Source: Flavobacteriaceae bacterium UJ101
GTDB taxonomy: Bacteria; Bacteroidota; Bacteroidia; Flavobacteriales; UJ101
Direction of reading: 5' to 3'
Length of the DNA: 64,000 bases
Assembly (NCBI GenBank): GCA_001880285.1
Contig: CP016269.1
Location: 1,126,501-1,190,500, forward strand
Shown: piece by piece, positions 1 through 64,000 of the stretch
How positions within the stretch are numbered: the stretch's first letter is position 1
How the letters are laid out: every line of letters starts with the position of its first letter
Made by a program: the position numbers and the translations under genes
Notes under the pieces: generated by a model
Told to the model about the DNA's origin: nothing
What the model saw: only the letters and a program-made list of their open reading frames with translations
The model's database searches: none

Positions 1-436
1 TCCCTTTTTCATCAATCATATATGGGTTTCCTGCATCTGCTGCTCTAATATTTTCTATAATAGGAACTGAACTTAGTCCAACAGCAGCTCCAATTGCTCC
101 AGTATCCGTTTCTCTATAACGCCATTCTAAATCAACAGCGTCTGATCCTGAATCTAGATTACATAACCAAGTTGCTTCAGAATGCTTATATAGCTTAACA
201 CACTCTTCATCAGTATCATATACTAATAACCCATTTTGATCTGCCCCAACAACCATTGCATTTATTTCACTAGTCGTAAGTCGCGGTATCAAAAGTCCTT
301 CTGGATCTGTATTTGCATTATCAGGATTATCAACAATATCAAATGTTCCTTTTGGAGAATTTGTATTAATCCCCACCTGTGAACTCCCCAAAATGCTCAG
401 TAAAAATGAGCACCACAACAGTAATTTTTTTTTCAT
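1..436 (-). CDS. Secreted surface protein, N-terminal part only
   Basis: The reading frame starts with ATG at 436 and stays open to the window edge, so about 145 N-terminal residues are visible and the C-terminus is missing. It opens with a short basic and hydrophobic signal peptide ending near GSSQ, followed directly by VGINTNSPKGTFDIVD. A QVGI(N/G)T..SP..LD segment right after the signal peptide is common in large flavobacterial surface or adhesin-like proteins, and the protein at 56901 in this window has the same opening. No enzyme motif is visible. A TAnnTTTG promoter element (TATGTTTG) lies 20 bases upstream at 456-463. The function is unknown. Confidence 0.75.
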   Translation of the reverse strand, partial: MKKKLLLWCSFLLSILGSSQVGINTNSPKGTFDIVDNPDNANTDPEGLLIPRLTTSEINAMVVGADQNGLLVYDTDEECVKLYKHSEATWLCNLDSGSDAVDLEWRYRETDTGAIGAAVGLSSVPIIENIRAADAGNPYMIDEKG

Positions 437-455
437 TTTTATATGTTTTTTTTGA

Positions 456-463
456 CAAACATA
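456..463 (-). promoter_or_regulatory. Candidate -7 promoter element (TAnnTTTG)
   Basis: On the minus strand these bases read TATGTTTG, an exact match to the Bacteroidota -7 consensus TAnnTTTG, 20 bases before the ATG of the partial surface-protein gene. No convincing TTG box is seen about 19 bases upstream, so this is a half-supported promoter. Confidence 0.4.
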
Positions 464-614
464 CAATACAAGATGTTTAATAATATATATATTATGTTAA
501 AAAATGTTACAGTTTATAAAAATAAACTACTGTTTAACAACACTATAACACCTTTTAAGATTTTTATAAGAGCTTTACTTTTTATATATAGAACTAATAT
601 TTACTTCATAATAG

Positions 615-653
615 AAAAAGAAGTATCAACAAGCTTGTTGACACCTCTTTTCT
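615..653 (-). terminator. Intrinsic terminator of the 1222-residue T9SS protein gene
   Basis: A 17-bp stem centred on the palindrome TCAACAAGCTTGTTGA lies 25 bases past the stop codon. Read on the minus strand the two mismatched positions become G-U pairs, and the right arm runs into a T tract. This supports transcription from the minus strand. Confidence 0.7.
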
Positions 654-677
654 ACTATCATAAAATTAAAAACTACA

Positions 678-3600
678 CTATTTCTTAACAATTCTTTTAG
701 TCTGGCTCGTTCCATCCTTAAATACAACCTGATAAATATATACATCACTTCGCAATTGATGTAAATCAACTTCATAATTCTTTGTATTCTTTAAAGACTC
801 ACTCTTTAGTACTACGTTCCCTGACAAATCAACTACTTTCCAATATTTTACAAGCTTATCTGACTTTGTTTTGATTTTTCCATCTGTTGGATTTGGATAT
901 ACAAATAACGCTGTCTTCTCAACAGTTCCTTCATTAACTTCACCTGTTTTAACTCTACTTGAACTTGTATCACAACTCTCAAATGAAAATACCGGGTTAG
1001 CAAACCCAAAGTTTCTTCGTCCTGCATACGTCTCACTATTAGCTATGGTAAACTCATCTATTGGGCCTTTAACATTTACACAAACTTTTTGTCGATCATT
1101 CGTATCAAAACCACTAGTAATTTCTTTTCCTGTATATGTATTGTTCCCTAAATTTTCAATAGAGCTACCTAATTGCACTTCTGATGGTGAAAGATTATAT
1201 ACTTTACCCCCATTCTTCGCTATAAATCGAATCTTTTCTAATCTACTATCAGAAGAATAGTCTATATCATAAATACAGGTTCTGAAATTTTGTACCGGAC
1301 TGGAGAATTTGTATGAAACATCTTTTTCGGATGAAGAGTTAATATTATATTTGACTACTTCAACTCCATTAACTACTTCTGGAATTACGCTACCATCATT
1401 TCCATCTTCATTAAATTCAAAAACTAATGATTCCCCATTTATTAAATCAATCGTTTGAGGAGATTCTCCATTATAAGCTTCTAAATCTAATGCATCATAA
1501 CATGCTGGACAGCCATAATTTTCTGCTACTCCTGGCTCATCAGGGCAACTATCTACATCATCACAAACACCATCTCCATCACTATCTTCACATGCTAGAC
1601 AACCCTTATTTTCTGATGTACCTGCTACTTCAGGGCATTCATCACAAACATCTCCTATTCCATCCCCATCGCTATCTAATTGATCTGCATTAGCTGTAGT
1701 TGGACAATTATCTTCATCATCACAAATACCATCTCCATCACTATCTGAATCACAACTTGAATTACAATCTTCTAATGAAAATACTGGATTTGAGAATCCA
1801 AAATTACGATCAGTATCATATGTTTCACTACATAAAATTGTAAATTCATCTATAGGGCCTACTATATTAACACATACTGCTTGTTCATTATTTATTTCAA
1901 ATTTCGAAGTAGCTTTTTCACCTCTATAAGTTTGATTTCCTAAATCTTTAATTGCACTCCCTAAACTAACTTCTGAAGGACTAATCGTATATTCAACATT
2001 TCCTTTTTTTGCTATAAGTTGAATTCTTTCTACTCCTAATTTCGATTTATCTATATCATAAATACAAGTTCTAAAGTTCTTAACTAGCTTCGAAAACTTA
2101 TAGGTTACTTTTTTAGGATTTGATGAATCAATATTAAATTGAATTACATCCGTTCCATCAATAGTTTCTGTTGTAATAGATCCTCGGTTATCCGTATCAA
2201 ATGAAAAGTCAATACTTTCTCCACCTCCAATTGGAATTGTTTGAGGGGATTGATCATTATAAGCTGTAAAATCAGCTGATTGATCACATTCATCAGGACA
2301 TCCGTTATTATCAATCGTTCCTACTTCTTCTGGACATTCATCTACACTATCACAAATACCGTCACCATCCGTATCAGTACATGATGACTCACAATTATTC
2401 TGAGAAGCATCTTTACTTGTTCCTATTCCTTGTCCTCCATCAGCAACAATTGGGACTCCATTTTCATCAACTGGTCCTGACAAAGATTGGTCTGAATCAA
2501 GGTTATTAGAAGAAAAAGAACCACTTCCTTCAATTGCATCAGGACAACCATCTCCATCACTATCTGTATCTAAACTATCTATAATTCCATCTCCATCTGT
2601 ATCAACACAACCTTGTGAATCAACTTCCGATATTGAAATATCATCGATTGCAAAATCATTTCCTGCAGCAGCTCTTGTAATATTATATATTTCAATTTTA
2701 TATTTTGTTTTACTACCCGTATTAAATATTCCTGAGGTTTCTTTCCATGTTTTTGAATCTGTAATTCTACCGGTTGTATAATTAGCTACTGTATTTCCAT
2801 TATTATCTTTTATTCTAATACCTACTTCGGCTGGATATCGATTTCCATTAGGAGCCACATTGGCTACCCATGTTGAAAAATTATAATCTGTATCGGTTTT
2901 TAAATTTAATTCTTTTTGATAAAAAATTCCAACATTAGTATTTCCATTTACTGCCAAAAAATTATCATCAAGTGTGCCTGTAGTATGCCCTACCATATCA
3001 TTGAAATGTGGATGATGTGAGTCATTCCTACCATTAATCACCGCATAAACTCCTTCATCAGAAGTACAATTAAAACGGTATCCTACACCAGAAACGGCTG
3101 TTTGTAGAGATCTACAAACACTTTTATTACTTGCCCCAAAAGTACCGTCAAATTCTTCCGTCACTATATTATTTGAACATTCATCTTCATCTAATATCCC
3201 ATCATTATCGTCATCTAAATCATCTTCATCATTAATTCCATCCCCATCGGTATCAATACCACAAGAGTCATCGTATTTTATTGAAAAATGTACTCCTTCA
3301 TCTTGTGTCTGACTTCCTAAAACAGATTCTCCTCTTATTTTAATTTTAGAATATTCTCCTTTTAAGATAACAATCCCATTTGCAGACTTCCCTGTTTGAT
3401 TACTTTTAAACGTTGTATCCCAGCCATTCCATACTTTATTTAGATCTTCAATAGTATTTGACCCTATTTTTGTTTGACTATTGGAAGCTAAATTTTCAAT
3501 TTGAATCGGATTATCATTCTCATCTGTAAAATAAAATCGTCTTATATCAATATTATTAAAAGCAAAAACAACATCTTTTACTTTTTGATTAAATTCATAT

Positions 3601-4346
3601 ATTACATATTCATTATTAGTATCAAACACAAAACTCTTTCCATTAGGCATAGAAGGTATATAATTACTAAAGCTTCTATTTGAATTTTTAAGTGTCGCTG
3701 TATTTGTGACCGACACACTAATATTACAATCATTTTCATCAGTATCACATATTCCATCTCCATCTTGATCATTACAACAATTATAACTTATTCTTTTCAC
3801 TCCTACAGTCCCATAACTTGGTGTATCTTTTGATTGTTCCCAATTTAAAGATTCAATTGGACCATCCCATTTTAAAACACTAGTTGCACGACTACTATGA
3901 TCATATCCCGATAAGGTACTTCCATCCCATGTATGAGTTTCATGTAAATCGATATGATCAGGCTTACTACTAAAATTGGTAAACTTATCATTTCTTCTAT
4001 CGTTAAGATGTGAAAATTCTATTTCCAATCCATATACAGGAAAATCAAATTCTAAATGTACATCACCTGAACGCATCAAATACATTCCTACATCTTTTGC
4101 TGCATAATATCCACCCCATCCTTTTGGCCCTCTTTGATAAGAATATGTAAACTTCATATTCGAACATGCTCTTTCTGTTTCTGTTATTACTGGACTTTTT
4201 GAAGATGAATTCACTCCTATTTGTCCCATGTTGAATGATTCTTTTTCTAAATCTTTTGTATGAATTTGTCCTAAAATAGTATTCGACAATACTATCAAGA
4301 ATACACTACAAATCAACCCTAGTTTTGTAAAATTTCTTTTCTTCAT
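678..4346 (-). CDS. Large secreted protein with thrombospondin type 3 repeats and a type IX sorting domain
   Basis: The 1222-residue protein has a signal peptide (residues 1-26, cleavage after ILG) and a C-terminal type A sorting tail of about 75 residues (NPTDGKI... ending TKRIVKK), so it should be exported by the type IX secretion system and fixed at or released from the cell surface. Calcium-binding DxDxDGxxD repeats occur near residues 193, 365, 582, 655, 865-900 and 920. A carbohydrate-binding-like beta-sandwich lies at about 390-575. Two homologous modules of about 175 residues (about 685-862 and 949-1128) share FRTCIYDID, SPSEV.LGS and GPIDEFTI. No catalytic motif is visible, so an adhesin or polysaccharide-binding role is only inferred. 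A TATATTTG box lies at 4403-4410. Confidence 0.85.
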   Translation of the reverse strand: MKKRNFTKLGLICSVFLIVLSNTILGQIHTKDLEKESFNMGQIGVNSSSKSPVITETERACSNMKFTYSYQRGPKGWGGYYAAKDVGMYLMRSGDVHLEFDFPVYGLEIEFSHLNDRRNDKFTNFSSKPDHIDLHETHTWDGSTLSGYDHSSRATSVLKWDGPIESLNWEQSKDTPSYGTVGVKRISYNCCNDQDGDGICDTDENDCNISVSVTNTATLKNSNRSFSNYIPSMPNGKSFVFDTNNEYVIYEFNQKVKDVVFAFNNIDIRRFYFTDENDNPIQIENLASNSQTKIGSNTIEDLNKVWNGWDTTFKSNQTGKSANGIVILKGEYSKIKIRGESVLGSQTQDEGVHFSIKYDDSCGIDTDGDGINDEDDLDDDNDGILDEDECSNNIVTEEFDGTFGASNKSVCRSLQTAVSGVGYRFNCTSDEGVYAVINGRNDSHHPHFNDMVGHTTGTLDDNFLAVNGNTNVGIFYQKELNLKTDTDYNFSTWVANVAPNGNRYPAEVGIRIKDNNGNTVANYTTGRITDSKTWKETSGIFNTGSKTKYKIEIYNITRAAAGNDFAIDDISISEVDSQGCVDTDGDGIIDSLDTDSDGDGCPDAIEGSGSFSSNNLDSDQSLSGPVDENGVPIVADGGQGIGTSKDASQNNCESSCTDTDGDGICDSVDECPEEVGTIDNNGCPDECDQSADFTAYNDQSPQTIPIGGGESIDFSFDTDNRGSITTETIDGTDVIQFNIDSSNPKKVTYKFSKLVKNFRTCIYDIDKSKLGVERIQLIAKKGNVEYTISPSEVSLGSAIKDLGNQTYRGEKATSKFEINNEQAVCVNIVGPIDEFTILCSETYDTDRNFGFSNPVFSLEDCNSSCDSDSDGDGICDDEDNCPTTANADQLDSDGDGIGDVCDECPEVAGTSENKGCLACEDSDGDGVCDDVDSCPDEPGVAENYGCPACYDALDLEAYNGESPQTIDLINGESLVFEFNEDGNDGSVIPEVVNGVEVVKYNINSSSEKDVSYKFSSPVQNFRTCIYDIDYSSDSRLEKIRFIAKNGGKVYNLSPSEVQLGSSIENLGNNTYTGKEITSGFDTNDRQKVCVNVKGPIDEFTIANSETYAGRRNFGFANPVFSFESCDTSSSRVKTGEVNEGTVEKTALFVYPNPTDGKIKTKSDKLVKYWKVVDLSGNVVLKSESLKNTKNYEVDLHQLRSDVYIYQVVFKDGTSQTKRIVKK

Positions 4347-4515
4347 ATTATTTGGTTTTAAAAATTATACACACATATATTCAATACAAATATTATGTAC
4401 ATCAAATATATATTTGTATAATTTCTTAAAAAAGATAAGTTATTAAAAACTAGTATCTTAAAGTAAAGCAAGGTTACTAATATTACTATTTAGCTAATAG
4501 ATGAGGGACAATAGG

Positions 4516-4564
4516 TATAAAATAAAAACCCACCTTAGAAAATAAGGTGGGTTTTTATTTTATA
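4516..4564 (-). terminator. recA terminator, 22-bp perfect inverted repeat
   Basis: Arms 4516-4537 and 4543-4564 are perfect reverse complements around a GAAAA loop. The GC core (CCCACC/GGTGGG) is flanked by A and T runs, so it can work on both strands. It begins 13 bases past the recA stop codon. Confidence 0.85.
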
Positions 4565-4577
4565 CTTAAGGTTATTT

Positions 4578-5594
4578 CTACTTAGCTACTTCTTCTGTAG
4601 TTTCACCTTTAATTTGTGCTTTGATTTTTTCTTCTAATTCTTCTGTTAATTCTTCATTATCTTTTAATAATTCCTTCACAGAATCACGTCCTTGCCCTAA
4701 TTTAATATCACCATAACTAAACCAAGAACCACTTTTTTTCACAATATTTAAATCTACTGCTAAATCTAAAATCTCACCTACTTTAGAAACTCCTTCACCA
4801 TACATAATATCAAATTCTGCTGTTCTAAATGGTGGTGCTACTTTATTTTTTACAATTTTCACCTTTGTACGGTTTCCAATTACCTCATCACTTGATTTAA
4901 TTTGCGTACTCCTACGGATATCTACACGAACTGAGGCGTAAAATTTCAAAGCATTTCCTCCTGTAGTAGTTTCAGGATTTCCAAACATTACCCCTATTTT
5001 TTCACGTAATTGATTAATAAAAATAGCTGTACAATGTGTTTTTCCAATACTACCTGTTAATTTACGCATAGCTTGTGACATTAAACGTGCTTGAAGTCCC
5101 ATTTTAGAATCTCCCATTTCACCTTCAATTTCACTTTTTGGTGTTAAAGCGGCAACTGAATCGATTACAATAAGGTCAATAGCACCTGAACGTACCAAAT
5201 TATCTGTAATTTCTAATGCTTGTTCTCCATTATCGGGCTGTGAAATAATTAAGTTTTCAATATCTACCCCTAATTTTTCTGCATAAAAGCGATCAAAAGC
5301 ATGTTCAGCATCAATAAAAGCTGCTGTACCTCCTTGTTTTTGACATTCTGCAATGGCATGTAACGTTAAAGTTGTTTTACCTGAAGATTCTGGTCCAAAT
5401 ATTTCAATAATTCGACCTCTTGGATAGCCTCCTACTCCTAACGCTAAATCAACTCCTAAAGATCCTGTTGGAATTACTTCTACGTCTAAAACCGGAGCAT
5501 CTCCCATCTTCATTACAGTCCCTTTTCCATAGGTTTTATCCATTTTATCTAAAACTAGCTGAAGTGCTTTTTTCTTCGCATCGTTATCACTCAT
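4578..5594 (-). CDS. recA: Recombinase RecA
   Basis: This 338-residue protein matches bacterial RecA in full length. The Walker A loop GPESSGKT is at residues 67-74. The DNA-binding loop region, the [10 protein letters not shown] stretch and the MYGEGVSK segment are all present. RecA forms ATP-dependent filaments on single-stranded DNA for homologous repair and drives LexA-type autoproteolysis where present. It is flanked upstream by an unrelated membrane-protein gene, with 72 bases between them holding a TAACTTTG promoter element (5639-5646), and ends at a strong terminator, so it is probably a single-gene unit. Confidence 0.98.
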
Positions 5595-5638
5595 ATTATT
5601 TGTTTAAATTGTTTTAAAAATTGAATTTGATTGTCTTA

Positions 5639-5646
5639 CAAAGTTA
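5639..5646 (-). promoter_or_regulatory. Candidate recA -7 promoter element
   Basis: The minus strand reads TAACTTTG, matching TAnnTTTG, 44 bases before the recA start codon and after the stop codon of the preceding gene. No clear -33 TTG is present and no LexA-like box was recognised. Confidence 0.4.
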
Positions 5647-5666
5647 ATCAAAAAAATGGTATTTTC

Positions 5667-6224
5667 TTATTCTTTCACTTCTGCGTTTTTCTTTTTCTTT
5701 TTCAAAAACACATATACACATAAAGAACTGATTATCAATAATATAATAATCAAAAAAGCAATTCCTACAGCTTGCATTACTTGCTGAAAAATTCTTCCCA
5801 TAAAAGGTTGCGTAATGATTATTTTAGCTGTTTTATCAAATCGATTATTAGAAAACGTTGTTCCTTGGTACTTTCCCTCATCTTTACTCTCAAAATCACC
5901 TATTAAAATTCCCTTTCTACGATAAATAGTATAATTAGAATTCATTGTTAATGAGTCAGAAGGTAAAGACAATTTTATAGTATCTTTATTAACTAATTTC
6001 AAATCAACCTTTAATGAATCTACATCATACAAATGCATTTTTTTTGATTCAAAATACACTTGATACTCAGTTTCTTTTAGTAAATTAATTTCATTATTAG
6101 AATTCAATTCTACTTCTTGAAAATATTCATCAATACCTTCAAATTGAACTATAAAATTTACAAAAAAATAAATTCCGGTAATAAAAATTAAAACCGGAAT
6201 GCTATACCAACAGTTATTTTTCAA
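5667..6224 (-). CDS. Small two-span membrane protein of unknown function
   Basis: The protein has 185 residues. A hydrophobic N-terminal segment (about residues 6-27) and a C-terminal one (about 150-173) flank a polar region, and the protein ends in a lysine-rich tail. This suggests a protein anchored at both ends in the inner membrane with a periplasmic middle. The only in-frame start near the N-terminus is a TTG six bases past the stop of the haem-binding gene, which suggests translational coupling. No known domain is recognised. Confidence 0.65.
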   Translation of the reverse strand: MKNNCWYSIPVLIFITGIYFFVNFIVQFEGIDEYFQEVELNSNNEINLLKETEYQVYFESKKMHLYDVDSLKVDLKLVNKDTIKLSLPSDSLTMNSNYTIYRRKGILIGDFESKDEGKYQGTTFSNNRFDKTAKIIITQPFMGRIFQQVMQAVGIAFLIIILLIISSLCVYVFLKKKKKNAEVKE

Positions 6225-6230
6225 CTTATT

Positions 6231-6674
6231 TTATTTTTTTTGGCTATTAAACCAATCTATCAATATTTCTTTCTGTTCTTCTGATAAATCAGCTTTAGGG
6301 TGTGTCCAAACATAAGGTGTTAAAGGCATTTCTCCTGATTCTACTGTTTCTACACATTCTTCTAATTTATGATCTTGTCTTTTTTGATCATATGTTGTCC
6401 ATTCTGAAAAATTTAAATGCTCTTTACCTTCATTCACATGGGCTGCTAGCCACCAAGAGATCGGTGCAATTTCAGCATACCATAAATAACCTTCTGTATT
6501 ATTTGAATGACAATCATAACAAGCTCCTTTAAGCATATCTGCTATTTCGGTTGGTGCATTTGTTACTTTTACAATATCAGTATCAGGAATTACGGTTGAT
6601 TGATTTTTCTCTGGACGATAAAGTTGCATCAAAACAAAAACCGCTATTATTCCTAAAATAATTTTCTTTTTCAT
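6231..6674 (-). CDS. Haem-binding domain protein (Haem_bd type, single CxxCH)
   Basis: The 147-residue protein has an N-terminal membrane anchor or signal segment (residues 4-18) and one c-type haem motif CYDCH at residues 52-56. This is followed by SNNTEGYLWYAEIAPISWW, typical of the periplasmic haem-binding domain family seen widely in Bacteroidota. The conserved tryptophans and the MPLTPY segment that could supply the distal methionine are present. It probably carries one covalent haem in the periplasm. The redox partner is unknown. It lies between bcp and the small membrane protein on the same strand. Confidence 0.85.
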   Translation of the reverse strand: MKKKIILGIIAVFVLMQLYRPEKNQSTVIPDTDIVKVTNAPTEIADMLKGACYDCHSNNTEGYLWYAEIAPISWWLAAHVNEGKEHLNFSEWTTYDQKRQDHKLEECVETVESGEMPLTPYVWTHPKADLSEEQKEILIDWFNSQKK

Positions 6675-6702
6675 TATGTGTTTTTTTAATTTATAAAATC
6701 TT

Positions 6703-7149
6703 TTATTTTAAAATCTGTGCTGTATGATCTTTGGTCTTCACTTTTGTAATAACTTCATTTATAACACCTTCTTCATTAACAATAAAAGTAGTTCGGTGAA
6801 TTCCATCATATTCTCTTCCCATAAATTTCTTAGGTCCCCACACTCCAAAAGCATTAATAACTGTTTTTTCTTCATCAGCAATTAATGGAAAAGGCAAGTT
6901 ATATTTTTCTGCCCATTTTTTTTGTTTTGCAACAGGATCGGCACTCACTCCAATAATATTATATCCTTGCGCTTTCAATACTTCATGATGATCTCTTAAA
7001 TTACATGCTTCTGCTGTACATCCTGGGGTACTAGCCTTAGGGTAAAAAAACACAACATATTTTTTCCCTTCATAATCTTTTGATGTAATGGGTTTATTAT
7101 CTTGTGTTACTCCTGAAAAATCAGGAGCATGGTCTCCTTTTTGTAACAT
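6703..7149 (-). CDS. bcp: Thioredoxin-dependent thiol peroxidase (peroxiredoxin Bcp/PrxQ)
   Basis: The 148-residue protein is the usual length for Bcp. The peroxidatic cysteine lies in PGCTAEAC (Cys44) with a second cysteine five residues on (Cys49), the PrxQ arrangement for an intramolecular disulfide reduced by thioredoxin. The PKASTPGCT and FPLIADEEK segments are characteristic. It reduces hydrogen peroxide and organic hydroperoxides in the cytoplasm. It follows the exonuclease gene by only three bases, so the two are probably cotranscribed. Confidence 0.95.
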   Translation of the reverse strand: MLQKGDHAPDFSGVTQDNKPITSKDYEGKKYVVFFYPKASTPGCTAEACNLRDHHEVLKAQGYNIIGVSADPVAKQKKWAEKYNLPFPLIADEEKTVINAFGVWGPKKFMGREYDGIHRTTFIVNEEGVINEVITKVKTKDHTAQILK

Positions 7150-7152
7150 ATT

Positions 7153-7854
7153 TTAATTATTTTCTATTTCTAATAATGGTTCGTAGCGTAATTTACGAAA
7201 AATTTGTGCTACTGTTAAGGTATCTTTTTCGCAATATATTTTTATTCTCTCTAAGTCATTCTCTTTATAATATACATAAGCTACCTCACTTCCATCTATA
7301 TCATCTTTTGGTGTTGGTATTCCTAAAATTTCGGCCAACAATTTAATAGATGTATAATGTTTATAATCTCCAAACTTCCATAATTCCATCGTATCCAAAT
7401 GATTAATTTCCCATGGTTTTTTACCGTGCAAATTTAATATTTGAGGTAATTCAACTTGATTTACAATCATTCTTCTTGCTATAAAAGGGAAATCAAATTC
7501 CTTTCCATTATGAGCACATAAAACATGCTGAGGAGAAAAAAACTTGGTTTCTAATAAATCAGCAAAATTTTGTAGTAATTTTTGTTCATTATGTCCATAA
7601 AAGCTTTTCACTCTAAATTTTCCATTATCTAAAATAATTCCACATGAAATACACACTATTTTCCCAAATTCTGCCATAATTCCACCACGGTCATGATAGA
7701 ATTCTGAAGGAGAAATTTCATCTTTTCTTTGCCATTGCGTTTTATCTGCCCAAAGCTTTTGCATATTTTCAGATAAATCATCCCAGTGCTCAGACTCTGG
7801 GACTGTTTCTATATCTAAAAATAATATTTTATTTAATGGAATTTTACGAAGCAT
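7153..7854 (-). CDS. 3'-5' exonuclease, ribonuclease H-like fold (PolB exo2 type)
   Basis: The 233-residue protein shows the three DEDD exonuclease motifs: LFLDIETVPE (Asp14, Glu16), AHNGKEFDFPFIARR in the middle, and YCEKDTLTVAQIF near the C-terminus. This is the stand-alone predicted 3'-5' exonuclease family related to the DNA polymerase B proofreading domain. It probably trims DNA or RNA ends in the cytoplasm, with the substrate unknown. It sits three bases ahead of bcp and is divergent from the lipoprotein gene at 8013. Confidence 0.88.
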   Translation of the reverse strand: MLRKIPLNKILFLDIETVPESEHWDDLSENMQKLWADKTQWQRKDEISPSEFYHDRGGIMAEFGKIVCISCGIILDNGKFRVKSFYGHNEQKLLQNFADLLETKFFSPQHVLCAHNGKEFDFPFIARRMIVNQVELPQILNLHGKKPWEINHLDTMELWKFGDYKHYTSIKLLAEILGIPTPKDDIDGSEVAYVYYKENDLERIKIYCEKDTLTVAQIFRKLRYEPLLEIENN

Positions 7855-7959
7855 ATTAAGATTTTAAACATTTTTATTCAAATATCGATATATTTCTTCA
7901 CATTATCGTTAATTATTACAATTTAACCGAACATCAATGTTAAATATGAAATCTTATAA

Positions 7960-7989
7960 TTGAAATAAATTATTATTTATATAAATTTG
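7960..7989 (+). promoter_or_regulatory. Bacteroidota-type promoter of the lipoprotein gene
   Basis: TTG at 7960-7962 and TAAATTTG at 7982-7989 are separated by 19 bases. This fits the Bacteroidota sigma-A pattern TTTG-N19-TAnnTTTG, 23 bases ahead of the ATG at 8013. Confidence 0.6.
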
Positions 7990-8012
7990 TATATCAAATA
8001 AATACATTCATT

Positions 8013-8441
8013 ATGAAAAGATTTTTTGTAATTCTAAGTCTGGTTTTTGTATCTAGTTTCATGTTGATATCATGTGATAATGATGATGATTATGTTCCAA
8101 GATACGAATTATTTTATGATGAAATTACAAGTGCTGTTGTTCCCGAAACCATGACGGTTGGAGAAACTTATAACATTACTTTTAGTGTTGAGTTAGAAAA
8201 CTCATGCCAAGACCTTGTAGATTTTGCTTATAACCGTATTGGGAATGAACGTTATGTAACGGCTATTTCTGCTGAAAGCATATACAATCCTGATTCTTGT
8301 AATGAAGTTATTTCAACAGATGATTTAACTTTTAGATTTACTCCAACACAAGAAACAACGTATACATTTAAGTTTTGGAAAGGACAAGATGTAGATGGGA
8401 AAGATTTATATGAAATTCACGAAGTAGTTGCCACCCAGTAG
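8013..8441 (+). CDS. Small lipoprotein of unknown function
   Basis: The 142-residue protein has a lipoprotein signal with the lipobox LISC and the lipidated Cys21, followed by the acidic DNDDD typical of Bacteroidota lipoproteins sent to the surface. The rest reads as a single beta-rich domain with two cysteines (in ENSCQDL and DSCNEV) that could pair. No family was recognised. It is a single-gene unit with its own promoter and a terminator shared with the convergent cytochrome gene. Confidence 0.75.
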   Translation: MKRFFVILSLVFVSSFMLISCDNDDDYVPRYELFYDEITSAVVPETMTVGETYNITFSVELENSCQDLVDFAYNRIGNERYVTAISAESIYNPDSCNEVISTDDLTFRFTPTQETTYTFKFWKGQDVDGKDLYEIHEVVATQ

Positions 8442-8478
8442 ACCCTTTTAACACAAACATTATATTAGACCACTTTTT

Positions 8479-8514
8479 AAAGGCTATTTTGTATAACTCA
8501 AAATAGCCTTTTTT
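8479..8514. terminator. Bidirectional terminator between the lipoprotein and cytochrome genes
   Basis: Arms AAAGGCTATTTTG (8479-8491) and CAAAATAGCCTTT (8499-8511) form a 13-bp stem with A and T runs on both sides. It lies between two convergent stop codons and touches the stop of the cytochrome gene. Confidence 0.8.
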
Positions 8515-10729
8515 ACGATTGGTTAATAAAATTTTCTAATGCTTTTCTTTCTTGAAAATTTGGAAATTTTGTTATAATACTTTGAGCGATAACTTTAGCT
8601 TTATTGGTTTTATTAGTTTGGATATAAAATTCAAACAATGCAATATAATACTCTAATTCATTTGGATTATTTTTAACTAAAATCTTAAAATATTTTTCTG
8701 CCTTTTGTTCCTTCTTTAAATAGGCATATATTTTTGCTAAATTAAGTATGATACGATTATTATCAATCAAATTTTCTTTTGCCTTTTCCAAATACAATGT
8801 AGCTTCCTCATAATCACCTGTTTCAGCTAACAAAAGTCCTAAACTATACGTTGTATTACCATCTTCAGGATTATTTTCTAAATATTTTTTAAACATTCTA
8901 ACGGCTTCCTCTTTTTTATTCGTATTGTTATACAAATAGGCTAAATTTAATTGTGCCTGATATAAATCTGGATCTTGTTCTATCGTCTCTTTAAAATATT
9001 TTTCTGCTTTTCCATAATCCTTTAAATTATAATACAAATTTCCTAAACTCAATTTTGCTGTAGGAAAATCATAATTATATTCTTGAGCAGCTATATATTC
9101 TTTTAAAGCTTTATCAAAAGATTCTTTATACTCATCAGGAATCCAATTTTGATTAGCTGCTAGTGCAAAAGCAGCCTGAATTCGAATTGCTTTTATTGAG
9201 TCTTTTAATAATGGTACTACTTTTTTAGCAATACTTTCTGTCATTCTTAAATTTGCTAATCCCTGATAACGTAATGCAGATTCTTTCTCCGTTAAATACG
9301 GTATTAATTCTTCATTTTTTTGAGGAAAATTTCTAGCCAACAATTCAATTCCTGTTCTTCTAACAATTAAAGATTTATTCTTATCATCAATAATCTTTTT
9401 TAATTTTTGATACGAACTATCAACTTTTAAATCAGCTTCATAAAAAGTTAAACCGTGATGATCTGTTTTAGGTTTTCCATACCATTTTTCTGTTTTTTGA
9501 ATAGCCCAATCTACTGTTTTATCTTTATGGCATTGATTGCAAGCATTTGGTGAATTTACTTTTTTAGAAACATCAGGACGTGGAATTCTAAAGTTATGGT
9601 CACGTCGAAAATCTCTACCCATAAAATATTGACCTGGCATATGGCAATTCACACATTGTGCTCCCTCTGAATTAGGTGAATGATGATGATGTTTTTCTGT
9701 ATTATACTTTTGTGGGACATGACACTGAGCACACAACTGATTTCCTTCAAATTTTAACTTTGTATTATGTACATTATGACAATCACTACATCTAACACCT
9801 TGTTGGTACATTTTGCTTTGTAAAAATGACCCATATACATAATCTTCTTCTTTAATTTGTCCATCAGAATGATAAAAAGGAGTTCCTACAGTTGATGGAA
9901 TCATATGATCAAAAGAGTCTTGCCATTGGTAATGATAATCTTCAAAAGTACTTCTTCGAGAATGGCAACGGGCACAATTTTCAACAAAAGGTTTATTATC
10001 TAAAGGATTTGAATCTTTTTGAAAACCGTAGTTTTTCCATTTTTCACCTTGAGATTTTGTCCATTTCAAATGTTCTGAAGCAGGCCCATGACATGCTTCA
10101 CAACTAACGTTAATCTCACTCCAAGTTGTTTTGTAAGTATCTGTTTTTACATCATAATTCTTTTTTAAATTGGTAGAATGGCATTCTGCACACATTCCAT
10201 TCCAATTTTGAGCTTGGTTTGTCCAATGTAACCAATTTTCATGGGTAATACTCTGATTTTTATAGACCTCATCAGCCATATAAAACCATTCTTTTTTAAG
10301 ATCATCCCACGTTAAAGCAATCACTTGTAAACGTCCTTTTCCAAAATCAACTAAATATTGTTGAATGGGAGTAAAACCAAATGTATATTTAATTTTATAC
10401 TCCTTCATTTTCCCATTTTCGCTATCCGTTACGACATAAAATCCATCCTCTTTTTTATACAATTTATGTATTTGTCCTTTTCTTTTTAATACAACATCAT
10501 TAAAATTCCCTAAAACGGTTGAATCATTAGCTATCATCATCGCTTTATCATGATGGGAGCCTTTCCAATCGTTAAATTCTTTTTCATGACATCCAGCACA
10601 TGAGGTATTCCCTACAAACTCTGCATGTGTATTTTGATTGATATAAATAGGCTGTTCTTTTTTTTCTTTTTGACAAGAAATAAAAACTAACAACAGTAAT
10701 AAGTAATATAAAAAGGAGTTAAATTTCAC
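8513..10729 (-). CDS. Octahaem cytochrome c lipoprotein with HEAT-like and TPR repeats
   Basis: The 738-residue protein starts at GTG and has a lipobox FISC (Cys19). Eight CxxCH motifs begin at residues 44, 180, 210, 252, 314, 333, 359 and 397, so the N-terminal half should carry eight covalent c-type haems in a cytochrome c554/NrfA-like multihaem fold. Residues about 440-540 look like HEAT-type helical repeats and about 545-735 like tandem TPRs (NLYYNLKDYGKAEKYF, NLAYLYNNTNKKEEAV). It would be membrane-anchored outside the cytoplasm and move electrons, with the helical part docking a partner. The acceptor is unknown. No quinol dehydrogenase or haem-lyase gene is adjacent, so it stands alone. 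Confidence 0.88.
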   Translation of the reverse strand: MKFNSFLYYLLLLLVFISCQKEKKEQPIYINQNTHAEFVGNTSCAGCHEKEFNDWKGSHHDKAMMIANDSTVLGNFNDVVLKRKGQIHKLYKKEDGFYVVTDSENGKMKEYKIKYTFGFTPIQQYLVDFGKGRLQVIALTWDDLKKEWFYMADEVYKNQSITHENWLHWTNQAQNWNGMCAECHSTNLKKNYDVKTDTYKTTWSEINVSCEACHGPASEHLKWTKSQGEKWKNYGFQKDSNPLDNKPFVENCARCHSRRSTFEDYHYQWQDSFDHMIPSTVGTPFYHSDGQIKEEDYVYGSFLQSKMYQQGVRCSDCHNVHNTKLKFEGNQLCAQCHVPQKYNTEKHHHHSPNSEGAQCVNCHMPGQYFMGRDFRRDHNFRIPRPDVSKKVNSPNACNQCHKDKTVDWAIQKTEKWYGKPKTDHHGLTFYEADLKVDSSYQKLKKIIDDKNKSLIVRRTGIELLARNFPQKNEELIPYLTEKESALRYQGLANLRMTESIAKKVVPLLKDSIKAIRIQAAFALAANQNWIPDEYKESFDKALKEYIAAQEYNYDFPTAKLSLGNLYYNLKDYGKAEKYFKETIEQDPDLYQAQLNLAYLYNNTNKKEEAVRMFKKYLENNPEDGNTTYSLGLLLAETGDYEEATLYLEKAKENLIDNNRIILNLAKIYAYLKKEQKAEKYFKILVKNNPNELEYYIALFEFYIQTNKTNKAKVIAQSIITKFPNFQERKALENFINQS

Positions 10730-10756
10730 TTAAAAATATTTAGATCCCCGAAAATA

Positions 10757-10798
10757 CTAAAAAAGTCTCTAAAAGAAGATCCTTTAGAGACTTTTCTG
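10757..10798 (-). terminator. Terminator of the first sulfatase gene
   Basis: Arms AAAAGTCTCTAAA (10761-10773) and TTTAGAGACTTTT (10783-10795) form a 13-bp stem, and the minus-strand transcript ends in a run of U. It lies 40 bases past the sulfatase stop. Confidence 0.75.
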
Positions 10799-10835
10799 TT
10801 AAGATAGAAAGTTAAATAATGTATGATTTACATAT

Positions 10836-12365
10836 TTAATTCCTTCCACTACCTGATTGTGCTTTTTTTATAGCTTCATTAATATCTAAAGAAGCAGATT
10901 CTTGACGAGGTGGAAAATCTTTAAAAGAAGCTAAATGCCTGTTGAGCAATGCAATGGCAGGCTGCATCACCCATGATTTTTCCATTATTAAATGGAATCC
11001 ATTTATATCATCATATTTTTCAAAGGGATCTTTTCGTAAGTTAAATAATTGAGGCATGGTATGTTTAACCATATCATCGAAATAACGTTCTTTTGTTGCA
11101 AAATGCATTTTCCAAGGCCCAACACGTATCGCAGTTAACCCTGTTTCATAGTAATAAAAAAAATGATTTCTAGCTGATTGATCACTTTTACTTGTCCAAT
11201 AATCCAAATTGTTTACTCCATCAATCAAAACTTTGTATGAATGACCGCTAATATTAGTTCCTTTTTTGAGTTTTTCACTTATTTCAGTATCTCCTACAGC
11301 AGCCATTAAGGTTGGTAAAACATCTTCATGAGAAGAAATTCCATTTCTTATTGAGCCTGCAGGAATATGATTAGGCCATCTTACCAAAAAAGGAGCTCGA
11401 ACTCCACCTTCATATGTTGTCATTTTTTCACCTCTGAACATGGTAACTCCTGCATGGGGAAATGTACTCTGTTCCGGACCATTATCTGTAGTGTATATTA
11501 CAATTGTATTATCTGTAATACCTAATTCATCCATGTAATCTAAAAGTTCACCAACATGCCCATCATGCTCAATAAACCCATGACCAAATAAGTCCATATC
11601 ACTACTTATTTTTGTAGCTAAATTTTTAGATTCTTCTTTTAAATGCGTATACACATGCATTCTACTCGTAACATGCCATATAAAGAAAGGTTTGTCAACA
11701 TCATTGGCCCTTTTCATAAAATCTTTAGATCTTTTTACTAATTCGTCATCAAATATTTTCATTCTTTCTCTCGTTAAAGGACCTGTATCTTTTACTCTTT
11801 GCCCTCCCTTTCCATCAGCATACGATTCTATAACACCTCTAGGCCCAAATTGTTTTACAAAATTTGTATTATCAGAAGGGTAATCTGTTTGTTCTGGCTC
11901 TTCTGAAACATTTAAATGATATAAATTTCCATAAAATTCATCAAAGCCATGAACTGTAGGCAAATGCTCATCTAAATCTCCTAAATGATTCTTTCCAAAT
12001 TGACCTGTCATATATCCTTTACTTTTCAATAAAGTGGCTAATGTAGGATCTTCTTTTTTCAATCCTAAGGGATTTCCCGGTTGTCCTACTGTTGTTAGAC
12101 CTGTTCTTACCGGTAATTGACCTGTAATAAAAGCAGCTCTACCAGCTGTACAACTAGGTTGTGAGTAATGATCAGTAAACAGCACACCTTCTTTTGCTAT
12201 TCGGTCAATATTGGGTGTTGGATATTGTAATCCATGAGAATAAGCACTAATAGCATTGGGTGCCACATCATCTACCATGATAACTAGAATATTAGGTCTT
12301 TCATTATTTTGACCAAAAACCAACACATCTAAAAGAATTGCTAAAAATAATCCTACTTTTTTCAT
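10836..12365 (-). CDS. Secreted arylsulfatase (formylglycine-dependent, family S1)
   Basis: The 509-residue protein has a signal peptide ending at VFGQ and the sulfatase fold. The metal-binding pair Asp32-Asp33 lies in NILVIMVDDVAPN, the formylglycine signature is CTAGR with the modified Cys72, and the metal site TDNGPEQ is in the middle. It would hydrolyse sulfate esters in the periplasm or outside after conversion of Cys72 to formylglycine. No maturase gene is in the window. It is about 45% alike by eye to the sulfatases at 15177 and 18156. It is divergent from the AraC gene at 12568, which probably controls it. The substrate cannot be read from the sequence. Confidence 0.92.
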   Translation of the reverse strand: MKKVGLFLAILLDVLVFGQNNERPNILVIMVDDVAPNAISAYSHGLQYPTPNIDRIAKEGVLFTDHYSQPSCTAGRAAFITGQLPVRTGLTTVGQPGNPLGLKKEDPTLATLLKSKGYMTGQFGKNHLGDLDEHLPTVHGFDEFYGNLYHLNVSEEPEQTDYPSDNTNFVKQFGPRGVIESYADGKGGQRVKDTGPLTRERMKIFDDELVKRSKDFMKRANDVDKPFFIWHVTSRMHVYTHLKEESKNLATKISSDMDLFGHGFIEHDGHVGELLDYMDELGITDNTIVIYTTDNGPEQSTFPHAGVTMFRGEKMTTYEGGVRAPFLVRWPNHIPAGSIRNGISSHEDVLPTLMAAVGDTEISEKLKKGTNISGHSYKVLIDGVNNLDYWTSKSDQSARNHFFYYYETGLTAIRVGPWKMHFATKERYFDDMVKHTMPQLFNLRKDPFEKYDDINGFHLIMEKSWVMQPAIALLNRHLASFKDFPPRQESASLDINEAIKKAQSGSGRN

Positions 12366-12431
12366 ACTTTATAATATTTATCTATTTAAACACCTAAATT
12401 ATATAAAAAAGACTGCAATCATGTAACCACA

Positions 12432-12447
12432 ATAGTTACAAAACTAT
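12432..12447. promoter_or_regulatory. Inverted repeat over the candidate sulfatase promoter
   Basis: ATAGTT and AACTAT (12432-12437 and 12442-12447) form an inverted repeat that overlaps TAGTTTTG on the minus strand (12439-12446), a TAnnTTTG match facing the sulfatase gene. It may be an operator of the divergent AraC-type regulator. This is inference from position and symmetry. Confidence 0.35.
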
Positions 12448-12567
12448 ACCTAAAAATATGATTTCACAGCGTATATTAACGCCTTTTTGGGTTTATAAAA
12501 ATAACCATCAAGTATAGTTTTCTTCAATTGAAAAACTTATTTTTATAAACATATTATATAAAATTCT

Positions 12568-13566
12568 ATGCGTTTAACTATTGAACAGTCATCTTTAAAA
12601 AATATTTATACTTACTTATATAAAAAATTAAATGGAGAGCCTCTCTACAAATATGGGTTTGTTTTTAATCAAGAAAAATTAAATGGTTATATAAAACGTT
12701 ATAAAATTTGTAAAGGATTTGAAGTTTTAATTATAGACGCTATTCTTAAAGAAGATTGTTTAGTTGATTTTATATTAGAAAGTAAAAAAAAATCTTATTT
12801 ACTACATTTCTCTCTTAATTCTAACATCATTCTAAATACTCAATCTACTAGTTCTTTAAAAGAAAAAGCTCTTTTTCACCAATTTGAAAACTTTAATGCC
12901 ATTATTAAAAAAGATTTACCTGTTCAATGGATTTTAGTTAGTATAAGTCATAAATTTATGAAAAATTATCCTGAAAAAGAATGGCCTCATATTCATGAAA
13001 TCTTAAATACCAGTTCTCCAAATATTGAACAAAAATACAGTCATAAAATAAAAAACTATATTAAACGAGTATTTTCTGCTCAAAAATTTTACTATGGCAT
13101 TCTTACAATATCTATTATAAATATTTATAAACTCTGTAGTGAATTTTTTTACCTGATTTATAAAAAAGAAAAACAAAAAAATAATAAAAACATGTTATCA
13201 GCTCATGATATTATCGAACTTAATCGTATGTATGATGAAATGATTGAGAGATGTGAACACCCTTTACCTTTAACTGAAATAGCAAAGAAATATGGTATGA
13301 GTTCCAGTAAACTAAAGAAAAAATTCACCATCCATTTTGGAATTCCATATACAAAAGCTACTTTTAAATTAAAGATGGAACGTGCTAAAGAGTTACTTAT
13401 AGAAGGATATAATGTAACTGAAGTTTCTAATCGATTACAATATAGTCAAGTTAGTAAATTCACTCAGGCTTTCAAAAAATTCCATTCTATTTTACCTTCT
13501 TCTTTGAAAGCAGAAAGTAAGAACTTATCTAAGTTTGAAATAAAAAAACTCAATTTGGAAAAATAA
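12568..13566 (+). CDS. AraC-family transcriptional regulator
   Basis: The 332-residue protein has a C-terminal AraC/XylS double helix-turn-helix domain (about residues 220-315). The first helix-turn-helix is LTEIAKKYGMSSSKLKKKF and the second is NVTEVSNRLQYSQVSKFTQAF, ending in the usual F..F....P. motif. The N-terminal 200 residues match the regulator at 17086 but no known ligand fold is recognised. It is divergent from the sulfatase at 10836 with 202 bases between them, a common arrangement for an activator and its target. Its 3' end overlaps the convergent HAD gene by 17 bases. The inducer is unknown. Confidence 0.9.
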   Translation: MRLTIEQSSLKNIYTYLYKKLNGEPLYKYGFVFNQEKLNGYIKRYKICKGFEVLIIDAILKEDCLVDFILESKKKSYLLHFSLNSNIILNTQSTSSLKEKALFHQFENFNAIIKKDLPVQWILVSISHKFMKNYPEKEWPHIHEILNTSSPNIEQKYSHKIKNYIKRVFSAQKFYYGILTISIINIYKLCSEFFYLIYKKEKQKNNKNMLSAHDIIELNRMYDEMIERCEHPLPLTEIAKKYGMSSSKLKKKFTIHFGIPYTKATFKLKMERAKELLIEGYNVTEVSNRLQYSQVSKFTQAFKKFHSILPSSLKAESKNLSKFEIKKLNLEK

Positions 13567-14545
13567 CTTTCCAGTCTTTTTTCATATCTACAATTGACCA
13601 TTTTTTCTCTATAGCTGTGTCCAACCCTTTATCTAATCTACCTATTGAAGAATTACGATCATATTTCCACTCTCTTTCATCATCTGTATGATGAATATAT
13701 AACATAAAACGCTCTCCTGTTCCAGAAGCTGTCCATCGTAACATTTCTAAATCCCCATCTGAATTTCCTACTGCAAAAACAGGTTTTCTACCTATAAATT
13801 TATGAATTCCTACAGGTTTTCCTTTTCCATCATCAATAAAGTCGATTTCTGGTAATCGCTTTATAACGGGTTCATTATTATTAAACTCTAATTTTGTTTT
13901 AATACTTGATCCAATAATTTGATCTTTTGGTATTCCATAGGCTTCTTCTGCCCAAACTCTCATAAATTCAACACCTCCTCCTGATACAATAAAAACTTTA
14001 AAATCATTTTTTTTCAAATAATTTATTAATTCTAACATTGGTTTATAAACCAATGTATTAAAGGGTTGATTCAATTTTGGGTGTTTTTTTTCTTTTAACC
14101 ATTTTGAAACTTTTTCTTCAAACTCTTTAGAAGTATTATTTGCATGGCTCAACATCACAATTTCAAGAATATCTTTTGTATGAAACTTTGCTATTTTACT
14201 AGTATCATTTTCAATAACTGCTTTTAAAATCTCTTTCTTTTTCCATTCAGGATGTTCATTTACTTTTTCTTGTATTTGATTAAAAGCAAATAATAATTGG
14301 AAATATGCGGGTTGTTCTGCCCATAACGTTCCATCGTTATCAAATGTTGCTATTCTATCTTCTTTTTGGATGAATGCATCATTTTCTGGATCTGTTGTTT
14401 TTTGTATAAAATCTATAATTTCAGACTTTACAACTCCCTCATTCCATGAAGGAAGAGGATCTTGATTTTCCATTTTCTTATTTGAAGTGCATGCTGCAAA
14501 TAAGACAACAATAATCCCGCTTAAAAATACATTAATTCGATTCAT
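13550..14545 (-). CDS. HAD-family phosphatase, lipoprotein
   Basis: The start is set at the ATG at 14545, giving 331 residues. It begins with a lipoprotein signal (lipobox FAAC, Cys19), while the longer frame to 14662 only reads through the preceding gene. HAD motif I is FDNDGTLW, motif II is VFIVSGGGVEF, the lysine is in motif III, and motif IV is GNSDGDLEM. It should hydrolyse a phosphomonoester outside the cytoplasm. The gene starts four bases after the stop of the outer-membrane-like gene at 14550, so they form an operon. Its last 17 bases overlap the end of the convergent AraC gene. The substrate is unknown; the setting suggests carbohydrate or sulfo-ester scavenging. Confidence 0.88.
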   Translation of the reverse strand: MNRINVFLSGIIVVLFAACTSNKKMENQDPLPSWNEGVVKSEIIDFIQKTTDPENDAFIQKEDRIATFDNDGTLWAEQPAYFQLLFAFNQIQEKVNEHPEWKKKEILKAVIENDTSKIAKFHTKDILEIVMLSHANNTSKEFEEKVSKWLKEKKHPKLNQPFNTLVYKPMLELINYLKKNDFKVFIVSGGGVEFMRVWAEEAYGIPKDQIIGSSIKTKLEFNNNEPVIKRLPEIDFIDDGKGKPVGIHKFIGRKPVFAVGNSDGDLEMLRWTASGTGERFMLYIHHTDDEREWKYDRNSSIGRLDKGLDTAIEKKWSIVDMKKDWKVIFPN

Positions 14546-14549
14546 TCTT

Positions 14550-15107
14550 TTATAAATATTTAGATATTCCAATAGCCAATCCCCAAGAATCATAAGCATT
14601 AAATCGTAAATCATAACTGATAGAAGTTTCCAATTCAATTTCTTTAAGAATGTGTATTCCATAAGCTACTTCACCTCTTACTAAAAATAAATTTTCTGTA
14701 TTAGCAAATTCTCCTCCTGCTCCTACTAAATAACTGAAATGTTTCTTGGGTTTATACATTCCCATAACAGCAGGTGCAACTGGATATGCTCTTTCAAGTA
14801 TTTCGTCACTACCCGATTTTAAATGTTTTTCTACTTCATACGTTTCAACAACAATATCAGTATGTATTCCTAATCCCCATTTTTCATTAAACCAATAATT
14901 ATAATTTAATACAATAGATGGCAATACCTCCCATTTTTTATCTCCATTTTGAACTCCTTGACTTATATGAGTGTGCCCTAACATTAAACCTATTTGATGA
15001 TGTCTAAAATCATGAATACTTGATGACTCTTTAATCGCATGTTCTTGACTTTTCATTTGAAAAACAATTAAACTCAATATTAGTATAAAATTTTGTTTTA
15101 AATTCAT
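14550..15107 (-). CDS. Probable outer-membrane beta-barrel protein
   Basis: The 185-residue protein has a signal peptide (residues 1-20, MKSQ end). Alternating hydrophobic and polar strands such as IGLMLGHTHIS, YWFNEKWGLGIHTDIVVE and SWGLAIGISKYL suggest a small eight-strand-type barrel. It lies upstream of the HAD lipoprotein gene with a four-base gap, so the two are probably made together. No specific family is recognised. Confidence 0.65.
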   Translation of the reverse strand: MNLKQNFILILSLIVFQMKSQEHAIKESSSIHDFRHHQIGLMLGHTHISQGVQNGDKKWEVLPSIVLNYNYWFNEKWGLGIHTDIVVETYEVEKHLKSGSDEILERAYPVAPAVMGMYKPKKHFSYLVGAGGEFANTENLFLVRGEVAYGIHILKEIELETSISYDLRFNAYDSWGLAIGISKYL

Positions 15108-15124
15108 AATTTTTAGTGTTACAT

Positions 15125-15164
15125 AAACTAACTTTCATCTAATTAATTAGACAAAAGTTAGTTT
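15125..15164 (-). terminator. 18-bp stem downstream of the second sulfatase gene
   Basis: Arms 15125-15142 and 15147-15164 pair fully only when read on the minus strand, where two positions become G-U pairs. It follows the sulfatase stop at 15177. The U tract is weak, so it may be a processing or stability hairpin rather than a classic terminator. A related hairpin follows the duplicate gene at 18114-18144. Confidence 0.55.
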
Positions 15165-15176
15165 TCATATACTATT

Positions 15177-16721
15177 TTAATTATTAGTTGGAGTGGATAA
15201 CTTTTCCATCACTTTATCTAAACTAAAACTAGCTGCTTCCATTCTTGGTGGAAAATCTTTAAATGTTTTCAAAAAGTTCCCTACATATGCCTGTGCTGGA
15301 ACTAATAAAAAAACATGATCCAATTCCCAATCATAATAGGTATTTGAAGTAATGGTCGAAAACTCATACGGATCTCTTCTTAAATTAAAAATCAGTGGAA
15401 CACGCAATGGTGTAAATGGTTCTGCCCATACCTTTAATGTTCCTGGTGCTCTTTGCTCCATAAAAATAATCTTCCAGTCATCATAACGTAAAGCAGTTAA
15501 ATCTCCATCATCAGAAAAATAGAAAATTTCTTTACGCGGACTCTCTTTTTCTTCTCCTGTTAAATAAGGTAAAATATTATACCCATCCAAATGAACCTTG
15601 AACCCTTTGTAACCTTTTAATAATTTCTCTTTCACATCATCTTGTCCTGCTGCTGCTAATAATGTCGGCATCCAATCCATTCCTGAAACTATCTCATTCG
15701 AAACAGAGCCTTCTTTAATATGATTGGGCCATCTTACCATTGCAGGAACTCTCCATCCTCCTTCCCAGTTCGTATTCTTCTCTCCTCGGAAAGGATTGAC
15801 ACCAGCATCAGGCCAAGTATTCTTATGAGGACCATTATCTGTACTATACATTACTATCGTATTATCTGCAATTCCCAATTCATCTAATAGTTTTAAAAAC
15901 TTTCCTACATGCATATCATGTTCTACCATTCCATCTCCATATTCATCTTGCCCTGATATCCCTCTTAATTCTTCTTTTACATGCGTTCTAAAATGCATAC
16001 GTGTTCCATTCCACCATACAAAAAATGGCTTATCATTTTTAACTGCATCTTTAATAAAGCGAATTGCTGCATCTGAAGTCTCATCATCAACTGTTTCCAT
16101 TCGCTTCTTAGTTAATGCTCCTGTATCTTCAATTTTACCTCCTGCATAAGAATGAATCACTCCTCGTGGCCCAAATTTCTCCTTAAAACGAGGATCTTTA
16201 GGATAATCCGGTAATTCCGGTTCCTCTTCTGCATTTAAATGATACAAATTCCCAAAAAACTCATCAAATCCATGATTCGTAGGTAAATGCTCATCTCGAT
16301 CTCCCAAATGATTTTTCCCAAACTGTCCTGTAACGTACCCCAAAGGCTTCAACAATTCTGCAATAGTTGGATCTTTTTCTGAAATACCTTCTTTGGCTCC
16401 TGGCATCCCTACTTTACTTAATCCAGTTCGGTATACACTCTGCCCTAATATAAATGAAGAACGTCCAGCAGTACAACTTTGTTCTGCATAATAATCAGTA
16501 AAAATCATCCCTTCATCTGCAATTCGATCGATATTCGGCGTTTTATAACCAACCATCCCTTTTGTATAAGCACTAATATTAGATTGACCTATATCATCTC
16601 CCCAAATAACCAAGATATTGGGCTGTTTGGTCTGTGCATTTATCATTTGCACCATAAAAACAAAAACTAATAGATATAAAAGTTTTTGTCTCTTCGTCTT
16701 TTTAAAAATACGTGTTTTCAT
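15177..16721 (-). CDS. Secreted arylsulfatase, copy 1 of a recent duplication
   Basis: The 514-residue protein has a signal peptide ending MINAQ. The metal-binding Asp42-Asp43 lies in NILVIWGDDIGQ, the formylglycine motif is CTAGR with Cys83, and the metal motif is STDNGPH. It differs from the sulfatase at 18156 at about 14 positions out of 514, four of them in the first ten residues. It is divergent from the AraC regulator at 17086. It is a periplasmic or surface sulfate-ester hydrolase needing a formylglycine-forming or radical SAM maturase encoded elsewhere. The substrate is unknown. Confidence 0.92.
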   Translation of the reverse strand: MKTRIFKKTKRQKLLYLLVFVFMVQMINAQTKQPNILVIWGDDIGQSNISAYTKGMVGYKTPNIDRIADEGMIFTDYYAEQSCTAGRSSFILGQSVYRTGLSKVGMPGAKEGISEKDPTIAELLKPLGYVTGQFGKNHLGDRDEHLPTNHGFDEFFGNLYHLNAEEEPELPDYPKDPRFKEKFGPRGVIHSYAGGKIEDTGALTKKRMETVDDETSDAAIRFIKDAVKNDKPFFVWWNGTRMHFRTHVKEELRGISGQDEYGDGMVEHDMHVGKFLKLLDELGIADNTIVMYSTDNGPHKNTWPDAGVNPFRGEKNTNWEGGWRVPAMVRWPNHIKEGSVSNEIVSGMDWMPTLLAAAGQDDVKEKLLKGYKGFKVHLDGYNILPYLTGEEKESPRKEIFYFSDDGDLTALRYDDWKIIFMEQRAPGTLKVWAEPFTPLRVPLIFNLRRDPYEFSTITSNTYYDWELDHVFLLVPAQAYVGNFLKTFKDFPPRMEAASFSLDKVMEKLSTPTNN

Positions 16722-17085
16722 AATAATTTTAATTATTTGTTTTTAAATACAATTTCCAGAAGCTCTTATCTTGTGTTTGAAACATGATACTAATAACAAT
16801 ATTAAAAGAATTACTTTCCAAAGATGAATACCTAAAAGTGATATTTTTATACTTAATCGACAGGTTTAAATATTTTAATATAACTCAAGTTTAATCATAC
16901 AAAAAATCATTATATACATTACTGAAAATCAATATTTTGAAACAGCAACACTTTTACATTTTAAATTATACCTTATCGTTATTTTATAATACCTGAACGA
17001 TTATACACTATCGTTATACCTTTGAAATCTTTATTTTTATCCAATTAAGTCGTCTTTTTCTTAGCTAAACAAAACCTATAAGGGC
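16722..17085. promoter_or_regulatory. Divergent control region with repeated ATCGTT boxes (sulfatase copy 1 / AraC)
   Basis: This 364-base gap holds no gene. It carries ATCGTT at 16975-16980, an inverted AACGAT at 16996-17001, and ATCGTT at 17010-17015. The stretch ATCGTTATTTTATAAT (16975-16990) recurs exactly upstream of the duplicate sulfatase (19962-19977). A second shared block around 16830-16890 resembles 19815-19880. These are the best candidates for AraC-regulator binding sites. The binding itself is inference. Confidence 0.5.
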
Positions 17086-18090
17086 ATGGAATTAATCATA
17101 AAAACTCTTTCTTTTAAGCGTATTTATACATTATTACAAAAAAAATCCAATGGATATAAATATTTTAGATTTGGATTCACTTTTAATACCCCAAAAGCTG
17201 AAGGTTTTTTAAAACATTACACACTCCATGAAGGTTTTGAAGCTTTAATTTTAGAAGGTGTCTTTAAAGAAGATTTAACTATTACCTTCTCTCCTAAAGA
17301 AAAGCAACAATCTCATTTTTTTTTAAATGCTTCTTTAAATAGTGGTTTATCTTATATTCAAGAAAAACAAACCTTAAATTTAGATGAACATATTATTTTT
17401 CATGAATTCAATCATAGTCAAATTAAAATCCCTAAGGGGAAAAAATGTCAAGCTGTTTTTTTATCTCTTTCTAAACGTTTTTTAAAAGAGTTTCCTGAAA
17501 AAAATTGGGATCATATTAACAAAATATATGAAATGTCTGCTCCTCAAGCAATAGTTAATCAAAATTATAAGACAAAAAAATACCTCGAAAAACTATTTCT
17601 TGCACAAACTTTTGATTATGGAGTTAAGACTGCTTCTTTTATTAATATATATAAAATAGGTAGTGAATTTTTTTTCATATTATATAAACAATCAGAAGAT
17701 CGAAAATTAAAAAATGAGAATACACTATCCATACGAGATATCTTAGATCTAAATAATGCTTACGAATATATGGTTGCACATAGTACTTCACCACTAACCT
17801 TATCAGAAATTGCATCATTATATAATATGAGTAATAGTAAGTTTAGAAAAATTTTTACAATACACTTTAAAATACCTTATAAAAAAGCGGTTTTCAAATT
17901 AAAAATGGAAAAAGCCAAAGAGCTTCTTTTACAGGGTTATAATGTAAGTGAAGTTTCGAATATTTTAAATTACAGTCAAGTCAGCAAACTTTCTCAAGCA
18001 TTTAAAAAATACCATAATGTTCTTCCCTCTAAATTAAAAGATGATAGTAAGAATATCGATTTAGCTAAACAAACTATTCTGAATGATTAA
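17086..18090 (+). CDS. AraC-family transcriptional regulator, paralogue of the one at 12568
   Basis: The 334-residue protein has a C-terminal AraC double helix-turn-helix (LSEIASLYNMSNSKFRKIF and NVSEVSNILNYSQVSKLSQAF). It aligns along its whole length with the regulator at 12568, sharing for example KLKMEKAKELLLQGYNVSEVS. It is divergent from sulfatase copy 1 and convergent with copy 2, so it probably controls one or both. The N-terminal sensing domain is unassigned. Unlike SusR-type hybrid two-component regulators it has no membrane segment, so it should sense a cytoplasmic ligand. Confidence 0.9.
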   Translation: MELIIKTLSFKRIYTLLQKKSNGYKYFRFGFTFNTPKAEGFLKHYTLHEGFEALILEGVFKEDLTITFSPKEKQQSHFFLNASLNSGLSYIQEKQTLNLDEHIIFHEFNHSQIKIPKGKKCQAVFLSLSKRFLKEFPEKNWDHINKIYEMSAPQAIVNQNYKTKKYLEKLFLAQTFDYGVKTASFINIYKIGSEFFFILYKQSEDRKLKNENTLSIRDILDLNNAYEYMVAHSTSPLTLSEIASLYNMSNSKFRKIFTIHFKIPYKKAVFKLKMEKAKELLLQGYNVSEVSNILNYSQVSKLSQAFKKYHNVLPSKLKDDSKNIDLAKQTILND

Positions 18091-18113
18091 ATCTTTTTAA
18101 ATTACTATAAACT

Positions 18114-18144
18114 AACTTCCACCTAATTTGAATAGGTGAAAGTT
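18114..18144. terminator. Hairpin between the convergent AraC and sulfatase copy 2 genes
   Basis: Arms AACTTCCACCTA (18114-18125) and TAGGTGAAAGTT (18133-18144) form a 12-bp stem. Its single mismatch becomes a G-U pair on the minus strand. It can end transcription of sulfatase copy 2 and perhaps the AraC gene. Confidence 0.6.
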
Positions 18145-18155
18145 AATTTATTATT

Positions 18156-19700
18156 TTAGTTATTAGTTGGAGTGGATAACTTTTTCATCACTTTATCTAA
18201 ACTAAAACTAGCTGCTTCCATTCTTGGTGGAAAATCTTTAAATGTTTTCAAAAAGTTCCCTACATATGCCTGTGCTGGAACTAATAAAAAAGCATGATCC
18301 AATTCCCAATCATAATAGGTATTTGAAGTAATGGTCGCAAACTCATATGGATCTCTTCTTAAATTAAAAATCAGTGGAACACGCAATGGTGTAAATGGTT
18401 CTGCCCATACCTGCAAAGTACCTGGTGCTCTTTGCTCCATAAAAATAATCTTCCAGTCATCATAACGCAAAGCCGTTAAATCTCCATCATCAGAAAAATA
18501 GAAAATTTCTTTACGTGGACTCTCTTTTTCTTCTCCTGTTAAATAAGGTAAAATATTATACCCATCTAAATGAACCTTGAACCCTTTGTAGCCTTTTAAT
18601 AATTTCTCCTTCACATCATCTTGTCCTGCTGCCGCTAATAATGTCGGCATCCAATCCATTCCTGAAACTATCTCATTCGAAACGGATCCTTCTTTAATAT
18701 GATTGGGCCATCTTACCATTGCGGGAACTCTCCATCCTCCTTCCCAGTTCGTATTCTTCTCTCCTCGGAAAGGACTAACCGCTGCATCAGGCCAAGTATT
18801 CTTATGAGGACCATTATCTGTACTATACATTACTATCGTATTATCTGCAATTCCCAATTCATCTAATAGTTTCAAAAACTTTCCTACATGCATATCATGT
18901 TCTACCATTCCATCAGCATATTCATTCTGTCCTGATATTCCTCTTAGCTCTTTTTTCACATGTGTTCTAAAATGCATACGTGTTCCATTCCACCATACAA
19001 AAAATGGCTTATCATTTTTAACTGCATCTTTAATAAAGCGAATTGCTGCATCTGAAGTCTCATCATCAACTGTTTCCATTCGCTTCTTAGTTAATGCTCC
19101 TGTATCTTCAATTTTACCTCCTGCATAAGAATGAATCACTCCTCGTGGCCCAAACTTCTCCTTAAAACGAGGATCTTTAGGATAATCCGGTAATTCCGGT
19201 TCCTCTTCTGCATTTAAATGATACAAATTCCCAAAAAACTCATCAAATCCATGATTCGTAGGTAAATGCTCATCTCGATCTCCCAAATGATTTTTCCCAA
19301 ACTGTCCTGTAACGTACCCCAAAGGCTTCAACAATTCTGCAATAGTTGGATCTTTTTCTGAAATACCTTCTTTGGCTCCTGGCATCCCTACTTTACTTAA
19401 TCCAGTTCGGTATACACTCTGCCCTAATATAAATGAAGAACGCCCAGCAGTACAACTTTGTTCTGCATAATAATCAGTAAAAATCATCCCTTCATCTGCA
19501 ATTCGATCGATATTCGGCGTTTTATAACCAACCATCCCTTTTGTATAAGCACTAATATTAGATTGACCTATATCATCTCCCCAAATAACCAAGATATTGG
19601 GCTGCTTAGTCTGTGCATTTATCATATGCACCATAAAAACAAAAACTAATAGATATAAAAGTTTTTGTCTCTTCACCTTTTCAAAAATATTTCCTTTCAT
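18156..19700 (-). CDS. Secreted arylsulfatase, copy 2 of a recent duplication
   Basis: With the ATG at 19700 the protein has 514 residues and aligns exactly with copy 1 (MKGNIF against MKTRIF). An ATG two codons upstream at 19706 is possible but unmatched in the paralogue. The metal-binding aspartates, CTAGR and TDNGPH are all intact. About 97% of residues are identical to copy 1. The changes cluster at the N-terminus, in LRGISGQ(D/N)EY(G/A)DG and at DA(G/A)V(N/S)PF, near the likely substrate face. It follows a DUF2490 gene divergently rather than an AraC gene. It may therefore be a dose or specificity variant. Confidence 0.92.
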   Translation of the reverse strand: MKGNIFEKVKRQKLLYLLVFVFMVHMINAQTKQPNILVIWGDDIGQSNISAYTKGMVGYKTPNIDRIADEGMIFTDYYAEQSCTAGRSSFILGQSVYRTGLSKVGMPGAKEGISEKDPTIAELLKPLGYVTGQFGKNHLGDRDEHLPTNHGFDEFFGNLYHLNAEEEPELPDYPKDPRFKEKFGPRGVIHSYAGGKIEDTGALTKKRMETVDDETSDAAIRFIKDAVKNDKPFFVWWNGTRMHFRTHVKKELRGISGQNEYADGMVEHDMHVGKFLKLLDELGIADNTIVMYSTDNGPHKNTWPDAAVSPFRGEKNTNWEGGWRVPAMVRWPNHIKEGSVSNEIVSGMDWMPTLLAAAGQDDVKEKLLKGYKGFKVHLDGYNILPYLTGEEKESPRKEIFYFSDDGDLTALRYDDWKIIFMEQRAPGTLQVWAEPFTPLRVPLIFNLRRDPYEFATITSNTYYDWELDHAFLLVPAQAYVGNFLKTFKDFPPRMEAASFSLDKVMKKLSTPTNN

Positions 19701-20044
19701 GATCATGTATATTATACTATTATTAAAATCTTTTTCAAATAAATTGCTAATAGCAACCGTGTTTAAAACATAGCCTGAATAGCAATATTAAAAGAACTGA
19801 TACTTAAAATTAAATACTCATAAATGATGTTTTCATATTTTTTCGATAGGTTAAAGTATTTTAATATAATCTTAACTATATCATATTAATTATTTAATAT
19901 TTAAAATACTATTATTCAGTTAGTTAAATAAATATTGTAATTATTCAATAAATTATGCCTAATCGTTATTTTATAATCCTTTATCGATTTTAGGTTAAGA
20001 TTATAGCTATGAAATATTTAATTTTATAGAATAATTCATCATTA
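19701..20044. promoter_or_regulatory. Divergent control region (sulfatase copy 2 / DUF2490 gene)
   Basis: This gap of 344 bases has no gene. ATCGTTATTTTATAAT (19962-19977) is identical to a stretch upstream of sulfatase copy 1, followed by ATCGAT (19983-19988) where copy 1 has AACGAT. This points to one regulator acting on both copies and perhaps on the DUF2490 gene. Confidence 0.45.
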
Positions 20045-20722
20045 ATGATTAAAACTCACTTTTATATATTTTTGATCTTTTTAATCAATACAACTGTCTT
20101 TAGTCAAGAATTAAAAACCAAAATTGATCTAAAAAAAAATGTATATCATAGAAACCGATGGGACATTGCTACTAGTTTTAGAGCAGAACATATATTTTCT
20201 CAAAATTGGACTCGATTAAGTTTAAAAGAAACTACTAAGTATTATATTTCACCTAATTTAGATGCTGTAGGAGGGGTGGATGTTAAGTATTTATTTGAAA
20301 AAGATTTTAATAATATTTTTGAACTAAGACCTTTTATAGGAGTTCAATATCATGCTTTTTTAATTAAAAATATTGATATGAAACAGCAACTATTATTTGA
20401 GAACCGCAACCTATTTAGTTCAATTACTAATAAAAGTAATCTCCGATCTCGTTTTAAAGTTGAATTTGATTACTCAATTTCCGAAAATAATGATTTTAAA
20501 TGGCTTATTCCAATTTATTTTGAGTGGTTTATTGAAGATAGTGATCAAATTCAAGATCGTTATATTTCCAATAATAGTATGAGTATTGGTCTTATAAAAA
20601 AGCAATTAAAGAAAAAATCTCAATGGAAATTGGAATATGTTTTACATAAAACGCGCAATATTTTCACACCTGAAAACGATGATGAATACATTAGTGAGAT
20701 AGGAATTTATTATCTATTCTAA
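20045..20722 (+). CDS. DUF2490 outer-membrane protein
   Basis: The 225-residue protein has a signal peptide ending VFSQ and the repeated amphipathic strands of the DUF2490 family, such as NRWDIATSFRAEHIFSQNW, LRSRFKVEFDYS and YISEIGIYYLF with a terminal phenylalanine typical of beta-barrels. DUF2490 proteins are predicted outer-membrane barrels without a proven function. Its promoter region is shared with sulfatase copy 2, so a role in passage or sensing of the sulfated substrate is possible. Its stop codon abuts the stop of the convergent gene with no bases between. Confidence 0.8.
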   Translation: MIKTHFYIFLIFLINTTVFSQELKTKIDLKKNVYHRNRWDIATSFRAEHIFSQNWTRLSLKETTKYYISPNLDAVGGVDVKYLFEKDFNNIFELRPFIGVQYHAFLIKNIDMKQQLLFENRNLFSSITNKSNLRSRFKVEFDYSISENNDFKWLIPIYFEWFIEDSDQIQDRYISNNSMSIGLIKKQLKKKSQWKLEYVLHKTRNIFTPENDDEYISEIGIYYLF

Positions 20723-21874
20723 TTAATTCCCTTGCATACGAGTCCATAGCCTCCCTAATTCTTTTTTTATTGCTTCCCAAAAACTTTTTTGCCCTCCTTC
20801 TGTCATGTCATCTTCTGGATCATATTCTAGCATAGAAATTTTTCCATTATCAACCATTAGATCAAACCCAAAAACAGGAACTTGTTTCCCATCATTCTCT
20901 CTCAATCCATACTTGATATAATTTAAACGGTACTTATCTTTTTCTAATTCTTGTAAAGTATAATACCCAAAAGTAAACCATTTCATGATTTGCATTTCTT
21001 CTGTATCATCATATTTTCCAAGTAACTGATGATTTTTTTCTAAACGTATAAATGAAATAGGTTGTGAATCAAAAATTGAATATTCTCCCATATAAAAGGC
21101 ATCTTCTGTCTCAGCTGTTCCCCACCACAATATGTTATTGAATAGTGTGGGAGTACTTGTAAATCGTTCGTATGGAATATTTTGTTCTTTAAGATTCTTT
21201 TCAAAAACATCATCTACATAAAATTTGTTGAATACAGTAAAAAGCATATAAGCTGAACTAATTCCAATACCCATCCATACTAATGTTTTTCTAACTTGAG
21301 AAGTTCTCTTAAAAAACATTGCTAAAATTAAAAATAGAAGAAATGGTAACGTATAAAGTGGATCTACTACTGCTATATTATTAAATGCTACACGATAATT
21401 AGAAAAAGGTGCAAACAATTGTGTCCCATAAGCTGTAAAACAATCTAATATTGGATGCGTGAAAATTGATAAAAACCAAAGCCACCACCAATCTTTAAAA
21501 GAAGGGTAATCTTTTCTTATAGGTATTTCTAATACTATATTTTTATTAAATATTTTATTATACACATAAACAAAACTCTTTTTTATCCAAAACCACATTT
21601 TTCTTATATAATAGGAAACATATGGATGAAGAGTTTTAAAATAAATAGCTAATAATATAGACATCAACACCGCAAACAAAATGGAATGCATAAAGCCTCT
21701 ATGAAATGCCTCACGGTGGATCGCATCATCATAAATCCAATTTCTTACAAAAACATCTAAATCAGGAATAGTACCTCCAATTGCTCCCCACAACATTGCT
21801 TTATTCCCTATTTTCTTTCCTAAAGCCACTTCTCCACAGGCTGCTCCAAGTACAATTTGTGTTAATGAATCCAT
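20723..21874 (-). CDS. YdjM-type membrane-bound metal-dependent hydrolase
   Basis: The 383-residue protein begins MDSLTQIVLGAACGEVALG and carries the HRGFMHS and IFTHPILDCFTAYGTQ motifs of the YdjM (LexA-regulated membrane hydrolase) family, whose conserved histidines and aspartates suggest a metal site. About five membrane spans lie between residues 60 and 225, followed by a soluble C-terminal domain of about 150 residues. The substrate of this family is unknown. It is a lone gene between convergent neighbours. Confidence 0.85.
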   Translation of the reverse strand: MDSLTQIVLGAACGEVALGKKIGNKAMLWGAIGGTIPDLDVFVRNWIYDDAIHREAFHRGFMHSILFAVLMSILLAIYFKTLHPYVSYYIRKMWFWIKKSFVYVYNKIFNKNIVLEIPIRKDYPSFKDWWWLWFLSIFTHPILDCFTAYGTQLFAPFSNYRVAFNNIAVVDPLYTLPFLLFLILAMFFKRTSQVRKTLVWMGIGISSAYMLFTVFNKFYVDDVFEKNLKEQNIPYERFTSTPTLFNNILWWGTAETEDAFYMGEYSIFDSQPISFIRLEKNHQLLGKYDDTEEMQIMKWFTFGYYTLQELEKDKYRLNYIKYGLRENDGKQVPVFGFDLMVDNGKISMLEYDPEDDMTEGGQKSFWEAIKKELGRLWTRMQGN

Positions 21875-21999
21875 TAAAATTTTGGTTTATTATTAGACTT
21901 TAAATAAGAAAAATAGTTTAATTCATCACTTGATTTTTCATAACAATCTTCTTTTCTTAAAATCTTTATATTATAATTTTTGATATCAAAAATACTATA

Positions 22000-22028
22000 A
22001 AAAAAGTCCCAATTGTTATCGGGACTCT
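22000..22028 (-). terminator. Terminator downstream of the conserved gene at 22048
   Basis: AGTCCC and GGGACT pair around a ten-base loop, and the minus-strand transcript continues into seven U residues. It lies about 20 bases past the stop codon. Confidence 0.7.
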
Positions 22029-22047
22029 TAAATATTTCTTGTATATC

Positions 22048-23472
22048 TTAATCAATATTATAATCAAATACTTTTTGAAACCCGAACATTCCATTTCTTT
22101 TAATTATTTCGGCTACTCCTTCAGGAACTTTATCTTCCCATCCTTCTTCTCCATTTGCAATTTGTTCAAGAATTTTTCGAGAATAAATACTCAATAAAGA
22201 TTCATCACAATTCTCAAGATCTACAATTTTACCATTTAATTTAAAATGCTTGTATAAATCTTTCATTCGAGGATGAACTTTCAAGTTTTCAGAAGTTAAT
22301 TTCTCTCCATTCTCTTTATTGATATAAGGGTATAAATACAACTTTAAATCTTTCATGAATAACTTTCCAAAAGCTTCTAAAATACCTCCACTTAAATCAC
22401 GGTAATATTTTTCATCAAATATTTCCATCAAATTGTTAACTCCCATTGCTAAGCCCATTCTAGACTTCGTAAATCGATTAAAATATTCAGTTAACTTATA
22501 ATATTCTGAGAAACTAGAGATTAATACTGTATGCCCTAAACGACACAAAATATCCGTTCTATCTAAAAAATCACGTTCATTAATTTCTCCAGAAGATTTT
22601 AAATTAGCCAACGTTATTTCAAATAATGTTTCCGTTCTATCAGGATCTACTTTATTTTCTTTAATAAATTTAGCATAACCTGATTTTAACATATCCATAT
22701 TTACTTTCGTAACAGGTCTAAAACTACCTCTCATTGCAAAAATATTCTTTTTATAAAGCAATTGTGCCGGTAGTATATTATTCCCATCAGATCCAAAAAT
22801 AACAGCATCAGTAAAACCATTTTTCACCAATTGTAAACTCATTAAACGGTTATCAACATAGGCAAAACGAGGTCCTGAAAAGTTAATCATATCAACTTCT
22901 ATTTGATCTTTATGTAAATTATCATATAAAGACAATAAAAGTTTCTTAGGATTATCATAATAATGAAATGCTCCATAAATCAGATTTGTTCCCATTACAC
23001 CCAATGTTTCTTGTTGTAAACGGGCATCATTTTCATGAAAACGAATATGAAATACAATTTCATTATAATCTTCATCTGGTTTTAATTGAAAACGAATACC
23101 AACCCAACCATGTCCTTTAAAAGTTCGTGCATAGTTAATAGTAGTAACGGTGTTGGCATAAGAAAAGAAACAAGTATCCGGATGATCTTCTCTTGAAAGC
23201 CTTTGTTCTAAAAGACCTCCTTCCCAGTTAATCATTTTCTTTAAACGTGCTTCTGTCACATAACGTCCATCATCTTCAACACCATAAATGGCATCACTAA
23301 ATTTTTTATCATAAGCAGACATCGCTTTTGCAATGGTACCTGAGGCTCCTCCTGCTCTAAAAAAATTACGAACAGTCTCTTGACCTGCTCCAATTTCGGC
23401 AAAAGTTCCATAAATATGAGGATTTAAATTAACCTCAAGGCTTTTTTGTTTGGACGTTAAAACTCTTTCCAT
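22048..23472 (-). CDS. Conserved Bacteroidota protein of unknown function
   Basis: The 474-residue protein begins MERVLTSKQKSLEVNLNPH and contains YGTFAEIGAGQETVRNFFRAGG. This is a highly conserved soluble family of Bacteroidota that databases often name, without good support, nicotinate-nucleotide adenylyltransferase or TonB-dependent receptor. There is no signal peptide or membrane span, and no HxGH nucleotidyltransferase motif was found. The GAGQETVR and FGSDGNNILPAQLLY stretches look like nucleotide- or ligand-binding turns. It is divergent from the MBL hydrolase gene. I would not assign an activity. Confidence 0.8.
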   Translation of the reverse strand: MERVLTSKQKSLEVNLNPHIYGTFAEIGAGQETVRNFFRAGGASGTIAKAMSAYDKKFSDAIYGVEDDGRYVTEARLKKMINWEGGLLEQRLSREDHPDTCFFSYANTVTTINYARTFKGHGWVGIRFQLKPDEDYNEIVFHIRFHENDARLQQETLGVMGTNLIYGAFHYYDNPKKLLLSLYDNLHKDQIEVDMINFSGPRFAYVDNRLMSLQLVKNGFTDAVIFGSDGNNILPAQLLYKKNIFAMRGSFRPVTKVNMDMLKSGYAKFIKENKVDPDRTETLFEITLANLKSSGEINERDFLDRTDILCRLGHTVLISSFSEYYKLTEYFNRFTKSRMGLAMGVNNLMEIFDEKYYRDLSGGILEAFGKLFMKDLKLYLYPYINKENGEKLTSENLKVHPRMKDLYKHFKLNGKIVDLENCDESLLSIYSRKILEQIANGEEGWEDKVPEGVAEIIKRNGMFGFQKVFDYNID

Positions 23473-23525
23473 TTTTATCTTACTATATTTGTAATTCGAT
23501 TAAGTATGCTAAAATTATAAAAAAT

Positions 23526-24305
23526 ATGTCAAACTCAGGACTTGAAATTACTTTTTTAGGAACTGCTTCTTCTTTAGGGTCTCCTGTTATTGGGTTTGAC
23601 CATCCTGTTTGTCATTCTAAAAATCCCAAAGATAAGCGTTTACGAAGTTCTATCTTACTTAAAAAATATGATAAAACTTTTGTTATTGACTGTAGCCCTG
23701 ATTTCAGGGAACAAATGCTTCGTTCTCAATGCACTTCTTTAAATGCTATTCTTTTTACTCATGAACATGCTGATCATACTGCTGGGCTGGATGATATTCG
23801 TCCTTTTAATTTTTTAATGAAAAAGGATATTCCTCTTTATGGTGAAAAACGAACTTTAGAATCCATTCAAAAGCGTTTTGACTATTGCTTTATGGAACCT
23901 AAATACCCTGGTGCTCCTGGATTAGAAGTTCATTTAATTAATAATCGCCCCTTTGAAGTTGAAAACATTTCAATTCAACCTATTCGAATTATGCATGGTG
24001 ATCTGCCTATTTTAGGTTTTCGAATAGATGATTTTGCGTATATAACAGATGCAGGATTTATTGATCCCATCGAATTAGAAAAGCTAAAACATTTAGATGT
24101 ATTGGTTATTAATGCTTTAAGAAAAAGAATCCCACATCACTCTCAATTTACATTAGAACAGGCACTAGAAGTTATCCAAAAGGTAAATCCTAAAAAGACC
24201 TATATAACACATATTAGTCCTGTACTCGGCTTTCATGATGAAGTAGAACAAGAATTACCCAAAAATGTATTCTTAGCCTACGATGGACTTATGATTAAAG
24301 CGTAA
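23526..24305 (+). CDS. MBL-fold metallohydrolase (PhnP/RNase Z-like)
   Basis: The 259-residue protein carries the metallo-beta-lactamase signature HEHADH (residues 79-84) preceded by a TH-type strand. Further metal ligands are likely in RIMHGD, YITDAG and YITHISP. It resembles the cyclic phosphodiesterase PhnP group with GTASSLGSPVIG at the start and the two cysteines of the PhnP zinc site less clear. A cytoplasmic phosphodiesterase is the best guess. It stands divergent from the conserved gene at 23472 and convergent with thiL. Confidence 0.88.
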   Translation: MSNSGLEITFLGTASSLGSPVIGFDHPVCHSKNPKDKRLRSSILLKKYDKTFVIDCSPDFREQMLRSQCTSLNAILFTHEHADHTAGLDDIRPFNFLMKKDIPLYGEKRTLESIQKRFDYCFMEPKYPGAPGLEVHLINNRPFEVENISIQPIRIMHGDLPILGFRIDDFAYITDAGFIDPIELEKLKHLDVLVINALRKRIPHHSQFTLEQALEVIQKVNPKKTYITHISPVLGFHDEVEQELPKNVFLAYDGLMIKA

Positions 24306-24334
24306 TAGGTTACTACGTATTTATATCCTAATTC

Positions 24335-25402
24335 TTACGATTTATTTTCTTCTTTTTTCAATAAAGCATCCCAACCTTGTGCTATTAATGGAATTTGTGT
24401 TTGATTTCCTACTCCTATCATATTTCGCCCAGATGGTTTATCTGTAATGTGACCAATAATAGTAAAATGAGGATTATTTTTAATTTTTTCATGAGACTCT
24501 AAAGGAATCGTAAATAATAACTCATAATCTTCACCTCCACTTAAAGCAATGGTTGTTGTATTAATTTTAAACTCCTCACAAGTAGTCATTACAGCAGGAT
24601 CTAAAGGAATTTTTTCTTCATAAATAGAACAACCTACATCACTTTGATCACAAAGGTGCAATAAATCGGATGACAGTCCATCTGAAATATCAATCATAGC
24701 AGTAGGTTTTACATCTAATTCTTTCAAAATAGTTTTAACATCTGCTCGTGCTTCAGGTCTCAACTGACGTTGAATTAAATAAGTATATTGATCTAAATCA
24801 GGTTGTAAATTAGGATTCACTTTAAAAACCTCATTTTCTCGTTCTAATACTTTAAGTCCTAAAAAAGCAGCTCCTAAATCACCTGTTACAACAATTAAGT
24901 CATTTTCTTTAGCTCCGCTACGATAGGTTAACTCCTCTTCTTTTGCTTTCCCAATTGCCGTAATAGAAATAATCAACCCTGCATTAGACGAAGTAGTATC
25001 ACCCCCTACAAAATCTACTTGATAGGTATTACATGCTGTTATAATTCCATCATATAATTCTTCTAAAGCTTCTACTGGAAAACGATTAGACATTGCTATA
25101 GACACCGTAATTTGAGTAGGTGTTGCATTCATCGCACAAATGTCACTCAAATTAACCATTACAGCTTTATATCCTAAATGCTTTAAAGGTGTATATGCCA
25201 GACTAAAATGAATTCCTTCTACCAAAAAATCGGTAGAAACAACCGTCTTTTCATCTTTAAAATCAAGCACAGCCGCATCATCTCCAATTCCTTTAATTGT
25301 GGAAGGATTCTGAATTTTTATATGTTGGGTAAGGTGTTTAATTAATCCAAATTCTCCAAATGTACTCAGTGGTGTTCTATTTGTATTTTTATCTTCTAGC
25401 AT
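24335..25402 (-). CDS. thiL: Thiamine-monophosphate kinase
   Basis: The 355-residue protein has the ThiL motifs: GDDAAVL (residues 40-46) for the metal-nucleotide site, VSTDFLVEGIHF, YKAVMVNLSDICAM and a glycine-rich VGGDTT. ThiL phosphorylates thiamine monophosphate to the active cofactor thiamine diphosphate with ATP. The length is normal. Its -7 promoter element ends four bases before the ATG, so the messenger may be leaderless. It is divergent from the threonine aldolase gene. Confidence 0.94.
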   Translation of the reverse strand: MLEDKNTNRTPLSTFGEFGLIKHLTQHIKIQNPSTIKGIGDDAAVLDFKDEKTVVSTDFLVEGIHFSLAYTPLKHLGYKAVMVNLSDICAMNATPTQITVSIAMSNRFPVEALEELYDGIITACNTYQVDFVGGDTTSSNAGLIISITAIGKAKEEELTYRSGAKENDLIVVTGDLGAAFLGLKVLERENEVFKVNPNLQPDLDQYTYLIQRQLRPEARADVKTILKELDVKPTAMIDISDGLSSDLLHLCDQSDVGCSIYEEKIPLDPAVMTTCEEFKINTTTIALSGGEDYELLFTIPLESHEKIKNNPHFTIIGHITDKPSGRNMIGVGNQTQIPLIAQGWDALLKKEENKS

Positions 25403-25406
25403 AATA

Positions 25407-25414
25407 CAAAGATA
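25407..25414 (-). promoter_or_regulatory. thiL -7 promoter element, four bases from the start codon
   Basis: The minus strand reads TATCTTTG, an exact TAnnTTTG, with only four bases before ATG. Bacteroidota transcription starts about 5-7 bases past this element, so the transcript would begin at or beside the start codon. Confidence 0.5.
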
Positions 25415-25454
25415 TTGTGTTTTTAAATTCTTTTCATCTTATAAAATATTTTTT

Positions 25455-25462
25455 TAGCTTTG
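25455..25462 (+). promoter_or_regulatory. Candidate -7 element of the threonine aldolase gene
   Basis: TAGCTTTG matches TAnnTTTG and lies 19 bases ahead of the ATG at 25482. No clear -33 TTG at the right distance. Confidence 0.4.
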
Positions 25463-25481
25463 ATTTTTAAGATTTCCACTT

Positions 25482-26507
25482 ATGAAAGTTAATTTAATTT
25501 CCGATACCGTTACAAAACCTACTCCTGAAATGCTTGAAGCTATGTTCTCTGCTCAAGTTGGAGATGATACTTTTAAAGCTGATCCAACGGTAAATGCATT
25601 AGAGGAAAAAGCAGCTCAACTTTTTGATAAACAAGGGGCGTTGTTTTGTCCATCTGGAACTATGACCAATCAAATTGCTATTAAAGCTCATACTACTCCT
25701 GGAGGACAAATTATATGCAGTAATCTTTCTCATATTTACAATTATGAAGGAGGTGGAATTTCATTTAACTCGGGTGCAAATTGTAAATTTGTTGATACAG
25801 AGAAAGGATTTTTTACCGCCAATCAGGTTGCTGATGCCATTCATCCTTTAGAAAATTTACATTTAGCTGAAACCCAATTAATTTCTCTAGAAAATACTAC
25901 CAATAAAGGAGGAGGAGCTATATGGGATTTTGAAGAAATTAAAAAAATACGAAAAGTGGCTGAAACACATCAATTACCTATACATTTAGATGGTGCCCGT
26001 TTATTTAATGCTTTAGTTGAAACAGGGGAAACCACGCAACAATTTGGGGCACAATTTGACTCTATTTCGATTTGTTTATCTAAAGGGTTGGGATGCCCTG
26101 TAGGTTCTCTAATTATTGGAGATCACGATTTCATTCAGAAGGCAATGCGTATTCGAAAATTATTTGGAGGAATGATGCGTCAATCAGGTTATTTAGCTGC
26201 AGCAGGTTTATATGCTTTAGAGCATCATGTTGATCGACTAAAGGAAGATCATCAACGTGCAAAAATGATTGCCCAAACACTCTTACAATGTTCTTTTATT
26301 AAAGAAGTAGAAAATGTTGAAACCAACATTGTTATTTTTTACCTTCAAGATCATATACAAGAGCAATTCTTTATTAAAAAATTACAAGAAAAAGATATTC
26401 ATATTATTTCAATGGGAGAGGGTAAATTACGAATTACTACTCATTTAGATTTTACAGACAATATGTTAAATTATTTTTTAGAAACTCTATCTAAACTAAC
26501 TATTTAA
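25482..26507 (+). CDS. GntG-family PLP-dependent threonine aldolase
   Basis: The 341-residue protein is a type I fold aldolase. The PLP lysine is Lys201 in ICLSKGLGCPVGS, the ring-binding aspartate is Asp170 in HLDGARLFNA, and SGTMTNQIA is the phosphate-binding turn. It cleaves L-allo- or L-threonine to glycine and acetaldehyde, or makes the reverse reaction. The length is typical. It is the last ordinary chromosomal gene before the accessory region. Confidence 0.92.
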   Translation: MKVNLISDTVTKPTPEMLEAMFSAQVGDDTFKADPTVNALEEKAAQLFDKQGALFCPSGTMTNQIAIKAHTTPGGQIICSNLSHIYNYEGGGISFNSGANCKFVDTEKGFFTANQVADAIHPLENLHLAETQLISLENTTNKGGGAIWDFEEIKKIRKVAETHQLPIHLDGARLFNALVETGETTQQFGAQFDSISICLSKGLGCPVGSLIIGDHDFIQKAMRIRKLFGGMMRQSGYLAAAGLYALEHHVDRLKEDHQRAKMIAQTLLQCSFIKEVENVETNIVIFYLQDHIQEQFFIKKLQEKDIHIISMGEGKLRITTHLDFTDNMLNYFLETLSKLTI

Positions 26508-26657
26508 TAATCTTTATATTCTTGTAAAATTATATGATAAATAACCTTTAATTATTGAATTTCTTTCTTTAAAATTGTAATTTTGGTTTATAAATCTAGC
26601 CATCTCATCCTTTTTAACTATCTTCGTTTATACCATTAACAAACTAAAATAAGTAGT

Positions 26658-26672
26658 AGGTAAAATTTACCT
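26658..26672. promoter_or_regulatory. Palindromic operator-like site ahead of the repressor gene
   Basis: AGGTAAA and TTTACCT form a perfect 7-bp inverted repeat around one base, 14 bases before the repressor-like gene. A near-identical palindrome (AGGTAAAAgTTTTACCT) lies at 27365-27381 before the integrase, which suggests one DNA-binding protein reads both. Confidence 0.55.
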
Positions 26673-26686
26673 ATGTATATAAATTG

Positions 26687-27058
26687 ATGAAAAAAAAATT
26701 CTCCAAAATAAAACTCAATATCTTAAAATATATTGAATATAAAGGATATAGTAAACGTAAAGTATATCTTGACACTGGCATTGCAAACGGCGTCCTAGAT
26801 AAGGAGACAGGGTTATCAGAAAAAAATATAGAACTGTTTATCTCTACTTATTCTGAAGTAAACCCTACTTGGCTTCTAACAGGAGAAGGAAATATGCTCA
26901 ATATCCCTTCTATTCCAGAAGATCTTCTTAGTAAAGAAAAAATGGTTGATCTGGTTAATTTTTTAATCAATAATGAAGATGAATTAATGCAATACCCTAT
27001 CTATAAGAATTATATTGAAAAATCCGTTTACAAATTTATTCACACTGAAAAAAAGTGA
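26687..27058 (+). CDS. Phage-repressor-like helix-turn-helix protein
   Basis: With the ATG at 26687 the protein has 123 residues; a TTG one codon upstream is an unlikely start. KIKLNILKYIEYKGYSKRKVYLDTGI followed by NPTWLLTGEGNML is the layout of small repressor-type HTH proteins of Bacteroidota prophages and integrative elements. The C-terminal half is a short helical region without a peptidase domain. It has a palindrome just upstream that is repeated before the integrase gene, so it probably represses itself and int. It lies outside the 13-bp att repeat, which is unexpected. Confidence 0.75.
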   Translation: MKKKFSKIKLNILKYIEYKGYSKRKVYLDTGIANGVLDKETGLSEKNIELFISTYSEVNPTWLLTGEGNMLNIPSIPEDLLSKEKMVDLVNFLINNEDELMQYPIYKNYIEKSVYKFIHTEKK

Positions 27059-27208
27059 CAATCTTGCTTTAAATCAGACTCATCAATTTAGAGATTATTT
27101 TTATGCTTCTAAATTTATTAATTAGTACTGCTTTAGTATCAGCAACTACATCTAGAATTTTTCTTGAAAGATTTCCTATTTTTGGATAAACTATTTTGAA
27201 TATAAGTT

Positions 27209-27221
27209 GTGCTCACGACTG
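27209..27221. repeat. Left attachment repeat of the tRNA-Leu element
   Basis: GTGCTCACGACTG is an exact 13-bp direct copy of 32915-32927, which is the 3' end of the tRNA-Leu gene (discriminator, acceptor strand and part of the T stem). This is what remains of the original tRNA 3' end after integration. Confidence 0.85.
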
Positions 27222-27364
27222 AAATACAAACAGTTACATATTTTTTTATTCAATTTTATGCAAACCTATACTATTACTTACCTCAATGTAATTAGAACTA
27301 ATATTCAATGTAAAGTAAAACATAGTTAAATCCACTATAATAAAGTTTATATCGGTAAAAATTG

Positions 27365-27381
27365 AGGTAAAAGTTTTACCT
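27365..27381. promoter_or_regulatory. Palindromic operator-like site ahead of the integrase
   Basis: AGGTAAAA and TTTTACCT form a perfect 8-bp inverted repeat around one base, 20 bases before the integrase ATG. It matches the palindrome at 26658-26672. Confidence 0.55.
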
Positions 27382-27401
27382 TAGTATAAAATTACATTAT
27401 T

Positions 27402-28700
27402 ATGACAGTACGATACTTTATTATTAAAACTAGCAAAGCTGAATATGTAAGTATTTATGTTCGTTTCTTAGGACATGATAGATATGATGAACGTACAGTA
27501 ACTGGATTAAAAATAAAAAAAGATCAATGGAGCGTAAAAGATCAAAAAGTTAAACCTAAAAGTATTGTACCTCAACGTGAATTTATAAACAACCATTTAA
27601 TACATCTTAAATCACATTTATATGATGCTTACAACGTAACTTATAATTCTAAAAGCTATATTAAAAAAAATTGGCTTAAAGATGAGGTAAACAAATATTT
27701 TGGTAGAGCTAAAAAAGATGAAACTTATAAAATATACTTTACTGATTGGGTTGGCAAATTCATACAAGATTCACATAAAAGATTAAAAAAAGATGGTAAT
27801 GGCACAATTTCATTATCCACTCAAAAATACTATAAAACAGTGTATAATAAGCTTATTCAATACGAAAAGTATAAAAAAATCAAACTGAGATTTGAAGATA
27901 TTAATTTAAAATTCTATGAAGATATAGTATTTTATTTAAGAGAAGATCAAAAGCTTAATAATAACACTATTGGTGGAACAATTAATAAAATTAAATTATT
28001 CTGCAAACAAATAGAGTTACAAGGCTTACCAATAAACATACAGTATAAAGAATTTAAAGCCCCTAGTAACAAAACATTTGACACCTACTTAAATGAAGAT
28101 GAAATCAATAAAATATTTCATTACGATTTTAGTAAACAACCTAGTTTAGATAATGCACGTGATTTATTTATTATTGGATTATGGACTGGTTTAAGAATTT
28201 CAGATTTTATGCGTTTAAAAGATTTAAATATAAACGAAGAATTTATTGAAATAACAACGCAAAAAAATGATGAACCTGTAATTATACCTATGCATAAACA
28301 AATTAAAAGCATCCTAAAAAAATATAATGATGATTTACCTTATAAAATATCAGATCAGAAATTCAATAAACACATAAAAAGAATTTGTAAAATTGTTGGA
28401 ATAGATCAAAAAATCAAAGGTTCTAAAATGAATTCAATAACCAAACGTAAAGAAGTGGGAATATATCATAAATATGAGCTTATAGCCAGCCACGCATGCC
28501 GTAGGTCTTTTGCTTCTAATTTATACGGTAAATTACCCAATATGGTTATTATGAGTATTACTACACATAAAACAGAAGCTCAATTTTTAAAATATATTAA
28601 GATAACCAAACAAGAACATGCTAATACCTTAAAAGAATTTTGGGCTAAGCAAAAAGAAGAAAATAAATACGAAAGTGTAACTATGAAAATTGTTAAGTAA
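27402..28700 (+). CDS. int: Tyrosine recombinase / integrase
   Basis: The 432-residue protein has an N-terminal arm-binding part, a SAM-like core-binding domain (about residues 110-215) and a C-terminal catalytic domain. The catalytic residues seen are Arg265 in GLWTGLRISD, His364 and Arg367 in HACRRSF, His389 in TTHKTEAQF and the nucleophile Tyr398 in LKYIK. Lys288 may be the beta-strand lysine. It would integrate and excise the element at the tRNA-Leu 3' end, and it lies 180 bases from the left attachment site. A palindrome 20 bases upstream may be the repressor site. Confidence 0.95.
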   Translation: MTVRYFIIKTSKAEYVSIYVRFLGHDRYDERTVTGLKIKKDQWSVKDQKVKPKSIVPQREFINNHLIHLKSHLYDAYNVTYNSKSYIKKNWLKDEVNKYFGRAKKDETYKIYFTDWVGKFIQDSHKRLKKDGNGTISLSTQKYYKTVYNKLIQYEKYKKIKLRFEDINLKFYEDIVFYLREDQKLNNNTIGGTINKIKLFCKQIELQGLPINIQYKEFKAPSNKTFDTYLNEDEINKIFHYDFSKQPSLDNARDLFIIGLWTGLRISDFMRLKDLNINEEFIEITTQKNDEPVIIPMHKQIKSILKKYNDDLPYKISDQKFNKHIKRICKIVGIDQKIKGSKMNSITKRKEVGIYHKYELIASHACRRSFASNLYGKLPNMVIMSITTHKTEAQFLKYIKITKQEHANTLKEFWAKQKEENKYESVTMKIVK

Positions 28701-28715
28701 TTAAAATTAAAAAGC

Positions 28716-29768
28716 ATGAGTCAAGAATGGTATAAAGATTATGAAACAAAAGTTAAAAATTTCTTTTATTTATCAAAAAAATGGAGTGTTACAACTAGTA
28801 CAAAAGAAATACCTTATCCAATCAAAATGTTTGAAAAACTTAACCTTTTACCTTATGATAGTAATAATAAAATTTTAATTCAAGATGAACTTAATGATTT
28901 TAAAACAAAATTATATGACAAATTAACCAGTACTAGTAATAATTCAGAAATAATATTAATGGATTTAGAAAATAGTTTTATACCTTTTATAATTGAATAC
29001 AAAGAATGGTATAGAACTAATGAAAGTTTATTAAAAAAATTCGAACCCTATTCTCCATATAAATTTATGCATGGAGAAATTATTGATTTAGAAAAAGAAT
29101 TACTAAAATATTTAAATAAGTATAATATGGTATTTAATGACTTCTCAGATTTTACAGATCATTATAAACAATATAGTAATATTATTACTATTGATAATAC
29201 AGGGAATGCATTATCTAAATATAAAAATATTAAATCACAATCACAAAACATGGAAACACCTACAGAATACGAAAAGATAAAAGAAAAAGTAGAAAGTGGG
29301 CTTCATCATTTTAAAGAAAAAATTAACGTGTATTTTTCTGAACGTCAATATTGTAATAACACCCAACTTAAATATGACAAAGAGTTTCATAGATTACTAA
29401 ATTTTTACTTTAAATATAAAGAACTTTATAATCAAATTGATACACCGACAAAAATTAATGATGATAAAAAACAATACGAGTGGTGGTTTCAAGTGGGCTT
29501 ATTATTTGCAACTGGTGAGATAAATAAGCTAATGGATGAATATGACCAGAATGCAACTAAGCTTGCAAAAGGTTATTTTCAAAATGAAAATGCAACACGT
29601 CCATGGATTTCATCTACGTATAATAATAATGACAACAATAAAAACCTTTATAATTATCAAAACTTCGATAAAATTAAAAAACTTATGAATCATTGTGAAC
29701 AAGAAGATATTATAACTTGCGAAAAGTTTAAATCACATTGTGATAAAATTAAGTATGATTTAGAATAA
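28716..29768 (+). CDS. Unknown element protein of 350 residues
   Basis: The protein is soluble and acidic-basic mixed, with many Asn, Lys and Tyr residues. It has no signal peptide, no membrane segment and no motif I recognise. It contains helical stretches such as KFMHGEIIDLEKELLKYLNKYN and EYEKIKEKVESGLHHFKEKIN, then a tract WWFQVGLLFATGEINKLMDEYDQNATKLA that may be the conserved core. It follows the integrase by 15 bases and is probably cotranscribed with it. The low-complexity NNNDNNKN tract near the C-terminus is a linker. No function is proposed. Confidence 0.7.
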   Translation: MSQEWYKDYETKVKNFFYLSKKWSVTTSTKEIPYPIKMFEKLNLLPYDSNNKILIQDELNDFKTKLYDKLTSTSNNSEIILMDLENSFIPFIIEYKEWYRTNESLLKKFEPYSPYKFMHGEIIDLEKELLKYLNKYNMVFNDFSDFTDHYKQYSNIITIDNTGNALSKYKNIKSQSQNMETPTEYEKIKEKVESGLHHFKEKINVYFSERQYCNNTQLKYDKEFHRLLNFYFKYKELYNQIDTPTKINDDKKQYEWWFQVGLLFATGEINKLMDEYDQNATKLAKGYFQNENATRPWISSTYNNNDNNKNLYNYQNFDKIKKLMNHCEQEDIITCEKFKSHCDKIKYDLE

Positions 29769-29780
29769 AATAAAAATATC

Positions 29781-29839
29781 CGTACTCAGTACGTACCAGT
29801 ACAAGTATAGTACTATGAAGTAATATTTAATATTGCTTC
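29781..29839. promoter_or_regulatory. Cluster of three palindromes and five GTAC steps before the excisionase-like gene
   Basis: CGTACTCAGTACG (29781-29793) and ATAGTACTAT (29807-29816) are perfect palindromes. GAAGTAATATT and AATATTGCTTC (29817-29827 and 29829-29839) pair with one G-T. GTAC occurs five times in about 33 bases. The cluster ends exactly at the next ATG. It could be the operator or replication origin of the element. Confidence 0.5.
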
Positions 29840-30133
29840 ATGAAATTATTCATTTCAGAAACGACAGCAGAAGAGTTAGTAAGCACGTTTCAAATTAAGG
29901 TAAAAGAGGTAATACAAGAAGAGGTAAATAAATTTAAACCTCAACAAAAGCAAGAATTAAAATTCTACACACGTAAAGAGGTTTGCAAGCTTCTTGGTAT
30001 TTCATTAGTAACGCTTAGTAGTTACATTGATAAAGGCGTTATATCATGTAATAGAATTGGCAAAAATATCCGTTTTACTGATAAACATATTACAGATGCT
30101 TTAATAGATATTAATAACAAAAAAACCGCCTAA
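29840..30133 (+). CDS. Excisionase-like helix-turn-helix protein
   Basis: The 97-residue protein has a C-terminal winged HTH of the MerR/excisionase type: YTRKEVCKLLGISLVTLSSYIDKGVISCNRIGKNIRF. This is the domain-17-type HTH common beside replication and recombination genes in Bacteroidota elements. The N-terminal 45 residues form a helix rich in Glu, Lys and Gln. It may direct excision or control the genes that follow. The palindrome cluster directly upstream is a likely target. Confidence 0.82.
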   Translation: MKLFISETTAEELVSTFQIKVKEVIQEEVNKFKPQQKQELKFYTRKEVCKLLGISLVTLSSYIDKGVISCNRIGKNIRFTDKHITDALIDINNKKTA

Positions 30134-30136
30134 GCT

Positions 30137-30511
30137 ATGAAAAATAAAAATTTTCAAAAAAAAGGCGATCTTAACTTATTCTGTGACAAGAACAAAGTTA
30201 AGGAATTATATCTAAATAGCATTGTAGAGAATACGTTAAAAAAGTTGGACTATGAAACTATTGAAGATTTTAAACGTCAATATACCGAAGAACGAATATT
30301 TGAACTAGCATTAAAGAACAATACTACAACTACAACCGCAGTATGTCATGCTTTTAGTATTGAGCAGAAAAATGCTACACGCTACAAACGAAACTTAGAA
30401 GAAGCTAATCGTCTAATTGTATTGATACCACGTAGCAAAAGGAAACGTTGCCCTATCACTGGTTTCATTGCAAGTTTCCTAACTACTAATACAAACTTAA
30501 TCAACAACTAA
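30137..30511 (+). CDS. Small basic element protein, possibly HTH
   Basis: The 124-residue protein starts three bases after the excisionase-like gene stops, so the two are coupled. The segment IFELALKNNTTTTTAVCHAFSIEQKNATRYKRNLEEA looks like a helix-turn-helix in which TTAVCHAF and NATRYKRNLE are the helices. It resembles phage-type proteins that decide between host genes by pairing DNA-binding to a short tail, but no family is assigned. The C-terminus is RKRCPITGFIASFLTTN. Confidence 0.65.
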   Translation: MKNKNFQKKGDLNLFCDKNKVKELYLNSIVENTLKKLDYETIEDFKRQYTEERIFELALKNNTTTTTAVCHAFSIEQKNATRYKRNLEEANRLIVLIPRSKRKRCPITGFIASFLTTNTNLINN

Positions 30512-30513
30512 AC

Positions 30514-31407
30514 GTGATTGATTTTATCAAAGCACGTATTATTAACACAAATGAGCAAATCCTCTTAACTAATGATTTGCTCAATTTCACTCAAACATCT
30601 AAAATAAATGATACGACAAATAAAAAAGAAGTTATCCGAAAACAGGCTAAATATCGAGCTATTACTATTACTATTTTTAAAAATAATCAAATTATTATTA
30701 GCGGGTCACTTCATAAATATTTTGCTCACATGATGGATATAAAAGCACCAATAGCATCAAATAAAAAAAATGATTTTAATGGCTTTGATTTTAAATATTC
30801 CATGTTGGTTAAGGTACTAGATGATTTAAAAAATAAATTTAAAATACCATTAGAAAACTATGTATTGCAAAATATTGAGTTTGGTGTTAATATAAAGCCT
30901 CCTATTGCTTCAAATTTAATTTTAGATAATCTAATTCTGCATAATGGTATAAGCTTTATAGAGCCAATTAAAAACTACAAGCAAGCCGACCATTTTGAAT
31001 ATAAAATAAAAATCTATGATAAAGCAAAGCAGTATCAATTAAATGAACCATGCATTAGAATAGAAAATAAATATGTTAAAATGAGAAAGGCAAATAAAAT
31101 GGGAATTTATAACCTCAGCCACTTAGGTAATTTAAAAATACTTGATAAATTACAAGTTGATTTATTAGAGCGTTTTAATGAAATTCTAATTTATGATGCT
31201 ACAATTGATAAGAGTAAATTAACACAAAGGCAAAAAATAAAGCTAAAAGATTATTGTAACTCTAATTATTGGCTAAGCTTAAAATCCACAAATAGACATA
31301 GACCAAAACAAAGGTATTTAAGTATTGTTAAAAATCATTCAACTGATATTAAAGAAACACTCTTTGAAATAATTGAAGATAAAACGCATTATTTAATTTC
31401 TGCATAA
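30514..31407 (+). CDS. Probable replication initiator of the element (phage gene II/X-like)
   Basis: The 297-residue protein starts at GTG three bases after the previous stop. The stretch KIKIYDKAKQY followed about ten residues on by PCIRIENKYVKM and later YNLSHLGNL recalls the KxYDKxxEx...LRIExR pattern of rolling-circle initiators of filamentous phages and related elements (phage II/X or RepT-like families). No clear HUH motif is visible, so a nicking activity is not shown. It would start replication of the excised circle. This is a resemblance in motif order, not a search result. Confidence 0.5.
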   Translation: MIDFIKARIINTNEQILLTNDLLNFTQTSKINDTTNKKEVIRKQAKYRAITITIFKNNQIIISGSLHKYFAHMMDIKAPIASNKKNDFNGFDFKYSMLVKVLDDLKNKFKIPLENYVLQNIEFGVNIKPPIASNLILDNLILHNGISFIEPIKNYKQADHFEYKIKIYDKAKQYQLNEPCIRIENKYVKMRKANKMGIYNLSHLGNLKILDKLQVDLLERFNEILIYDATIDKSKLTQRQKIKLKDYCNSNYWLSLKSTNRHRPKQRYLSIVKNHSTDIKETLFEIIEDKTHYLISA

Positions 31408-31466
31408 AGATACACACCTAGTAATATAAAGTGTATTTTTATGCTACTAAATATGAAATACAATAA

Positions 31467-32180
31467 ATGGAAAAGACAAAGGATTTTAGTGACTTATTCG
31501 AGTCAACCAATAATGAAAATAATAAGATAAATTTAAAAAGGCTAATCACTCATGAATTAGGTCATTATGTAACAAATTACTTGATTCATAAAAATATTGA
31601 TGATGACCAATTCAAACCTACCGAAATATTTATTAATCCAAGTACAGATGGTGGAGGTGTTAAATGTGGAGACTTACCTTATGGTAAACTTAATAATAAT
31701 CAAAAATATTATAATCTAATTTCTACTATGGCTGGAATAATTTTTGAATCTGTAATATTAGATAATGATCAAATTTTAGAGTATTTAGATATTAATAAAA
31801 TTCAATATAATATAACCAACAATAGTAATGATTTTTCACGATATTATAGACCTTTAGCAATTAGTGATATAAGTATTATTAAGGTGTATTCTAATAATCA
31901 TGATTTTTATGGCAAGGAATTAATATTTAATTATGTCAAATTACTAGATGAAGATTTTAAAAAATTAATTTCTAAAATTGCATCTGAATATACTAATGAG
32001 ATTTTGAATAATAATGATAATGAATTATTATTCAAAACAGGAAATGAGTCAATAACAAAATATAATTTTAATTTAGATATTTTAAATAAAAAAATATTTG
32101 AAAATGATTCTATTAATACGTTTAGAATAAATTTCAATCAATTTATTAATGATAATTTAAATAACTTCGTTAACAATTAA
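31467..32180 (+). CDS. Stand-alone zinc peptidase-like protein resembling the FtsH M41 domain
   Basis: The 237-residue protein has HELGH at residues 29-33 (His29, Glu30, His33), then DGGGVKCG at 61-68, TMAGIIFES at 88-95 and NSNDFSRYY at 119-127. In FtsH-type (M41) proteases HEAGH is followed by a GG(R)xAE helix and by SND, whose Asp is the third zinc ligand, in this order. No AAA ATPase part is present and there is no signal peptide. It may be a cytoplasmic toxin, anti-defence or defence peptidase, or a zinc-binding scaffold. It is the element's main cargo candidate. Confidence 0.6.
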   Translation: MEKTKDFSDLFESTNNENNKINLKRLITHELGHYVTNYLIHKNIDDDQFKPTEIFINPSTDGGGVKCGDLPYGKLNNNQKYYNLISTMAGIIFESVILDNDQILEYLDINKIQYNITNNSNDFSRYYRPLAISDISIIKVYSNNHDFYGKELIFNYVKLLDEDFKKLISKIASEYTNEILNNNDNELLFKTGNESITKYNFNLDILNKKIFENDSINTFRINFNQFINDNLNNFVNN

Positions 32181-32200
32181 GGTTATTAATTCTAATTTAA

Positions 32201-32824
32201 AGTAATAACATCGGACGTATAGGAACATATCCAACTACTATAGAACAATATAAAAGAATCAGTATCTCATATTTTAAAAAAAATGGTATACTTGATAAGA
32301 ATGTTTATAATGCAACAGGAACTATACAGTATACAAGAAATAATGAGCCATCTGGTTCTGTAGGATATGAATTTAACAGAACAAAGAAAGGTTTATGTAC
32401 AATACGGTTTTATTATACTATATCAAATAGGTACTTAGATGAAAAAAGAGATATAAGCTTTACAGTACAGTTAATTAAATTAAAATCTAATCTTAACAAC
32501 TCATACCGCTATTACTTTAAATGCCCTAAAACAGGTCTTAAATGCATTTATTTATACGAATCAAACTCGCATGAATATTTCCTCCATCGAAGCTGTGCTA
32601 ATGCTTATTACGAAAGTCAAATAAGAAGTAAAAACTATAGAAGATTAGATAAATTATATTCTAACATATTTAGATTTGAAAATAATGAGTTTGGTAATAG
32701 ATATGAAAAGTACAGAAAAAAATATTATAAGGGTAAATTAACTAAGTGGTATAAGAAGTATTTAGATGAAGAAAATAAATATAATTCATTTATTATAGCT
32801 GGTGGACTTAAACAAATAATATAG
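32201..32824 (+). CDS. 207-codon open frame without any ATG, GTG or TTG codon
   Basis: The frame is open from a TAA at 32198 to the TAG at 32822 and encodes SNNIGRIGTYPTTIEQYKRI onward, with CPKTGLKC (a zinc-knuckle-like pair), SHEYFLHRSC and a basic C-terminus. I read every codon: none is a standard start and the protein has no methionine. The N-terminus GRIGTYPTTIEQYK resembles a short protein family I recall from Bacteroidota mobile elements, where it begins with Met close to this point. So either the start codon was lost (TAA now sits where ATG would be) or a rare start such as ATC or ATA is used. Confidence 0.6.
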   Translation, partial: SNNIGRIGTYPTTIEQYKRISISYFKKNGILDKNVYNATGTIQYTRNNEPSGSVGYEFNRTKKGLCTIRFYYTISNRYLDEKRDISFTVQLIKLKSNLNNSYRYYFKCPKTGLKCIYLYESNSHEYFLHRSCANAYYESQIRSKNYRRLDKLYSNIFRFENNEFGNRYEKYRKKYYKGKLTKWYKKYLDEENKYNSFIIAGGLKQII

Positions 32825-32914
32825 ATTTAATTTATTACAATGTAAAAAAGTCGGTAAAAAATCAATTGAATATCATTTAAATAATTGAAAAACAATACAT
32901 TAATAACAATATGA

Positions 32915-32927
32915 GTGCTCACGACTG
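32915..32927. repeat. Right attachment repeat within tRNA-Leu
   Basis: GTGCTCACGACTG is the second copy of the 13-bp att repeat. It covers the discriminator base, the 3' acceptor strand and the start of the T stem of the tRNA gene on the minus strand. Confidence 0.85.
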
Positions 32928-32999
32928 GATTCGAACCAGCACACGCATAAGCGCACCACCCCCTCAAGATGGCGTGTCTACCAATTCCACCACGTGAGC
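32916..32999 (-). tRNA. tRNA-Leu (anticodon GAG)
   Basis: The 84-base minus-strand sequence folds as a class II tRNA. The acceptor arms are GCTCACG and CGTGAGC with discriminator A, the D arm has GGTAGACAC, the anticodon stem CCATC/GGTGG encloses TTGAGGG with GAG at 32963-32965, a variable arm follows, and the T arm is TGCTGGTTCGAATCCAGT. The CCA is not encoded. A TATATTTG promoter element lies 14 bases upstream. Its 3' end is the integration target of the element. Confidence 0.95.
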
Positions 33000-33013
33000 A
33001 TAAAAGTAGATTA

Positions 33014-33021
33014 CAAATATA
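33014..33021 (-). promoter_or_regulatory. tRNA-Leu -7 promoter element
   Basis: The minus strand reads TATATTTG, matching TAnnTTTG, 14 bases before the 5' end of the tRNA. Confidence 0.45.
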
Positions 33022-33066
33022 TCATTTTATCTAAATTTTACGTTTATATTAGCATAAAAAATTGAT

Positions 33067-33891
33067 ATGAAAAAGTTCGTTATCGGAATCTTTGTTCTTT
33101 CATTTAACTGGGTTTGGTCTCAAGAAAATATCCAAATTCAAAAGCTATCTGAACCACAAACATTTTATATTGCTAGTAGAACCAATTTAAATGGTGGCAA
33201 ATCAAGAGTATGCAAATATATTGCACTTCCTGAAAACACTGTAAAATGGGGATTTAGTATCTCTACTAATAAGGCTAAAGGAGGACAAACAGTTACCAAC
33301 AATTTAAATTTATTAAGTCAAACCATAGGAAATTTAGACTCTAACATAACTTCTACCAAAGAAATTAGTGTTCCACAAGGAGACTCTTTTATTCAAACTT
33401 TTATTGTTGACAAAAAGAATCGAGATTTATTTTTATCTCAAAACTCAATTAGCGATTGGAAAATTAAAGATCCTGTAAAAAGTTTACATTATTTAGGAGA
33501 AGGTTTATTAGACCAAGTAAAACAAGGGATTGCTTTCATTACAGAAGAAACAACTGGGTCATGGTATTTGTGTATGCGAAATCCTGATAGATTATATGGG
33601 ATTAATGCCAATGTAGAAACTATTGCTTATGTTTCCTCTAATCAAGATACTATTGTAAATAAAATAGAGGCACAGTCGGTCTTATCCAAAGAAGTAGATG
33701 AATTAACGGCCTTACAAAATGAATCTATTAACTACTGGATAAAAAAGGATCATAAAAAAGCTAAGAAAGTTTATAAAGAATACCGATCAAAAGGAGGCAA
33801 TAATCAAACTTATAAAACGGTATTAGAAAAAGCGATTCAAACACATCAAATTGATGATAAAAAGATAAAACGTTTTCTCAAAAAATTATAA
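33067..33891 (+). CDS. Secreted protein of unknown function
   Basis: The 274-residue protein has a signal peptide ending VWSQ and a single soluble domain. About residues 25-180 look beta-rich and contain the pair CKYIALPENT and WYLCMRNPD, whose cysteines could pair. The C-terminal 60 residues are helical and lysine-rich. It has no sorting tail or lipobox. A shared terminator separates it from the convergent tonB gene. No family is recognised. Confidence 0.7.
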   Translation: MKKFVIGIFVLSFNWVWSQENIQIQKLSEPQTFYIASRTNLNGGKSRVCKYIALPENTVKWGFSISTNKAKGGQTVTNNLNLLSQTIGNLDSNITSTKEISVPQGDSFIQTFIVDKKNRDLFLSQNSISDWKIKDPVKSLHYLGEGLLDQVKQGIAFITEETTGSWYLCMRNPDRLYGINANVETIAYVSSNQDTIVNKIEAQSVLSKEVDELTALQNESINYWIKKDHKKAKKVYKEYRSKGGNNQTYKTVLEKAIQTHQIDDKKIKRFLKKL

Positions 33892-33895
33892 ATAA

Positions 33896-33926
33896 AAAGA
33901 TCCCGAAAATTTCGGGATCTTCTTTT
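33896..33926. terminator. Bidirectional terminator between the secreted-protein gene and tonB
   Basis: AGATCCCGAAA (33899-33909) and TTTCGGGATCT (33911-33921) form an 11-bp perfect stem around a single base, with a U tract mainly on the minus strand. Confidence 0.8.
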
Positions 33927-33944
33927 ATATATATAAAATATATT

Positions 33945-34754
33945 TTATTGTTCTAATCTAAACTTAACGGGTACTTGGTAGGTTACCTTTACAGCCTGAC
34001 CTGATTGCGTCTTACCAGGTTGGATTCTTTTCTTTTTACTTGTAAACATTCTACTTACCCCAGCAATAGCCGCTTTATCTAAATCTTTATGTTTACTCGA
34101 TCTAAGAATTTTAGCTCCTGTAACTGCTCCATTTTGATCAATAACAAACTTTACATAAGCAGTACCTGTTCTTTCTTCTTCAACAGCATCTTCAGGATAT
34201 TCTAATTTTCTTAATAATTCTTTCTGAGCCATTTTCGAATTACATTGATCTAACTCCTTACCTGTTTTACCTTCACATCCAGGGAAAACGGGTTTTTGTG
34301 CTACTTTTTTATAGTCAAAAACTTCTTTTACCTTTTTAATATCAGCCTTCTTTGGCTTTTTCGGTGGAGGTGGAGCTGGTTTACCTTTTTTAGGTTTTGC
34401 AGCTGGTGGTGGCGGAGGTGGTGGTGTTTTCTCAGGATCAATATCCGGAGTCTCAATTTTTTCAATCTCCTTTGTATCTTCTACCTGCTCAATTTCCACA
34501 ATTTCTGGAGGAGGTACTTCAACCTCTACTTCTTCAGGAATTTCCTCAGGAATCTCTTCAGGAATTTCTTCAAATTCAAATGTTTCTTCTACCTCTTCAT
34601 AGACAATTTCTTGCGGCGGTGCAATTTCTGTAACCGTCGTTTGTCTCCAGTTAATTAATGTATAAGCCAACCCAGACATTAGTAAGAATCCTAAGAATAC
34701 AAATAGGTTCCCATACTTATCTAAATTTGCCTTCTCACTTTTCTTTGGCTCCAT
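33945..34754 (-). CDS. tonB: Energy transducer TonB
   Basis: With the ATG at 34754 the protein has 269 residues; a TTG four codons upstream opens the longest frame. A single N-terminal membrane span (about residues 18-35) is followed by an acidic and then proline-rich periplasmic linker (EEIPEEIPEE, PPPPPPP) and a C-terminal TonB domain with YPEDAVEEERTGTAYVKFVIDQNG. It carries proton-motive energy from ExbB-ExbD to TonB-dependent outer-membrane receptors. A TATATTTG element lies at 34786-34793. Confidence 0.93.
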   Translation of the reverse strand: MEPKKSEKANLDKYGNLFVFLGFLLMSGLAYTLINWRQTTVTEIAPPQEIVYEEVEETFEFEEIPEEIPEEIPEEVEVEVPPPEIVEIEQVEDTKEIEKIETPDIDPEKTPPPPPPPAAKPKKGKPAPPPPKKPKKADIKKVKEVFDYKKVAQKPVFPGCEGKTGKELDQCNSKMAQKELLRKLEYPEDAVEEERTGTAYVKFVIDQNGAVTGAKILRSSKHKDLDKAAIAGVSRMFTSKKKRIQPGKTQSGQAVKVTYQVPVKFRLEQ

Positions 34755-34785
34755 ATTATTACTCAATATTTTCTTTCGTGAATTC

Positions 34786-34793
34786 CAAATATA
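34786..34793 (-). promoter_or_regulatory. tonB -7 promoter element
   Basis: The minus strand reads TATATTTG, a TAnnTTTG match, 32 bases before the ATG at 34754. It lies past the end of the VanZ-like gene, so tonB may have its own promoter. Confidence 0.4.
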
Positions 34794-34807
34794 TAAATAT
34801 TCTCGAA

Positions 34808-35188
34808 TTATAAGAAAGATTTCTCAATTTTTTTTATGATAGGTTGCGATATTAGACCTAAAATAGCACCTATACTATTGGCTATTACATCGTAAATATC
34901 ACCACTTCTTTTTAATGGCATATATTCTTGTAGTATTTCAATTAAAATACTGTATAATATCACCACTATTATAATTTTCATGGTATGATTACTATTGTTA
35001 GCATAACTCCATAAAGCTAATGTAGATATAGAAAAATACATTATGACATGTACTATTTTGTCTGTTCCTAGCGGAGCTTTAATTTCTAAATTATCTAATG
35101 GCATTAACGATAAAATAGTAACTACAGTAATCGTGATAAATAATAAAACTTTCGTTATTTTTTTATCCAATAATCGCTTTATAATCAT
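34808..35188 (-). CDS. VanZ-family small membrane protein
   Basis: The 126-residue protein has four hydrophobic segments with the VanZ-like signature DKIVHVIMYFSIS and PLKRSGDIYDVIANSIGAILG. In glycopeptide resistance VanZ lowers teicoplanin susceptibility; in Bacteroidota the family is a small membrane protein of unknown role. Its start overlaps the end of gcvH by 26 bases, so the two genes are transcribed together. Confidence 0.85.
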   Translation of the reverse strand: MIIKRLLDKKITKVLLFITITVVTILSLMPLDNLEIKAPLGTDKIVHVIMYFSISTLALWSYANNSNHTMKIIIVVILYSILIEILQEYMPLKRSGDIYDVIANSIGAILGLISQPIIKKIEKSFL

Positions 35189-35540
35189 CTGCTGAAATCA
35201 ATTCATCAGTACTTGCTCCATCTGAAATTTTCACTTTGATCATCCAACCTTCACCATAAGCATCTGTATTTACTTTTTCAGGCTCCGATTCTAAGTCTTC
35301 ATTAAATTCAATAATTTCTCCCGTAATAGGCATCAATAAATCAGAAACAGTTTTCACAGCTTCTACTGTACCAAATACTTCTCCTGCTTCTACTTCTTCT
35401 CCTTCTTTTTCAATATCAACATAAACAATGTCACCTAATTCTCCTTGAGCAAAATCAGTGATTCCTACAGTTGCTATATCACCTTCTATTTTTACCCATT
35501 CATGGTCTTTTGTGTACTTTAAATCTGATGGTATGTTCAT
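35163..35540 (-). CDS. gcvH: Glycine cleavage system protein H
   Basis: The 125-residue protein carries the lipoyl-lysine site Lys63 in FGTVEAVKTVSDL and the HEWVKIEGDIATVGITDFA start. Lipoylated H protein shuttles the aminomethyl group between the P, T and L proteins of glycine cleavage. The other subunits are not in this window. It is followed by the overlapping VanZ-like gene. Confidence 0.97.
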   Translation of the reverse strand: MNIPSDLKYTKDHEWVKIEGDIATVGITDFAQGELGDIVYVDIEKEGEEVEAGEVFGTVEAVKTVSDLLMPITGEIIEFNEDLESEPEKVNTDAYGEGWMIKVKISDGASTDELISADDYKAIIG

Positions 35541-35593
35541 TTCTTTATTTTTTTAAGTTTCGTAAAAATACTATTTTTTATAATATTTATAAA

Positions 35594-35629
35594 AGAAAAA
35601 CATCCCAAAATAAGTTTGGGATGTTTTAA
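35594..35629 (-). terminator. sprA terminator
   Basis: AAAACATCCCAAA (35597-35609) and TTTGGGATGTTTT (35615-35627) form a 13-bp stem around a five-base loop, with a U-rich tail on the minus strand. It lies just past the sprA stop. Confidence 0.75.
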
Positions 35630-35637
35630 CTATGATT

Positions 35638-38600
35638 TTAATCACCGAAAGAAAATCTTGCGGTGACTCCCGCTCGAATATCTGTAATCGGATAGGCTGT
35701 TGAAATCTTATAAGTTGTAATCAAATGATTGTAGAAGAACATTAAATTAAAGTTCTTACTAAAATTGTAATCTGCTGTAGCTTTTAATGTAAATTGTTTA
35801 TCTCCTGCAGTAATTTGAGCATCATCTTCAATTATACGAAGTATAGAAGTTTCAGTATCACGCATAATTAAATCTGCTCTTAAATTTAAATCACTTGTTA
35901 ATGTTTTCTTCTTTCCTCTATAACGCATTTTCATTTTTAAATCTTTGAAAACATATCCTAATCCTACAACAAATTCATTGGATTGTTGATCGGTCAATGA
36001 ATAGTTGTTAAAACTAAAGGATTGTACTCGATCTCGATTATACATAAAACGCATTTGTAAATTATTACGGAAGGTCATATCTAGCCCAATTAATGGAGCA
36101 AAAGTTTCAACAAATGTAATATCATTATAAATAGTTGATGTTTTATAACTTCCATTTAAATCTAAAGGATCTGAATTCGTACCATTTTGATATTCATAAT
36201 ATGCTAAATTAGATTGTATTCCACTTGCTGTATAATTCGATCTATAAGCATGTGTTAAATCAATTCTTGAGAATTTTTTATTTAAGAATCGATTATTTGT
36301 CAATCCTGAATACGTTAAAGTCCAGTTTGGTAAAGGAATATCACGAACAGGATTCGAACGACTAGATGTACCATAAGTTTCTAATAAAGCTTGCATCATT
36401 ACATCCTGATTGGTCATTCCATAACCACTTACATCTCGCCCTGTTGATGCTGCTAATTCACTTCCAATACGAGCAGCATTACTACGTAATTCATCAAACA
36501 TTGCATGTGAATCTTTAAAAGATGTAAATCCTATATTGGTCGTACTAAATTGACCTAATTCTTGAACAAAATTATCTAAACCTATTGGTGTATAATCTCC
36601 ATTAACTGCATCTGCCACTAAATTAAATCCATATTGAAGTTTGGTTTTAGAATAATCTTTTTGACCCGTTAAATCAATTCTTAAATCAGGTAATATTTCA
36701 AAATTAGCATTATAACCAAATCCATTGGTTGTTTGTCTTTGATAAGGATCTACCATATTTTCACTCGTTGTCAACCATCGATTACTTAATGCTTTTGCAC
36801 GTATATCTGCTTGAGATCCTAAAGTGAAGCCCCAAGAAGGTGAACTTCCTGAACCTACTCCAAAGAATCCAGGTTCTTCTAAGAATCCAGGTAACAACGT
36901 ACTTTCTTGTGAAGTATAATTTAGCTGAAATTGTTTTAATGAACTTGCCAATCCAAGCATATAATCTTTAAACTTCAACCCATTTTTTGTTTTTTTCGTC
37001 TTCTGTTTACGTTTAGATCGTTTATTCTTTTTAGCTTTATCAGCTCTTTTTTGATATTCATCTGCATGTTCTCCTATCTCAGAACGATACGTATTCAATC
37101 GCTGTTGGTAATCATTATACCATTTCGCTCTTCCATATAAGGTTTCCATATTCAAACCTCCCTGAACTGTAAAAGTATTCGCATTCTGGATAATATTACC
37201 TAAATCTACCCCATCATTATCAACATATTCATTTGAAGGAGCTCTCCAATCATAGGTTGCATTATAAGTTAAATCACCATTTACAAAATCCAAATAGGGT
37301 ATTAATTCAAATGGAATTTTATAATTCAATCGTAATTGTTGATTGTATTTAAGTGGACGCCCTGTATCAAATAAGTCATCCCAAATTCCTACGTTAACAC
37401 CTCCAACACGAGAAGGATCATTAAAATGATCTACTACATTACTAGTTGTAGAGATAAAATCTAGTTTTAATGATTTGGTTAAGTCAAATCCTATTTGATA
37501 TTGCCAATTGAAGAAATAATTATTACTATAAATTGGATCAAAAGGTAAATTATTGGTTCCTGTTGCATAAGCGCTATATTGATCTACATTACGGTACAAG
37601 TATTCATCATTACGACGATCAATATCCGCTGTAAATGAAATTCTACTTGGTTTTAAATTCACATTAAAATCTCTTACCCAAAGTAAATATTTGCTTGTAC
37701 TTGCTGTATCATGTACTGCTTTCCAATTCTCAAATGGATATTTGTAATCTTGTTTAAATGAATAATTATAATTCAACCCTAAACGCATATCTCGTGTTGT
37801 GTGATTTTCAACATAGAAATCACGGTGATACATTTTATTAAAAGCAAAGGAAGCTGAGAAATTTTCAATATCATAGAAATGATTTTTAGTACTTGAATTG
37901 GTCTTTACTTTTCGAACATTTAATAAGTTAATACTTGTTCGTTTTGTATAATCACGTGCTACTTTTTTCAATTCATCACGATTAGCTGCTTCATCAAATT
38001 TGACATCGGTATCAATTGGAGAATATAATGGATCAATAAACTCTTCTGATATCCCTAATCCAACAGGTAACTTAATCCCCCATTGTTCTGGTAATAATTT
38101 ATCTGCATTAATAGTTGTTGCAACAGAATATTGCTTATAATCTTCTTGACTTCTTTCTGTTGGTCCTTCATTAATTGCTCCAAAACCAGCTTGACGAATA
38201 GTTCCTGTAGCTGTTACATTAGCAAAATCTGCTAGTTGAGCATTAACAGAGGCTGTAGCTGCATAACCTCCTTCGTTATCAATTTCTGATAAACGTAATT
38301 CATTTGCCCAAATTTCAATATTTTTTGCTGAAGAAGCATTATTACGAACCCCTACGGTTATAAATCGTACATTTTCTAGAGTTGGGCGTCCTTTTACCCA
38401 AATCTGATCATCATTTTGATCGGAAACATCGTATGCATATCGTTGATCTAAAACTGGATTCGTTTCTCCATCACGTGCAATTTTAGCTTTCACGAAATCA
38501 TGTAAAGCAAAATCAATTTTATTTTCAGGTCTCCAAACTTGTGCCGGATCCATTCCTGCACTTGCATTTGGCCCTATCAATAAAGGTTTCGCATATTCAT

Positions 38601-41600
38601 AATAATTCTCTGTAACATCGGTACCAAATCGAACAAAAACTTCCATTTCTCCATCTGTTGGAATATTAGAATTCAAGTAATCTTCAGCGTGTACAAACAT
38701 TTCTAAACGTTTGTAACGTCTCAAGTCTAAATTCGATTGTTTATAAATAGCACGAACATTATCATTATTATTCCCTGATAATCCTTCCAACTGCATTAAT
38801 AAAGATTGCTCATTTTGTGCTTGGATAGATGTAGTGTTATAAAACTCTTCACGTGAAACACCTGGAGGCAATACATAACGATCTGGATTTTCTTCAATAT
38901 TGATTACTCCTACTTCAAAATTATTGATGTTAGGATCTCCTGTTCCTTCATTATCAGCATCTAAACTTCTTGCATAACGTCTCCAATCACTTCGAACTAA
39001 ATCAAATGTTGCAAAACGGAACGTAGTTCGTTGTCTAAATCCTTTTGCTAGTAAACGTGCAAAACGGATATTATTTAAAGTCGGCGAACCTATTTCGTTT
39101 ACTAAATCGTCTTGAATAGGGATTCGAACTTGATACCATTTCGTTACAGCTGCCTGGCCATTTTCCATTGGTACATTCACCGTTCTTTCATCTACCACAT
39201 AATCTGAGCCTACTGGACCAATATTTCCATTTGAAATTGGAATTCGGTATTCAAAATAGCTTTCCTGAGTATCCATATTGAAATCTCGGTTGGCATCTTC
39301 CACATCCGGAAGTGGTGTGGTTAGCTCTTGTGAATCTGAAGGAGAATTTCCTTCTGTATTTCGATAATATCGATAACGTTCTACAATCGAATTCGCATTG
39401 GGAACATTATTCCATCGGTCATCAATATAATAAACATAATCATCTCCTGCCGGGTCATTTCCTGTTATGGGGTTATTATTTGCAGGATAGATAGCTCCCT
39501 CATCAGCACTCAATAATCCATCAAATCCTGTATCCTGATAAGCCCTTTCTGCTCCTTCTGTATCAAAGGTATACACCAATGCCTGACTACTTGGTACTTG
39601 TCCCCAAATAACATCTGTTGTTGGGTTTGCCACATCTGCTGCAGAAGTTGGCATTCCATTTTCATACAATTTTCGACCGTCTTTTAAAACATCTTCAGAA
39701 ACGGCTCCTAAATGTAAAATAAGATCTCCTGAATCACCTGCGTTGACACCATCTGCAAATGGATCCATCAACCAAAATTCAATATATTCTACATTAGCTT
39801 CATTAAAATTGGTCACATTTAATCCTCGGGTAATACCTGCCCAACGATCTTGAACACCTCCTAAGGGATTTATATTATAAGGTCCTTTAAAGTCAGGGTA
39901 ATAAGAGAAGTCAAATGTTGATATAAATGACGGTGCCCCTTCTACAAAATCTTGCTGAGGGTAAATTTCTTTGTATTGTACCCTTCTCGACATGTTATTT
40001 GAAATTTCATCATCATTTAAACCTCCTCCAGAAGAGAAAAATACAGGATCAATATAATACCAAGAAGCTAAAACACGATCATCGTTATAGGTTAAATCAG
40101 TGTTATCTCCATTAGGGAATTGATCATTATTTTGTGGTGTTGATGCTAACGACCAACTTGCTGGATCTTTAATACTAATATTCGACTGTGATCCTTCAAA
40201 ATCATCTAAATATGAATAATTACCTGTATTATTTGCTTGTCCTGGCTTTAAATAAGCAGCTTCTCCCTGTACGGTAATATAAGATGGTGCTTTGGTTTCA
40301 ATTAAAGGCAAACGATCAATCCAACGAGTCATAAAAGGCATTTCATTACTATAAAAACCATTTATTCCAAACATGGTATTGTTTACAGGTTCTGTTCCAT
40401 AATTAACTTTAGGTGTAACTGAACGTTCACTATAATTTAAAACCGTTCCTCCAATGTAAAAGTTTTCATTAAAACGATGCTCCACATTCAGTCCCATAAA
40501 ACGTTGTTTTGTTAAATTAAACAACCCTTGATCTTCTAAACTAATATTTACAGGGGTTCCTGATTGTTTAATAGCTTCATTGATCACTTTTACGGTTCCT
40601 AACGTATAATCTACAATATAATCTACTCCTTCAACTAGTTCTTGCCCATTAGCTGTTACCACAACAGAACCTTCTGGAACATTAATGGCTCCTAATGAAA
40701 TATCATCTGAACTGGAAGATGTATATTGCCCTTTGATGAGAAATTTATCATTGGCGGAAGCTTCCCCTGTCTGACTGTTTTGAATTTGGGTATATAATTC
40801 AGGATAAGCTACCGTTGTCGTTTGATCTCCTGGAGCTCGATAATCGGTAATCGTTTCATTAAATGGCTCAACTGTTGTAAAAATAATTTTACCATTTTCA
40901 GCATCAACCGTTATCCCTGATACAAAATCAAAGAATCCGTCTCCACCTGTTTGAACATTTCCATTTTGAATCAAACGATCTAAATTTTCAATTACCAAAT
41001 TTCTTTCATTCTTTGCCGCTGCTGGATCATATAAATAATTCACTAATCCTTGTTGTTGGTCTAAATAATAAATATCCAAACGAAAATCTTCTGGAGAAAT
41101 CGAAATAGCATCTAAAGAATAGACGTTTTTCATCATTAAATTCCATAATGGCTCATTGGAAGGATTATTCCCTCTACCTTTTACCATTTTGGCAATAATC
41201 GTTGATGTATTATCTTCAGTTTGCGTCCCCGATGTAGTATCTCCTGTTGAAATTTCATTAGAAAATTCTCCTACTTGGCTATACGTTCCTTGATTTTGAA
41301 CTTGGTAAGAGATCGCAACCACATCATCTTCATTAACAGGTTGGTTTAAATAAAGTGTACCTAATGCAGCATTAAATGTATATTCAGACGGACTTAACAA
41401 ACGCATGTTTTCTTCAACTGCATAAGTTGTTCCATTACCTCCTGGTAATACAGTTTCTGCTGCAGATGTTGCAGAATAGTAATCTCGAATACCATTAGTA
41501 CCCGCTAAATTATCATACAACGTTCCATTTTGAGGAACTGAAGTTCCATTATCTCCTAAATCACGTACCGCCACAACACTACGACGGGTCCCTAAATTAG

Positions 41601-42624
41601 AATTGTTTCTATTTTTCACCCAAACTTCTAAACGTGTTATGGTAGAACTGGTTGATAAAGTAGGATATGTAGCTAACGTTGAATTATAGTTATTCAAGAA
41701 GTAATCCCCCATATAGAAATTGGCATTTACTTCATAATTAGTTGAATTGATTTCAAATTCTTGAACAATTCCACCATTTTGGGTGGTAATCGTTTTAGCT
41801 TGAGATTGTTGTTCAGAAAATACAGTCGTCACATAGGTTTTTCCAAATTTAAACTCTCCCTTTGCTCCGAATAACGATTGTGGTCCTACCATTAAAGTAG
41901 AACGCAAAGGCATGTTAACATTACCTACTTCAAGCGCCTGTATAATATTGTCTTCTGACCCTTCCATTTGAGGACGGAACGCTAAATTTAAACGATTTTC
42001 AAAAGCAAAGCCGGCTTGGGTATCATAATTGGCTTTTAAATTTAAGTTTTCACCAATCTTCCCTAACAAACTCATTTGAATTCGTTGTTGTAAATCAATA
42101 TCAAATTGAGTTCTATTTTGTTCTAATATTTGAGGGTTATCAATTGTTTGAGAACGTACTCCTAAATCAATTGAAGCATATCCCTGTGGGGTTAAAGTAA
42201 TTTCATTTCCTCCAAAAATTTGTTCAAAAGCTTTTGAATTAATTTTTATTCCCGGTATAAAACTATCTGTAGTATTTTTTAAACCTAGTTTTCGCTCACG
42301 ATAAGTAGCATCGTAATCTCTTGATTTTTTTAAGTAATGATCTGTTACACGTTGTTGAAGTATATAATTTGAATATTCTTCTTTGGTCATGTAAACAGGT
42401 GTTGCTATATCTTCTCCTGCTACTTTCTGTTCAATCAAATACAACCCTGTATCCGGATCATAAGTAGCGGTTACTTTCACAGGATTTTCTAGATATAATC
42501 CTCCTGTTTGATCAGTAAAAGGATACTTTAATGAATCCGTTTTTTCTTGAGCGTACGTTAAACTTGTAAAGCATATAACGCACAAAACAATGAATGTATT
42601 AAAATGTCTACTCTTTATTTTCAA
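35638..42624 (-). CDS. sprA: Cell-surface / type IX secretion protein SprA
   Basis: The 2328-residue protein matches SprA in size. It has a signal peptide ending LTYAQ. The early region has INSKAFEQIFGGNEITLTPQG and a repeat series of ASIDLGVRSQ-like strands, and the C-terminus ends in barrel strands up to TARFSFGD. SprA is the giant outer-membrane channel of the type IX secretion system, needed for gliding and for export of proteins with a sorting tail such as the one at 678. The start is a TTG two bases past the ruvA stop, so translation may be coupled. An ATG in the same place is absent. Confidence 0.96.
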   Translation of the reverse strand: MKIKSRHFNTFIVLCVICFTSLTYAQEKTDSLKYPFTDQTGGLYLENPVKVTATYDPDTGLYLIEQKVAGEDIATPVYMTKEEYSNYILQQRVTDHYLKKSRDYDATYRERKLGLKNTTDSFIPGIKINSKAFEQIFGGNEITLTPQGYASIDLGVRSQTIDNPQILEQNRTQFDIDLQQRIQMSLLGKIGENLNLKANYDTQAGFAFENRLNLAFRPQMEGSEDNIIQALEVGNVNMPLRSTLMVGPQSLFGAKGEFKFGKTYVTTVFSEQQSQAKTITTQNGGIVQEFEINSTNYEVNANFYMGDYFLNNYNSTLATYPTLSTSSTITRLEVWVKNRNNSNLGTRRSVVAVRDLGDNGTSVPQNGTLYDNLAGTNGIRDYYSATSAAETVLPGGNGTTYAVEENMRLLSPSEYTFNAALGTLYLNQPVNEDDVVAISYQVQNQGTYSQVGEFSNEISTGDTTSGTQTEDNTSTIIAKMVKGRGNNPSNEPLWNLMMKNVYSLDAISISPEDFRLDIYYLDQQQGLVNYLYDPAAAKNERNLVIENLDRLIQNGNVQTGGDGFFDFVSGITVDAENGKIIFTTVEPFNETITDYRAPGDQTTTVAYPELYTQIQNSQTGEASANDKFLIKGQYTSSSSDDISLGAINVPEGSVVVTANGQELVEGVDYIVDYTLGTVKVINEAIKQSGTPVNISLEDQGLFNLTKQRFMGLNVEHRFNENFYIGGTVLNYSERSVTPKVNYGTEPVNNTMFGINGFYSNEMPFMTRWIDRLPLIETKAPSYITVQGEAAYLKPGQANNTGNYSYLDDFEGSQSNISIKDPASWSLASTPQNNDQFPNGDNTDLTYNDDRVLASWYYIDPVFFSSGGGLNDDEISNNMSRRVQYKEIYPQQDFVEGAPSFISTFDFSYYPDFKGPYNINPLGGVQDRWAGITRGLNVTNFNEANVEYIEFWLMDPFADGVNAGDSGDLILHLGAVSEDVLKDGRKLYENGMPTSAADVANPTTDVIWGQVPSSQALVYTFDTEGAERAYQDTGFDGLLSADEGAIYPANNNPITGNDPAGDDYVYYIDDRWNNVPNANSIVERYRYYRNTEGNSPSDSQELTTPLPDVEDANRDFNMDTQESYFEYRIPISNGNIGPVGSDYVVDERTVNVPMENGQAAVTKWYQVRIPIQDDLVNEIGSPTLNNIRFARLLAKGFRQRTTFRFATFDLVRSDWRRYARSLDADNEGTGDPNINNFEVGVINIEENPDRYVLPPGVSREEFYNTTSIQAQNEQSLLMQLEGLSGNNNDNVRAIYKQSNLDLRRYKRLEMFVHAEDYLNSNIPTDGEMEVFVRFGTDVTENYYEYAKPLLIGPNASAGMDPAQVWRPENKIDFALHDFVKAKIARDGETNPVLDQRYAYDVSDQNDDQIWVKGRPTLENVRFITVGVRNNASSAKNIEIWANELRLSEIDNEGGYAATASVNAQLADFANVTATGTIRQAGFGAINEGPTERSQEDYKQYSVATTINADKLLPEQWGIKLPVGLGISEEFIDPLYSPIDTDVKFDEAANRDELKKVARDYTKRTSINLLNVRKVKTNSSTKNHFYDIENFSASFAFNKMYHRDFYVENHTTRDMRLGLNYNYSFKQDYKYPFENWKAVHDTASTSKYLLWVRDFNVNLKPSRISFTADIDRRNDEYLYRNVDQYSAYATGTNNLPFDPIYSNNYFFNWQYQIGFDLTKSLKLDFISTTSNVVDHFNDPSRVGGVNVGIWDDLFDTGRPLKYNQQLRLNYKIPFELIPYLDFVNGDLTYNATYDWRAPSNEYVDNDGVDLGNIIQNANTFTVQGGLNMETLYGRAKWYNDYQQRLNTYRSEIGEHADEYQKRADKAKKNKRSKRKQKTKKTKNGLKFKDYMLGLASSLKQFQLNYTSQESTLLPGFLEEPGFFGVGSGSSPSWGFTLGSQADIRAKALSNRWLTTSENMVDPYQRQTTNGFGYNANFEILPDLRIDLTGQKDYSKTKLQYGFNLVADAVNGDYTPIGLDNFVQELGQFSTTNIGFTSFKDSHAMFDELRSNAARIGSELAASTGRDVSGYGMTNQDVMMQALLETYGTSSRSNPVRDIPLPNWTLTYSGLTNNRFLNKKFSRIDLTHAYRSNYTASGIQSNLAYYEYQNGTNSDPLDLNGSYKTSTIYNDITFVETFAPLIGLDMTFRNNLQMRFMYNRDRVQSFSFNNYSLTDQQSNEFVVGLGYVFKDLKMKMRYRGKKKTLTSDLNLRADLIMRDTETSILRIIEDDAQITAGDKQFTLKATADYNFSKNFNLMFFYNHLITTYKISTAYPITDIRAGVTARFSFGD

Positions 42625-42625
42625 A

Positions 42626-43207
42626 CTAGATTTTTTTTAATGTCTGTTTAATTAATTCTTCTACAGAGATTTTTGGATCTGTTTTTAAAAAACCATCTAT
42701 AACTTTTTCAACTTGTTTTTTAGTAAATCCAAGAACCTCTAAAGCATTTAACGCTTCTTCTTTGATTTTATTTTCAGTTGGTAAAGATAAATTATTTATA
42801 TCTAAATCTTTATCTAATTTATCTTTTAACTCAATAATAATTCTTTGAGCCGATTTTGGACCAATTCCTTTAACACTTTTTACGACATTAACATTATTTG
42901 TAACTACAGCTTCTTGAAACTCTTTTGGTGTTAACGTAGATAAAACCATACGTGCGGTACTAGGACCAACTCCATTTACATTTACAAGCAATTTAAACAT
43001 TTCTCGTTCAATTGTATCATAAAATCCATATAAAGTTTGAGAATCTTCCCGAACTATTAAATGAGTAAACAATTTTATGGCTTCTTTATTCGGTATTTTT
43101 TCATAGGTATTAATTGTAATATTAATGTAGTAACCTACTCCATTACAATCAATAATGGCATATGATGGATTTTTTTCAACTAATTTTCCTTGAATATGTG
43201 TAATCAT
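42626..43207 (-). CDS. ruvA: Holliday junction branch-migration protein RuvA
   Basis: The 193-residue protein has the N-terminal OB fold (ITHIQGKLVEKNPSYAIIDCNGVGYYI), two helix-hairpin-helix motifs (NVNGVGPSTARMVL and VKGIGPKSAQRIIIELK) and the C-terminal domain that binds RuvB. It forms the tetramer that holds the Holliday junction. The stop lies one base before the TTG start of sprA. A TAACTTTG box ends four bases before its ATG. Confidence 0.95.
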   Translation of the reverse strand: MITHIQGKLVEKNPSYAIIDCNGVGYYINITINTYEKIPNKEAIKLFTHLIVREDSQTLYGFYDTIEREMFKLLVNVNGVGPSTARMVLSTLTPKEFQEAVVTNNVNVVKSVKGIGPKSAQRIIIELKDKLDKDLDINNLSLPTENKIKEEALNALEVLGFTKKQVEKVIDGFLKTDPKISVEELIKQTLKKI

Positions 43208-43211
43208 TTAA

Positions 43212-43219
43212 CAAAGTTA
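43212..43219 (-). promoter_or_regulatory. ruvA -7 promoter element, four bases from the start codon
   Basis: The minus strand reads TAACTTTG with four bases before ATG, the same spacing as at thiL. This again predicts a leaderless or almost leaderless transcript. Confidence 0.5.
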
Positions 43220-43569
43220 ATTAAAATATTAAAAATTAGATTTTATTAACAGTTAAAAAACAAAACTTACCTTTTAACTATTAAAACTTACTCTTCATCG
43301 ACGTATTTGGTTCATACGTCTTAAATATATTTATCAAAGTAGGCTTCATCTATAATTTTATTAAAAAATATTTAATCCATGACTATCGGGACGAATTATA
43401 TTCAAATCCTTTATATATCCTTAATTTTTAACAATCATTAATTTATATAATACCTCAAGAGATTTTTATATACAAGATCCCTTAAAATATATGTAGTTTA
43501 TTTTTTTAAGCTATTTATTTAACTATGAGTGTGTTCCAGCCTTCTATAAGGCTGGATTTTTAATCTATA
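43220..43569. other. Non-coding gap between ruvA and the malic enzyme gene
   Basis: No gene was seen in this stretch. It holds a 7-bp hairpin, GACGTAT and ATACGTC (43300-43306 and 43314-43320), and a second stem with a plus-strand U tract near 43535-43562. The hairpins are oriented for a plus-strand transcript, while both flanking genes run on the minus strand. Confidence 0.5.
43535..43562 (+). terminator. Plus-strand intrinsic terminator with no plus-strand gene
   Basis: TCCAGCCTT (43535-43543) and AAGGCTGGA (43548-43556) form a 9-bp GC-rich stem around CTAT, and the plus strand continues with TTTTT. On the minus strand the stem is followed by ACACAC, so it is a poor terminator for malic enzyme. 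Confidence 0.55.
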
Positions 43570-45843
43570 TTATTTTTCTTGCATCTGAGCATCAATTACG
43601 GATAATGTAATTAAATTAACAATTTCATCTACAGACGCCTGTTTTAACATTACGTGCGCAGGTTTCTTAATCCCCATTAAAGCAGGACCTAATGTCTCTA
43701 CATCTGTTATCCCTCTTAATAAGGTATACGATAATGCTGCTGAATTCATATCTGGAAATACTAACACATTAGCACGATCCTTTAGTTTAGAAAAAGGATA
43801 TTCGTTTTGCATTCGTATAGGATTCAATGCTATATCTGCTTGCATTTCACCATCTACTTCTAATTCAGGATAATTTTCATGAAGGTATTTTACGGCTTCT
43901 GCTACTTTTCTAGAATCTCCTTTTGAAGAAAAATTGGTATACGACAACATTGCTATTTTGGGTTTTACTCCAAATAATTTAACCACTCTTGAAGTTTGTA
44001 ATGCTATATTAACCAATTCTTTAGCAGAAGGATCTTTTATAACAGCCATATCAGTTAAAAATAGTGGCCCTCTTTTCGTTAAAATCATCATAACAGAAGA
44101 TACTTTTTCAACATCTTCTCTTTTTCCTATAACTTCTAAAACCGGTTTTAATGACTGTGTTAATTCACGGGTATATCCTGTTACAAAAGCATCAGCTTCA
44201 CCTTTTTCTACCATCATAGATCCAAAATAATCTCGATTTGTCATCATACGAGTTGCATCATGCAAGTTTAGTCCTTTTCGCTTTCGCTTTTTCCATAAAT
44301 CTTGTGCATACTCTTCAACTTTTTGGTCAAACATGGTATGTTTGGGATTGATTATTTCAACATCCAATTCAATATCATTTTCTTCCATTAATTGGGTAAT
44401 ACGAGCATGACTTCCTAATAAAATAGGCTCTGCAATCCCTTCTTCTTTAACTATTTGGGCAGCTTTAACAACACTTAATTCATCTCCATTACTTAAAACT
44501 ACTTTCTTAGGATTTAATCGTGCTCTGTTTTGCAACATACGAATGGCTTTACTACCTGATCCCATTCTATCAAGCAATTGCTCTTCATAAGTTTCCCAAT
44601 CAGTTATTGGTTGCTTGGCAACACCACTCTCAATAGCTGCTTTTGCTACTGCAGGTGAAACTTTTGCAATAATTCGGTTATCAAAAGGTTTTGGAATAAT
44701 ATAATCTTTTCCAAAAACCATATTTTTCTTTCCATAGGCCAATAATACTTGATCTGGAACAGGTTCTTTTGCTAAATCAGCAATTGCTCGAACTGCAGCC
44801 AATTTCATTTCTTCATTAATCGATGTTGCACGAACATCTAAAGCTCCTCTAAAAATAAACGGAAATCCTAATACATTATTTACTTGGTTAGGATAATCTG
44901 AACGCCCTGTTGCCATAATAACATCATCACGCGTTTCTATAGCTAAATTGTAATCTATTTCAGGAGTAGGATTTGCCATTGCAAAAACAATAGGATCTTT
45001 ACTCATTGTGTTTAACATATCAGGTGTTAAAACATTTCCAATTGATAATCCTACAAACACATCTGCATTTTTTACAGCATCTTCTAAACTAACTTTATCT
45101 GTATCAACAGCGAATTCTAATTTTTGTTCATTCAATCCTTCTCTTGAAGTTGAAATCACCCCTTTAGAATCACACATTAAAATATTCTCTTTTTTAGCCC
45201 CAAGTGCTACGTATAATCTTGTACAAGAAATTGCTGCTGCTCCAGCTCCGTTTACTACAATTTGTACTTTTGAAATATCCTTTCCTGTTACTTCTAAGGC
45301 ATTTAATAATGCTGCTGCTGAAATAATAGCCGTACCATGTTGATCATCATGCATCACGGGAATATCCAGTTCTTCTTTTAAACGTTTTTCAATTTCAAAG
45401 GCTTCGGGAGCTTTTATATCTTCTAAATTGATTCCTCCAAAAGTAGGAGCAATTCTTTTTACCGTTTCAATAAATTTTTCAGGATCTTTTTCATCTATTT
45501 CAATATCAAACACATCAATATCAGCAAAGATTTTAAAAAGTAATCCTTTCCCTTCCATAACCGGTTTTGATGCTAAAGCACCAATATCTCCTAGTCCTAA
45601 AACCGCTGTTCCATTCGAAATTACCGCTACCATATTTCCTTTTGATGTATATCGATAAACTTCTTCTGGATTTGCTTCAATAGCTAAACATGGTTCAGCT
45701 ACTCCTGGAGAATACGCTAAGGAAAGATCACGTTGTGTAGCATGTGGTTTTGTTGGAATAACTTCTATTTTACCTGGTTTACCCTTTTCATGGTATTTTA
45801 AGGCTTCTAATTTTAATTTATTTTGATTCTTATTCGACATCAT
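43570..45843 (-). CDS. maeB: NADP-dependent malic enzyme with phosphotransacetylase-like domain
   Basis: The 757-residue protein is the long MaeB type. Residues about 15-420 are the malic enzyme, with the NAD-binding QIVVNGAGAAAISC region and VMHDDQHGTA; residues about 430-757 are a phosphate acetyltransferase-like domain (MLQNRARLNPKKVVLSNGDE, FPDMNSAALSYTLLRG). It oxidatively decarboxylates malate to pyruvate with NADP. In related enzymes the C-terminal domain is regulatory and senses acetyl-CoA. Two Met codons at the start (45843 and 45840) cannot be separated. Confidence 0.95.
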   Translation of the reverse strand: MMSNKNQNKLKLEALKYHEKGKPGKIEVIPTKPHATQRDLSLAYSPGVAEPCLAIEANPEEVYRYTSKGNMVAVISNGTAVLGLGDIGALASKPVMEGKGLLFKIFADIDVFDIEIDEKDPEKFIETVKRIAPTFGGINLEDIKAPEAFEIEKRLKEELDIPVMHDDQHGTAIISAAALLNALEVTGKDISKVQIVVNGAGAAAISCTRLYVALGAKKENILMCDSKGVISTSREGLNEQKLEFAVDTDKVSLEDAVKNADVFVGLSIGNVLTPDMLNTMSKDPIVFAMANPTPEIDYNLAIETRDDVIMATGRSDYPNQVNNVLGFPFIFRGALDVRATSINEEMKLAAVRAIADLAKEPVPDQVLLAYGKKNMVFGKDYIIPKPFDNRIIAKVSPAVAKAAIESGVAKQPITDWETYEEQLLDRMGSGSKAIRMLQNRARLNPKKVVLSNGDELSVVKAAQIVKEEGIAEPILLGSHARITQLMEENDIELDVEIINPKHTMFDQKVEEYAQDLWKKRKRKGLNLHDATRMMTNRDYFGSMMVEKGEADAFVTGYTRELTQSLKPVLEVIGKREDVEKVSSVMMILTKRGPLFLTDMAVIKDPSAKELVNIALQTSRVVKLFGVKPKIAMLSYTNFSSKGDSRKVAEAVKYLHENYPELEVDGEMQADIALNPIRMQNEYPFSKLKDRANVLVFPDMNSAALSYTLLRGITDVETLGPALMGIKKPAHVMLKQASVDEIVNLITLSVIDAQMQEK

Positions 45844-45899
45844 TTTGTATTTCGTAAGGGGTAAATTTACAATTCTTAATCTTTTCTCCCATTATTTTA

Positions 45900-45943
45900 A
45901 TAAAAAAAGCACATTTTTTATAAGAGAAATGTGCTTTTTTTAA
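45900..45943 (-). terminator. Terminator of the response-regulator gene
   Basis: AAAAAAAGCACATTT and AAATGTGCTTTTTTT (45902-45916 and 45927-45941) form a 15-bp stem around a ten-base loop, with a U tract on either strand. It follows the response-regulator stop at 45969. Confidence 0.8.
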
Positions 45944-45968
45944 AGATTAATCTTTAAAATTATTTTTA

Positions 45969-46670
45969 TTATTCTAAAATAGTCAATCTAAAACCTTCAC
46001 CGTGTATATTTTCAATTTCTATTGAAGTATCAGGCTTAAGGTATTTACGAAGCTTTGCTATATAAACATCCATACTTCTTGAAGTAAAGTAATTATCATC
46101 ATGCCAAATGCGTGTTAGCGCTAATTCTCTTGGCATTAAATCATCTTTATATAAACACAAAAGCTTTAATAATTCGTTTTCTTTAGGAGATAGTTTATGT
46201 TGTTCTCCGTTTATTTTTAGCGATCTTAATTTAGAATTAAATTCAAATGCTCCAACAATAAATTCTTCTTGAGAATAATCTTTTTCTATTACACTAGATC
46301 CTTTACGTTGAAGAACTGCATTGATTTTATATAGTAACACTTCTGAATCGAAGGGTTTTAAGACATAATCATCTGCTCCTACTTGATAACCTTTTAAGAC
46401 ATCTTCTTTTAACGATTTTGCTGTTAAAAATATAATAGGGGTATCTGGATTAATTCCTTTAATATCTTTAGCTAATGAAAAACCATCTTTTTTAGGCATC
46501 ATAACATCTAGAATACAAATATCAAATGTATTTTTTCTATACTTTTCTAACCCTTCCTCTCCATCTAATGCATGAATAACATCATAATCGTTTAGAGCTA
46601 GATAATCTCTCAAAACTGTTCCAAAACTTGGATCATCTTCAACCAGTAATAGTCTTTTCTTTTCCGACAT
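45969..46670 (-). CDS. OmpR-family response regulator
   Basis: The 233-residue protein has a receiver domain with the phospho-accepting Asp55 in ICILDVMMPKKDG, the acidic pair in VEDDPSF and the lysine in VLKPF, then a winged-helix OmpR-type output domain (LSPKENELLKLLCLYKDDLMPRELALTRIW, RSMDVYIAKLRKYLKP). It is the partner of the histidine kinase encoded ten bases upstream. It resembles the RprY group of Bacteroidota. The target genes are unknown. Confidence 0.94.
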   Translation of the reverse strand: MSEKKRLLLVEDDPSFGTVLRDYLALNDYDVIHALDGEEGLEKYRKNTFDICILDVMMPKKDGFSLAKDIKGINPDTPIIFLTAKSLKEDVLKGYQVGADDYVLKPFDSEVLLYKINAVLQRKGSSVIEKDYSQEEFIVGAFEFNSKLRSLKINGEQHKLSPKENELLKLLCLYKDDLMPRELALTRIWHDDNYFTSRSMDVYIAKLRKYLKPDTSIEIENIHGEGFRLTILE

Positions 46671-46680
46671 AATTTTTCGT

Positions 46681-48231
46681 TTATAGTGGAATCTTTATAA
46701 CAAATTTACTTCCTTTTCCTTTTTCACTTTGAACTTCTATCACACCCTTATGTAAATCTACAATTTTTTTCAGATATGCTAGACCTAGTCCATGACCTTT
46801 TATATTATGAATGTTTCCTGTTTCTTCTCTGTAAAACTGTTCAAAAATCTTTTTCTGAACGGATTTACTCATTCCCATTCCTTGATCTTCAACTTGAATA
46901 CATGCATAATCATTTTCCTTAAATACTTCCACAGATATTTTAGGTGACTCAGGAGAATATTTATTTGCATTATCTAATACATTTAGGATTACATTACCTA
47001 AATGAAATGCATCCGCCTTTATCATTAATTGGTCATTTGTATATTTTTCAAAAATTGTGCCATTACGATCTTCCACAATTAATCGTATATGGTCAACTGC
47101 ATTTTTGACTATAGTATTTAGATTGGTTTTTTGAATATTTAGATCAATTTGATTTTTTTCTAATCTAGACATTCTTAACACCATTTCAACGTGCGAGTTT
47201 AATCGTTTATTTTCCTGCTTAATTAAATTAGCATAGTGTTTTATTTTATTTTCATCATCTAAAATTTGAGGACTTTTTAATGCATCTACAGCAACATTTA
47301 TAGTAGCTATAGGTGTTTTAAACTCATGTGTCATATTATTGACAAAATCTGTTTTGATTTCGGATATTTTCCGCTGTTTTCTCATATAATATAAACTTAC
47401 ACCAAATACAGATACTACAATTGACATAAGTAATGCTGCTAAAATGAATTGGCCAAAAATTGGTCCCTTAACTACTCTATCCCTTTTTGGAAAATGTATT
47501 GATAGAATAAACTCTGTTTCATCATTCACTCCAAAAAAGAGAGAAGAATAATACGTTTTATCATCTATTTCAAAGTCTTTAGTAGTAACTTTGGTTAAAG
47601 TTGAATCTTTTCTTAAAACGGCAAATTCATATTCTGCATCAATATTGTAGTCTTTTAATTCTTTTGTCAAAACAGAATCAATGATACTTATAGAAATTCG
47701 ATCTTCAATATCTGTTGCTGCTCCTTTTAATTTAACATAACGGTCTATTGTTAAGTTATTTCCCGTCAAGATATCATAATCAGCTGGCGATAATGATTTG
47801 GGGGTTTGATTTTCAGAAATCTTGGGTAACTCTGTCTTTAATTGAGCAGAATATTCATTTATAATACTTAGCGAATCTTGAACTCCTCCTACTGTTTGTC
47901 CTAGTGGGATAATACTTTCTTCAATTAAAACTTCTTGTTTATATACATAAAAATGATTGTTAACAGGGTCTTCTTTCACAAAACTAAATGATTGTTTTTT
48001 AGGAATCTTCTTTACCTGTGTATCTAAATTATCAATTTCGTTATAAAGTACCTGTTGTTCTTTCTCTCGTATTTTCTTTGAAGTTTCACCTAATACTAAA
48101 TGAACCTTATTAGAAAAAGCCCCCTCACTTTCGTCAATCCCTTCACTTAACCATATAATTTGCAATAGCATAATACCGAGTAGGGCACTTGTCATTACAG
48201 ATATAAGTACGAGTAACGTCTTTTTCTTCAT
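46681..48231 (-). CDS. Sensor histidine kinase
   Basis: The 516-residue protein has two membrane spans (about residues 5-28 and 258-283) around a periplasmic sensor domain of about 230 residues. The cytoplasmic DHp domain carries His302 in NMTHEFKTPIATI, and the ATPase domain has NVLDNANKYSPE, DQGMGMS and GHGLGLAYLKKI. It is the partner of the response regulator that follows after ten bases. The RprX/RprY type is the closest match. The signal is unknown. It lies 63 bases after coaE on the same strand. Confidence 0.93.
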   Translation of the reverse strand: MKKKTLLVLISVMTSALLGIMLLQIIWLSEGIDESEGAFSNKVHLVLGETSKKIREKEQQVLYNEIDNLDTQVKKIPKKQSFSFVKEDPVNNHFYVYKQEVLIEESIIPLGQTVGGVQDSLSIINEYSAQLKTELPKISENQTPKSLSPADYDILTGNNLTIDRYVKLKGAATDIEDRISISIIDSVLTKELKDYNIDAEYEFAVLRKDSTLTKVTTKDFEIDDKTYYSSLFFGVNDETEFILSIHFPKRDRVVKGPIFGQFILAALLMSIVVSVFGVSLYYMRKQRKISEIKTDFVNNMTHEFKTPIATINVAVDALKSPQILDDENKIKHYANLIKQENKRLNSHVEMVLRMSRLEKNQIDLNIQKTNLNTIVKNAVDHIRLIVEDRNGTIFEKYTNDQLMIKADAFHLGNVILNVLDNANKYSPESPKISVEVFKENDYACIQVEDQGMGMSKSVQKKIFEQFYREETGNIHNIKGHGLGLAYLKKIVDLHKGVIEVQSEKGKGSKFVIKIPL

Positions 48232-48294
48232 TCTTTAACAAAAATAGATGATTATTGTAGAAATCATTTACAGTTTAACGTATAGTTAACGCTA

Positions 48295-48882
48295 TTATTT
48301 TAACTTTAATATTTCTTTATGAGTTTCTAAAACTTTTAATTCTAAAAACTTTAAATCTGTATCATTTATGATGATATAATCCGCATAGTTGAGGCGTTCT
48401 TTCTCACTCATTTGGTTTTGAATCCTCTTTTGAATTTCTTCTACTGTACTATTGTCGCGAAGCAATAATCTTTTTACTCTATTCTCTAATTCAGCTGTGA
48501 CTACAATAATTTTATCACAGCCTTTATAGGCTCCACTTTCAATTAAAATCGCTGCTTCTTTCAATACATAGGGCGTTTTCTGAATCAAAACCCATTCTTC
48601 AAAATCTTTTTTTACAGCAGGATGTACTATTTCATTTAACTTTTGTAATAATTGAGGATCATCAAACACTTTTTTAGCAATCCATTTTCGGCTTAAACCC
48701 TTTTCATCATAGGCCTGATTTCCTAACAAGGATTTAATTTCTTTTTGAAGAGATAAATCATTATTCATCAAAAATTTCGCTCTTAAATCAGAATTATATG
48801 TTGGAATTCCTTTTTTTTCAAACAATTGAGCAACTGTTGATTTTCCACTACCTATTCCACCTGTTAATCCTACTATTTTCAT
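48295..48882 (-). CDS. coaE: Dephospho-CoA kinase
   Basis: The 195-residue protein begins MKIVGLTGGIGSGKST with the Walker A loop at residues 8-15. It has the LIESG segment and RLLLRDN lid typical of CoaE. The enzyme phosphorylates dephospho-CoA in the last step of coenzyme A synthesis. It lies 81 bases after the YbbR-like gene, in the run of minus-strand genes from nusB. Confidence 0.95.
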   Translation of the reverse strand: MKIVGLTGGIGSGKSTVAQLFEKKGIPTYNSDLRAKFLMNNDLSLQKEIKSLLGNQAYDEKGLSRKWIAKKVFDDPQLLQKLNEIVHPAVKKDFEEWVLIQKTPYVLKEAAILIESGAYKGCDKIIVVTAELENRVKRLLLRDNSTVEEIQKRIQNQMSEKERLNYADYIIINDTDLKFLELKVLETHKEILKLK

Positions 48883-48963
48883 CTGTTACTATTTTATTTA
48901 TTTAAGGTCAGATGTTTATCTGTTATCATTTCAGTTATATTTAACTTTATTATGACAACCTTT

Positions 48964-49917
48964 TTATATTTCCTTTTTTACTAAAATCACCTTTGCCTTT
49001 GATGGTATTATTCTAATATTTTCTATCCCTTTTGGACGTTTGTTAATTTTTAAAGGTATTTCAGATAATGTATCATTAATTTGTTTCAAATCACAAACTA
49101 CCTGAAAGTCTTGAGATTTAATTTGAGAGAATTGGGAATATCCAACCGCAAATTTCATTTCTACCTCTTCTGGTATAATTTGAATTTCAGTATTAACCGG
49201 TACGTCAACTGGTATTATTTTAATAGAAATACTTTTTTCTGTATATTTTTCAAGTGCTACTTCATATTCTACTAAATCAATGCCTTTTATTTTTTGGGGA
49301 TAGTGTAGTTTTATTTTTTTATTAAAATTTTGCTCTTTATTCTCAAAAACAATCTCTTCTGTAGGAATTTGTTTAATTTCTTTCACTAAACTTATCGGAC
49401 CTCTTATTTCAACAGTATCTTGAGAGAATGCTTCTTTAACTACTTTAAATCCTTGATTTGCAATAACATTAACTTTAGACAAAATAGGCACTTTTTTCTT
49501 TCCTAACTCATCAATAATTAAATGAATTGTATCTTCTTTTACTCGATAAACTTCTTTAACGTTTAATTTCTCTCTCAAAATATTCAATGATCGATTAGGC
49601 AACCAAAAATTTGAGTTATTATTCGTTAAAAGAACCTCATCTAAATCAATTTTAACTACAGGGTTAGTAAACCTGTATGATAAAACACCTCCTCCTGTTG
49701 CGTAAATTTCAGCTTGTATGGTATCGTTTTCTTCATTAAATAAAACTTTTCCTGAAGGAGGATTTTGATATTCTACAATTAAATTTATAGTAGCTCTATA
49801 TTCTTTTGAAAGATTAATAAGTAACCACATAACACTTGCAATAAGCAAACAAATCAAAAAAATTCTACTATTAGAATTTTCTTTTACATTCACTTTATTT
49901 AACAAGGAAAATTTCAT
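48964..49917 (-). CDS. YbbR-like domain protein
   Basis: The start is set at the ATG at 49917, giving 317 residues with one N-terminal membrane span (ILLASVMWLLIN type, about residues 17-35). The longer frame to 49956 would code through a strong hairpin, so its first 13 residues are not credible. Repeated YbbR modules follow, with VNVIANQGFKVVKEAFSQDTVEIRGP and EIQIIPEEVEMKFAVGYSQ. YbbR proteins regulate the diadenylate cyclase CdaA in Firmicutes, but in Bacteroidota their role is not shown. A terminator-like hairpin separates it from yajC. Confidence 0.82.
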   Translation of the reverse strand: MKFSLLNKVNVKENSNSRIFLICLLIASVMWLLINLSKEYRATINLIVEYQNPPSGKVLFNEENDTIQAEIYATGGGVLSYRFTNPVVKIDLDEVLLTNNNSNFWLPNRSLNILREKLNVKEVYRVKEDTIHLIIDELGKKKVPILSKVNVIANQGFKVVKEAFSQDTVEIRGPISLVKEIKQIPTEEIVFENKEQNFNKKIKLHYPQKIKGIDLVEYEVALEKYTEKSISIKIIPVDVPVNTEIQIIPEEVEMKFAVGYSQFSQIKSQDFQVVCDLKQINDTLSEIPLKINKRPKGIENIRIIPSKAKVILVKKEI

Positions 49918-49921
49918 TGGT

Positions 49922-49953
49922 ACTGAAAAAAGACTGAGTAAACTCAGTCTTTT
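49922..49953 (-). terminator. Terminator-like hairpin between yajC and the YbbR gene
   Basis: AAAAGACTGAGT (49928-49939) and ACTCAGTCTTTT (49942-49953) form a perfect 12-bp stem around two bases, directly after the yajC stop. The minus strand continues into a T run. It suggests partial termination or attenuation in this gene run. Confidence 0.7.
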
Positions 49954-49955
49954 CA

Positions 49956-50264
49956 TTATTTTTTTGTTTCTACTGTTCCGTAGCGTTGCTTTGTTAACTC
50001 GTTGGATATAGCCGTTCTTTCAAATCGTATTTTCCCCGCTGCAGTTTCTATGGTTACAATATCAGCAGATAATTCAGATACTTTCCCATGAATACCACTT
50101 GTGGTTACAACTTTATCTCCTTTTTTAAGTTCTTCTTGAAACTTTTTTTCTTTCTTTTGTCTTTGCATTTGTGGTCTAATCATAAAAAAGAACATTACCA
50201 CAAACATTAATGCAAATAAAACTAAAGTAGACGTCATGTCTCCTGCTCCTGCTTGTAAAATCAT
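49956..50264 (-). CDS. yajC: Preprotein translocase subunit YajC
   Basis: The 102-residue protein has one N-terminal membrane span (about residues 12-30) and the YajC motif FFMIRPQMQRQKKEKKFQEELKKGDKVVTTSGIHGKV. YajC assists SecDF and SecYEG in export. It follows the DUF1573 lipoprotein by five bases and is followed by a hairpin, then ybbR. Confidence 0.94.
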   Translation of the reverse strand: MILQAGAGDMTSTLVLFALMFVVMFFFMIRPQMQRQKKEKKFQEELKKGDKVVTTSGIHGKVSELSADIVTIETAAGKIRFERTAISNELTKQRYGTVETKK

Positions 50265-50269
50265 TATTT

Positions 50270-50758
50270 TTATTTTTTAGGTGCTACATTAGCCTTGATT
50301 GTCACATATTCTTTACCTGCTTCGGTATTGGTTGTCAAGGTCACTCTTTTTGAAATAGCACCTTCTTTATTTGGTTTAAATGCTACTTTTAAATCTCCTT
50401 CTTCACCAGGTAATATAGGTTCAGTTGGTTTTTCAGGAATCGTACATCCACAAGAGGCTTGTGCTTTTAAAATAATTAAAGGGTTTTCTCCTGTATTTTT
50501 TATTTTAAAAGTAGTTTCAACTTTATTTTCATAAGGAATATTCCCAAAATCATGTACTTCTTTATCAAAAGCTAATGTGGTTTTATGAGCTTGAAACTCG
50601 TTTTCTTTTTGTTCCTTATTTAATTCTTTTTGTCTTTTTTCTTTGGCCTGTTCTACTTTTTCAGCACTCATAACTTCTGCTGAACTAACTCCAGATTCCT
50701 TTTTACATGCCCCTAAAACAATAACTAAGGCTAAAGGTAAAATTTTTGATACATTCAT
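50270..50758 (-). CDS. DUF1573 lipoprotein
   Basis: The 162-residue protein has a lipoprotein signal with LGAC (Cys18). It has an immunoglobulin-like DUF1573 domain with FDKEVHDFGNIPYENKVETTFKIKNTG and ASCGCTIPEKP. The Cys-Gly-Cys in this family is usual. Its function is unknown. Gene order nusB, DUF1573, yajC is widely conserved in Bacteroidota. It lies five bases before yajC. Confidence 0.9.
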   Translation of the reverse strand: MNVSKILPLALVIVLGACKKESGVSSAEVMSAEKVEQAKEKRQKELNKEQKENEFQAHKTTLAFDKEVHDFGNIPYENKVETTFKIKNTGENPLIILKAQASCGCTIPEKPTEPILPGEEGDLKVAFKPNKEGAISKRVTLTTNTEAGKEYVTIKANVAPKK

Positions 50759-50796
50759 TACTTATTCAATTTGATATTCAAATTTATAACTATTTT

Positions 50797-51738
50797 TTAT
50801 AATAAACCTCTTCCTGACTTAACTAACTTTTGCTTTTGAGAAAAATCTTTTAAAGTATTATCTAAAATTCCATTTACAAAAACTCGACTTTTTGGAGTAG
50901 AATAATCTTTTGCTAATTCAATATACTCGTTTAAAGTAACTTTTGGAGGAATATTAGGAAATTCTAATAGTTCAGTTAAAGCTAGTTCTAAAATAATATA
51001 ATCAATTTTAGCAATTCGATCTACATCCCAATTTTTTGCTTTTTCAGCAATAATTTTTCCAATTTTGCCTTTTTCCTGAACGGCTGTTCTAAATAATTTT
51101 TTGGTAAACTCCTTATCTTCTTCGTCTTTAAATACTTTATAAACTTTAAAAAACTCTTTATCTTCTTCAGAAATTCTTTCTATTGTCCTATAAAGCATTG
51201 TATTGGCTACTTGATAATCATCAAACCATGTAATTTCTTGATCTTCATACCATTCTCCTATTTTTTCATTAGGAGCAATAATATATTTAAATATACGAAG
51301 TATAATTCTTCTATGATCTTCAAAAGACACTTTCCCTTTGGTCATGTAACGATGATATTCATCAATATCCATAATTGAGGCGTACATTTGTTTAACATAT
51401 TCGTCCGTCTCATCCCATTTAAGTTGGCTGTTTTTTGAAGTATATTCACTTATTTGAGGATTTTTAGAAAGGAATTCTAAAATAGGATTGTCAACAAACC
51501 TTCTGTTAGGATTTAAATCTTCTTCTGAGGCTAATTTTTTCTTTTTCCTCACTTCTATTTTTGTATTGGCTAAATTTCTAATTTCCAATAAAAAATTGAT
51601 CGAATAAACGTACAAGTCAAAGATTTTATCAATTCCGTTGAACATATTTTTTTCAACGACTAGCATATCTTCGCCAGAACACTCATAAGCATACATTGCT
51701 TGCATTACTTTTGCCCGTAAATGTCTTCTTCCTAACAT
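50797..51738 (-). CDS. nusB: Transcription antitermination factor NusB, long Bacteroidota form
   Basis: The 313-residue protein is twice the length of Escherichia coli NusB. It has a long N-terminal region (GRRHLRAKVMQAMYAYECSGED start) and the NusB core in the C-terminal 130 residues (FRTAVQEKGKIGKIIAEKAKNWDVDRIAKIDYIILELALTELL and TLNEYIELAKDYSTPKSRVFVNGILD). NusB binds boxA RNA with NusE and supports rRNA antitermination. It opens the nusB to response-regulator run of minus-strand genes. Confidence 0.93.
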   Translation of the reverse strand: MLGRRHLRAKVMQAMYAYECSGEDMLVVEKNMFNGIDKIFDLYVYSINFLLEIRNLANTKIEVRKKKKLASEEDLNPNRRFVDNPILEFLSKNPQISEYTSKNSQLKWDETDEYVKQMYASIMDIDEYHRYMTKGKVSFEDHRRIILRIFKYIIAPNEKIGEWYEDQEITWFDDYQVANTMLYRTIERISEEDKEFFKVYKVFKDEEDKEFTKKLFRTAVQEKGKIGKIIAEKAKNWDVDRIAKIDYIILELALTELLEFPNIPPKVTLNEYIELAKDYSTPKSRVFVNGILDNTLKDFSQKQKLVKSGRGLL

Positions 51739-51795
51739 AACAAAGAACTATTATTTTTATTACTAATGTATTATATATGCAAATGTATTGATTTA

Positions 51796-51824
51796 TTTGA
51801 TTAAAAAAAGTTTTTTTAGCTTTG
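51796..51824 (+). promoter_or_regulatory. Candidate promoter of the ABC transporter gene
   Basis: TTTG at 51796-51799 and TAGCTTTG at 51817-51824 are 17 bases apart, a little short of the usual 19. The second box lies 24 bases ahead of the ATG. Confidence 0.45.
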
Positions 51825-51848
51825 TCTCTTAATTTTATGTATTGATAT

Positions 51849-53645
51849 ATGTCCTTTTTCGAGAAAATATTGAGTATTAACCGATTTTTCCTAAAATCAT
51901 TACCTTATTTAAACCAATATATATCAAAATATAAAGGCGCTTATCTTATTGGTTTTTTATTTATCTTATTAAAAAATATTCTCATCATTATACCTATTCC
52001 ATACATTGGAAAAGCTATTAATGAAATTGAAAATGCTTTAAACCATCCTGAAAACAATCAAGAAGATTTTTTTCAAAATATTCTTCTCTATGGTAGTATA
52101 ATTATTTTTGCTCCTATTTTTTCAGGTATTTTTCAATTTTTAATGAGACAATCTATCGTTGTTGCTTCACGAAAAATTGAATTTGATTTAAAAAATGAAA
52201 TCTTTAAACATTATGAATCTTTGCCTCAATCATTTTATAAGAAAAATAAAACAGGGGATTTAATTTCAAGAATAAGTGAAGACGTTGGCCAAAGTAGAAT
52301 GTATCTAGGACCAGGAATCATGTATACCATGAACTTATTTTCTATCATCATTTTAGTTACCTATCAAATGATTTCCATTAATCCTGAGATGTCTTTATAC
52401 GTACTTATTCCTCTTCCAATATTATCTTTATTAATCTTTTTAATTAGTAAAACCATTAATATTAGAAGTAAATTAGTTCAACAACAACTCGCTGCCATCT
52501 CATCTTTTGTACAAGATTCTTTTTCGGGAATTCGTGTAATCAAATCTTATCATACAGAAGAAAAAATCATCAAGGATTACACTCTTGAAACCAAAAAATA
52601 TAAAAATCGCAGTATTTCAATGGCTGCTATCAATGCTTTTTTCTTTCCTATGATCATTTTAATTATAGGGTTCAGTTACTTATTTATTCTTTATGTTGGA
52701 GGAAAGAAATATGCTCTTGGTGAAATTAATGACATCGGAACAATTGCCCAATTTTTCATGTACACAAGCCTACTTATATGGCCTTTCACGGTAACTGGAT
52801 GGGTAACTTCTGTTATTCAAAGAGCTGAAGCAGCTCAAAAAAGAATCAATGACTTTTTACAAACTGATCCTCAAATTCAAAACCATAATCCTAATCCTTC
52901 AAAAATTGAAGGTACTATTGAGTTTAAGAATGTTTCTTTTACATATGATAATACTGGAATTCAAGCTCTAAAAGGAATTTCTTTTAAAATTAACAAAGGG
53001 CAAACATTAGCTATATTGGGGAAGACTGGATCAGGAAAAACAACCATCGCAGAACTTATTACACGAATGTATGATATTCAATCTGGATCAATAGAAATAG
53101 ATGGGGAAGATATTAAAAAGATTAATTTAAATGATTTAAGAAATAGCATTGGTTACGTGCCCCAAGAAGCTTATTTATTCTCAGATTCTATTAAAAACAA
53201 TATTGGTTTTGGTTTAAATCAATCTGAACTAACAGATGAAAAGATAGTAAATGCTACTAAAAAAGCTGTTATTCATGATAATATTATACATTTTCAAGAC
53301 GGATATGACACAATTCTTGGAGAACGAGGTGTAACTTTATCAGGTGGTCAAAAGCAACGTATTTCTATTGCTAGAGCTCTAATAAAGACACCTAAAATTT
53401 ATATTTTTGACGATAGTCTTTCAGCTGTCGATACAGAAACAGAAGAAAAAATATTACAAAATTTAACAGATTCAACCCAAAATACAACAACAATTATCAT
53501 TACCCATCGAATTTCCTCTGCAAAAAATGCAGATTATATTATTGTATTAAATGATGGGAAAATCATTGAAAACGGTACTCATAACGCCTTGACAAGCAAA
53601 CAAGGGTATTATAACTCCTTGTTTTTACAACAATTATCTACATAA
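51849..53645 (+). CDS. ABC transporter ATP-binding protein/permease (exporter half)
   Basis: The 598-residue protein has a six-span permease domain (about residues 30-320) and a nucleotide-binding domain. Walker A is GKTGSGKT (391-398), the signature is LSGGQKQR, Walker B is IYIFDDSLSAVD, and the switch histidine is in ITHRIS. It is of the MsbA/MdlB half-exporter type and works as a dimer. A Bacteroidota-type promoter lies 24 bases upstream. The substrate (lipid, drug or peptide) cannot be read. Confidence 0.94.
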   Translation: MSFFEKILSINRFFLKSLPYLNQYISKYKGAYLIGFLFILLKNILIIIPIPYIGKAINEIENALNHPENNQEDFFQNILLYGSIIIFAPIFSGIFQFLMRQSIVVASRKIEFDLKNEIFKHYESLPQSFYKKNKTGDLISRISEDVGQSRMYLGPGIMYTMNLFSIIILVTYQMISINPEMSLYVLIPLPILSLLIFLISKTINIRSKLVQQQLAAISSFVQDSFSGIRVIKSYHTEEKIIKDYTLETKKYKNRSISMAAINAFFFPMIILIIGFSYLFILYVGGKKYALGEINDIGTIAQFFMYTSLLIWPFTVTGWVTSVIQRAEAAQKRINDFLQTDPQIQNHNPNPSKIEGTIEFKNVSFTYDNTGIQALKGISFKINKGQTLAILGKTGSGKTTIAELITRMYDIQSGSIEIDGEDIKKINLNDLRNSIGYVPQEAYLFSDSIKNNIGFGLNQSELTDEKIVNATKKAVIHDNIIHFQDGYDTILGERGVTLSGGQKQRISIARALIKTPKIYIFDDSLSAVDTETEEKILQNLTDSTQNTTTIIITHRISSAKNADYIIVLNDGKIIENGTHNALTSKQGYYNSLFLQQLST

Positions 53646-53715
53646 CTTTTGCATGTATACATTTTTTTTATAATCTTTGTGTCATTAAACATAACACACT
53701 TTTTTATTTAAATAC

Positions 53716-54075
53716 ATGGAAAAAAACTTACTAAACAATGAAGATATATTCTCCAAGGTCTTAAGAGCTGGGAGAAGAACTTACTTCTTTGATGTTAGAG
53801 AGACACGTGCTGGGGATTATTATTTGACAATCACTGAAAGCAAAAAGAATGTAAACGAAGACGGTAGCTTTGATTATAAAAAGCACAAAATTTATTTATA
53901 CAAAGAAGATTTTGCAAAATTTCATGAATTATTTAGTGAAGCATCTTCTTTTATATTAAACGAAAAAGGAGAAGAAGTCATTTCTGATAGACATCAACCT
54001 GATTGGAATGAAAAGCTAGATGAAAAGAAGAATGAAACAGACAACTTCACCGAAGTAAATTTTGATGACATTTAA
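53716..54075 (+). CDS. DUF3276 / PUR-family nucleic-acid-binding protein
   Basis: The 119-residue protein carries a PUR-repeat-like fold with VLRAGRRTYFFDVRETRAGDYYLTITESKK and KHKIYLYKEDFAKFHELFSEA, the family seen throughout Bacteroidota as DUF3276. Related PUR-alpha proteins bind single-stranded purine-rich DNA or RNA. It has no membrane segment. It is a short gene 70 bases after the ABC transporter and ends at a strong bidirectional terminator. Confidence 0.93.
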   Translation: MEKNLLNNEDIFSKVLRAGRRTYFFDVRETRAGDYYLTITESKKNVNEDGSFDYKKHKIYLYKEDFAKFHELFSEASSFILNEKGEEVISDRHQPDWNEKLDEKKNETDNFTEVNFDDI

Positions 54076-54099
54076 AAATCAAAAAATCAATATTATTTT

Positions 54100-54135
54100 A
54101 TAAAACGTTCAAATCTTTTAATTTGAACGTTTTTT
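54100..54135. terminator. Bidirectional terminator between the DUF3276 and GH97 genes
   Basis: AAAACGTTCAAAT (54102-54114) and ATTTGAACGTTTT (54121-54133) form a 13-bp stem around six bases, between two convergent genes. Confidence 0.8.
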
Positions 54136-54137
54136 GT

Positions 54138-56228
54138 TTACTTTTTACGAATACTGATTGCGTAACCTCCACCTGGAGCTAAATGTATAGGTAAATGTGT
54201 ATTTTTTTCTACTTCAACTGTATTTATCGAAACAGCAGTAGGATTTACTTCCCAATTAGCATCTGGGGCATCTCTATAGATTGTTGCTTCATACTTTCCT
54301 CCATCCAAAAAATCAAATGAAATATTCATATCACGAGTCGTTCGATTCGTAATTCCTCCAACAAACCAATTATCTTTTCCTTTTTCTTTACGAGCAATCG
54401 TAACATATTCTCCTATTTCTCCATTTAAAACAATAGACTTATCCCAATCTACAGCAACATCTTTTATAAATTGCAATGCAGGTTGGTTTCTATAATTTTC
54501 TGGTAAATCGGCCACCATTTGCAAAGGAGAATAAATCACAACATACAAAGCCAATTGCTTTGCTAAAGTTGTTCTTACATATTGATCTTTTCTATATCGA
54601 TCAAATTTTATATCAAAAATTCCCGGAGTATAATCAATCGGCCCTGCTAACATTCTTGTAAAAGGCAATATTGTAGTATGTTCTGGTGGATTTCCGCCTC
54701 CCCAAGCATTATATTCCATTCCTCTAACACATTCTCGAGTCATCATATTAGGATAAGTACGCCTTTTTCCTGTTGCTTTCAAAGTTTCATGAGCATCAAT
54801 TGTAATATTATATTTTGCAGCTGTTTCAATTACTTTTTGATGATGATTTACCATCCATTGTCCATGATGATATTCTCCTTTAGGAGAAAGAATAGGACCA
54901 GCATAACCTGTTTTAACAGCTTGAATACCTTTTGAATTATAGTATTTCATCGCACCTTCTAATCGTTTATCATAATTTTCAGCATCACCTGATGTTTCAT
55001 GATGACCAATTAGGCTCACATTACTTTCTTTTGCTTTATTTAAAATCAAATCTATATTAAAATCAGAATTAGGCTTTTCATAATCAAAAAAATCTATGTG
55101 ATCTCCTGATCCCCAAAATTCCCATCCTTCATTCCATCCTTCAACTAAAAGTCCTTTAAAACCTTCTCTTTTATTAAATTCAATATAATTCAATACATTT
55201 TTCGTATTGGCTCCATGCTTTCCTTTATTACTCCAACCTGTAACTGACTTATTATATGACCATGATGATTTTCCAACATGCATTTCCCACCATACTCCAG
55301 TATATTTCATAGGATCTATATAATCTATATTTTTATAAGTTGTAGGTTCATTCAAATTCACAATTAAATTTGAGGTGATCAAATCACCTGCCTTATCTGC
55401 TATTTGAATGGTTCTCCAAGGAGTATGAAAAGGAGTTGAAATTCGAACTTTATCACCGTTAGCCCATGGGACTAATTCTGATTGTAGTATATCACCTGAT
55501 TTAACAGCCAAAGTCATATCCGAATAGTTAGTCAAATCAGCTTCATGAATTGATAGAAAAAGGCTATCTGACACTTTCATTGTCAAAGGTGTATTTGTTG
55601 CTTTCATATTAGCCACAAAACGATCTGGACGCTCTTCATAGCCCACCTTTTTTGCATTAATTTCACTTATTTTCGATTTTGTAAATAAATATTCATAGGA
55701 ATGATAGTCCGCAGGAATCCACCATGCTGTATGATCTCCTGTCAAATTAAACTGAGTATTTTCTTGCATAATGACAACTTCTTTCATTTGTTCTTGTTCA
55801 GGAAATTCATATCGAAATCCAAGTCCATCATCATACAATCGAAATATAACATTTAACTTTCGATTTAACTTACTTGTTTCTTGTAATTCTACTTTCAATT
55901 CATTATAAGAATTATCTATTTCAGAATCTTCACCCCAAATTGGGTTCCATTTTTCAGAAAAAGATTTTGTAGACGTATTTAAAATTGTAAAATATTCTTT
56001 TAAACTGGGGACTTCCTTTAAATCAAAACCTAGTTTAGAAGTATCTATAATCACCTGTGAACCCTTTGTAATTCTATATGCAGGTTCAGCTTCATTCGTC
56101 AATAAAAACTCAACCTGTAATGTATTATTAGGGGATTGTATTTGCTTCACAAGTTTTATTTCTTCTTTCTGACAAGAAAACAGTGTAAAAAAATACACAA
56201 TTATAAAATATATTCTGCTCATTTTCAT
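54138..56228 (-). CDS. Glycoside hydrolase family 97 lipoprotein
   Basis: The start is set at the ATG at 56228 (696 residues); the frame to 56270 adds 14 residues without a credible signal. The lipobox is LFSC. GH97 has an N-terminal beta-sandwich (LRVEFLLTNEAEPAYRI type), a TIM barrel and a C-terminal sheet. Marks seen are GLLVEGWNEGWEFWG, SLIGHHETSGDAENYDKR, ITIDAHETLKATGKRRTYPNMMTRE and GPIDYTPGIFD. The HE and TRE glutamates fit the inverting alpha-glucosidase type (SusB-like) rather than the retaining alpha-galactosidase type. It acts on alpha-glucans or oligosaccharides outside the cytoplasm. No SusC/SusD pair lies nearby. Confidence 0.9.
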   Translation of the reverse strand: MKMSRIYFIIVYFFTLFSCQKEEIKLVKQIQSPNNTLQVEFLLTNEAEPAYRITKGSQVIIDTSKLGFDLKEVPSLKEYFTILNTSTKSFSEKWNPIWGEDSEIDNSYNELKVELQETSKLNRKLNVIFRLYDDGLGFRYEFPEQEQMKEVVIMQENTQFNLTGDHTAWWIPADYHSYEYLFTKSKISEINAKKVGYEERPDRFVANMKATNTPLTMKVSDSLFLSIHEADLTNYSDMTLAVKSGDILQSELVPWANGDKVRISTPFHTPWRTIQIADKAGDLITSNLIVNLNEPTTYKNIDYIDPMKYTGVWWEMHVGKSSWSYNKSVTGWSNKGKHGANTKNVLNYIEFNKREGFKGLLVEGWNEGWEFWGSGDHIDFFDYEKPNSDFNIDLILNKAKESNVSLIGHHETSGDAENYDKRLEGAMKYYNSKGIQAVKTGYAGPILSPKGEYHHGQWMVNHHQKVIETAAKYNITIDAHETLKATGKRRTYPNMMTRECVRGMEYNAWGGGNPPEHTTILPFTRMLAGPIDYTPGIFDIKFDRYRKDQYVRTTLAKQLALYVVIYSPLQMVADLPENYRNQPALQFIKDVAVDWDKSIVLNGEIGEYVTIARKEKGKDNWFVGGITNRTTRDMNISFDFLDGGKYEATIYRDAPDANWEVNPTAVSINTVEVEKNTHLPIHLAPGGGYAISIRKK

Positions 56229-56285
56229 GGTTTTAACACTCAAAAATAAAAAAAATTTATTATTATTCATAAAATCTTAAAAATA

Positions 56286-56317
56286 AAAAAGTCAACCCAT
56301 TTAGGTTGACTTTTTTT
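56286..56317 (-). terminator. Terminator downstream of tRNA-Cys
   Basis: AAGTCAACC (56289-56297) and GGTTGACTT (56304-56312) form a 9-bp stem, with U runs on both strands. It sits between the tRNA-Cys 3' end and the GH97 gene. Confidence 0.8.
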
Positions 56318-56318
56318 G

Positions 56319-56389
56319 AGGTGCCGGGCGGATTCGAACCGCCGTACACGGTGTTGCAGACCGCTGCCTAGCCGCTCGGCCACGGCACC
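56319..56389 (-). tRNA. tRNA-Cys (anticodon GCA)
   Basis: The 71-base minus-strand sequence folds into a standard cloverleaf. Acceptor arms are GGTGCCG and CGGCACC with discriminator T, the D arm has GGCCGAGCGGCTAGGC, the anticodon loop CTGCAAC holds GCA, and the T arm is GGCGGTTCGAATCCGCC. CCA is not encoded. A TATATTTG element lies at 56408-56415. Confidence 0.96.
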
Positions 56390-56407
56390 ATTTTATACTT
56401 GCGACAG

Positions 56408-56415
56408 CAAATATA
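56408..56415 (-). promoter_or_regulatory. tRNA-Cys -7 promoter element
   Basis: The minus strand reads TATATTTG, an exact TAnnTTTG, 18 bases before the tRNA 5' end. It is identical to the element of tRNA-Leu. Confidence 0.45.
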
Positions 56416-56434
56416 AAACAATATTTTTTATTTT

Positions 56435-56797
56435 CTAACTTTTATATGCTCTTTCTAAAATTACCGTGAATTTTTCCATATCACCTTCTACTGGAGGATT
56501 AATTTTTGAGATTGAAATCTCAGCCCATTTAACGTCTGACAATACCTTTCCTATTTCATTTAAAATACGATTACCCACATGTTCTATTGTTTTAGAAACA
56601 ATAGCCATTTGTTCATGAATAATCTTATTTAACTCTACATAATTAACTGTATCTTTAATATTATCTGTGTTAGAAACTTTTGATAAATCTGCTTTTACTA
56701 TCAAATTCACTTCGTAAAATGAACCTATCATTTCTTCAACTTGCATACATCCGTGGTAAGCAAAAATTTTAATATTTTGTAGGTGTAATTTTCCCAT
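56435..56797 (-). CDS. folB: Dihydroneopterin aldolase
   Basis: The 120-residue protein has the FolB motifs: KIFAYHGCMQVEEMIGSFYEVNLIV with the conserved histidine and glutamate, and TVNYVELNKIIHEQM. The catalytic lysine is in ISKINPPV. It cleaves dihydroneopterin to 6-hydroxymethyldihydropterin and glycolaldehyde in folate synthesis. The length is typical. Confidence 0.93.
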   Translation of the reverse strand: MGKLHLQNIKIFAYHGCMQVEEMIGSFYEVNLIVKADLSKVSNTDNIKDTVNYVELNKIIHEQMAIVSKTIEHVGNRILNEIGKVLSDVKWAEISISKINPPVEGDMEKFTVILERAYKS

Positions 56798-56844
56798 GAA
56801 GTAAAAATACTACTTTTTATGAATTTCCTATTCAAGATTTTTAT

Positions 56845-56876
56845 AAAAAAGACCACTACTTACGTAATGGCCTTCA
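56845..56876 (-). terminator. Terminator of the surface-protein gene at 56901
   Basis: On the minus strand AGGCCATTAC and GTAGTGGTCT form a 10-bp stem with two G-U pairs and a GTAA loop, followed by six U residues. The G-U pairs exist only on this strand. Confidence 0.7.
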
Positions 56877-56900
56877 TACTATTTTATTATAATTTAAATT

Positions 56901-57986
56901 CTAGGCTTTTCTCACTACTGACATAAATATAGTCTTCTCATTACTACCCGTAATTTCCATACACCACCATTTAAACTCATACCATCTCCATACTCCATCC
57001 GTTACCTTTACTTGTAAATTCGTCGTTAATACCTCCGCTAAACTCGTAGTCCAATATGTAATATTATTCGCATCAACTTGTACAAAACTTGTTGTTGGTG
57101 TAGCCGAAGTCGTTAACGTTACATTTAAATTCGTCTCATTCTCATTTACCTGGGTCGCAAACGTCTGATAACTTACCTGTTGATCAGAATCACTTACATT
57201 GTAAATTCTCGGATCATAAAACGACGCATCTACCCTAGCTAAATCCATTCGTAAACCATCAATTACTGGTAAATCAGAATATAAGGATGACAATAAAGTT
57301 CCTGCAGCTGCCGAATTTGGCATCGTCACTACTTTTGTTACCGTCTCTCCTATTCCTAATACATCTCCACTTACTGCTGCTGAACAACTCTCCGTTAAAA
57401 AACTTAATGCAAAATTTGCCGCATTAGGTGATGATTGTGCTGGTGTCCCCGTTAACGTATATACCAACTCCCCATTTCCAAAACTTAAATCACCTGCTTG
57501 TAATGTCGCTGTTAAACCTGTGTTTCCTGTCGATGCTATACCCGTTCCTGAAGAATACGATCCTCCATTACCTCCTGTATAGGGTACCGTCATTACTCCA
57601 TTATAAGCTTCTCCTGCTGTAAATGCTGCTGGACTCATTTGAGCCTCTCCACATTCTAAACTGGTAATTGAAGGATCTACCGTTGTACCATTATTAAGCT
57701 TTCTCCATTCGGATCCATTCCAATACAAATAACCTTCTGTACTCAACCCTCCTGTTCCTAAGTTGTAAACCAATAATCCTGTTGCAGGTGATGGTATCGT
57801 AGTTTGATCTGTATTCGATGACAATGCCACTCTTGGCCCTAAAAACCCTTTCTTACCATTGGCTGGTAATGAGGTTACATCTACATCTAAAATAGCTGAA
57901 CTATTAGGTGAACTAGTCCCTACTCCTACTTGAGCTAATAATGCAATATTCAATAATAGCATTATTCCAACAATTTGTTTTTTCAT
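56901..57986 (-). CDS. Secreted surface protein with QVGVGT-type N-terminus
   Basis: The start is set at the ATG at 57986 (361 residues), where a GGGAGGG purine tract and a good signal peptide (LLLNIALLAQ) occur. The longer frame adds 15 unlikely residues. After the signal comes VGVGTSSPNSSAILDVD, the same opening as the partial gene at the window start and as many flavobacterial adhesin-like proteins. LYWNGSEWRKLN is typical too. The middle is Gly-, Ser- and Thr-rich with beta-sheet character. No sorting tail is seen, so export is probably by the Sec route only. The codon use is richer in G and C than in neighbouring genes. Confidence 0.82.
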   Translation of the reverse strand: MKKQIVGIMLLLNIALLAQVGVGTSSPNSSAILDVDVTSLPANGKKGFLGPRVALSSNTDQTTIPSPATGLLVYNLGTGGLSTEGYLYWNGSEWRKLNNGTTVDPSITSLECGEAQMSPAAFTAGEAYNGVMTVPYTGGNGGSYSSGTGIASTGNTGLTATLQAGDLSFGNGELVYTLTGTPAQSSPNAANFALSFLTESCSAAVSGDVLGIGETVTKVVTMPNSAAAGTLLSSLYSDLPVIDGLRMDLARVDASFYDPRIYNVSDSDQQVSYQTFATQVNENETNLNVTLTTSATPTTSFVQVDANNITYWTTSLAEVLTTNLQVKVTDGVWRWYEFKWWCMEITGSNEKTIFMSVVRKA

Positions 57987-58124
57987 CCCTCCCTTACTTA
58001 TTAATTTTAATGAAGCAGCAAAGGTTCTCAAAAAAAAAGTTTCGTTAAATTATTTTCGACTACTAAGTGGTTTTTTTTCGATAAGAATCATAATTATATC
58101 GCTTAATAACCAAAACTTCCCTCA

Positions 58125-59807
<1,683 letters not shown>

Positions 59808-59858
59808 TTATTTTCTAAATAAAAAGTGTATAATTCACACTATTATAGCAATATCTTT

Positions 59859-61115
59859 TTATGACTCTTTTTTACCTTCTACTTTTTCAATTTCTCCATC
59901 TAATTTCACTTTTAAAGGTTTTATTTCCTTTAAAAATACTTCTTTTTGTTTTTTAGTTAAAGGATCACGGTTAGGTAAATTCTGTTTTAAAGGATCTACT
60001 TGTTTATTATTTTTCCAAAATCGATAACAAACATGAGGCCCTGTGGCCAAACCTGTTGATCCTACATAACCAATAACATCTCCTTGATTTACATAAGATC
60101 CTACTTTAAGTCCTTTTCTAAATCGTGACATATGTAAATATTGTGTAGAATAGGTTCCATTATGCTTGATTTTAATAAAATTACCGTTTCCTCTACCATA
60201 ACCTTTGCGTGTAATCACTCCATTTGCAGTAGCTAAAATAGGTGTTCCATGCGGTGCAGCATAGTCTGTTCCTAAATGGGGCTTTACTCTTTTTTGAACA
60301 GGATGGAAACGTTTTAAATTATATTTAGATGAAATTCGGAAAAACTTTAATGGAGCCTTCAAAAACATAGCTTTTAACTGATTCCCTTTTTCATTAAAGT
60401 ATTCAACATTTCCTTTATCATCTTTTCTAGCAAAGGCATAAAAATCTTTTCCTTTATGTTTGAATTTAACCGCTTTTAAATAATCCATTCCGATGGAAAC
60501 CGAATCTTCTACAAAACGTTCATCATAAATCATGGCAAATTCATCTTCACGTTTTAATTTAAAAAAGTTAATTGACCATTTGTATATATTTGAAAGCTCT
60601 CCTACTACATCTCTTCCTAAACCATTTTTAGATAATGTTTTAGATAAACTTCCTGTAATATTTCCTCCAATCATTTCTTCTCTAATTACAATTGGTTTCT
60701 TATAGGATCGTATTTTAACTCCTTCTTTAAGATCTACAATAATGTATTCAACTAAATCTTTCTTATAAATAAAATATTCTAATGCTTTTGGATTTCCTTT
60801 TTGTGTTAGAATATAATAATCATTACGAATTTTTAAATCTCTTGGCTTTATATAATTCGAGATAGAATCTAGGGTTTCTTTTTTAGTAAGAGGTATTTGA
60901 TATGAGTCTAAAAGAGTTGAAAGACTCTGTCCTTTTTTAATTTTCTTTTCGTGAACATCATAGTCTGCAAAATTAATCCCAAACTTCATAATTTTGGGAG
61001 TAGGAATTTGAATATCTTGGATTATTCTAACTTGTTCTTCCTTTTTTGTGCTTTTGCATGATGAAATTATCATCAATATACTCAAAACAAAAAGAATTGA
61101 CTTTTTTTCAATCAT
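59859..61115 (-). CDS. M23-family peptidoglycan endopeptidase, lipoprotein
   Basis: The 418-residue protein has a lipoprotein signal with ISSC (Cys20) and an N-terminal region of about 260 residues. The LytM (M23) domain follows, with HLGTDYAAPHGTPILATANG, the STQYLHMSRF strand and HVCYRFW near the end. His and Asp of HLGTD and His of HVCYRF are the zinc ligands. It cuts peptide cross-links of peptidoglycan. The next gene downstream is pgi, 84 bases away. The next upstream is the DUF3108 gene. Confidence 0.9.
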   Translation of the reverse strand: MIEKKSILFVLSILMIISSCKSTKKEEQVRIIQDIQIPTPKIMKFGINFADYDVHEKKIKKGQSLSTLLDSYQIPLTKKETLDSISNYIKPRDLKIRNDYYILTQKGNPKALEYFIYKKDLVEYIIVDLKEGVKIRSYKKPIVIREEMIGGNITGSLSKTLSKNGLGRDVVGELSNIYKWSINFFKLKREDEFAMIYDERFVEDSVSIGMDYLKAVKFKHKGKDFYAFARKDDKGNVEYFNEKGNQLKAMFLKAPLKFFRISSKYNLKRFHPVQKRVKPHLGTDYAAPHGTPILATANGVITRKGYGRGNGNFIKIKHNGTYSTQYLHMSRFRKGLKVGSYVNQGDVIGYVGSTGLATGPHVCYRFWKNNKQVDPLKQNLPNRDPLTKKQKEVFLKEIKPLKVKLDGEIEKVEGKKES

Positions 61116-61251
61116 CTTGTTGATTTTAATTCACAATAAACTTAACGTAAATCTTATAAAAAATATTGTAAATACGACCAAATACAAGATTCCAAAGATG
61201 ATACACTTTATTTTTGATGAATCACCTATTTTTCATCATTATGAAAGAGTA

Positions 61252-62022
61252 TTATTTGAATACTAATGTGTTTTTTAAATTTTTATATTCTGTCAAATCT
61301 GCTTTAAGAGAACCTACTGCTAAACTGGCTTTTATTTGAACTGGGATATGATTACGATCATTAGTTACCCAAACGGTTACACTTTCTTTTTCCTTAAACA
61401 CACGCCCAGAAACAACATAAGGACGTATTTTAAGACATTCTATCTTCCCAATATTCTTAATTTTCTTATATTCTCTACCTAATATTTTCAACTTTAAAGC
61501 ATACTCTTCTTCATCCATAAATATTTTAATATCAATTTCATCTCCAGCTTTCATTGTACTTGTGTCATAATCACGTAAGTAATAAAATGCCGAAATCATA
61601 TCTTGGATGTTCTTTTCTTGAAAATTGATGTAACGGGTCTTTTTATGCTTTTTATCGTTGACAAAGACTTGTTTTGAACTATGGTTAAATACTAATTCTT
61701 TATCTTTTGTATAACCTCCCTCATCTATTTTTCTAATAAACTTAGATGGTAAACCTGTTCCTTTATCAATATAACTCTCATAACGGTCTGTAACCTTAAA
61801 AAAAGTTTTAACTACTCCTGTTGTCCAACCTTTTCCTACAATATGAAAATGGTCTCTTCCTGCTATTTTTGATTCTTTTACCTCAATAGTAGACATTCCT
61901 GCATTTAAAGGACCATAATGAATTCTATATTTCAAAAACTCTCCTACTTTATAATTATGTTCTTGAGCATAATTGAATGTAAAAATAAAAAGACTTATAA
62001 TTAAGATGAAAACTTTCTTCAT
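61252..62022 (-). CDS. DUF3108 periplasmic protein
   Basis: The 256-residue protein has a signal peptide ending NYAQ and the DUF3108 layout: EFLKYRIHYGPLNAGMSTIEV, PSKFIRKIDEGGY, VWVTNDRNHIPVQIKASLAVGSLKADL. DUF3108 resembles a lipoprotein-carrier-like sheet. Its function is unknown. The gene lies 136 bases from the M23 gene. Confidence 0.88.
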   Translation of the reverse strand: MKKVFILIISLFIFTFNYAQEHNYKVGEFLKYRIHYGPLNAGMSTIEVKESKIAGRDHFHIVGKGWTTGVVKTFFKVTDRYESYIDKGTGLPSKFIRKIDEGGYTKDKELVFNHSSKQVFVNDKKHKKTRYINFQEKNIQDMISAFYYLRDYDTSTMKAGDEIDIKIFMDEEEYALKLKILGREYKKIKNIGKIECLKIRPYVVSGRVFKEKESVTVWVTNDRNHIPVQIKASLAVGSLKADLTEYKNLKNTLVFK

Positions 62023-62101
62023 AACTTCAATTTTAAACTAGATTTTACAAAATCTAAGCCAAAATTACCAGAAAACACACAAGAAACTGATTAACAACCA
62101 A

Positions 62102-62344
62102 TTATAAAATATTAATTACTTGTTCAATTTCAGGCACATGCTTTTTTATCGTCATCTCAACACCCGACTTTAATGTCATTTGATTAATAGAACATGCTGT
62201 ACAGGTTCCTAAAAGACGAACTTTAACTAACTTATCATCAATGATTTCTACTAGTTCAATATCCCCTCCATCTGCTTTTAAAAATGGACGAATTTCTTCT
62301 AATGCTACTTCTATTTTATTTTGAATATTTGACATGATCTTCAT
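62102..62344 (-). CDS. NifU-like iron-sulfur scaffold protein
   Basis: The 80-residue protein is the NifU C-terminal domain type with the conserved GTCTACSINQMTLKSGVE, in which the CxxC (Cys48, Cys51 counting from the first ATG) binds an iron-sulfur cluster. An internal Met four codons on could be the real start. It follows apbC by four bases, so the two form an operon for iron-sulfur assembly. It would act in the cytoplasm. Confidence 0.92.
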   Translation of the reverse strand: MKIMSNIQNKIEVALEEIRPFLKADGGDIELVEIIDDKLVKVRLLGTCTACSINQMTLKSGVEMTIKKHVPEIEQVINIL

Positions 62345-62348
62345 TTTT

Positions 62349-63443
62349 TTATTTTGAGCTACACCCAGCCATTGTGGTAATTCGAACTGCTTCTGTTGGA
62401 GGCAAATCCTTATTACGTTTTACTAACTCTTCTACAATATTTTTTGAAATTTGATCGAACTTATCTGCCACTAAAGTATTATCCTGAAGTGCTGCAGGGC
62501 GACCAATATCTCCAGCTTCACGGATGCTTTGTACGATAGGAATTTCTCCTAAAAACGGTACTTTTAAATCTTCAGCTAAATTGCGAGCCCCATCTTTTCC
62601 AAACAAATAATATTTATTGTTTGGTAATTCATCTGGTGTGAAATAAGCCATATTCTCTATCATACCTAAAACAGGAACGTTAATCGCTTCTAATTGAAAC
62701 ATTGCAACTCCTTTTCGAGCATCTGCTAAAGCTACAGTTTGCGGGGTTGAAACAATAACAGCACCTGTAATTGGAACTTCCTGAACTAAAGACAGATGAA
62801 TATCTCCTGTTCCTGGAGGTAAATCTAAAACTAAGAAATCTAAATCCCCCCAATGCGCATCACGAATTAACTGATGGATAGCTTTCGAAGCCATGGCTCC
62901 TCGCCATACTACGGCTTGATTTGCCTGTGCAAAGAATCCTAATGACAATACTTTAACACCATAATTTTCTACGGGTTGAATTTTTTGAACCCCATCTACT
63001 GTCGTTCCTAATGGCTTAGCTTCTGTTAAATCGAACATAGTAGGAGCAGAAGGCCCATAAATATCGGCATCTAAAAGCCCTACACGAAAACCTTTTTGTG
63101 CTAAAGCTACTGCTAAATTCGAAGAAACGGTCGATTTCCCTACTCCACCTTTTCCCGAAGCTACAGCAATAATATTATTAACGCCCGGAATTCCTGTTCC
63201 TTTAATTTCTTGTTTTTCGGGAGCATTTACATGAAAATTGGTTTTTACTTTTGCTTTTTCATATACAAAATCATGTACTGCCTTTAAAATATTTACTTCT
63301 ATTTTTTTCTTAACGTGCATGGTTGGAGATGATACAACAACATCTACTTCAACTTCATCTCCAAATATATTTACATTACGAATTTCTACTTCAATTCCTG
63401 CTAATTTAATAGCATTCAACACTTGATCTTTTGTGATTTTCAT
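62349..63443 (-). CDS. apbC: Mrp/ApbC-type iron-sulfur carrier ATPase
   Basis: The start is set at the ATG at 63443 (364 residues), because the upstream ATG at 63470 lies inside the promoter. The N-terminal domain resembles the MIP18 (PaaD-like) fold. The P-loop is ASGKGGVGKST, followed by LLDADIYGPSAPTMFDL and DFLVLDLPPGTGD, ending in the AGCSSK tail. Mrp carries iron-sulfur clusters to apoenzymes. It is cotranscribed with the NifU-like gene, four bases downstream. Confidence 0.93.
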   Translation of the reverse strand: MKITKDQVLNAIKLAGIEVEIRNVNIFGDEVEVDVVVSSPTMHVKKKIEVNILKAVHDFVYEKAKVKTNFHVNAPEKQEIKGTGIPGVNNIIAVASGKGGVGKSTVSSNLAVALAQKGFRVGLLDADIYGPSAPTMFDLTEAKPLGTTVDGVQKIQPVENYGVKVLSLGFFAQANQAVVWRGAMASKAIHQLIRDAHWGDLDFLVLDLPPGTGDIHLSLVQEVPITGAVIVSTPQTVALADARKGVAMFQLEAINVPVLGMIENMAYFTPDELPNNKYYLFGKDGARNLAEDLKVPFLGEIPIVQSIREAGDIGRPAALQDNTLVADKFDQISKNIVEELVKRNKDLPPTEAVRITTMAGCSSK

Positions 63444-63467
63444 CTTAAAACTGTAATAAATAATAAA

Positions 63468-63499
63468 CAAATATACGGATTATCTAAATTTAAACTCAA
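63468..63499 (-). promoter_or_regulatory. apbC promoter
   Basis: On the minus strand TTG (63499-63497) and TATATTTG (63475-63468) are 21 bases apart. Transcription would start about 63463, before the ATG at 63443 and after the upstream ATG at 63470. It therefore decides the start codon. Confidence 0.55.
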
Positions 63500-63500
63500 T

Positions 63501-63549
63501 AAAAAAGTATAGAAAAAATCAACTATCAGTTTGATTCTTTCTATACTTT
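63501..63549 (-). terminator. Terminator of the small membrane-protein gene
   Basis: On the minus strand a long stem AAAGTATAGAAA...TTTCTATACTTT, extended inward by AATCAA/TTGATT, ends in six U residues. It lies 25 bases past the stop of the gene at 63574. Confidence 0.8.
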
Positions 63550-63573
63550 CGTTTTAAAAATTATGAGTTTAAC

Positions 63574-63999
63574 TTATTTAAACCATACTTCATAAGGAAT
63601 CCTACTTAACATTAAAATCAATCCGATTAAAAATAAAATAGGAATCGTCATATTAATTTTTTCAGCTTTTTTTAGTTTTACATTCGCAATAGTGATTAAT
63701 ATAATCCCTAACAACATCATTAAAGGATGTTCTAAAGCATATAAACGTAGTTCTGATGTTTTCATCGTTTCAGCTCCGAAAATTACCATAGGTGATATAA
63801 TGTATAAAATCACTCCAAAAACCAGTTGTAAATGTACTGTCATTACTGTAAAAAACCCTATTTTTTTAGTATTAGGATCTGCTTCTGCTTTCTTAGAAGC
63901 TTTGATAAAAGTAATTATCGTTGTTAGAGTAACCAATAATAACACTAAGTAAGCCCAATAACTATGAACTCCTTGTAAAATTTCATAAAATGTATTCAT
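63574..63999 (-). CDS. Small four-span membrane protein, cytochrome b-like
   Basis: The 141-residue protein has four hydrophobic segments (about residues 14-34, 48-72, 88-106, 120-137). Histidines sit in GVHSYWAY, MTVHLQLVFG and EHPLMMLLG, in positions that could hold haem b as in CopD- or cytochrome-b561-like small proteins. The gene starts with ATG two bases from the window edge. Haem binding is inference. The gene is followed by a strong terminator. Confidence 0.75.
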   Translation of the reverse strand: MNTFYEILQGVHSYWAYLVLLLVTLTTIITFIKASKKAEADPNTKKIGFFTVMTVHLQLVFGVILYIISPMVIFGAETMKTSELRLYALEHPLMMLLGIILITIANVKLKKAEKINMTIPILFLIGLILMLSRIPYEVWFK

Positions 64000-64000
64000 A

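Follow-up and report, generated by a model that had tools for sequence, protein, structure and literature searches.

The attL site of the E. coli prophage KplE1 overlaps the promoter of its integrase gene intS, and intS is repressed by Int and the excisionase; as far as the available text goes, this is an experimental precedent, and its authors report the same overlap between the int promoter and attL for 61.5 % of tRNA-associated integrase genes (PMC2951348). An arm-binding domain has been described in Bacteroidota integrases of the CTnDOT/NBU1 subgroup; according to the available passages it was at first missed by Pfam (PMC8138268). The 10K genomic island of Riemerella anatipestifer lies in a tRNA gene, has attP beside int and encodes an NBU1-like integrase; the portion of its description available to us contains no mention of arm sites (PMC6764341). 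The fourth point of comparison is provided by the repressors of transposable Bacteroidota phages, such as the Flavobacterium phage fF4 and Porphyromonas phages, which carry an N-terminal helix-turn-helix (HTH) domain.

The DNA analysed here, referred to as the window, is a stretch of 64,000 nucleotides of the Flavobacteriaceae bacterium UJ101, in which one short palindrome precedes an HTH gene and another precedes an integrase gene, int (Table 1). In the preliminary description the two were combined into a lysogeny-type switch in which the HTH protein shuts off both itself and the integrase. The palindromes are indeed present where they had been placed, with 14 nt separating palindrome 1 from the HTH ATG (26687) and 20 nt separating palindrome 2 from the int ATG (27402); an in-frame TTG is found at 26684, just before the HTH ATG. 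The centre-symmetric design attributed to both is shared only in part. The 7-bp half-site AGGTAAA is common to the two, but the spacer between the half-sites is 1 bp in palindrome 1 and 3 bp in palindrome 2 (15 vs 17 bp in total), and the outward extension to TAG...CTA is seen only at palindrome 1, which measures 17 bp when the outer T/A is counted.

Table 1 Features of the int element and its left neighbourhood (positions within the window)
Feature	Position	Strand	Remarks
Palindrome 1, AGGTAAA-A-TTTACCT (AGGTAAAATTTACCT)	26658..26672	none	Probable auto-operator of the HTH gene
Small standalone HTH protein, 123 aa	26687..27058	+	Outside the int element; similar to repressors of transposable Bacteroidota phages in its N-terminal 70 aa
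attL core, repeating 13 bp of the tRNA-Leu 3' end	27209..27221	none	Left element boundary, 193 nt before int
Two direct arm-type units, CGGTAAAA / AGGTAAAA	27353..27372	none	Period 12; relatives share the layout but not the sequences
Palindrome 2 (AGGTAAAAGTTTTACCT), AGGTAAAA-G-TTTTACCT	27365..27381	none	Putative promoter-proximal arm-type unit and its inverted copy, upstream of int
Tyrosine recombinase (integrase, Int), 432 aa	27402..28700	+	Pfam Phage_integrase, E 2.2e-11
Excisionase-like small HTH_17 protein, 97 aa	29840..30133	+	Pfam HTH_17, 6.3e-8
Far arm-type unit, CGGTAAAA	32852..32859	none	63 nt before the attR core
attR core within the tRNA-Leu 3' end	32915..32927	none	Second core copy
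tRNA-Leu (gag)	32915..32999	-	Integration target; ARAGORN

The attachment core GTGCTCACGACTG occurs twice in the whole genome, at 27209 and, within the tRNA-Leu gene, at 32915. These two copies define a mobile element of 5.7 kb extending from 27209 to 32927. The attL core falls to the right of the HTH gene and to the left of int, which places the HTH gene, and palindrome 1 with it, outside the element; the proposal that the HTH protein and the integrase form one lysogeny-type unit does not agree with this boundary. The same organization was observed in related elements. The distance from the core to int was 193-217 nt in 7/7 elements examined; in L066 the core measures 17 bp and is found about 193 nt ahead of int and once more at a tRNA-Met gene, and the core of L070 measures 16 bp, its distances being similar. 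The set of seven was picked for direct far copies of the repeat unit described below, with the far site of L066 taken from a separate core comparison, and four loci with far matches (L067, L069, L232 and L058) were left out of it. A tRNA gene was recognized by ARAGORN at attR in five of the seven elements (Leu, Met, Cys, Leu, Cys), and attR of the other two resembles, by eye, what we take to be the 3' end of a tmRNA. In this layout, an island in a tRNA gene with the attachment site beside int, the element can be likened to the Riemerella island (PMC6764341).

Palindrome 2 belongs to a repeat array placed about 20-50 nt ahead of the int ATG. The unit of the window is (C/A)GGTAAAA, and the array reads CGGTAAAA-ATTG-AGGTAAAA-G followed by the inverted TTTTACCT, its units 2 and 3 together forming palindrome 2; given this unit, palindrome 2 is explained as a pair of arm repeats with an inverted copy at the predicted int promoter. 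Relatives of int are likewise preceded by tandem direct repeats, mostly with a period of 11-12, the sequence of which varies from element to element (TCGGCAAATATTCGGCAAA, GTGGGGATTATGTGGGGAT and GGTTGGAATTTGGTTGGAA are examples). Such a repeat was detected at a shuffle P <= 0.05 in 22 of the 29 regions upstream of int, 7 of 29 failing. Arm-type units flank the core on both sides in all seven elements examined, and in each of them the element's own unit is found again 61-76 nt ahead of the attR core. Units that are repeated on both sides of the core and go with the element, not with the host, have the appearance of arm-type integrase sites, and such arm repeats, common to the relatives in layout but not in sequence, would account for palindrome 2.

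Few int relatives have the inverted third copy, which was seen next to the unit in L234 and L238. In L234 the element's own, different unit gives a perfect palindrome (GTTGGAATT/AATTCCAAC) with 9-bp arms, a length reached in 0/200 shuffles, and no HTH homologue was found in the wide int locus searched there; L238 has a partial palindrome beside its own unit. L241 (L042 in the repeat survey) is built differently, the 100 nt upstream of int containing four tandem units GTCGGACATAT instead of two or three. The exact arm pair GGTAAAAATTGAGGTAAAA was also encountered in genome G349, not near an int relative, and was dismissed as a chance occurrence. The exact-arm-pair pattern alone is uninformative, because the reversed-pattern control gave counts of the same order; among the 152 loci obtained by searches with such patterns no relatives were found.

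As in KplE1, the predicted int promoter region of this tRNA-integrated element would overlap arm-type sites of attL, and repression of int by Int and the excisionase is predicted; unlike KplE1, which has a different integrase, the window offers sequence evidence alone, and an inverted arm copy forms a palindrome in it (compared with the available text of PMC2951348). The array occupies the place at which the int promoter has to be expected, so Int, perhaps with the excisionase, would repress int. Palindrome 2 would then probably serve Int self-repression, by analogy with intS, and int would be self-limited with no help from the HTH protein.

The Int residues R265, K288, H364, R367, H389 and Y398, to which we assign the catalytic roles of an R-K-H-R-H-Y set, are invariant among 7 aligned integrases, and the catalytic set is full. 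Pfam recognized the integrase domain in 7/7 and a SAM-like domain in 5/7 of these proteins, and gave no match to an arm-binding domain in any of the seven. In the structure model the N-terminus of Int consists of three strands followed by a helix, the block means of pLDDT for residues 1-100 being 66-87; an arm-binding domain would be expected to look like this. A fold search of the PDB with the Int model, whose catalytic half is poor, returned no match at E 0.001. In its extended N-terminal part, the SAM-like domain of its relatives, the RKHRH-type residues and the putative arm sites near the ends the protein resembles IntCTnDOT and other NBU1-type integrases, and the window integrase differs from them in its own target and unit sequence (compared with the available passages of PMC8138268). 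The N-terminal domain of Int would most likely grip the arm units at both ends of the element and so assemble the recombination complex. One int relative, in L068 (9043-11308), has a coding sequence interrupted by an insertion of about 1 kb.

The excisionase-like protein encoded further downstream (TIGR01764 excise, 3.9e-6, just under the cut-off of the model) could itself be the main ligand of palindrome 2, bending the arm region and repressing int. Such a gene is present in the element, with relatives in L062, L063, L064 and L067, and the available text on KplE1 names TorI as a repressor of intS (PMC2951348). Against this, the unit is found again near attR and agrees with the direct repeats, both being features expected of integrase arm sites, and we regard a primary role of the excisionase at palindrome 2 as highly improbable.

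Three other reading frames of the element were noted. The 297-aa protein encoded at 30514-31407 has conserved counterparts in several related elements; it had been guessed by eye to be a replication protein, and family searches gave no convincing family. The frame at 31467-32180 specifies a 237-aa protein with a HELGH motif, presumably metalloprotease-like as judged by eye, for which the SprT-like match was only weak. Between the last listed gene and attR, a long open frame (32198-32824), which corresponds to about 200 aa and includes a CPKTGLKC motif, lacks an ATG, GTG or TTG start, and either uses another start codon or is a truncated gene.

The characterization of the gene in front of the element as repressor-like was upheld. 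The HTH protein is 53 % identical to the putative repressor of phage fF4 (tblastn, E 2e-13, the best of the 19 phage records with E <= 0.1), the best seven phage matches showing 41-53 % identity over about 65-70 residues; an annotated transposase adjoins the repressors of fF4 and of two Porphyromonas phages. The similarity concerns the N-terminal HTH domain. Unlike the phage repressors, the window protein has no C-terminal part (123 aa vs 224-261 aa in five phage relatives), and its gene is not accompanied by a divergent early operon. Short standalone relatives exist besides the full-length phage repressors. A Pfam search with the HTH protein gave no family at the cut-off, a search of viral contigs gave no match and a search of plasmids gave one weak relative; the structure model (mean pLDDT 39) was left out of the analysis. 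Two further standalone HTH paralogues are encoded in the same genome (L028 1501-1800 and L031 1501-1821), preceded by palindrome-like sequences that differ; the one in L028 is divergent to a long gene that we read as AddB-like.

The GC content of the HTH region (0.254) is close to that of the element (0.247) and below that of the neighbouring aldolase gene (0.329), so the HTH region may itself be of mobile origin. This low GC, the position directly at the attachment site and the many phage repressors among the HTH relatives would suit a relic of an earlier element inserted in the same tRNA-Leu gene, in which case the half-site match would reflect the common ancestry of two element ends and not present regulation. 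Such a history is very unlikely and is opposed by two observations: a third copy of the attachment core, that is a second attL, was not found to the left of the HTH gene (the best candidate had 10/20 matches), and the position before 27209 at which a right end should carry its unit has no GGTAAAA.

The upstream regions of 28 HTH relatives, the set that remained once duplicates and two near-duplicate loci, L023 and L026, had been removed, yielded a palindromic motif with a log-likelihood of 45.3 at width 16, in comparison to 24.7-26.9 in five shuffles. When the window was scanned with the operator model derived from these 28 relatives, the window not being included, palindrome 1 came 9th among 63,981 places with the width set to 20 and 182nd among 63,985 with a width of 16. 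For the best places near palindrome 2 the ranks were 727th and 598th, respectively, and these places were not centred on it. At widths 14, 15, 17, 18 and 19 other motifs came out ahead and there was no clean choice of the palindrome, so the support that the operator model lends to palindrome 1 is moderate. A literature search on repressor operators of Flavobacterium and Bacteroidetes phages found nothing. Judging from the operator model and the position 14 nt before the gene, palindrome 1 is most likely the auto-operator of the HTH gene, and the self-regulation part of the initial proposal appears sound, the site resembling the family motif.

The other part of that proposal, a pairing of the palindromes with both genes that should recur in relatives, found no counterpart elsewhere. 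In 24 wide int loci no convincing HTH homologue was detected near the int relatives, the only match being one of 20 residues (E = 0.20) in L232, which was also the single match obtained when viral contigs were searched with the integrase. At least one copy of AGGTAAAN1-3TTTACCT is present in 83/395 genomes of the order. The occurrence of the palindrome in other genomes was rejected as a sign of conservation after 31 loci (L245-L275) had been examined, with neither an HTH nor an int relative nearby. The two copies located 1.2 kb apart in G108 are inside the coding sequences of two paralogous sigma-factor-like genes and were set aside as background. Viral contigs contain at least 120 stretches with AGGTAAAATTTACCT and 25 with AGGTAAAANTTTTACCT, and among the matches listed for the 145 viral palindrome loci there were no relatives of the window proteins, the HTH protein and integrase included. 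The search for the palindrome in other elements with this regulator, suggested in the preliminary description, thus gave no HTH or int relative, and palindromes 1 and 2 probably do not constitute one shared switch.

The half-site common to the two palindromes has to be considered separately. A single palindrome is unremarkable here, as the window contains 42 palindromes with 7-bp arms and a spacer of 1-3, with no clear excess over the mean of 35.4 in 60 shuffles. Pairs with a common half-site appeared about once (1.03) per shuffled window, but none of 400 shuffles gave a same-half-site pair with at least 2 G/C in the half-site, and the sharing of AGGTAAA is therefore beyond chance. In the whole genome of 3,074,209 bases the pattern AGGTAAAN1-3TTTACCT is found at two places only, which are palindromes 1 and 2, and the sequences downstream of them resemble each other (CCTATGTATATAAATT vs CCTTAGTATAAAATT). 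The identity of the 7-bp AGGTAAA is the one fact left unexplained by the reading with two separate sites, and a coincidence if the sites are unrelated.

This exact match, restricted in the genome to these two sites and not reproduced by the 400 shuffles, together with the similar flanks and an HTH region as A+T-rich as the element, would be expected if the HTH protein acted from beyond the element boundary and repressed int as well as its own gene, its gene being either a resident silencer or an immunity gene left behind at the attachment site. That explanation is unlikely in view of the position of the HTH gene beyond the element boundary, the 2-bp difference in half-site spacing, the arm repeats that explain palindrome 2, the operator model of the HTH family that passes over palindrome 2, the 24 int loci lacking a convincing HTH homologue and the palindrome searches that led to no HTH or int relative in 31 loci or, among the matches listed, in 145 viral loci. 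A version in which the resident regulator silences int of a landing element, the inverted unit of the array doubling as its operator so that integration beside it turns int off, seems to us distinctly doubtful.

The reading that we favour, with a probability of roughly two in three, is that palindrome 1 is the auto-operator of a resident HTH regulator, and palindrome 2 belongs to the int-proximal arm array of the 5.7-kb tRNA-Leu element and probably serves Int self-repression. The standalone regulator, of the Bacteroidota phage-repressor type, would sit in the chromosome just outside the element and regulate itself independently through palindrome 1. At palindrome 2 two direct (C/A)GGTAAAA units and an inverted third copy would be read by Int together with the fourth unit close to attR.

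A true pair of palindromes can mimic a phage-like switch when the boundaries of the element are not drawn first. Element-specific arm repeats at fixed distances from the core and int form a compact signature of small tRNA-integrating elements of Bacteroidota, which makes the element ends, the specificity of the integrase and the probable self-regulation of int directly testable. If the half-site match proves functional, it would connect a resident regulator with an incoming element in an unusual way.

Follow-up and report, generated by a model that had tools for sequence, protein, structure and literature searches.

The frame at positions 32201–32824 (plus strand) of the window, i.e. of the whole stretch of 64,000 nucleotides from Flavobacteriaceae bacterium UJ101 analysed here, contains no ATG, GTG or TTG codon and is nevertheless, judging by its homologues, a real gene which belongs to an undescribed protein family. 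It is the last (terminal) gene of a small Bacteroidota element that integrates into tRNA genes, and the alignment with its relatives indicates that an ancestral ATG at 32210–32212 became ATC with the remaining frame left intact. We lean towards regarding the window gene as a recently de-started copy, either hypomorphic or dead, in preference to a gene with a maintained AUC start.

An open frame without a start codon

Read from stop to stop, the frame comprises 207 codons between an in-frame TAA at 32198–32200 and its closing TAG, with no canonical start lying further upstream in the same frame and none near the ATC in any frame. The initial annotation was thus right that a standard start is absent throughout. 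The lack of methionine in the product, which it also pointed out, is true yet a mild feature, having a probability of about 1.6% for a gene this long here, and internal methionine is absent from two of the 66 family members when the window copy is counted. The assumption that so long a random frame is very unlikely to stay open was borne out by 60 sequences of 64 kb each, simulated with a first-order Markov model, in the six frames of which not a single run of at least 207 codons occurred.

The genome is a single contig of 3.07 Mb, and a census of 2.33 Mb of it (76%), with a set of 1,809 non-overlapping frames of at least 130 codons, returned three frames whose first 35% contains no canonical start. 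The window frame was the only start-less case exceeding 150 codons and the only one without any start at all, so start-less frames of this size are characteristic neither of the genome nor of its assembly.

Homologues of the frame

Relatives were obtained from six-frame genome searches and a profile, while single-sequence scans of GTDB species representatives and viral contigs gave zero relatives. The six-frame searches produced matches in 14 other genomes of the 396 in the order, 27–38% identical and with E-values down to 2e-21, and also matched plasmids of Hymenobacter, Methylobacterium and Acuticoccus. The profile search found 80 loci among the GTDB species representatives, nearly all of them from Bacteroidota, and one viral contig. 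Taken together, the relatives share 26–38% identity with the start-less frame and occupy about 80 loci, which confirms the earlier view of it as a coherent coding frame. Phages and the 396 genomes of the order yielded no close relative, and the searches at genus and family level covered the UJ101 genome alone.

A profile made without the window sequence scores the window frame at 136 bits, and this frame is homologous to the family over its full length, including the core F.CP.T...C, YF.HR and Y.GK.TK. The CPKTGLKC cysteine pair noticed earlier turned out to be part of the first of these elements; in the CP..T...C motif of the family the first cysteine is invariant and the second is conserved in at least 90% of members.

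Searches of Pfam, NCBIfam, PHROGs and PADLOC (the last with ten members only) gave no convincing family model for the terminal gene, and the best match to its protein in a PDB sequence search had an E-value of 0.75; both the family and the 19-bp site described below are undescribed in the family libraries used. The predicted structures of the window protein and of its relative at locus L044 have a mean pLDDT of 90, these being deep-alignment models which are no proof that the window copy works. Compared with solved and viral structures, the L044 model had no Foldseek match below an E-value of 0.001, and its highest VIA-align Z was 4.7, which carries little weight either way.

The element in tRNA-Leu and the upstream 19-bp site

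The element spans 27209–32927 (5.7 kb) and is integrated in a tRNA-Leu (gag) gene located at 32915–32999 on the minus strand, as found with ARAGORN. The 13-bp repeat GTGCTCACGACTG is present at both ends: the right att repeat (32915–32927) is the 3′ end of the tRNA-Leu, and the left one (27209–27221) is an exact copy of it. The tRNA gene with its att repeat is 90 bases downstream of the start-less frame. All the genes of the element are on the plus strand, beginning with a tyrosine integrase (27402–28700; Pfam Phage_integrase, 2.2e-11; same cluster in 39 loci), followed by a 350-aa protein of unknown function with no family match, probably cargo (28716–29768), an excisionase-like HTH protein (29840–30133; Pfam HTH_17, 6.3e-08; same cluster in 48 loci) and a small conserved element protein (30137–30511; same cluster in 28 loci). 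The next gene has a GTG start and codes for a conserved element protein with no Pfam family (30514–31407; same cluster in 14 loci), occupying the place of the replication genes in other elements. It is followed by the gene called M41-like in the initial annotation (31467–32180), which is probably cargo and the translation of which bears the HELGH motif; this protein has no Pfam or PHROGs family and in NCBIfam matches SprT only weakly (E 0.017). Its frame stops at 32180, 20 bases before the start-less frame, and is a different reading frame.

The other core genes and both att repeats of the window element are in place. In the relatives the gene order is integrase, cargo, HTH gene, small gene, replication genes and terminal gene, with the replication genes coding for a D5-type primase/helicase with DUF6371 or being of other types. 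Of 76 loci, 20 have a tRNA gene at most 1.5 kb downstream of the terminal gene, in every case on the complementary strand. Elsewhere in the window, two nearly identical sulfatase-like genes are situated at 15177–16721 and 18156–19706 (minus strand) with an AraC-like regulator gene between them (17086–18090), all three named by eye.

Upstream of the terminal gene there is a 19-bp site, TTCCYTAADNATTTAGGTT, matched at 15 or more of its 19 positions in 68 of 79 family frames. The window has a degenerate version of it, TTCGTTAACAATTAAGGTT (16 of 19), at 32166–32184 on the plus strand, which overlaps the end of the HELGH-bearing gene, precedes the ATC by 25 nt and is the sole match of at least 16/19 within the window. 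The spacing between site and start varies from 0 to about 180 nt and reaches about 2 kb in one genome (G056), so a role as a ribosome signal is unlikely. Other matches of at least 16/19 number about 20 in 1.8 Mb of flanking sequence with both strands counted, and a slightly looser pattern searched with zero mismatch in 148 genomes of the order occurred in three genomes only, all of which carry the gene. When mismatches are relaxed, the frequency of the site is at chance level genome-wide, so that the window copy is meaningful by its position only. The protein and the site showed no significant co-divergence (Spearman 0.17, p 0.19).

Its position and co-occurrence with the gene suggest that the 19-bp sequence is a putative DNA site serving the element or its terminal protein, and the normal role of the protein is probably to act with this site to maintain, move or control the element. 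Tandem pairs of divergent copies of the gene, about 600–650 bp apart, were observed at loci L019, L041, L043 and L090, in several cases with each copy having its own 19-bp site; such an arrangement looks more like stacked units than a simple duplication.

ATC in the ancestral start column

In the intact relatives the protein begins at one and the same alignment column in nearly every case, the N-terminal patterns being M-G-R-W/Y ... YPTTVE or M-P-K-P-.-T-F-P-T-L-Y-D. In the window frame this column falls on codon 4 (ATC GGA CGT, 32210–32218). Among 73 non-redundant frames reaching the N-terminus, it is occupied by ATG in 69, by TTG in two (one of which is a frame-shifted copy), by ATA in one and by ATC in one, the latter being the window frame. 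The homology search that had been suggested for locating the start in relatives therefore puts the ancestral start exactly on the ATC at 32210–32212, a codon which the initial annotation had listed among its candidates and which is taken here as the inferred initiation site. Since the starts of the relatives align to codon 4, the gene did not begin elsewhere, and one base of the ATG differs. The window copy is thus devoid of a trait of the family, ATG at the first alignment column, and this is treated as a change within the family and not as a reason for exclusion.

A second full-length member without a canonical start was found at L076:3911 (plus strand), with ATA at the start column and an intact 19-bp site (18/19); it comes from a metagenome assembly, and the ATA is possibly an error. 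At L024:5553–6010 the start column is a TTG located at a junction, and the gene lies about 400 bp away from the site, so cargo may have been inserted between them.

Decay or use of the window copy

According to the reading we lean towards, the ATG of the last gene of the element would have changed to ATC recently, initiation at AUC, held down by IF3, would give no more than a small fraction of the protein once made, and the window copy would be hypomorphic or at the first step of decay and not a gene with a different type of start. It is favoured because of the homologues at about 80 loci, the start column itself, the uniqueness of the frame in the surveyed part of the genome, the decay of family copies elsewhere, and the deviation of the window copy at 8 of 31 near-invariant columns along with its degenerate 19-bp site. 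The frames of the relatives, whose disruption had been named initially as a sign of neutral decay, are mostly intact and ATG-started, but truncation, a frameshift or a missing N-terminus is seen at roughly ten loci, which means that copies of the terminal gene do decay, although some of these may be metagenome assembly errors.

In a neutral simulation the probability of acquiring no stop was 0.08 at 0.05 and 0.01 at 0.1 substitutions per site, and the distance between the window copy and its relatives exceeds 2 amino-acid substitutions per site; silencing, if it occurred, would therefore be recent, and the intact frame fits a recent change given the value of 0.08. The mutational target comprises seven start-destroying substitutions versus 144 nonsense ones, indels being additional, so start-only lesions would make up a few per cent of lesions and finding one or two of them is unsurprising, the window copy having been selected for study precisely by its missing start.

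With its eight deviations the window copy ranks third of 75, yet nine near-invariant columns deviate in each of two members that are intact and start with ATG, so that this count does not demonstrate relaxed constraint. Compared with the neighbouring genes of the element, the divergence of the window copy is high, placing it among the faster members and not making it unique, and relaxed constraint on it is suggestive only. What counts against a de-started copy is that 207 codons are still open, that full-length L076 has ATA in the same column and that infC in this genome uses an AUH start.

The infC gene of UJ101 (L131, G000:C1:2967303–2967806, minus strand) has no ATG, GTG or TTG at its start; the region reads AAA TTA GAA GCC ATA GCA ATT AGA, with ATA where IF3 begins. 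Almost all of the 27 infC frames of the order, in columns read by eye, start with ATC, ATA or CTG, and ATG is found in two. It follows that the machinery here initiates on AUH codons, with low efficiency. Working AUC starts outside infC are rare. Near-cognate infC starts under IF3 feedback are already known, and repression of start codons by IF3 has been documented as a means of regulation (PMC5472188).

It is possible, if less likely, that the ATC is a working and selected start which serves deliberately low, IF3-dependent translation like that of infC and Streptomyces sigR, with an output that perhaps rises when IF3 is limiting. The infC gene of UJ101 with its ATA and those of sister genomes, which use ATC, speak for this, as do the fully open frame and the ATA of L076. 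The context score of the ATC likewise resembles that of a true start, corresponding to the 40th percentile of true starts and the 92nd of random sites, and A is present at −3 and −6, which favours initiation in F. johnsoniae (PMC6847099). Folding of the RNA around the ATC shows nothing special. Against a selected start, the relatives use ATG and the near-cognate codon is not conserved in the family, L076 being the sole other AUH case; the rarity of AUC starts beyond infC weighs in the same direction. A more far-reaching version, according to which the gene is functional, AUC-initiated and IF3-controlled and its protein forms with the 19-bp site a core module shared by integrative elements of Bacteroidota whose replication genes differ, seems doubtful to us.

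In translational coupling, ribosomes that terminate at 32180 at the end of the upstream gene would start again at the ATC, which follows on the same strand after 29 bases and has no other start nearby in any frame; we hold it to be improbable, since re-initiation normally still requires a usable start codon and the upstream gene is cargo absent at this place in relatives. A base-calling or assembly error for ATG is about as improbable: one base would restore the family start and the frame is the only such one in 2.33 Mb, but the genome is a complete single contig (99.95% complete), an isolated substitution error is unusual, and the 19-bp site is degenerate too. A chance open frame in an AT-rich region, or the product of read-through from the neighbour ending just upstream, as proposed in the initial annotation, is refuted by the homologous loci, by the lack of random frames this long and by the reading frames, as ribosomes leaving the upstream gene are in another frame and meet TAA after two codons (GGT TAT TAA), and the target frame itself has its TAA at 32198.

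A gene finder limited to ATG, GTG and TTG would skip the start-less gene and, in the same genome, miss where the essential infC truly starts. The frame constitutes a clean natural test of whether, in a phylum not reliant on Shine-Dalgarno pairing, a gene other than infC can be sustained by an AUC start, and tracing it revealed a Bacteroidota-wide element module consisting of the terminal protein and the 19-bp site. If the more far-reaching version above were true, a function of the element would be tied to the initiation fidelity of its host.

Comparison with known systems

The window gene resembles infC (AUU, AUC or AUA) and Streptomyces sigR (GUC) in having a near-cognate codon in the start column, where these genes are repressed by IF3 (PMC5472188). 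For infC, however, such a start is the rule in the order, whereas in the terminal-gene family it is an exception among ATG starts, and the conservation among orthologues that accompanies IF3-regulated genes is not seen in this family.

The elements studied here resemble P4-like and PICI satellites (PMC8628076, PMC6092414) in being small and integrated into a tRNA gene and in having a tyrosine integrase, an AlpA-like HTH gene and, in many relatives, a D5-type primase/helicase; of these genes the window element has the integrase and an HTH gene. They differ in that no helper phage is known for them. No packaging or capsid-size gene was recognised with Pfam or PHROGs among the window element proteins, this absence not being proof. 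To our knowledge, the terminal gene and the 19-bp site are not part of P4-like or PICI systems.

As regards the relaxase (Mob) gene and oriT of Tn4555-type mobilizable elements of Bacteroides, no Pfam relaxase was recognised among the proteins of the window element, some of which have no assigned family. In the Tn4555-type elements the order is integrase, excisionase, AAA ATPase, DUF6371 protein and hypothetical protein (PMC13183296), and it is this gene order that many of the relatives found here resemble.
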